A stretch of 16,952 nucleotides of DNA, taken from NCBI GenBank assembly GCA_030630935.1, contig DAOVMD010000014.1, forward strand, positions 1 to 16,952. Direction: 5' to 3'. Source of the stretch: Candidatus Mcinerneyibacteriota bacterium. Lineage in GTDB: Bacteria; AUK180; JAQVHJ01. The notes beneath the pieces are model-generated. The model was not told where the DNA came from, searched no databases, and was given only the letters and a program-made list of their open reading frames with translations. This document shows, one piece after another, positions 1 to 16,952 of the stretch. The position numbers and the translations under genes are program-made. How positions within the stretch are numbered: the first letter of the stretch is position 1; every line of letters starts with the position of its first letter.

Positions 1-143
1 AAAGACAAATAATTAACCACTGAACACACTGAACCCACCGCAATAAAAAAGAAAAGATCGAATATTTTAACAGAGATTATTGCAATATATGAAAACAATT
101 CATTGTTAAATTCTTTTAAATCGTTTACGATTCCTATGGAAAA

Positions 144-177
144 GATTCATAGCCTGGGGTTTCAACCCTAGGAAAAT
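144..177. repeat. REP-like hairpin repeat, copy 1
   Basis: This 34-base unit is nearly identical to the one at 465-498. It contains a hairpin with stem CCTGGGGT/ACCCTAGG (153-160 with 165-172) around the loop TTCA, including one G-T pair. Such units (GGGGTTTCAACCC core) resemble the REP-type palindromes scattered through many bacterial genomes, often mobilised in trans by REP-associated tyrosine transposases. No transposase is in the window, so this origin is inference. Confidence 0.7.
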
Positions 178-191
178 GATAGAAGAAGACA

Positions 192-205
192 CGGCATTTA
201 TGCCG
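192..205. repeat. Short hairpin next to REP-like copy 1
   Basis: CGGCAT-TT-ATGCCG forms a perfect 6-bp stem with a 2-base loop, 14 bases after the first REP-like unit. A comparable 6-2-6 hairpin (440-453) accompanies the second unit but lies on its other side, so the two hairpin types probably belong to one composite repeat family that has been rearranged. Confidence 0.5.
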
Positions 206-439
206 AGTTATGAAAACAATAAAAAGAAATAATTCACCGCACCGAAGAATCCGGGGTAAACTCCGGACGCAGAGAAAAAAATAAACAAACTCGCTTCGCT
301 CAAACTTTTTTAAATTGACAGAGAACTGAAGAGAACTAACGAGAACATAGCATCGCTTCGCTCTGCAAGTAAAAAGTAACAATGAACAATGAAAAAGTAA
401 GAATGAATTTGCATTAGATATTGCCATGCTTTTGCTTAG

Positions 440-453
440 AGCCATTCATGGCT
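440..453. repeat. Short hairpin next to REP-like copy 2
   Basis: AGCCAT-TC-ATGGCT forms a perfect 6-bp stem with a 2-base loop just before the second REP-like unit. The linking sequence TTATGAAAA is also found after the 192-205 hairpin, which supports a shared repeat origin. Confidence 0.5.
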
Positions 454-464
454 TTTATGAAAAT

Positions 465-498
465 GATTCGTAGCCTGGGGCTTCAGCCCTAGGAAAAT
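465..498. repeat. REP-like hairpin repeat, copy 2
   Basis: Second copy of the 144-177 unit. The stem is 474-481 with 486-493, loop TTCA. The pair closing the loop changed from T-A (160/165) to C-G (481/486), a compensatory change that keeps the hairpin. This suggests the structure, not just the sequence, was conserved while the unit spread. Both copies are in the same orientation, 321 bases apart. Confidence 0.7.
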
Positions 499-588
499 TC
501 TAATATAAGTATGTATATGAGATCAGAATAATTTTATTTTCGAAGGTGAATTATATCATTTTTAAAGATTAGTAAGCAAATCAATAGT

Positions 589-628
589 TAACATTTCTAT
601 TTTGTAATTAACATTTTGATATTGTAAC
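589..628. promoter_or_regulatory. 20-bp imperfect tandem repeat upstream of operon promoter
   Basis: Two head-to-tail 20-base units (589-608 and 609-628) share the pattern TAACATTT-N7-TTGTAA and match at about 16 of 20 positions. A 20-base period is close to two helical turns, so a protein could sit on the same DNA face at both units. The array ends 19 bases before the -35 element, a fitting place for an activator. No family can be assigned, and AT-rich DNA makes chance repeats common. Confidence 0.4.
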
Positions 629-633
629 ATCAA
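616..633. promoter_or_regulatory. Possible inverted-repeat operator (TTGAT-N8-ATCAA)
   Basis: TTGAT (616-620) and ATCAA (629-633) are perfect inverted arms around 8 bases, just upstream of the -35 at 648. The half-sites equal those of FNR-type regulators, but FNR uses a 4-base spacer, so this is not a canonical FNR box. It overlaps the second tandem unit. It may be a site for another Crp/Fnr-type protein or chance. Confidence 0.25.
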
Positions 634-647
634 TTTTTAAAAAAAAC

Positions 648-676
648 TTGACAATTATTTGTATTTATGCTATACT
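648..676 (+). promoter_or_regulatory. Sigma-70 promoter of the hdr/mvhD operon
   Basis: TTGACA (648-653), a 17-base spacer and TATACT (671-676), with TG at 668-669 giving an extended -10. This is a near-consensus housekeeping promoter. Transcription should begin near 683, leaving a leader of about 110 bases before the first start codon. The leader is AT-rich, with a perfect 7-bp inverted repeat GAAATTT/AAATTTC (737-753) and TTGAA/TTCAA arms (754-767). No known riboswitch was recognised. Confidence 0.75.
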
Positions 677-793
677 TTTTCCAACTTATGTTTATGAATT
701 GTTCTTTACATCGATACAGATCAAATGTTAAACTTTGAAATTTTAGAAATTTCTTGAATTTTTTCAACTACACAATTAATCAAAGGAAACAAA

Positions 794-1252
794 GTGAAGA
801 AAGACAATATTAAAAATACAGAAGAACAAGAAGAAGAGTTTTTTCCAAAAATCATTGGATTTTTATGTAGATGGTGTTCCTATGCGGGTGCTGATCTTGC
901 AGGAGTCAGCCGGCTACAGTATCCTCCCACCCTTCTACCTATTAAGGTAATGTGTTCAAGCCGTGTTGATCCAGTTTTAATGATTTCGACTTTTCTTCGT
1001 GGTGCAGATGGTGTATTAGTTGCCGGATGTCATCCAGGAGATTGTCATTATCAAAATGGTAATTATTATGCCCGCCGTCGATTTGCATTATTAAAATCTA
1101 CATTTCAATTACTTGGCCTTGATGCAGATAGACTTCGTTTATCCTGGATTTCTGCATCAGAAGGTCCAAGATTTGCAAAAGTTGTGACAGAATTCAGTGA
1201 AAAGATAACAAAAAAAGGGTCAAACCTTGTAAAACGTGAAATCTTTATTTAA
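794..1252 (+). CDS. mvhD: MvhD-type iron-sulfur electron-transfer subunit (first copy)
   Basis: Hydrogenase/heterodisulfide reductase delta subunit family (MvhD/FlpD), a small [2Fe-2S] protein that passes electrons from a partner dehydrogenase to HdrA in the cytoplasm. The 152-residue product has the family cysteines: C25 and C28 (CRWC), C54 (KVMCSSRVDP), C79 and C84 in GCHPGDCHY, followed by the NYYARRR and WISASEG motifs. The start is GTG, with AAAGGA at 782-787 as ribosome site. It is the first gene of the operon. A paralogue of almost equal length lies at 1880. No MvhA/MvhG hydrogenase subunits are nearby, so its partner is more likely one of the FrhB-like proteins or the NfnB-like domain of the operon (inference). 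Confidence 0.9.
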   Translation: MKKDNIKNTEEQEEEFFPKIIGFLCRWCSYAGADLAGVSRLQYPPTLLPIKVMCSSRVDPVLMISTFLRGADGVLVAGCHPGDCHYQNGNYYARRRFALLKSTFQLLGLDADRLRLSWISASEGPRFAKVVTEFSEKITKKGSNLVKREIFI

Positions 1253-1267
1253 AAACAGGAGGTTTAC

Positions 1268-1627
1268 ATGGGAAAAGTGGCATTTGTTTGTAATGGTTCC
1301 GAGGGGAAATGTGTATTCCCACCATTCATCCTTGGATCATCAGCAGCGTCATTAGGCGACGATGTTGTAATTTTTTTCACCCCTGCCGGTGCAGGTTCAA
1401 TGGTCAAAGGTGAGCTTGAAAAGATGCAAGGAGCAAAGGGATTACCTGATATAATCGAATTATATGAAGGAATTCGCCAGCTTGGCGGAAAGATTTACGT
1501 CTGTGAATTAGCATTAGACGCTAAGGATTTGAAAGAGTCAGATTTTAGAGAAGGTGTAGAATTAATTGGAGCAACTGCATTTTTAAAAGAAACAGAAAAT
1601 GCTAACACTACCTATTCATTTGGTTAA
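1268..1627 (+). CDS. DsrE/DsrF-like sulfur carrier protein
   Basis: A 119-residue DsrE-like protein. The family forms small oligomers that carry persulfide sulfur on a conserved cysteine and exchange it with TusA or DsrC. The chain has an N-terminal Rossmann-like strand (KVAFVCNG), a glycine/alanine-rich FFTPAGAGSM segment (37-45) and the candidate active cysteine C79 in KIYVCELAL, where DsrE proteins hold theirs. C8 and C15 are further cysteines. AGGAGG at 1257-1262 sets the ATG. It lies 15 bases after mvhD and 14 before the TusA-like gene, so transfer between this protein and TusA is a natural inference. The exact subfamily (DsrE, DsrE3 or other) cannot be decided by eye. Confidence 0.8.
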   Translation: MGKVAFVCNGSEGKCVFPPFILGSSAASLGDDVVIFFTPAGAGSMVKGELEKMQGAKGLPDIIELYEGIRQLGGKIYVCELALDAKDLKESDFREGVELIGATAFLKETENANTTYSFG

Positions 1628-1641
1628 AAAGGAGGTTTAAG

Positions 1642-1866
1642 ATGGCAACGATTGTATTAGATACTTTAGGTCTTAAATGTCCTCAACCGATTCTTAAGGT
1701 TGCGATAAAAGCAAAAGAGCTTCAGGAAGGTGATATGCTTGAGGTTCTTGCAGATTGTCAATCATTTCCCAAGGATCTAAAAGCTTGGTGTGACAAGACC
1801 GGTAGGACACTTTTAGTTTGTGCTGAAGAAGGTGACGGCAAATTCAAAGCCCAGATCCAGTTTTAA
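1642..1866 (+). CDS. tusA: TusA-family sulfur carrier
   Basis: A 74-residue TusA-like protein. TusA proteins bind persulfide on the cysteine of a CPxP motif and hand it to acceptors in tRNA thiolation, molybdenum enzyme maturation or dissimilatory sulfur metabolism. Here C13 lies in LGLKCPQPILK. The chain also carries C39 (ADCQSF), C50 (AWCDKTG) and C60, more cysteines than E. coli TusA, as in the subfamily that has the DL-AWC-KTG pattern. GGAGGT at 1631-1636 precedes the ATG. Its place between a DsrE-like gene and a second mvhD favours a role in energy-linked sulfur transfer over tRNA modification, but this is inferred from context. Confidence 0.88.
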   Translation: MATIVLDTLGLKCPQPILKVAIKAKELQEGDMLEVLADCQSFPKDLKAWCDKTGRTLLVCAEEGDGKFKAQIQF

Positions 1867-1879
1867 TAACGGCAAATTT

Positions 1880-2341
1880 ATGCCAAAGTCATCTGTGAAA
1901 AAGGGCAATCCTAAAATCGAGGAAGATTTTTTTCCAAAAATTGTAGCATTCTGCTGCAATTGGTGTACATATGGAGCTGCAGATCTTGCAGGGACGAGTA
2001 AGTTCACGATGCCTCCATCTATTTCAGTGGTTAAAGTAATGTGTTCAAGCCGAGTTGATCCAGTTCAGGTTCTTGAGTCATTTCTTCGTGGAGCTGATGG
2101 TGTATTAATTGCCGGGTGTCATCCTGGTGATTGCCATTATGATAATGGAAATTATTATACAAGAAGGAGATTTGCATTATTAAACGAAGTAGTACAATCA
2201 CTCGGATTGGAAAATGACCGGCTGCAATTATCCTGGATATCTGCTTCAGAAGCAAAAAAATACCAACAAACTGTAACAGATTTTACAGAAAAAATTAAAA
2301 AATTAGGTCGCAATCCATTATGGGTGAAATCAGAAATTTAA
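1880..2341 (+). CDS. mvhD: MvhD-type iron-sulfur electron-transfer subunit (second copy)
   Basis: Paralogue of the 794 gene: 153 residues from the ATG at 1880, with C25, C26, C29 (CCNWC), C55 (KVMCSSRVDP), C80 and C85 (GCHPGDCHY) and the same NYYTRRR and WISASE motifs. The frame is open further upstream to a GTG at 1820, but that would overlap the TusA-like gene by 47 bases and add about 20 residues the paralogue lacks, so the ATG is preferred. It has no strong Shine-Dalgarno site and starts 13 bases after the TusA stop, suggesting translational coupling. Retention of two copies suggests that each serves a different HdrA or FrhB-like partner (inference). Confidence 0.87.
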   Translation: MPKSSVKKGNPKIEEDFFPKIVAFCCNWCTYGAADLAGTSKFTMPPSISVVKVMCSSRVDPVQVLESFLRGADGVLIAGCHPGDCHYDNGNYYTRRRFALLNEVVQSLGLENDRLQLSWISASEAKKYQQTVTDFTEKIKKLGRNPLWVKSEI

Positions 2342-2356
2342 TTTTAGTGAGGACAT

Positions 2357-3619
2357 ATGGAAAATAACATTTTAGTTATTGGTGCTGGTATTACCGGTAT
2401 TGAGGCGAGTATTTTACTTGCGAATGCAGGAAAGCATGTTTACTTAGTTGAGAAATCGCCGATTATTGGCGGGAACATAATTAAGTTTGAACATGTCTTT
2501 CCTAATTTTGAATGTGCGACATGCCTGGTTTCCCCGCGTCAGCAGGAAGTTTTACAGAATTCAAATATTGAGCTCTTATTACTGAGTGAGGTTAAGAAAG
2601 TAACCGGCAAACCCGGGGCTTTTTCTGTCAAGATAAAAAAGCAAGCCCGTTATGTGGACATGGAAAATTGTATAGGTTGTGGAGCATGTTATGATGTTTG
2701 TCCGGTAAAGATTCCCAATGAATATGAGGAGAATCTAATGCAGCGTTTTGCAATCTATGTTCCCTATTCAGGTTCCCTACCGAATGTCCCTGCAATTGAT
2801 ACAGAGAATTGTATCAGGTTTGCAGGTGAGGAATGTAATGCTTGCCAGGAATCCTGTATGTTTGAAGCCATAAATTATGATGAAAAGGACGAAGAGCTCG
2901 ATTTAAAGGTTGATGCGATTATTGTTTCGACAGGATTTCAACAGCACAAACCTGTGGCGAAATATGGTTGGGGTACGATAGATGATGTTTATAATGCGTT
3001 TGAATTTGAGAGGATATTTGCATCCAATGGTCCAACAACCGGCGAGATCAAGAAGAAGGATGGTTCTGAACCGAAATCAATTGCAATTATTCATTGTGTT
3101 GGTCGTGATGAGAATAAATATTGTTCAGCGGTCTGTTGTATAAATTCCCTGAAATTTATTCATTATCTTAAAGAAAAGATTGAGGATATTAAAATCACTA
3201 ATTTCTATAGGGATCTATGCTTACCAGGTAAGAAGTATGATAAGTTTGCTGGAGATATGAAATCATTAGGGACAGACTTCATTCGTTCTGACGATATTGA
3301 GATTAGTTCGGGGGATAAATCTATACTGGTTAACTATATGAATGGTGATGCGAAGAAGCAATTACCGGCAGATATGGTGATTCTATCATCATCAATCGAA
3401 CCACAAAAAGATAACAATGATCTTGCAAAGGTCTTAGGAATAGAACTTGATAGCTTTGGTTTTTTTCAGGAATCCGACCCTGATTTTGGAACAGAGACCT
3501 CTACGAGAGACGGGATCTATATCGCAGGTTGTGCTCAGGCCCCAAAGGATATCCAGAATTGTGTGACTCAAGCACAATCAGCAGTCGAAAAGGCTCTATT
3601 TCAATTTAATTTAAAATAG
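2357..3619 (+). CDS. Short HdrA-family flavoprotein with inserted ferredoxin (QmoA-like)
   Basis: A 420-residue HdrA core without the N-terminal cysteine domain and without the C-terminal ferredoxin, the layout of QmoA. It has an FAD-binding VIGAGITG (7-14), GGN (38-40) and C53/C56 in ECATCLVSPR. An inserted two-cluster ferredoxin follows: C105, C108, C111, C115, then C152, C160, C163, C167. The HdrA signature HCVGRDENKYCSAVCC holds C247, C256, C260 and C261, and GCAQAPKDI (391-399) is the distal FAD motif. HdrA proteins hold the FAD that splits or merges electron pairs. Spacing to the next HdrA gene is only 7 bases. No aprAB, sat or qmoC is in view, so a QmoABC role is not supported. Confidence 0.88.
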   Translation: MENNILVIGAGITGIEASILLANAGKHVYLVEKSPIIGGNIIKFEHVFPNFECATCLVSPRQQEVLQNSNIELLLLSEVKKVTGKPGAFSVKIKKQARYVDMENCIGCGACYDVCPVKIPNEYEENLMQRFAIYVPYSGSLPNVPAIDTENCIRFAGEECNACQESCMFEAINYDEKDEELDLKVDAIIVSTGFQQHKPVAKYGWGTIDDVYNAFEFERIFASNGPTTGEIKKKDGSEPKSIAIIHCVGRDENKYCSAVCCINSLKFIHYLKEKIEDIKITNFYRDLCLPGKKYDKFAGDMKSLGTDFIRSDDIEISSGDKSILVNYMNGDAKKQLPADMVILSSSIEPQKDNNDLAKVLGIELDSFGFFQESDPDFGTETSTRDGIYIAGCAQAPKDIQNCVTQAQSAVEKALFQFNLK

Positions 3620-3626
3620 GTTTGAT

Positions 3627-5291
3627 ATGAAAGAGAGAATAGGTATATTTTTATGTGAATGCGGACCCAATATTGCAGAAAAAATTGATCTTGATAAGGT
3701 AAAAGAGGCTCTGGAACATTTACCTAATGTGGTGATTGTTGCAAGGCATAAATTGTTTTGTTCACTACAGGGGAAAGAATTCCTAAAGGAATCAATCAAA
3801 GAGAATAATCTCACCAGGTTTGTAATTGCTGCTTGTTCTCCCAAACAACATGAACTTACATTTATGATTGTTGCTGAGGACGCCGGGATGAATCCCCATT
3901 TATTCCAGATGGCGAATATCAGGGAGCAATGTGCCTGGATAATTGAAGATAAAGATGAAGCGACAAAGAAAGCTATTTTATATATTAAAGCAGCATATAA
4001 AAGAGTTATATACCATGAGTCATTAGATAAAAAGGAAATTGTTGCAAATCCCGATGTCCTGGTAATTGGCGGCGGGATCGCAGGTATTGAAGCAAGCTTA
4101 GCCTTAGCAGGACCTGATCGGAAAGTATATCTAATTGAAAAGACGGAATCACTTGGAGGGAAGATTAAGGAATTTGATGAAGTATTTATCAGTTTTAAAA
4201 ATGGCCAAAGCATAATTGATGAAAGGCTTGAGCGGATTGAGAAAGAAGATAATATAGAGACTCGTCTTCAAGCAGAAGTTATAGATGTGAAAGGCTTTCT
4301 TGGAAATTTTATTGTAATAGTAAAGACCGGAGATTCTGAAGAAAAGATTCAAGTAGGGGCGATTATTGTTGCCATCGGCTTTGAATTAATTAACCTGTCA
4401 CAATTAAAGGGCTACGGTTCTTTAGACTGTGACGATATATATACCGGGTTGGAATTTGAGAAGATGAAGAAGGAAGGAAAGATTACTACGAAGTCAGGTT
4501 CGGTACCTAAATCGGTAGGTATAATACATTGTATAGGGCGAAATGAAGTCGGGTACTGCTCCGGGGTTTGCTGTCTTTCGTCCATTAAATTCTCAAAGTA
4601 TATTCAGGATAAATTGCCCGGGACTAACATATTTGAATTTTACCGTGATTTAACATTACCGGATAAGGCATATCAAAAATTTTATGAAAATATCGAAAAC
4701 AAGGGCGTTAACTTTATTCAAGCAGATGATATTAAGATTGCGAATGAAAAGGGTTTGAAGATAAAGTATAACAAGAACAAATCAACACAACCAGTAGATA
4801 TGATTATTTTATCACCTGCATATGTTCCTGCAAAAGACTCGAATAGCTTAGCAGAAATGCTTAGGATTCCCCGGGATGATTCGGGTTTTTTCACAGAAGA
4901 ACATCCCAAATTAGCACCAGTAAATACGTCAGCAGAAGGTATTTTCATTATTGGTTGTGCCCAGGGACCTAAGAGCATAAAGGATTCTATTTCCCAGGCT
5001 CATGCCGCAGCGGGTAAAATTCTCGCTTCAATTATTCCGGGAAAGAAACTGGAACCTGAAGTAAGGATATCTTATATAAACGAAGCATTCTGTATTGGTT
5101 GTCAGAAATGCCTTAACACTTGTAATTATGGTGCAATTTATTTTGATAATTTAAAGTTTATTTCAATTGTGAATGAAGTTCTTTGTCATGGTTGCGGAAA
5201 TTGTATTGCGAGTTGTAATTCAAGTGCAATTCAATTGAAGCATTTCAAAGATATTCAGATGCATCAGGAGATAATTGAAATATTAAGATAA
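3627..5291 (+). CDS. hdrA: HdrA-family flavoprotein lacking the inserted ferredoxin
   Basis: A 554-residue HdrA homologue. Residues 1-130 are the HdrA N-terminal domain, with C10 and C12 (FLCECG), C45, C70 (ACSPKQHE) and C102. The FAD domain begins with VLVIGGGIAGIEA (144-156) and carries HCIGRNEVGYCSGVCC (C302, C311, C315, C316) and GCAQGPKSI. The C-terminus has two [4Fe-4S] motifs, C489/492/495/499 and C520/523/526/530. The ferredoxin normally inserted in the FAD domain is absent, which explains the length below the usual 650. It therefore complements the preceding 420-residue protein, and together they supply one of each HdrA domain with two flavin sites. The weak ribosome site overlaps the previous stop region. 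Likely cytoplasmic complex subunit. Confidence 0.88.
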   Translation: MKERIGIFLCECGPNIAEKIDLDKVKEALEHLPNVVIVARHKLFCSLQGKEFLKESIKENNLTRFVIAACSPKQHELTFMIVAEDAGMNPHLFQMANIREQCAWIIEDKDEATKKAILYIKAAYKRVIYHESLDKKEIVANPDVLVIGGGIAGIEASLALAGPDRKVYLIEKTESLGGKIKEFDEVFISFKNGQSIIDERLERIEKEDNIETRLQAEVIDVKGFLGNFIVIVKTGDSEEKIQVGAIIVAIGFELINLSQLKGYGSLDCDDIYTGLEFEKMKKEGKITTKSGSVPKSVGIIHCIGRNEVGYCSGVCCLSSIKFSKYIQDKLPGTNIFEFYRDLTLPDKAYQKFYENIENKGVNFIQADDIKIANEKGLKIKYNKNKSTQPVDMIILSPAYVPAKDSNSLAEMLRIPRDDSGFFTEEHPKLAPVNTSAEGIFIIGCAQGPKSIKDSISQAHAAAGKILASIIPGKKLEPEVRISYINEAFCIGCQKCLNTCNYGAIYFDNLKFISIVNEVLCHGCGNCIASCNSSAIQLKHFKDIQMHQEIIEILR

Positions 5292-5329
5292 ATTAGCGTT
5301 TTATTCAAATAATATGGAGGTTATAATCT

Positions 5330-6442
5330 GTGGATGGTGTAATTTTAAAAGCACAGAACAATGATTTTAATAAAGGGATAAAGTCCTTTTTATTAAGTGG
5401 TCTAAAGAATGGAGTGTTTGATTCCTTTATCTTGTCTATGCAAGTTCCTGCGAAAGATTCTTATGCCTGGATCCTTACATATGATGAAGGCTTAGTAAAA
5501 TCTTCTACCCCGATTTCACCTATAATGACTGTTCAGGGAGCCAGGGCATTAAAAAGTTTACGCACCGGAACACCTACTCAGAAGATTGCAGTTGTAATGC
5601 GCCCGTGTGAGATGAGAGCAGTGATTGAGTTGAGTAAATTAAACCAGATTAATTTGAATGATTTGATTTTAATTTCATATGATTGTCCCGGAACATTACC
5701 TATTAAAAATTACTTGGAGGATCCTGAAAAGGGAGAAGAAGTGTTTAATAAAATTTTACTGGATTGGGATGATAAGAATATTAGAGAAACATGTAAACTT
5801 TGTGATAAGGTTTCAGTTCAGGAAGAAAAGACATTTCAATCAGATTTACATATTACAACATTAGGTATAGAACAGAATAATTTTGCAATTATCTCCAATT
5901 CAGAAAAGGGTATTGAGATCTTAAATGAATTAAAATTAGAAATAAAGAACCTAAGCTCCAGGGATGAACCAGTAAAAAAGATTATTGAGACGAGAAGGAA
6001 AAATCGAGAAAACTCCCGGAAGGAATTAATCCCTCAACTAATCGGGTTAGATGCCCTGTCTGAATTTTTCAGTAAATGTATTAATTGTAAAGTTTGCAGA
6101 AGTGTTTGTCCCATTTGTTATTGCCGACAATGTTATTTTAGTTCAGAAAAGGTAAAGTACTCAATGGAAGACTATCTTCTCCAGGCGTCAACCCGGGGAA
6201 ATATGAAATTTCTACCAAGTCTATTATTCCAAGTGGGAAGGATGACACACATGTCTCTTAGTTGTGTGAATTGTGGAGCATGTGAAGACGCTTGTCCCAT
6301 GGATATTAAAGTTGGTCAAGCATTTAGTTATGTCGGGGATAATGTCCAAAAGTTATTTGACTATCTACCAGGTCGAAGTTTTGAGGAACCTTTACCACTT
6401 AGTGTTTATCGTGAGGAAGAGTTTAAAGAAATAGAAAATTAA
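5330..6442 (+). CDS. FrhB/FdhB-like iron-sulfur flavoprotein (first copy)
   Basis: A 370-residue protein related to the beta subunits of F420-reducing hydrogenase and formate dehydrogenase, which bind FAD and iron-sulfur clusters. The N-terminal half has MTVQGARAL, VVMRPCEMRAVIEL (C93) and SYDCPG (C119), a nucleotide/flavin-binding region in this family. C155/C158 form a CKLC pair. A cysteine-dense block follows: C250, C253, C256, C260, then C263, C265, C268 in CPICYCRQC, and finally a ferredoxin motif C312/315/318/322. The start is GTG with GGAGG at 5316-5320. No catalytic formate dehydrogenase or hydrogenase gene is adjacent, and bacteria often lack F420, so the electron donor is unknown. 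Its relative is the next gene. Confidence 0.75.
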   Translation: MDGVILKAQNNDFNKGIKSFLLSGLKNGVFDSFILSMQVPAKDSYAWILTYDEGLVKSSTPISPIMTVQGARALKSLRTGTPTQKIAVVMRPCEMRAVIELSKLNQINLNDLILISYDCPGTLPIKNYLEDPEKGEEVFNKILLDWDDKNIRETCKLCDKVSVQEEKTFQSDLHITTLGIEQNNFAIISNSEKGIEILNELKLEIKNLSSRDEPVKKIIETRRKNRENSRKELIPQLIGLDALSEFFSKCINCKVCRSVCPICYCRQCYFSSEKVKYSMEDYLLQASTRGNMKFLPSLLFQVGRMTHMSLSCVNCGACEDACPMDIKVGQAFSYVGDNVQKLFDYLPGRSFEEPLPLSVYREEEFKEIEN

Positions 6443-6474
6443 GATTAAGATATTTCTCAAATAAAGGTGTATGT

Positions 6475-7593
6475 ATGAATAAAAAAATCAAAATTAATAA
6501 AAGCGTAGAAACCGGATTGAAGGAACTTCTTATTTCTCTACTCGAATCAAGGAAGATTAAAGCAGTCTTTACTCTGGAGAGAAATAAAGATGCTGTGTAT
6601 TATTCGTTAATAACCGATCTTGAAAAGGTTGATCAAGCTTCTCCCTTTCTCCCATTCATGCCTGCAAATGGCGGCAAACTTCTCTCAAAGTTAACCGACA
6701 TTAAATCAATCTCTGAACCCATTGCTGCTGTAATACATCCATGTGAATTGGCTGCCTTTATTGAGTTGATTAAGAAGCAACAGGGTAGTTTGGATAATCT
6801 TTTAATTATTTCTTCTGTTTGCCCCGGGGTCATGCCGATTAATAATATTTCCGAAACTAATTTAGATGAAAAAATAAAAAAATATTTTGAATCAGCTAAG
6901 AATAGCAACATCCCAACCGGTCTTCGTGAGAACTGTGAAATTTGTTCCAGAATCATACCTACGAATGCAGATATTATTATAAATTTAATGGATAAGGATA
7001 TTGATAATAGTTTTGAGCTATATATAAATTCTGAGAAAGCAGAGAAATTTCTTGGTGACGAAAACGGGGAAATATTAGATTCGGATTTTGATTTTGCGAA
7101 TAATACATTCCCTCAAAATATTAAGGATATTATTTCACAAAAAGAAAAGAATAGAATTGCAGTAAATGAAAAGTATAAGTTTGATCAACTTGGAATGGAT
7201 GGTCTGATCGATTTATTCGGAAAGTGTATCGGGTGTCATAGTTGCGGAGGTGTTTGCCCAATATGTTACTGTGAGCTTTGTGATTTTGATTCAGCTGAAC
7301 ATGAATATAAGAAAAATGTTTTAAAGTCAGATCTTAATAGCCGAGCAGGAGTAAGACTTCCACCGAACACAATTCTTTATCAATTAGGACGATTGAACCA
7401 TATCTCTACATCCTGTGTTGGATGTGGAATGTGTACGGATGTTTGCCCGGTTGATATTCCCGTAGGAATGATTTTCTCAAGCATTGGAAATTCTGTTCAG
7501 GAATTATTCAAGTATATTCCCGGTGAAAATTTGGAAGAGGCAAATCCAATAACTGTTTATAAAAAGGAAGAACTTACAAACTTTGAAGATTAA
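6475..7593 (+). CDS. FrhB/FdhB-like iron-sulfur flavoprotein (second copy)
   Basis: A 372-residue paralogue of the preceding gene with the same layout: CEIC pair (C154/C157), cysteine block C251, C254, C257, C261, C264, C266, C269 (CPICYCELC) and C-terminal ferredoxin C314/317/320/324, ending in VYKKEEL like its neighbour. In the flavin/substrate region it differs: VIHPCELAAFIEL replaces VMRPCEMRAVIEL and SSVCPG replaces SYDCPG, so an arginine and an aspartate shared by the first copy and, as far as I recall, by most relatives are lost. It may bind another donor or act only as an electron relay (inference). AAAGGTG precedes the ATG. It is followed by a 64-base AT-rich gap with no terminator. 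Confidence 0.75.
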   Translation: MNKKIKINKSVETGLKELLISLLESRKIKAVFTLERNKDAVYYSLITDLEKVDQASPFLPFMPANGGKLLSKLTDIKSISEPIAAVIHPCELAAFIELIKKQQGSLDNLLIISSVCPGVMPINNISETNLDEKIKKYFESAKNSNIPTGLRENCEICSRIIPTNADIIINLMDKDIDNSFELYINSEKAEKFLGDENGEILDSDFDFANNTFPQNIKDIISQKEKNRIAVNEKYKFDQLGMDGLIDLFGKCIGCHSCGGVCPICYCELCDFDSAEHEYKKNVLKSDLNSRAGVRLPPNTILYQLGRLNHISTSCVGCGMCTDVCPVDIPVGMIFSSIGNSVQELFKYIPGENLEEANPITVYKKEELTNFED

Positions 7594-7657
7594 TAAGAAA
7601 TTAAATTTATGAATAAAGAAGATAATTTGTTTTTAATTTGATTCAAGGAAATAAAAG

Positions 7658-10600
7658 ATGAAAAAGGCTAAGAAAATAGGTTCAGTTTTTGTTCTTGGAG
7701 CTGGGATCGGCGGCATTCAGGCAAGCCTTGATTTAGCGGATTCGGGGTTGAAAGTTTATCTTGCTGAAAAGCAATCAGCTATCGGCGGGATGATGTCGCA
7801 GTTAGATAAAACATTTCCAACTAATGATTGTTCAATGTGTATAATGTCCCCAAAACTTGTCGGTGCAGGGAGACATAAGGATATTGAAACACTAACTAAC
7901 ATTGAAGTTTTAGATATTCAAGGCGAGCCGGGGAATTTTAAAATTAAGATAAAAGAAAAGGCAAGGTTTGTTGATGTTGATAAATGTACCGGGTGTGGAG
8001 ATTGTGCTGATGTTTGTCCAATTGAAATTCCAAGCATTTATGATGTTGGATTAGTTATGATTAATGCAACTTCCAGATTATACCCACAAGCGATTCCGAA
8101 TGCCTTTGCAATTGAAAAAGATGGCATCTCTCCTTGTAGTAACGCTTGCCCGGCAGGCTTATCGGCACAAGGTTATGTTGCGCTAATCGCCGAAAGCCGG
8201 TTTCAGGATGCAATTAATCTGGTAAGAGACACCCTTCCTTTACCATCTATTTGTGGAAGAGTTTGTCATCACCCATGTGAGCTTGAGTGTAATAGAAAGG
8301 AAGTTGATGAACCTATTGCAATCAGACCGTTAAAAAGATTTATTGCTGATTGGGCGATCTCTTCAAACGAAGAATTACCCGAAAGAATAATCCCTACAAA
8401 GAGCGAGAAAGTAGCGATTGTAGGTGCGGGAGCTTCCGGCTTAAGTTGTGCAAAGAAATTAGTTGAATTAGGATACAGTGTTACAATCTTTGATGATGCT
8501 GAATATCCTGGTGGAATGGTCACGAGCTGTCTTCCTGATTATCGAATTCCAATCAATATTGCATTATATGATATAAATCGTATCCTTGCTCTCGGAATAA
8601 ACCTGGAAAAGAAACGAATCGGTAAAGATATTAAATTAAAAGATTTACAAAAAGAATTTGACTCAACATACATTGCTATTGGCTGTCAGACAGCAAAGAA
8701 ATTGCCCATAAAAGGCAGTGAGCACAAAGATGTTTTATATGGCATTCCATTCTTAAGACGAGTAAAAAGCAGAGAGAATATTTCAATTGGAGAAAGGGTT
8801 GTTATTATTGGTGGTGGTAATGTCGGAATAGATTGTGCAAAGTCCGCCCTTAGGCTTGGGGTTAAAGAAGTTTCAGTTGTTTGTCTTGAAACCAGGGATT
8901 TAGATTCAAAAGATCGCATGCCAGCACATCATTGGGAAATTGAAGAGGCCGAGGAAGAGGGAGTAAAGATCCTTGATTCCTGGGGTCCTGTAGAAATAGT
9001 AATAAAGAATAAAAAAGTATCCGGCTTAAAGTTAAAAAGATGTACATCGGTTTACACTAAAAAAGATAAAAAATTTGCTCCTACGTTTAATGAAAAGGAG
9101 GTAACGATTGCTCAAGCTGATACCATAATTATTGCAATAGGTCAAGGATCTGACCTTACTGGTTTTGAAGATTTAGAATTTACACCGTTTAAAACGATTA
9201 AAGTAAATGAAATTTCTCTTGAAACAAATATAAAAGGCGTTTTTGCCGGGGGCGATATTGTTAAAGGTCCTGCATCTGTGGTTGATGCAATTTATTATGG
9301 AAATGAAGCCGCGGTTTCAATCGACCGATTTTTAAATAGTAAATCTTTAACAGAGGATCGAGCGAAGCTGGAAAGAAAGTTAGCAGAACTACCTGACAGG
9401 GAAATTGAAAAAATGCATAGGCTCGATCTTCTAAAAAGACCAGCCAAGATCAGAATTCATGATTTTGGAGAAATAGAAATGGGGTACCTTTCAGAGTCTG
9501 AAGTAGTTGAAGAAGCAAAAAGATGTCTTGCCTGTGCGATTTGTTCGGAATGTTTACAATGTGTTATCAGTTGCGAAGCAGATGCTATTGATCACAGCAT
9601 GCTAGATAAGTTCTATGATATTGATGCAGGGGCAGTAATTATTGCAAGCGGAACTGAAACTTTTGACCCGAACTTGAAACCAGAATATGGATATAAGAGA
9701 TATCCCAATGTTCTTACAAGCTTAGAGTATGAAAGAATTTTATCAGCATCCGGACCATTTGAAGGTCATATTGTACGACCATCTGACCATAAACAACCAA
9801 AAAATATTGCCTGGCTCCAATGTGTTGGTTCAAGAGATGAAAAAATTGGAAATACTTATTGTTCATCTGTTTGCTGTATGTATGCAACTAAGGAAGCAGT
9901 AATTACAAAGGAGCATACTCATAATGTTATTGATACAACGATTTTCATGATGGATATGCGTGCTTACGGAAAAGATTTCGACAAGTATTTCGAAAGAGCA
10001 AAAGATGAGTATGGAGTAAAGTATATAAGAAATCGAATTTCAGAAGTAAGGGAGAATCCAAGAACTCACAACTTAATTTTGCGATACGAGACTGAATCAG
10101 GAAAGTTAAAACAAAAGGAATTTGATTTAGTGGTTTTATCTGTTGGTCTTGTTGCACCTCAAAAAAGTTCAGAACTAATGAAGAAAATCGGAGTTGAGCT
10201 AAATGAATATGATTTTGTAAAAACGGGGGAACTGTATCCTCTTGAGACCAGCAAGCCTGGGATTTTTGTTTGCGGCTCATTTCAGAGCCCAAAAGATATT
10301 CCGGAGACTGTTGCGCAGTCCAGCGGTGCAGCAGCACAAGCTGAAGTTTTATTATCTGATGTTAGAAATACTTTAATAACAACAGTTGAGCTTCCTGACG
10401 AAATTGATGTTACGGGTCAAGAACCGCAGATTGGAGTATTTGTCTGTAATTGTGGAATCAATATCGGCGGTTATATTGATGTTCCTGCAGTAGTTGAATA
10501 TGCATCCACACTCCCGGGAGTTGTTTATGCTGAACATAATCTTTTCACATGTTCACAAGATACACAAAGTAAAATAAAAGAGAAAATTCATGAATATAAT

Positions 10601-12112
10601 TTAAATCGTGTAGTTGTTGCTTCTTGTACTCCAAGAACACATGAGGCTTTATTCCAAAGCACTATTAGGGAAGCAGGATTAAATAAATATCTTTTTGAAA
10701 TGGCTAATATTAGAGATCAATGTTCCTGGGTACATATGAATGAGCCGAAGAAGGCATTAATAAAAGCGAAAGAATTGGTTAGAATGGCAGTTGCAAAAGC
10801 GGCATTGTTAGAACCATTAGATTCAATTCCACTCAGTGTTACTCAAAAAGCATTAGTAATTGGTGGTGGGTTAGCAGGTATGATTACAGCAATCGATATT
10901 GCTGACCAAGGTTTTGAAGTCTTCCTGGTGGAAAAAGATTCTAAACTTGGTGGTTATATGAATCATTTATATTATTCAATATATGGTGAAGATATCCAAG
11001 CATATTTGAAAGGAATAATTTCCAAAACAAAAAAACATCCATTGATTAATTTATATTTGAATAGTCAAGTAAAAGAAATTGAAGGTTTTGTAGGAAACTA
11101 TAAAACCATTATTAATTTACCTAACCAGATCCCGTCAACAGTTGAAGTGGAACATGGAGTAGTTTTAGTTGCAACAGGTGCCGAAATGGTGCGTACAAAA
11201 GAATACCATTACGGAGAAGATAAAAGAGTCGTCAATCAACTTGAATTGGAATCTCTGATTATTAAAAAGGATAAAAGAATAAAACAAGCAAATAAAATTT
11301 TTATGATTCAGTGTGTTGGATCAAGAGATGATGAAAGACCGTATTGCAGTCGTGTTTGCTGTAGTGAAACAGTTAAAAACGCAATAAAGATTAAGGAAGA
11401 GTATCCCGAAAAAGAGATATATATTCTTTATCGTGATATGAGAACTTATGGATTCAGAGAAACTTTTTTCGAACATGCCAGGAAAATAGGAATAGTTTTC
11501 ATTCGTTATGATTCAAATAAAAAACCTGAAGTTCTAAAAGAAGCCGGAAAGCTAAAAATAAAATTCTATGATATTTTACTAGAAGAGGATATTTTTTCTG
11601 ATGTTGATTTATTAGCTTTAGCGGTAGCAATTGAACCGCGAACGGATTCAAAGGAATTATCACAACTTCTTAAGGTTCCTGTTAATGATGATGGTTTCTT
11701 CCTTGAAGCTCATGTTAAATTGAGACCTGTTGACTTCGCCACAGAGGGAGTCTTTATGTTAGGAATGGCACACTCTCCGAAATTTATTGATGAAGCCATT
11801 ACACAGGCACATGCCGCTGTTGCAAGAGCAATGACAATAATTTCTAAAGATAAATATTATGCCGAAGCTATAATCTCCCGGGTAAATGAAGAATTATGTG
11901 TTGGTTGTGGTGTTTGTGTATCAGTTTGTAATTACGGAGCTATTGAAATAATGGACGAACAACCTTCTGAAGCAAAGCAAAAAGTGATACTGCATGAAGC
12001 GGTCTGTAAGGGTTGTGGAAATTGTGCCGCAGCTTGTCCATCAGGAGCAATGCAGCAGAAAAGCTTTAAATCAGAACAATTGTTAGCAGTAATCGCTGCA
12101 GCATTTGAGTAA
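7658..12112 (+). CDS. Triple flavoprotein fusion: HdrA with inserted GltD/NfnB module, then a second HdrA
   Basis: A 1484-residue protein with three FAD-type modules. Module A: HdrA start with LGAGIGG (13-19), C58/C61 and ferredoxin C110/113/116/120. Insert (about 155-615): GltD/NfnB-like NAD(P)H oxidoreductase with C160, C164, C199, C203, C207, C211, FAD motif GAGASG (256-261), pyridine-nucleotide motif GGGNVG (385-390) and AGGDIVKGP (530-538). Module A resumes with cysteines 623-639 and QCVGSRD...YCSSVCC (721-740). Module B (about 924-1484): HdrA N-terminal domain (C930, C932, C965, C990), FAD motif GGGLAG (1069-1074), QCVGSRDD (C1219), and two ferredoxin motifs (C1414-1424, C1450-1460). 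It should couple NAD(H) to ferredoxin-type carriers through flavin bifurcation (inference). Last gene of the operon; no terminator hairpin was found after it. Confidence 0.9.
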   Translation: MKKAKKIGSVFVLGAGIGGIQASLDLADSGLKVYLAEKQSAIGGMMSQLDKTFPTNDCSMCIMSPKLVGAGRHKDIETLTNIEVLDIQGEPGNFKIKIKEKARFVDVDKCTGCGDCADVCPIEIPSIYDVGLVMINATSRLYPQAIPNAFAIEKDGISPCSNACPAGLSAQGYVALIAESRFQDAINLVRDTLPLPSICGRVCHHPCELECNRKEVDEPIAIRPLKRFIADWAISSNEELPERIIPTKSEKVAIVGAGASGLSCAKKLVELGYSVTIFDDAEYPGGMVTSCLPDYRIPINIALYDINRILALGINLEKKRIGKDIKLKDLQKEFDSTYIAIGCQTAKKLPIKGSEHKDVLYGIPFLRRVKSRENISIGERVVIIGGGNVGIDCAKSALRLGVKEVSVVCLETRDLDSKDRMPAHHWEIEEAEEEGVKILDSWGPVEIVIKNKKVSGLKLKRCTSVYTKKDKKFAPTFNEKEVTIAQADTIIIAIGQGSDLTGFEDLEFTPFKTIKVNEISLETNIKGVFAGGDIVKGPASVVDAIYYGNEAAVSIDRFLNSKSLTEDRAKLERKLAELPDREIEKMHRLDLLKRPAKIRIHDFGEIEMGYLSESEVVEEAKRCLACAICSECLQCVISCEADAIDHSMLDKFYDIDAGAVIIASGTETFDPNLKPEYGYKRYPNVLTSLEYERILSASGPFEGHIVRPSDHKQPKNIAWLQCVGSRDEKIGNTYCSSVCCMYATKEAVITKEHTHNVIDTTIFMMDMRAYGKDFDKYFERAKDEYGVKYIRNRISEVRENPRTHNLILRYETESGKLKQKEFDLVVLSVGLVAPQKSSELMKKIGVELNEYDFVKTGELYPLETSKPGIFVCGSFQSPKDIPETVAQSSGAAAQAEVLLSDVRNTLITTVELPDEIDVTGQEPQIGVFVCNCGINIGGYIDVPAVVEYASTLPGVVYAEHNLFTCSQDTQSKIKEKIHEYNLNRVVVASCTPRTHEALFQSTIREAGLNKYLFEMANIRDQCSWVHMNEPKKALIKAKELVRMAVAKAALLEPLDSIPLSVTQKALVIGGGLAGMITAIDIADQGFEVFLVEKDSKLGGYMNHLYYSIYGEDIQAYLKGIISKTKKHPLINLYLNSQVKEIEGFVGNYKTIINLPNQIPSTVEVEHGVVLVATGAEMVRTKEYHYGEDKRVVNQLELESLIIKKDKRIKQANKIFMIQCVGSRDDERPYCSRVCCSETVKNAIKIKEEYPEKEIYILYRDMRTYGFRETFFEHARKIGIVFIRYDSNKKPEVLKEAGKLKIKFYDILLEEDIFSDVDLLALAVAIEPRTDSKELSQLLKVPVNDDGFFLEAHVKLRPVDFATEGVFMLGMAHSPKFIDEAITQAHAAVARAMTIISKDKYYAEAIISRVNEELCVGCGVCVSVCNYGAIEIMDEQPSEAKQKVILHEAVCKGCGNCAAACPSGAMQQKSFKSEQLLAVIAAAFE

Positions 12113-12174
12113 TACATCAGTTTTAAAAGAACCCCACCTGCTTAATCTTTTTAATCGTTATTACTCTTTGTCCC

Positions 12175-12203
12175 TTGAAATAATTATTTAATTATGATAT
12201 AAT
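12175..12203 (+). promoter_or_regulatory. Promoter of panC
   Basis: TTGAAA (12175-12180), a 17-base spacer and the consensus TATAAT (12198-12203), with TG at 12195-12196 making an extended -10. The start would fall near 12210, giving a leader of about 24 bases that holds the AGGAG ribosome site (12220-12224). This separates panC from the preceding operon. Confidence 0.75.
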
Positions 12204-12233
12204 TATGAAAATGAATAACAGGAGTTAAAAGCA

Positions 12234-13088
12234 ATGAAGACATTTGAAAATATTACAGAGTTACGGGGATTTTTAAAGAAATTTCATAAAGAAGATAAAA
12301 CGATTGGTCTCGTTCCAACAATGGGATATCTTCATGAAGGACATATGAGCTTGGTTAAAACAGCACGGAAAGAATGTGATATTATTGTTGCAAGTATATT
12401 TGTTAACCCAGCACAATTCGCACCTAACGAAGACCTCGAATCGTATCCGAGAGATTTAAAGAAAGATCTTCATCTTCTCGAAAAGGAAGGGTGTGATATT
12501 GTTTTCTTACCGGAGAATAATGAAATTTATAATAACGATTTTGAAACATATATAAATTTGGAGAAGCTCCCTAAACATTTATGCGGATTATCAAGACCAA
12601 CACACTTCAGAGGTGTAGCGACAGTTGTAACAAAATTATTCAATATTATTCAGCCAGGTAAAGCTTATTTTGGTCAGAAGGATTATCAGCAAATTCTTGT
12701 AATAAAAAAATTGATCAGAGATTTAAATGTCCCTGTGAAAATTATAATGTGCCCAATCGTAAGAAATGATGATGGCCTTGCCTTGAGCTCAAGGAATATG
12801 TATCTGACAAAAGATGAAAGAAAAGATGCGGTTCTATTGCATCAGTCTCTATTAAAAGGTGTAGAAAGAATAAAAGCAGGTAACAAAGAAATAAATGAAA
12901 TAATTGTTGATATTAAAGCTATAATATCACAGAGTCAACATGCAAAAGTAGATTACATTTCTATTAGTAATGGTGAAACATTAAAGGAAATTGGCTCTAT
13001 AAAAGGATATAAAGGTCTGGTTCTTCTTGCCGGTGCTGTTAGGTTTGGAAAGTCTCGTTTAATAGATAATGAACTCGTTGAATTGTAA
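12234..13088 (+). CDS. panC: Pantothenate synthetase (pantoate-beta-alanine ligase)
   Basis: Joins pantoate and beta-alanine with ATP to give pantothenate, AMP and pyrophosphate, the last step before the coenzyme A pathway, in the cytoplasm. The 284-residue length is normal for the family. Diagnostic motifs are PTMGYLHEGH (28-37, the HxGH nucleotidyltransferase signature), FVNPAQF (56-62), FGQKDYQQ (146-153) and the ALSSRNMYL segment (183-191), which corresponds to the KMSKS-type loop. AGGAG at 12220-12224 supports the ATG. It has its own promoter and stands alone: panB and panD are not in the window. No functional link to the neighbouring redox operons is evident. Confidence 0.96.
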   Translation: MKTFENITELRGFLKKFHKEDKTIGLVPTMGYLHEGHMSLVKTARKECDIIVASIFVNPAQFAPNEDLESYPRDLKKDLHLLEKEGCDIVFLPENNEIYNNDFETYINLEKLPKHLCGLSRPTHFRGVATVVTKLFNIIQPGKAYFGQKDYQQILVIKKLIRDLNVPVKIIMCPIVRNDDGLALSSRNMYLTKDERKDAVLLHQSLLKGVERIKAGNKEINEIIVDIKAIISQSQHAKVDYISISNGETLKEIGSIKGYKGLVLLAGAVRFGKSRLIDNELVEL

Positions 13089-13163
13089 AGAAAGGGTTCC
13101 GGCACCCAAAACTTTCCTCTCGCATCGCAGCGAAGTAAGATCTAGCTTTCGTTCAAAGTTCAG

Positions 13164-13179
13164 TATCTAGCTCTAGATA
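13164..13179. repeat. TATCTAG-CT-CTAGATA inverted repeat
   Basis: A perfect 7-bp inverted repeat with a 2-base centre. The related words TCTAGCT (13141-13147) and TCTAGATAT (13383-13391) occur in the same spacer. It may be a protein-binding site or repeat debris; nothing decides between them. Confidence 0.35.
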
Positions 13180-13217
13180 ACTACACATATGTTAATCATC
13201 ATTAAAAAACATTATTT

Positions 13218-13257
13218 TCAGTTGCACGATTGGTCAATTGACCAATCGTGCAACTGA
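13218..13257. repeat. 40-bp perfect palindrome without loop
   Basis: The left arm TCAGTTGCACGATTGGTCAA (13218-13237) is followed directly by its exact reverse complement (13238-13257). A 40-base perfect palindrome with no spacer is rare by chance, particularly one with a less AT-rich core than the surrounding DNA. No T tract follows on either side, so it is a poor intrinsic terminator. It lies 130 bases before panC-distal sequence ends and about 175 bases before the arsR -35 element. Possible roles are a dimeric or tetrameric protein site, a recombination or mobile-element end, or a transcript-end structure. Confidence 0.85.
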
Positions 13258-13430
13258 CATGAATAATAATTATATAGAATACTTTTTTGCATTAATAAAA
13301 AACAATAATGTCGAAAGACTTTTGCGCAGCTATATAAATGTTAGATCCAGATAGTATAAATGTGAATAATACAATATATCGGTCTAGATATATATCAAAA
13401 ATTTAAATTAATATTTCCTTAAAAAAAGAC

Positions 13431-13459
13431 TTGACAATATTACAATATTGTGATATAAC
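13431..13459 (+). promoter_or_regulatory. Promoter of the arsR-tlpA-trxB-trxA operon
   Basis: TTGACA (13431-13436), a 17-base spacer and TATAAC (13454-13459). Transcription would start near 13466, about 52 bases before the regulator's ATG. The -10 element is enclosed by the inverted repeat at 13444-13465, as expected for a repressor-controlled promoter. Confidence 0.75.
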
Positions 13460-13465
13460 AATATT
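13444..13465. promoter_or_regulatory. Probable ArsR-type operator overlapping the -10
   Basis: AATATTGT (13444-13451), six bases, then ACAATATT (13458-13465): a perfect 8-6-8 inverted repeat that contains the -10 element. The half-site ACAATATT also occurs directly at 13434-13441 and 13442-13449, giving three copies across the promoter. ArsR/SmtB repressors typically bind AT-rich inverted repeats at or near the promoter and repress their own gene. Autoregulation is therefore likely, though inferred. Confidence 0.6.
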
Positions 13466-13517
13466 ATAAAAATGCTCTTGGTGATAAAAAGGAGCACAAA
13501 AAAGGAAGAGACGAAAT

Positions 13518-13805
13518 ATGGACTCTAAGAAATTAGCCAAGATTTTCAAGATACTGAGTAAGCCATCTAATGTTAAGATACTTCGGGCACTACAAGGTTG
13601 TAAAAAATGTGTAACGAGTTTAGAGCTTGAATTGAATATCAAGCAGTCAAATTTATCCCAGCATTTGAATTACCTGAAAAATTTTAACATTCTGGATTAT
13701 GAGCGTAAGGGTAATAAAAATTGTTATTACATTAAGGATAAGAGGTACATTAAGTTGATTGCGTATTTAATAAAAAAATTTGAGGAGGTAAATAGTGAGA
13801 AATAA
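13518..13805 (+). CDS. ArsR/SmtB-type transcriptional regulator with a CxxC motif
   Basis: A 95-residue winged-helix repressor: PSNVKILRAL (16-25), recognition helix IKQSNLSQHLNYLKN (41-55) and wing YERKGNKNCYYI (61-72). Such proteins leave DNA when metals or oxidised/persulfidated cysteines alter them. C28 and C31 (GCKKC) lie just before the recognition-helix pair, close to where ArsR has its ELCVCDL arsenite site, and C69 is in the wing. The signal might be a metal(loid), persulfide or disulfide stress; sequence alone does not decide. Its stop overlaps the next gene's start by 11 bases, so the regulator and thioredoxin genes are coupled. AGGAAG near 13503 precedes the ATG. Confidence 0.87.
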   Translation: MDSKKLAKIFKILSKPSNVKILRALQGCKKCVTSLELELNIKQSNLSQHLNYLKNFNILDYERKGNKNCYYIKDKRYIKLIAYLIKKFEEVNSEK

Positions 13806-14313
13806 ACTTTCGATTTTTACACTTGGTTTAGTTTTGCTGACATCAGTTTTATTATTAAGTGGTTGTCCTGAAAACAATCCGACTTCTTCATCGAAAGCGA
13901 TGCCGGAATTTAACTTAGAGAATATTCATGGTGGTATGGTTAATTCCTCAGATTTAAAAGGCAAGGTTCTTGTTTTGGATTTTTGGGCTACCTGGTGTGC
14001 CCCTTGTCTTCAAGCGACACCATATTTAAAAAAATTACATAAAGAATTTGAAGGTAAGCCGGTAGAGATTATAGGAATAAATTTGGATTATGATAAATCG
14101 AATGATTTCGTTGTAAAGTTTGCCAAGAAAAAAGGGATTGCGTATACCATTTTAAAAGGAGACCAGAAGATTTCCGGAAAATTTAAAATTCGTGGAATTC
14201 CAGTTTTTTTTCTTATAGATAAGGAAGGTAATATTAAGCAGAAATATATTGGGTTCAATCCTTCATTTTTCAATAAATTACCTTCGGAGATAAATAAATT
14301 ATTAGAGGAATAG
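13795..14313 (+). CDS. TlpA/ResA-like thioredoxin-fold lipoprotein
   Basis: A 172-residue membrane-anchored thiol-disulfide protein. Residues 1-23 form a lipoprotein signal with the lipobox LLSGC, C24 being the lipidation site, followed by a short Ser/Thr-rich linker. The AhpC/TSA-like thioredoxin domain (about 37-170) has the redox motif WCAPC (W67, C68, C71) and the cis-proline segment GIPVF (P136). Relatives reduce apocytochrome or other exported protein cysteines on the outer face of the inner membrane. The GTG start is set by GAGGAGG at 13782-13788, with an 11-base overlap with arsR. How it gets electrons across the membrane is not shown: no CcdA or DsbD gene is in the window. Confidence 0.88.
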   Translation: MRNKLSIFTLGLVLLTSVLLLSGCPENNPTSSSKAMPEFNLENIHGGMVNSSDLKGKVLVLDFWATWCAPCLQATPYLKKLHKEFEGKPVEIIGINLDYDKSNDFVVKFAKKKGIAYTILKGDQKISGKFKIRGIPVFFLIDKEGNIKQKYIGFNPSFFNKLPSEINKLLEE

Positions 14314-14316
14314 ATT

Positions 14317-15291
14317 ATGGATACTTCAAAGATTTGGGATGTTGTTGTAGTTGGTGGTGGACCTGCAGGAATGACAGCTGCCATCTATACTCAGAGGAGT
14401 TTACTTGAAACCTTAATCGTTGAGCAATTAATGCCTGGCGGTAATGTTGCAATTACTAACAAGGTAGAGAATTACCCTGGATTTAATGAGATATCGGGAG
14501 GTGAACTTTCTAAGAGAATGGAAGACCAGGTGAAGAACCTGGGAGTTGAGTTTTTATCAGGTCAAGTTGAATCAATTTCACAAGATGAAGATTTAAAGTA
14601 TGTTACATTATCGGACGGTAGTTATCTCCAGACCAAATCAATTATTCTTTCTACCGGAGCCGGTTGGCGGAACCTTGGTGTTCCCGGTGAACGGAAATTT
14701 ACGGGTCGCGGAGTTTCATATTGTGGTACTTGTGATGGGCCATTTTTCAAAGATAAAGTAATAGCAGTCGTTGGTGGTGGAGATACAGCCCTTGATGAAT
14801 CGCTTTATCTTGAGCGTTTTGCATCAAAAATATTTCTCATTCATCGCCGCGACGCATTTCGCGGGGCAAAGATATTCCAGGATAGAGTCTTAAAAAATCC
14901 TAAAATTGAGGTTGTTTGGAATTCGGTTGTTACTGAGATTCAAGGTGATCAAATTGTAAATAATCTAAGGTTAAAAAACACGAAGACTGGTGAAGAGAAG
15001 GATTTACCGGTTGAAGGAGTTTTTATTTTTATAGGACAGGAACCGAACACTAAGTTTTTAAAGACTTTCTGTGACCTTGATAAATATGGTTATATAATCA
15101 CAGACCAGGAGATGCACACTCGAGTTGATGGAATTTTTGCGGCTGGAGATGTTCGAAAGAAAAATCTTTATCAAATTGCTACTGCAGTCGGAGATGGTGC
15201 AATTGCAGGGTATATGATAATAAAATATTTAGAAGAATTAAAATGTAAAGAGGAGGAAAAAAATGAGTGCAATGCAGATCAAAACAGCTGA
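14317..15291 (+). CDS. trxB: Thioredoxin reductase
   Basis: Low-molecular-weight flavoprotein that transfers electrons from NADPH through FAD and a cysteine pair to thioredoxin in the cytoplasm. The 324 residues show VGGGPAG (12-18) for FAD, the redox centre YCGTCDG with C136 and C139, the NADPH-fold motif GGGDTA (153-158), HRRDAFR (176-182), whose arginines normally bind the NADPH phosphate, and FAAGDVR near the C-terminus. It starts 4 bases after the lipoprotein gene. The C-terminal 15 residues (KCKEEEKNECNADQNS region) extend over the ribosome site and start of trxA and carry two extra cysteines. Function is near certain; the true partner is likely the adjacent TrxA. Confidence 0.95.
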   Translation: MDTSKIWDVVVVGGGPAGMTAAIYTQRSLLETLIVEQLMPGGNVAITNKVENYPGFNEISGGELSKRMEDQVKNLGVEFLSGQVESISQDEDLKYVTLSDGSYLQTKSIILSTGAGWRNLGVPGERKFTGRGVSYCGTCDGPFFKDKVIAVVGGGDTALDESLYLERFASKIFLIHRRDAFRGAKIFQDRVLKNPKIEVVWNSVVTEIQGDQIVNNLRLKNTKTGEEKDLPVEGVFIFIGQEPNTKFLKTFCDLDKYGYIITDQEMHTRVDGIFAAGDVRKKNLYQIATAVGDGAIAGYMIIKYLEELKCKEEEKNECNADQNS

Positions 15292-15583
15292 TTTTGAGTC
15301 AGAAGTTTTAAAGTCGGAAATCCCTGTTATTATCGATTTCTGGGCAGAATGGTGTATGCCATGTAAAATGATAGCTCCGATTCTCGATGAACTTTCCAAG
15401 GAATTTGAAGGTAAAATTAAGGTTGGGAAATTAAATGTTGACCAGGAACGTGAACTTGCTATAAAATATAATATAGTTAGTATTCCAACTATTCTCTTTT
15501 TTAAAAGCGGAGAAATTGTTGATACTCTAATTGGAGCAGTTCCAAAATCAAATATTAAATCTAAGATTGAAGATTTACTATAA
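15263..15583 (+). CDS. trxA: Thioredoxin
   Basis: A 106-residue thioredoxin that reduces protein disulfides and is itself reduced by TrxB. It has FWAEWCMPCKMIAP with W30, C31 and C34 and the cis-proline segment SIPT (P75), followed by ILFFKSGE. The active site is WCMPC instead of the usual WCGPC; a change at the second intervening position's neighbour tends to shift redox potential, so it may have altered partner choice. GGAGG at 15252-15256 is inside trxB and fixes the ATG, giving a 29-base overlap with the end of trxB. A second in-frame ATG at 15272 is less well placed. Last gene before the terminator. Confidence 0.95.
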   Translation: MSAMQIKTADFESEVLKSEIPVIIDFWAEWCMPCKMIAPILDELSKEFEGKIKVGKLNVDQERELAIKYNIVSIPTILFFKSGEIVDTLIGAVPKSNIKSKIEDLL

Positions 15584-15607
15584 TAAAACTTAGTCCCCTC
15601 CCCCTGA

Positions 15608-15646
15608 AGCTGTGTGGATTAGATTGTAATCCGCACAGCTTTTTTT
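15608..15646 (+). terminator. Intrinsic terminator of the arsR-trxA operon
   Basis: A 14-bp stem, AGCTGTGTGGATTA (15608-15621) with TAATCCGCACAGCT (15627-15640), contains one G-T pair and a five-base loop, and runs directly into a T tract (15640-15646). It lies 25 bases after the trxA stop. This is a textbook rho-independent terminator. Confidence 0.95.
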
Positions 15647-15785
15647 ATACTGCGTACCGTTATTTATAGTTATTATTTAGAATATTAAAGTTAAAATTAT
15701 CATAAAAAGATGCTACTTGAACATTTAGAATGTTAAAAAGAAATAAAATCAGAATCCATACGTACTTAAATTAAGTAAAAAATGA

Positions 15786-15814
15786 TTGATTTCTTTAAAA
15801 ATCTATGGTATTAT
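15786..15814 (+). promoter_or_regulatory. Promoter of the SurA/PpiC-type gene
   Basis: TTGATT (15786-15791), a 17-base spacer and TATTAT (15809-15814), with TG at 15806-15807. Transcription would begin near 15821, ten bases before the AGGAG ribosome site. The TTG of this -35 element is the most upstream possible start codon of the gene that follows, so that long start is almost surely wrong. Confidence 0.65.
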
Positions 15815-15842
15815 AACCCTTAATAAAAACAGGAGAAAAGTG

Positions 15843-16796
15843 ATGAAAAAGATAACTTTAATGTTAATACTATTAATGCTCTTTACAGTAATTACTTCTT
15901 CGGAAGTTGTTAATAAAATTGTTGCGAGAGTAGATGATGAGATAATTACTCAATATGAATTAGATGAGAACGTAAGTTTTTACCTTACCCAGGTAAGTCC
16001 GCAGGGACTTAATATTGATGAAATAAAGAAGGAAATTCTTGATTCTATGATAGAGGATATCCTAATAATGAAGGAAGCAGAGGCTCTTGAGCTTACAGAT
16101 AATATTGATGAGAGTTTATTGGGAATGAATGTTGACATGGCGATTGATAATATTAGAGCCCAATATAATTCAGAAGAAGAATTCCTGAGAGCTTTGAAAA
16201 TGGCAGGACTTACTCTTGGTAAATTAAGAGAGAATTATAGTAAGAAAATCAAGGAATCAGAATTGAGCAAAATTATAATTGAAAAGCAAGTTAAATCAAA
16301 GGTTAATATAGAAAAGGACGAGATGGAAAAATATTATGAAGAGAATAAGGAACGTTATCAAAAAGCAAAAGGTAAGGTTAAACTCTCACAAATAATGATA
16401 ACCGGCAGCAAGACCGGTGCATTTGGTATAGCAGAAAGTATCAGGAAGAGAATTGAAGGCGGTGCAGATTTTCATGAAATTGCCAAGTCAGAATCCGACG
16501 ATTCGTTTACAAAGCAAGACGGTGGTAAACTTGGAATATTAAATACGGATGATTTGAATAAAAAAATTACGAGTGAAATTGTAAAATTAAATCCAGGTCA
16601 GATAACAAGTGTTATTGATATTGGCGGGAACTATTATATATTCCTACTTGAGAAAAAGGATAAACCGGAAGAGATGTCTTTTGAAGAGGCCTTTGATTAT
16701 GTTAAAGCAGACCTGTATAGAATTAAGATACAGGAAGCGTATAAAGAATATATTGATGAATTAAAGAAGAAATCCTATATTAAGATTACATTATAA
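15843..16796 (+). CDS. SurA/PpiC-type periplasmic peptidyl-prolyl isomerase/chaperone
   Basis: A 317-residue exported folding factor. Residues 1-20 form a signal peptide (MKK, then a leucine-rich core ending near ITSS). Residues 21-150 match the SurA N-terminal chaperone region, beginning VVNKIVARVDDEIITQYEL. One parvulin-type rotamase domain (about 178-272) has KLSQIMI, ADFHEIAKSESDD, GGKLGIL and the PGQITSVI-GGNYYIFLLE end. SurA of E. coli has two parvulin domains; this one has one, like many relatives in other phyla. It probably helps outer-membrane proteins fold. AGGAG at 15831-15835 supports the ATG at 15843; the frame is open to a TTG at 15786, but that would put charged residues ahead of the signal peptide. 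Confidence 0.88.
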   Translation: MKKITLMLILLMLFTVITSSEVVNKIVARVDDEIITQYELDENVSFYLTQVSPQGLNIDEIKKEILDSMIEDILIMKEAEALELTDNIDESLLGMNVDMAIDNIRAQYNSEEEFLRALKMAGLTLGKLRENYSKKIKESELSKIIIEKQVKSKVNIEKDEMEKYYEENKERYQKAKGKVKLSQIMITGSKTGAFGIAESIRKRIEGGADFHEIAKSESDDSFTKQDGGKLGILNTDDLNKKITSEIVKLNPGQITSVIDIGGNYYIFLLEKKDKPEEMSFEEAFDYVKADLYRIKIQEAYKEYIDELKKKSYIKITL

Positions 16797-16952
16797 CCTT
16801 ATTTATGATTTATAATTGACCTTCCTGCAAAAACAAGGTATCAAAAAAGTGTTTTGATAGCGAGTTTAGGTAAAAAAACAAAATTTTGAAAATTTATTTT
16901 TAGGTTCAAGATTATTTTTCGTAAATTACTAAGATATTGATGATATTTCGTG
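16797..16952. other. AT-rich tail with a small hairpin
   Basis: No gene was recognised. A perfect 8-bp inverted repeat TATCAAAA/TTTTGATA (16839-16859, five-base loop) has no T tract after it and low GC, so it is at best a weak terminator for the preceding gene. Confidence 0.4.

Follow-up and report, generated by a model that had tools for sequence, protein, structure and literature searches.

A candidate bacterial HdrL with a predicted NAD(P)H module in the ferredoxin of a two-module HdrA

HdrA complexes govern the way in which anaerobes generate low-potential ferredoxin. The 1,484-residue protein described here, encoded in a 16,952-nucleotide stretch of DNA from Candidatus Mcinerneyibacteriota (the window), is rather likely to be a bacterial HdrL, that is, a type II HdrA with a StnC-type NAD(P)H module in the ferredoxin of its module A, wired as proposed below. 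An HdrA that exchanges electrons directly with NAD(P)H would, within a single chain, connect the NAD pool with sulfur metabolism and the Wood–Ljungdahl pathway.

HdrA and glutamate-synthase small-subunit (GltD) domains share one chain in the window protein. HdrA–GltD fusions were known before and are widespread in anaerobes; the name HdrL was given in 2009 (PMC2702500), and accounts of a GltD/NfnB insert within the ferredoxin of HdrA followed in 2022 (PMC9012536) and 2025 (PMC12054007), which leaves no novelty to the fusion as such. The wiring predicted here from the sequence is more detailed than in the published accounts found.

Domain architecture and homologues

The ORF at 7658–12112 holds both HdrA modules in a single frame of exactly the length given in an earlier note on this DNA (Table 1). 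That note had assigned to module A the domains of the 420-residue HdrA encoded upstream and to module B those of the 554-residue HdrA, and both assignments are borne out: residues 1–155 plus 620–905 align with the former over 418 positions (36% identity, Z 117) and residues 924–1484 with the latter (37% identity, Z 124), the Z scores being against shuffles. The crossed alignments (module A with the 554-residue and module B with the 420-residue protein) reach only Z 33–42, far below the matched pairs, and the domain order is therefore as that note gave it. The inserted domain is GltD/NfnB-like, as had been recognized, with Pfam Fer4_20 at 158–236, Pyr_redox_2 at 251–546, and NCBIfam PRK12771 at 526 bits; three predicted flavin-binding sites and many clusters in one chain are likewise supported, and the chain would be expected to hold 3 FAD and nine [4Fe-4S] clusters, or about 36 Fe.

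Table 1. Features of the hdrL-type gene and its upstream neighbours (window coordinates).
Feature	Coordinates	Strand	Remarks
MvhD/FlpD family protein	794..1252	+	
DsrE/DsrF-like small protein	1268..1627	+	
Second MvhD/FlpD family protein	1820..2341	+	
Stand-alone HdrA, A-type	2357..3619	+	420 aa; inserted ferredoxin, Cys197 equivalent C56, no N-domain
Stand-alone HdrA, B-type	3627..5291	+	554 aa; N-domain, C-terminal ferredoxin
FdhB-related iron-sulfur protein	5330..6442	+	370 aa
Paralogue of the 370-aa FdhB-related protein	6475..7593	+	372 aa, 36% identical
hdrL-type gene	7658..12112	+	1484 aa; HdrA module A with inserted GltD, then HdrA module B
Module A FAD domain, first half	7658..7957	+	res 1-100; C58/C61; C61 = Cys197 of methanogen HdrA
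HdrA inserted ferredoxin, first half	7958..8113	+	res 101-152; C110 C113 C116 C120
GltD domain core	8120..9343	+	res 155-562; FeS part, FAD and NAD(P) Rossmann folds
GltD core FeS part	within 8120..9343	+	C160 C164 C203 C207 C211 K226
GltD core nucleotide site	within 8120..9343	+	NADH-like CLE motif
Permuted GltD segment	9434..9541	+	res 593-628 with C623, C626; N-terminal in ordinary GltD/NfnB
HdrA inserted ferredoxin, second half	9542..9592	+	res 629-645; C629 C632 C635 C639
Module A FAD domain, second half	9605..10372	+	res 650-905; C722 C735 C739 C740; E692, K745
Module B N-terminal cluster domain	10418..10837	+	res 921-1060; C930 C932 C965 C990
Module B FAD domain without inserted ferredoxin	10838..11845	+	res 1061-1396; E1198, K1240
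Module B C-terminal 2[4Fe-4S] ferredoxin	11870..12109	+	res 1405-1484

The same architecture recurs in other genomes: 49 full-length homologues, spread over many phyla, are colinear with the window protein and keep essentially every predicted cluster ligand; the cluster cysteines of ferredoxin, GltD, and HdrA are invariant in these 49 aligned sequences or missing in one truncated row. Other single ORFs of 1,400–1,900 residues numbered 50 among 80 genome loci, and the fusion is therefore neither an assembly artefact nor chance. The hosts of this two-module type II HdrA with GltD are bacteria and archaea, and one-module relatives of 1,132–1,148 residues occur elsewhere. A candidate in-frame selenocysteine among the relatives (locus L036) proved to be a frame broken by a masked run of N rather than a TGA.

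Two HdrA FAD modules in tandem, the mark of type II HdrA, are present in the window protein, and each has the equivalents of Lys409 and Glu356, the residue pair expected of a bifurcating HdrA. In module A, these are K745 and E692 (49/49 each); in module B, they are K1240 (34/49) and E1198 (40/49), the key Lys being missing in 15 of the 49 relatives. The Cys197 equivalent of module A, C61, is found in 49/49, while the N-domain occurs in module B only. Cys197 and the N-domain were described as complementing each other between HdrA units (PMC9012536), and here C61 of module A is probably the ligand that the N-domain cluster in module B would otherwise lack.

The GltD insert and the split ferredoxin

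The earlier note had placed the GltD domain between two cysteine groups of the ferredoxin and counted C623 and C626 in the second; the insertion inside the ferredoxin holds, whereas these two cysteines belong to the tail of a permuted GltD. Judged by segment order, the insert is a circularly permuted GltD of the StnC/NfnABC kind. Its C-terminal segment 593–628 matches the N-terminal segment of ordinary GltDs with scores of 32–39 bits; this segment precedes the core in 10/10 ordinary GltDs and follows it in 18/18 permuted GltDs that passed the length filter. An NfnB-type N-terminal RCLxC segment before the cluster domain is absent from the window protein, in which the segment is C-terminal. Because the GltD is permuted, C623 and C626 lie outside the ferredoxin as the displaced CxxC that completes a cluster of GltD itself. 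An origin of the 16-residue C629–C639 motif from the incoming GltD is disfavoured, the motif having a non-cysteine identity of 28% to type II HdrA versus 17% to permuted GltD tails, although its start, CSEC, looks GltD-like; a crossover at a shared CxxC is possible but unproven. A GltD insertion in the HdrA ferredoxin is also the mark of type III HdrA; with the GltD taken out, the type II pattern remains in the window protein, not the one-module type I pattern that type III requires.

The AF2 model, which covers residues 1–911, has its HdrA match (5odc_A, Z 47.5) over residues 1–903, spanning the insert, and its NfnABC/StnC match (9bov_A, Z 49.4) over 155–640; its GltD part is close to the NfnB fold (4ylf_B, Z 38.5). 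In this model, the insert is predicted to adjoin the ferredoxin rather than to stand isolated from it.

The ligand column of the FAD-proximal cluster (K226) holds Lys in 43, His in six, and Glu in none of the 49 homologues; K226 stands where bifurcating NfnB has its Glu ligand (4ylf). The equivalent residue is Lys in 9bov, 9n5u, and 8oh5, and K170 in StnC, its position being counted on the alignment. Permuted order and Lys ligand, which together characterize the StnC-type GltD, are both found in the window protein. With a StnC-like Lys rather than Glu at this cluster, the GltD flavin probably does not bifurcate and serves as a port through which NADH feeds the ferredoxin of HdrA; the FAD of StnC is non-bifurcating and lies on a linear path, FAD–C7–C6–C5 (PMC10482914). 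Because the family is not uniform in its choice of cofactor (Arg-Arg in 34 and Leu-Glu in 15 of 49), NADH is a prediction from the motif, and the Arg-Arg type would be expected to prefer NADPH; at this site, the window protein has a GGGNVG that is unique in the 49-sequence alignment, and a five-residue insertion. In the GltD tree, whose deep branches are weak, the HdrL inserts do not form one clade.

Proposed electron path

From the established domain order, homology, ligand conservation, permutation, and predicted fold of residues 1–911, we infer cofactor occupancy, path, bifurcation, direction, and partners of HdrL as follows. The reversible path would start with electron transfer from NADH to the FAD of the GltD domain, a simple two-to-one-electron converter, and would lead through the cluster C164/C203/C207/K226 and the cluster C160/C211/C623/C626 to both clusters of the split ferredoxin. 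From there, electrons could pass to the HdrA flavins and to the N-domain cluster in module B, to which C61 of module A would supply the missing ligand. One arm would run through the C-terminal ferredoxin towards MvhD/FlpD and any protein docked on that partner, and another through the FAD-domain cluster to an HdrBC-type acceptor. With its two complementary HdrA modules, the single chain would act as its own heterodimer; the bifurcating flavin would lie in module A, with perhaps a second in module B. NAD(P)H would thus occupy the point at which an ordinary HdrA passes low-potential electrons to free ferredoxin. The predicted non-bifurcating GltD flavin and the ligand map offer K226, C623/C626, and C61 as direct mutational targets.

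Alternative readings

The NAD(P)H module might instead be a side port: NADH would charge the ferredoxin domain for exchange with free ferredoxin only, and the two HdrA flavins would serve HdrBC and MvhD partners independently. Exposure to solvent is conceivable for both the GltD clusters and the ferredoxin, and stand-alone permuted GltDs that carry a C-terminal ferredoxin of their own show the order NAD(P)H–GltD–ferredoxin; however, the ferredoxin retains its HdrA position in the AF2 model, the FAD-domain ligands are all invariant in the 49 homologues, and the insert has been argued to block ferredoxin docking (PMC12054007), and we regard this arrangement as unlikely. A second or third site of electron bifurcation in the GltD/NfnB insert itself, with low-potential electrons leaving through the insert's own clusters, is likewise unlikely; bifurcation by such an insert was suggested for archaeal HdrA 9-11 (PMC9012536). 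The fold close to NfnB and the retention of R296 (49/49), the arginine whose NfnB equivalent contacts the N5 of FAD, would fit such a site, but StnC keeps this Arg and is still non-bifurcating (PMC10482914), the FAD-proximal ligand is Lys or His and never Glu, StnC and the NfnABC proteins are the closest relatives of solved structure, and no NfnA-type partner was seen adjoining the gene.

As for ancestry, the earlier note derived both halves from the upstream HdrA pair, which would have been duplicated, fused, and then have captured an NAD(P)H dehydrogenase. The genes are adjacent, the domain order is shared, and the identity is 36–37%, but this origin is rejected by the HdrA tree and AU tests and must be held very improbable. 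The upstream 420- and 554-residue HdrAs are sisters of each other (support 100/99), while in HdrL each half joins its type II counterpart, module A with a support of 99/95 and module B with 100/98. The AU test rejects the 420-residue protein as sister of module A (p 0.021) and inside the A clade (p 0.009), and the 554-residue protein as sister of module B (p 0.0016). Because the pair groups with itself and the halves with fused type II HdrAs of approximately 1,000 residues, the halves are not copies of the pair. Also against duplication, GltD-free type II fusions with ordinary ferredoxins are common and fall among the HdrL halves. The halves had been expected closest to QmoA-like and N-domain HdrA lineages; in this tree, which was built without a QmoA reference, they group with type II HdrAs instead.

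Relation to known systems

HdrL1-3 of Desulfobacterium autotrophicum HRM2 (PMC2702500) and HdrL of Desulfurivibrio dismutans (PMC12142623) are likewise large "heterodisulfide reductase/glutamate synthase fusion" proteins with an NADH site and an adjoining mvhD, a likeness drawn from descriptions rather than residue by residue. Unlike the window protein, which uses cysteine, two of the three D. autotrophicum HdrLs are selenoproteins; a fumarate-reductase domain further sets HdrL3 apart. ANME-1 HdrA 9-11 (PMC9012536) and type III HdrA (PMC12054007) share with it an NfnB/GltD insertion of approximately 500 residues in the HdrA ferredoxin and a proposed use of NAD(P)H. Type III HdrA was reported as nine sequences in methane archaea and described as most like, minus the insert, the one-module type I (PMC12054007), while the host of the window insert is a two-module type II HdrA.

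Type II HdrA (PMC12054007), including the approximately 1,000-residue HdrA of MetFV clusters, has two complementary modules that are the nearest relatives of both halves; it lacks GltD, and its inserted ferredoxin is ordinary and uninterrupted, whereas that of the window protein is split. StnC of Sporomusa ovata and the NfnABC large subunits (8oh5, 9bov, 9n5u) have the permuted GltD, the displaced RCLxC segment, and the FAD-proximal Lys in common with the window protein, but there the GltD is fused to NuoG/FdhF-like parts and a HydBC-type bifurcating module, not to HdrA. Methanogen HdrA (5odc, 8rvu) shares the FAD domain, inserted ferredoxin, N-domain, C-terminal ferredoxin, and key Lys/Glu; unlike the window protein, it has one module per chain, forms a homodimer, and has no NAD(P)H module.

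Gene neighbourhood

The cluster at 794–12112 is composed of two FlpD genes, both upstream of hdrL, a DsrE-like gene, a divergent HdrA pair, two FdhB-like genes, and HdrL. Speaking against the proposed wiring, no hdrB or hdrC was found in this cluster; the genome has a pair on contig C59. That the cluster encodes one large NADH-dependent complex, with two HdrA heterodimers in series and DsrE-like protein-bound sulfane sulfur/persulfide replacing the heterodisulfide, seems improbable. Among the 27 HdrL loci with enough flank, HdrB was a neighbour in 22, HdrC in 18, MvhD in 18, and MetFV in nine. HdrL is found in many bacterial phyla, often beside MetFV or Flx-like genes.

Domain architecture and the permuted GltD insert

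The HdrL chain follows the order HdrA, Fer4_20 plus GltD, and HdrA in Pfam and NCBIfam, with NCBIfam scores of 526 bits for PRK12771 and 993 bits for HdrA2, the latter split into four pieces. Its closest PDB match as a whole is the methanogen HdrA 5odc_A (E 4e-197), in four stretches alternating with the insert, while residues 157-637 are closest to the large subunits of StnC/NfnABC. The GltD insert splits the inserted ferredoxin of HdrA between its two cysteine motifs, right after "...QAIPNAFAIEK". HdrL is predicted to hold 3 FAD and nine [4Fe-4S] clusters.

Ordinary GltD/NfnB proteins carry at their N-terminus the segment R..xFxEVxxGxxxxxAxxEAxRCLxC, directly ahead of the cluster domain. In HdrL, the RCLxC-type segment comes after the GltD core (residues 593-628), and an HMM of it matches the N-terminus of ordinary GltDs; NfnB 12-43 aligned with HdrL 595-627 is alone a weak match (7.8 bits). 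The segment order separates cleanly across the classified GltDs (10 ordinary, 18 permuted). This position makes C623/C626 the displaced CxxC. Homology to ordinary GltD-fold proteins predicts that, with C160/C211, they complete the distal cluster of the GltD; an earlier assignment of all of C623-C639 to the ferredoxin is thus revised for these two cysteines. Stand-alone permuted GltDs have the same RCLxCxxCxxCxxCxxxC string, continuing into their own ferredoxin, and may show a possible route to such a splice.

An AF2 model of HdrL residues 1-911, built with 42 sequences (pLDDT 88.6, pTM 0.84), is superposed across the insert by 5odc_A (Z 47.5, rmsd 2.5, 425 residues) and over 155-640 by 9bov_A (Z 49.4, rmsd 2.1, 473 residues).

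The name "HdrL, heterodisulfide reductase/glutamate synthase fusion" (PMC2702500), a 500-aa NfnB insert in HdrA 9-11 (PMC9012536), and type III HdrA, the one-module form with the GltD insert (PMC12054007), are prior art. In the part of the literature accessible to us, neither the permutation of HdrL nor its Lys-type ligand nor its cofactor split was found to be mentioned.

Origin of the two modules

The proposed correspondence of module A with A420 and module B with B554, the stand-alone upstream HdrA pair, was borne out by alignment (36% identity, Z 117, for the first; 37%, Z 124, for the second; Z 33-42 for the crossed pairs). Derivation of HdrL by duplication and fusion of that pair, as the earlier note proposed, is disfavoured by the FAD-core tree and AU tests. 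Two-module HdrAs of approximately 1000 aa without GltD (type II), having an unbroken inserted ferredoxin, are common and frequently adjoin HdrL. In the tree, each HdrL module groups with its type II counterpart (support 99/95 for module A, 100/98 for module B), and A420 pairs with B554 as its sister (100/99). The AU tests rejected module A with A420 (p 0.021), module B with B554 (p 0.0016), and A420 within the A clade (p 0.009); A420 and B554 sit on long branches, so their exact position is unsure. HdrL and type II rows intermingle in the tree, which points either to repeated gain or loss of GltD or to an exchange of the halves.

The model of a type II relative, L065 (1023 aa, pTM 0.89), resembles HdrA FAD domains in its first module (8rvu_a, Z 51) and the full HdrA chain in its second (460-1022; 5odc_A, Z 42).

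Predicted cofactor preference and electron flow

In StnC, the C7 ligand is K170, the NfnB equivalent being Glu, and the FAD is non-bifurcating, with linear electron flow via C7, C6, and C5 (PMC10482914). K170 aligns with K226 of HdrL, a column with Lys in 43/49 and His in 6/49 sequences. By this analogy, the HdrL GltD is expected to be a non-bifurcating NAD(P)H port, contrary to the suggestion that the insert supplies an extra bifurcation site (PMC9012536). Of the 49 homologues, 34 have Arg-Arg in the 2'-phosphate region and 15 have Leu-Glu; the window HdrL is of the latter kind, which would favour NADH. Within residues 385-420, the NAD(P)-binding motif of the window HdrL is GGGNVG (the last motif position is Ala in 48/49 aligned sequences), and a five-residue insertion, DLDSK, is present in no other homologue.

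The bifurcation-tied Lys/Glu pair (K409/E356 in methanogen HdrA) corresponds to K745/E692 in module A (49/49); module B keeps both in 34/49, the window HdrL among them. At column 1240, 15/49 have His, Gln, Ser, or Thr instead of the Lys, often coupled to Glu-to-Asp at 1198. Tandem or fused HdrAs complement each other in Cys197 and the N-domain and could act as their own heterodimers (PMC9012536). Module A of HdrL has the Cys197 equivalent (C61) without the N-domain, and module B has the N-domain without a Cys197 equivalent; the N-domain module comes second, whereas it is first in the archaeal fusions as described in the text of that study.

Distribution and gene neighbourhood

A scan with one genome per species gave 80 homologous loci, 50 of them holding a single ORF of 1400-1900 aa. 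Their phyla, several named from MAG labels, include Thermodesulfobacteriota, Bacillota, Myxococcota, Chloroflexota, Nitrospirota, Spirochaetota, Sumerlaeota, Actinomycetota, Bacteroidota, Thermoplasmatota, and Methanobacteriota. Among 49 full-length sequences (46-54% identity to the window HdrL), invariant cysteines are 58, 61, 110-120, 160, 164, 203-211, 623-639, and 722-740 in module A and the insert, and 930-990, 1219-1235, and 1414-1453 in module B; C1456 and C1460 are present in 48/49 (the missing row is truncated), and C199 is not conserved. Two loci, L095 and L116 (1132-1148 aa), are of type III, combining a one-module HdrA with this GltD insert, and come from genomes (G030, G027) outside the class of the window organism. 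A second HdrL of the window genome (G000), L103, runs off the end of contig C34; it is syntenic with a complete copy, L101, in the nearest genome of the set (G001:C34), and MvhD and three electron-transfer genes come after it.

In the 27 relatives flanked by 3 kb or more on each side, HdrL lies near hdrB (22), hdrC (18), mvhD (18), metFV (9), and FlxC/FlxB-like pairs (11); these names were read from representative sequences rather than taken from curated annotation. The window cluster differs, with two FlpD, a DsrE-like protein, the HdrA pair, and a pair of FdhB-related proteins, of which F370 matches 9t1s_M (E 5.6e-32); HdrB and HdrC of this genome lie on contig C59 together with a FlpD and a one-module HdrA.

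Features of the HdrL-bearing window
Feature	Coordinates	Strand	Description
DsrE/DsrF-like protein	1268-1627		Between two FlpD/MvhD genes 62% identical to one another
A420	2357-3619	+	Stand-alone HdrA
B554	3627-5291	+	Stand-alone HdrA
Tandem paralogues	5330-7593		36% identical; related to F420-formate dehydrogenase beta subunits of Hdr supercomplexes
F370	5330-6442	+	FdhB-related
HdrL	7658-12112	+	ORF encoding 1484 aa
Thioredoxin genes	13518-15583		Downstream of panC: small helix-turn-helix-like ORF, ResA-like thioredoxin, thioredoxin reductase, thioredoxin
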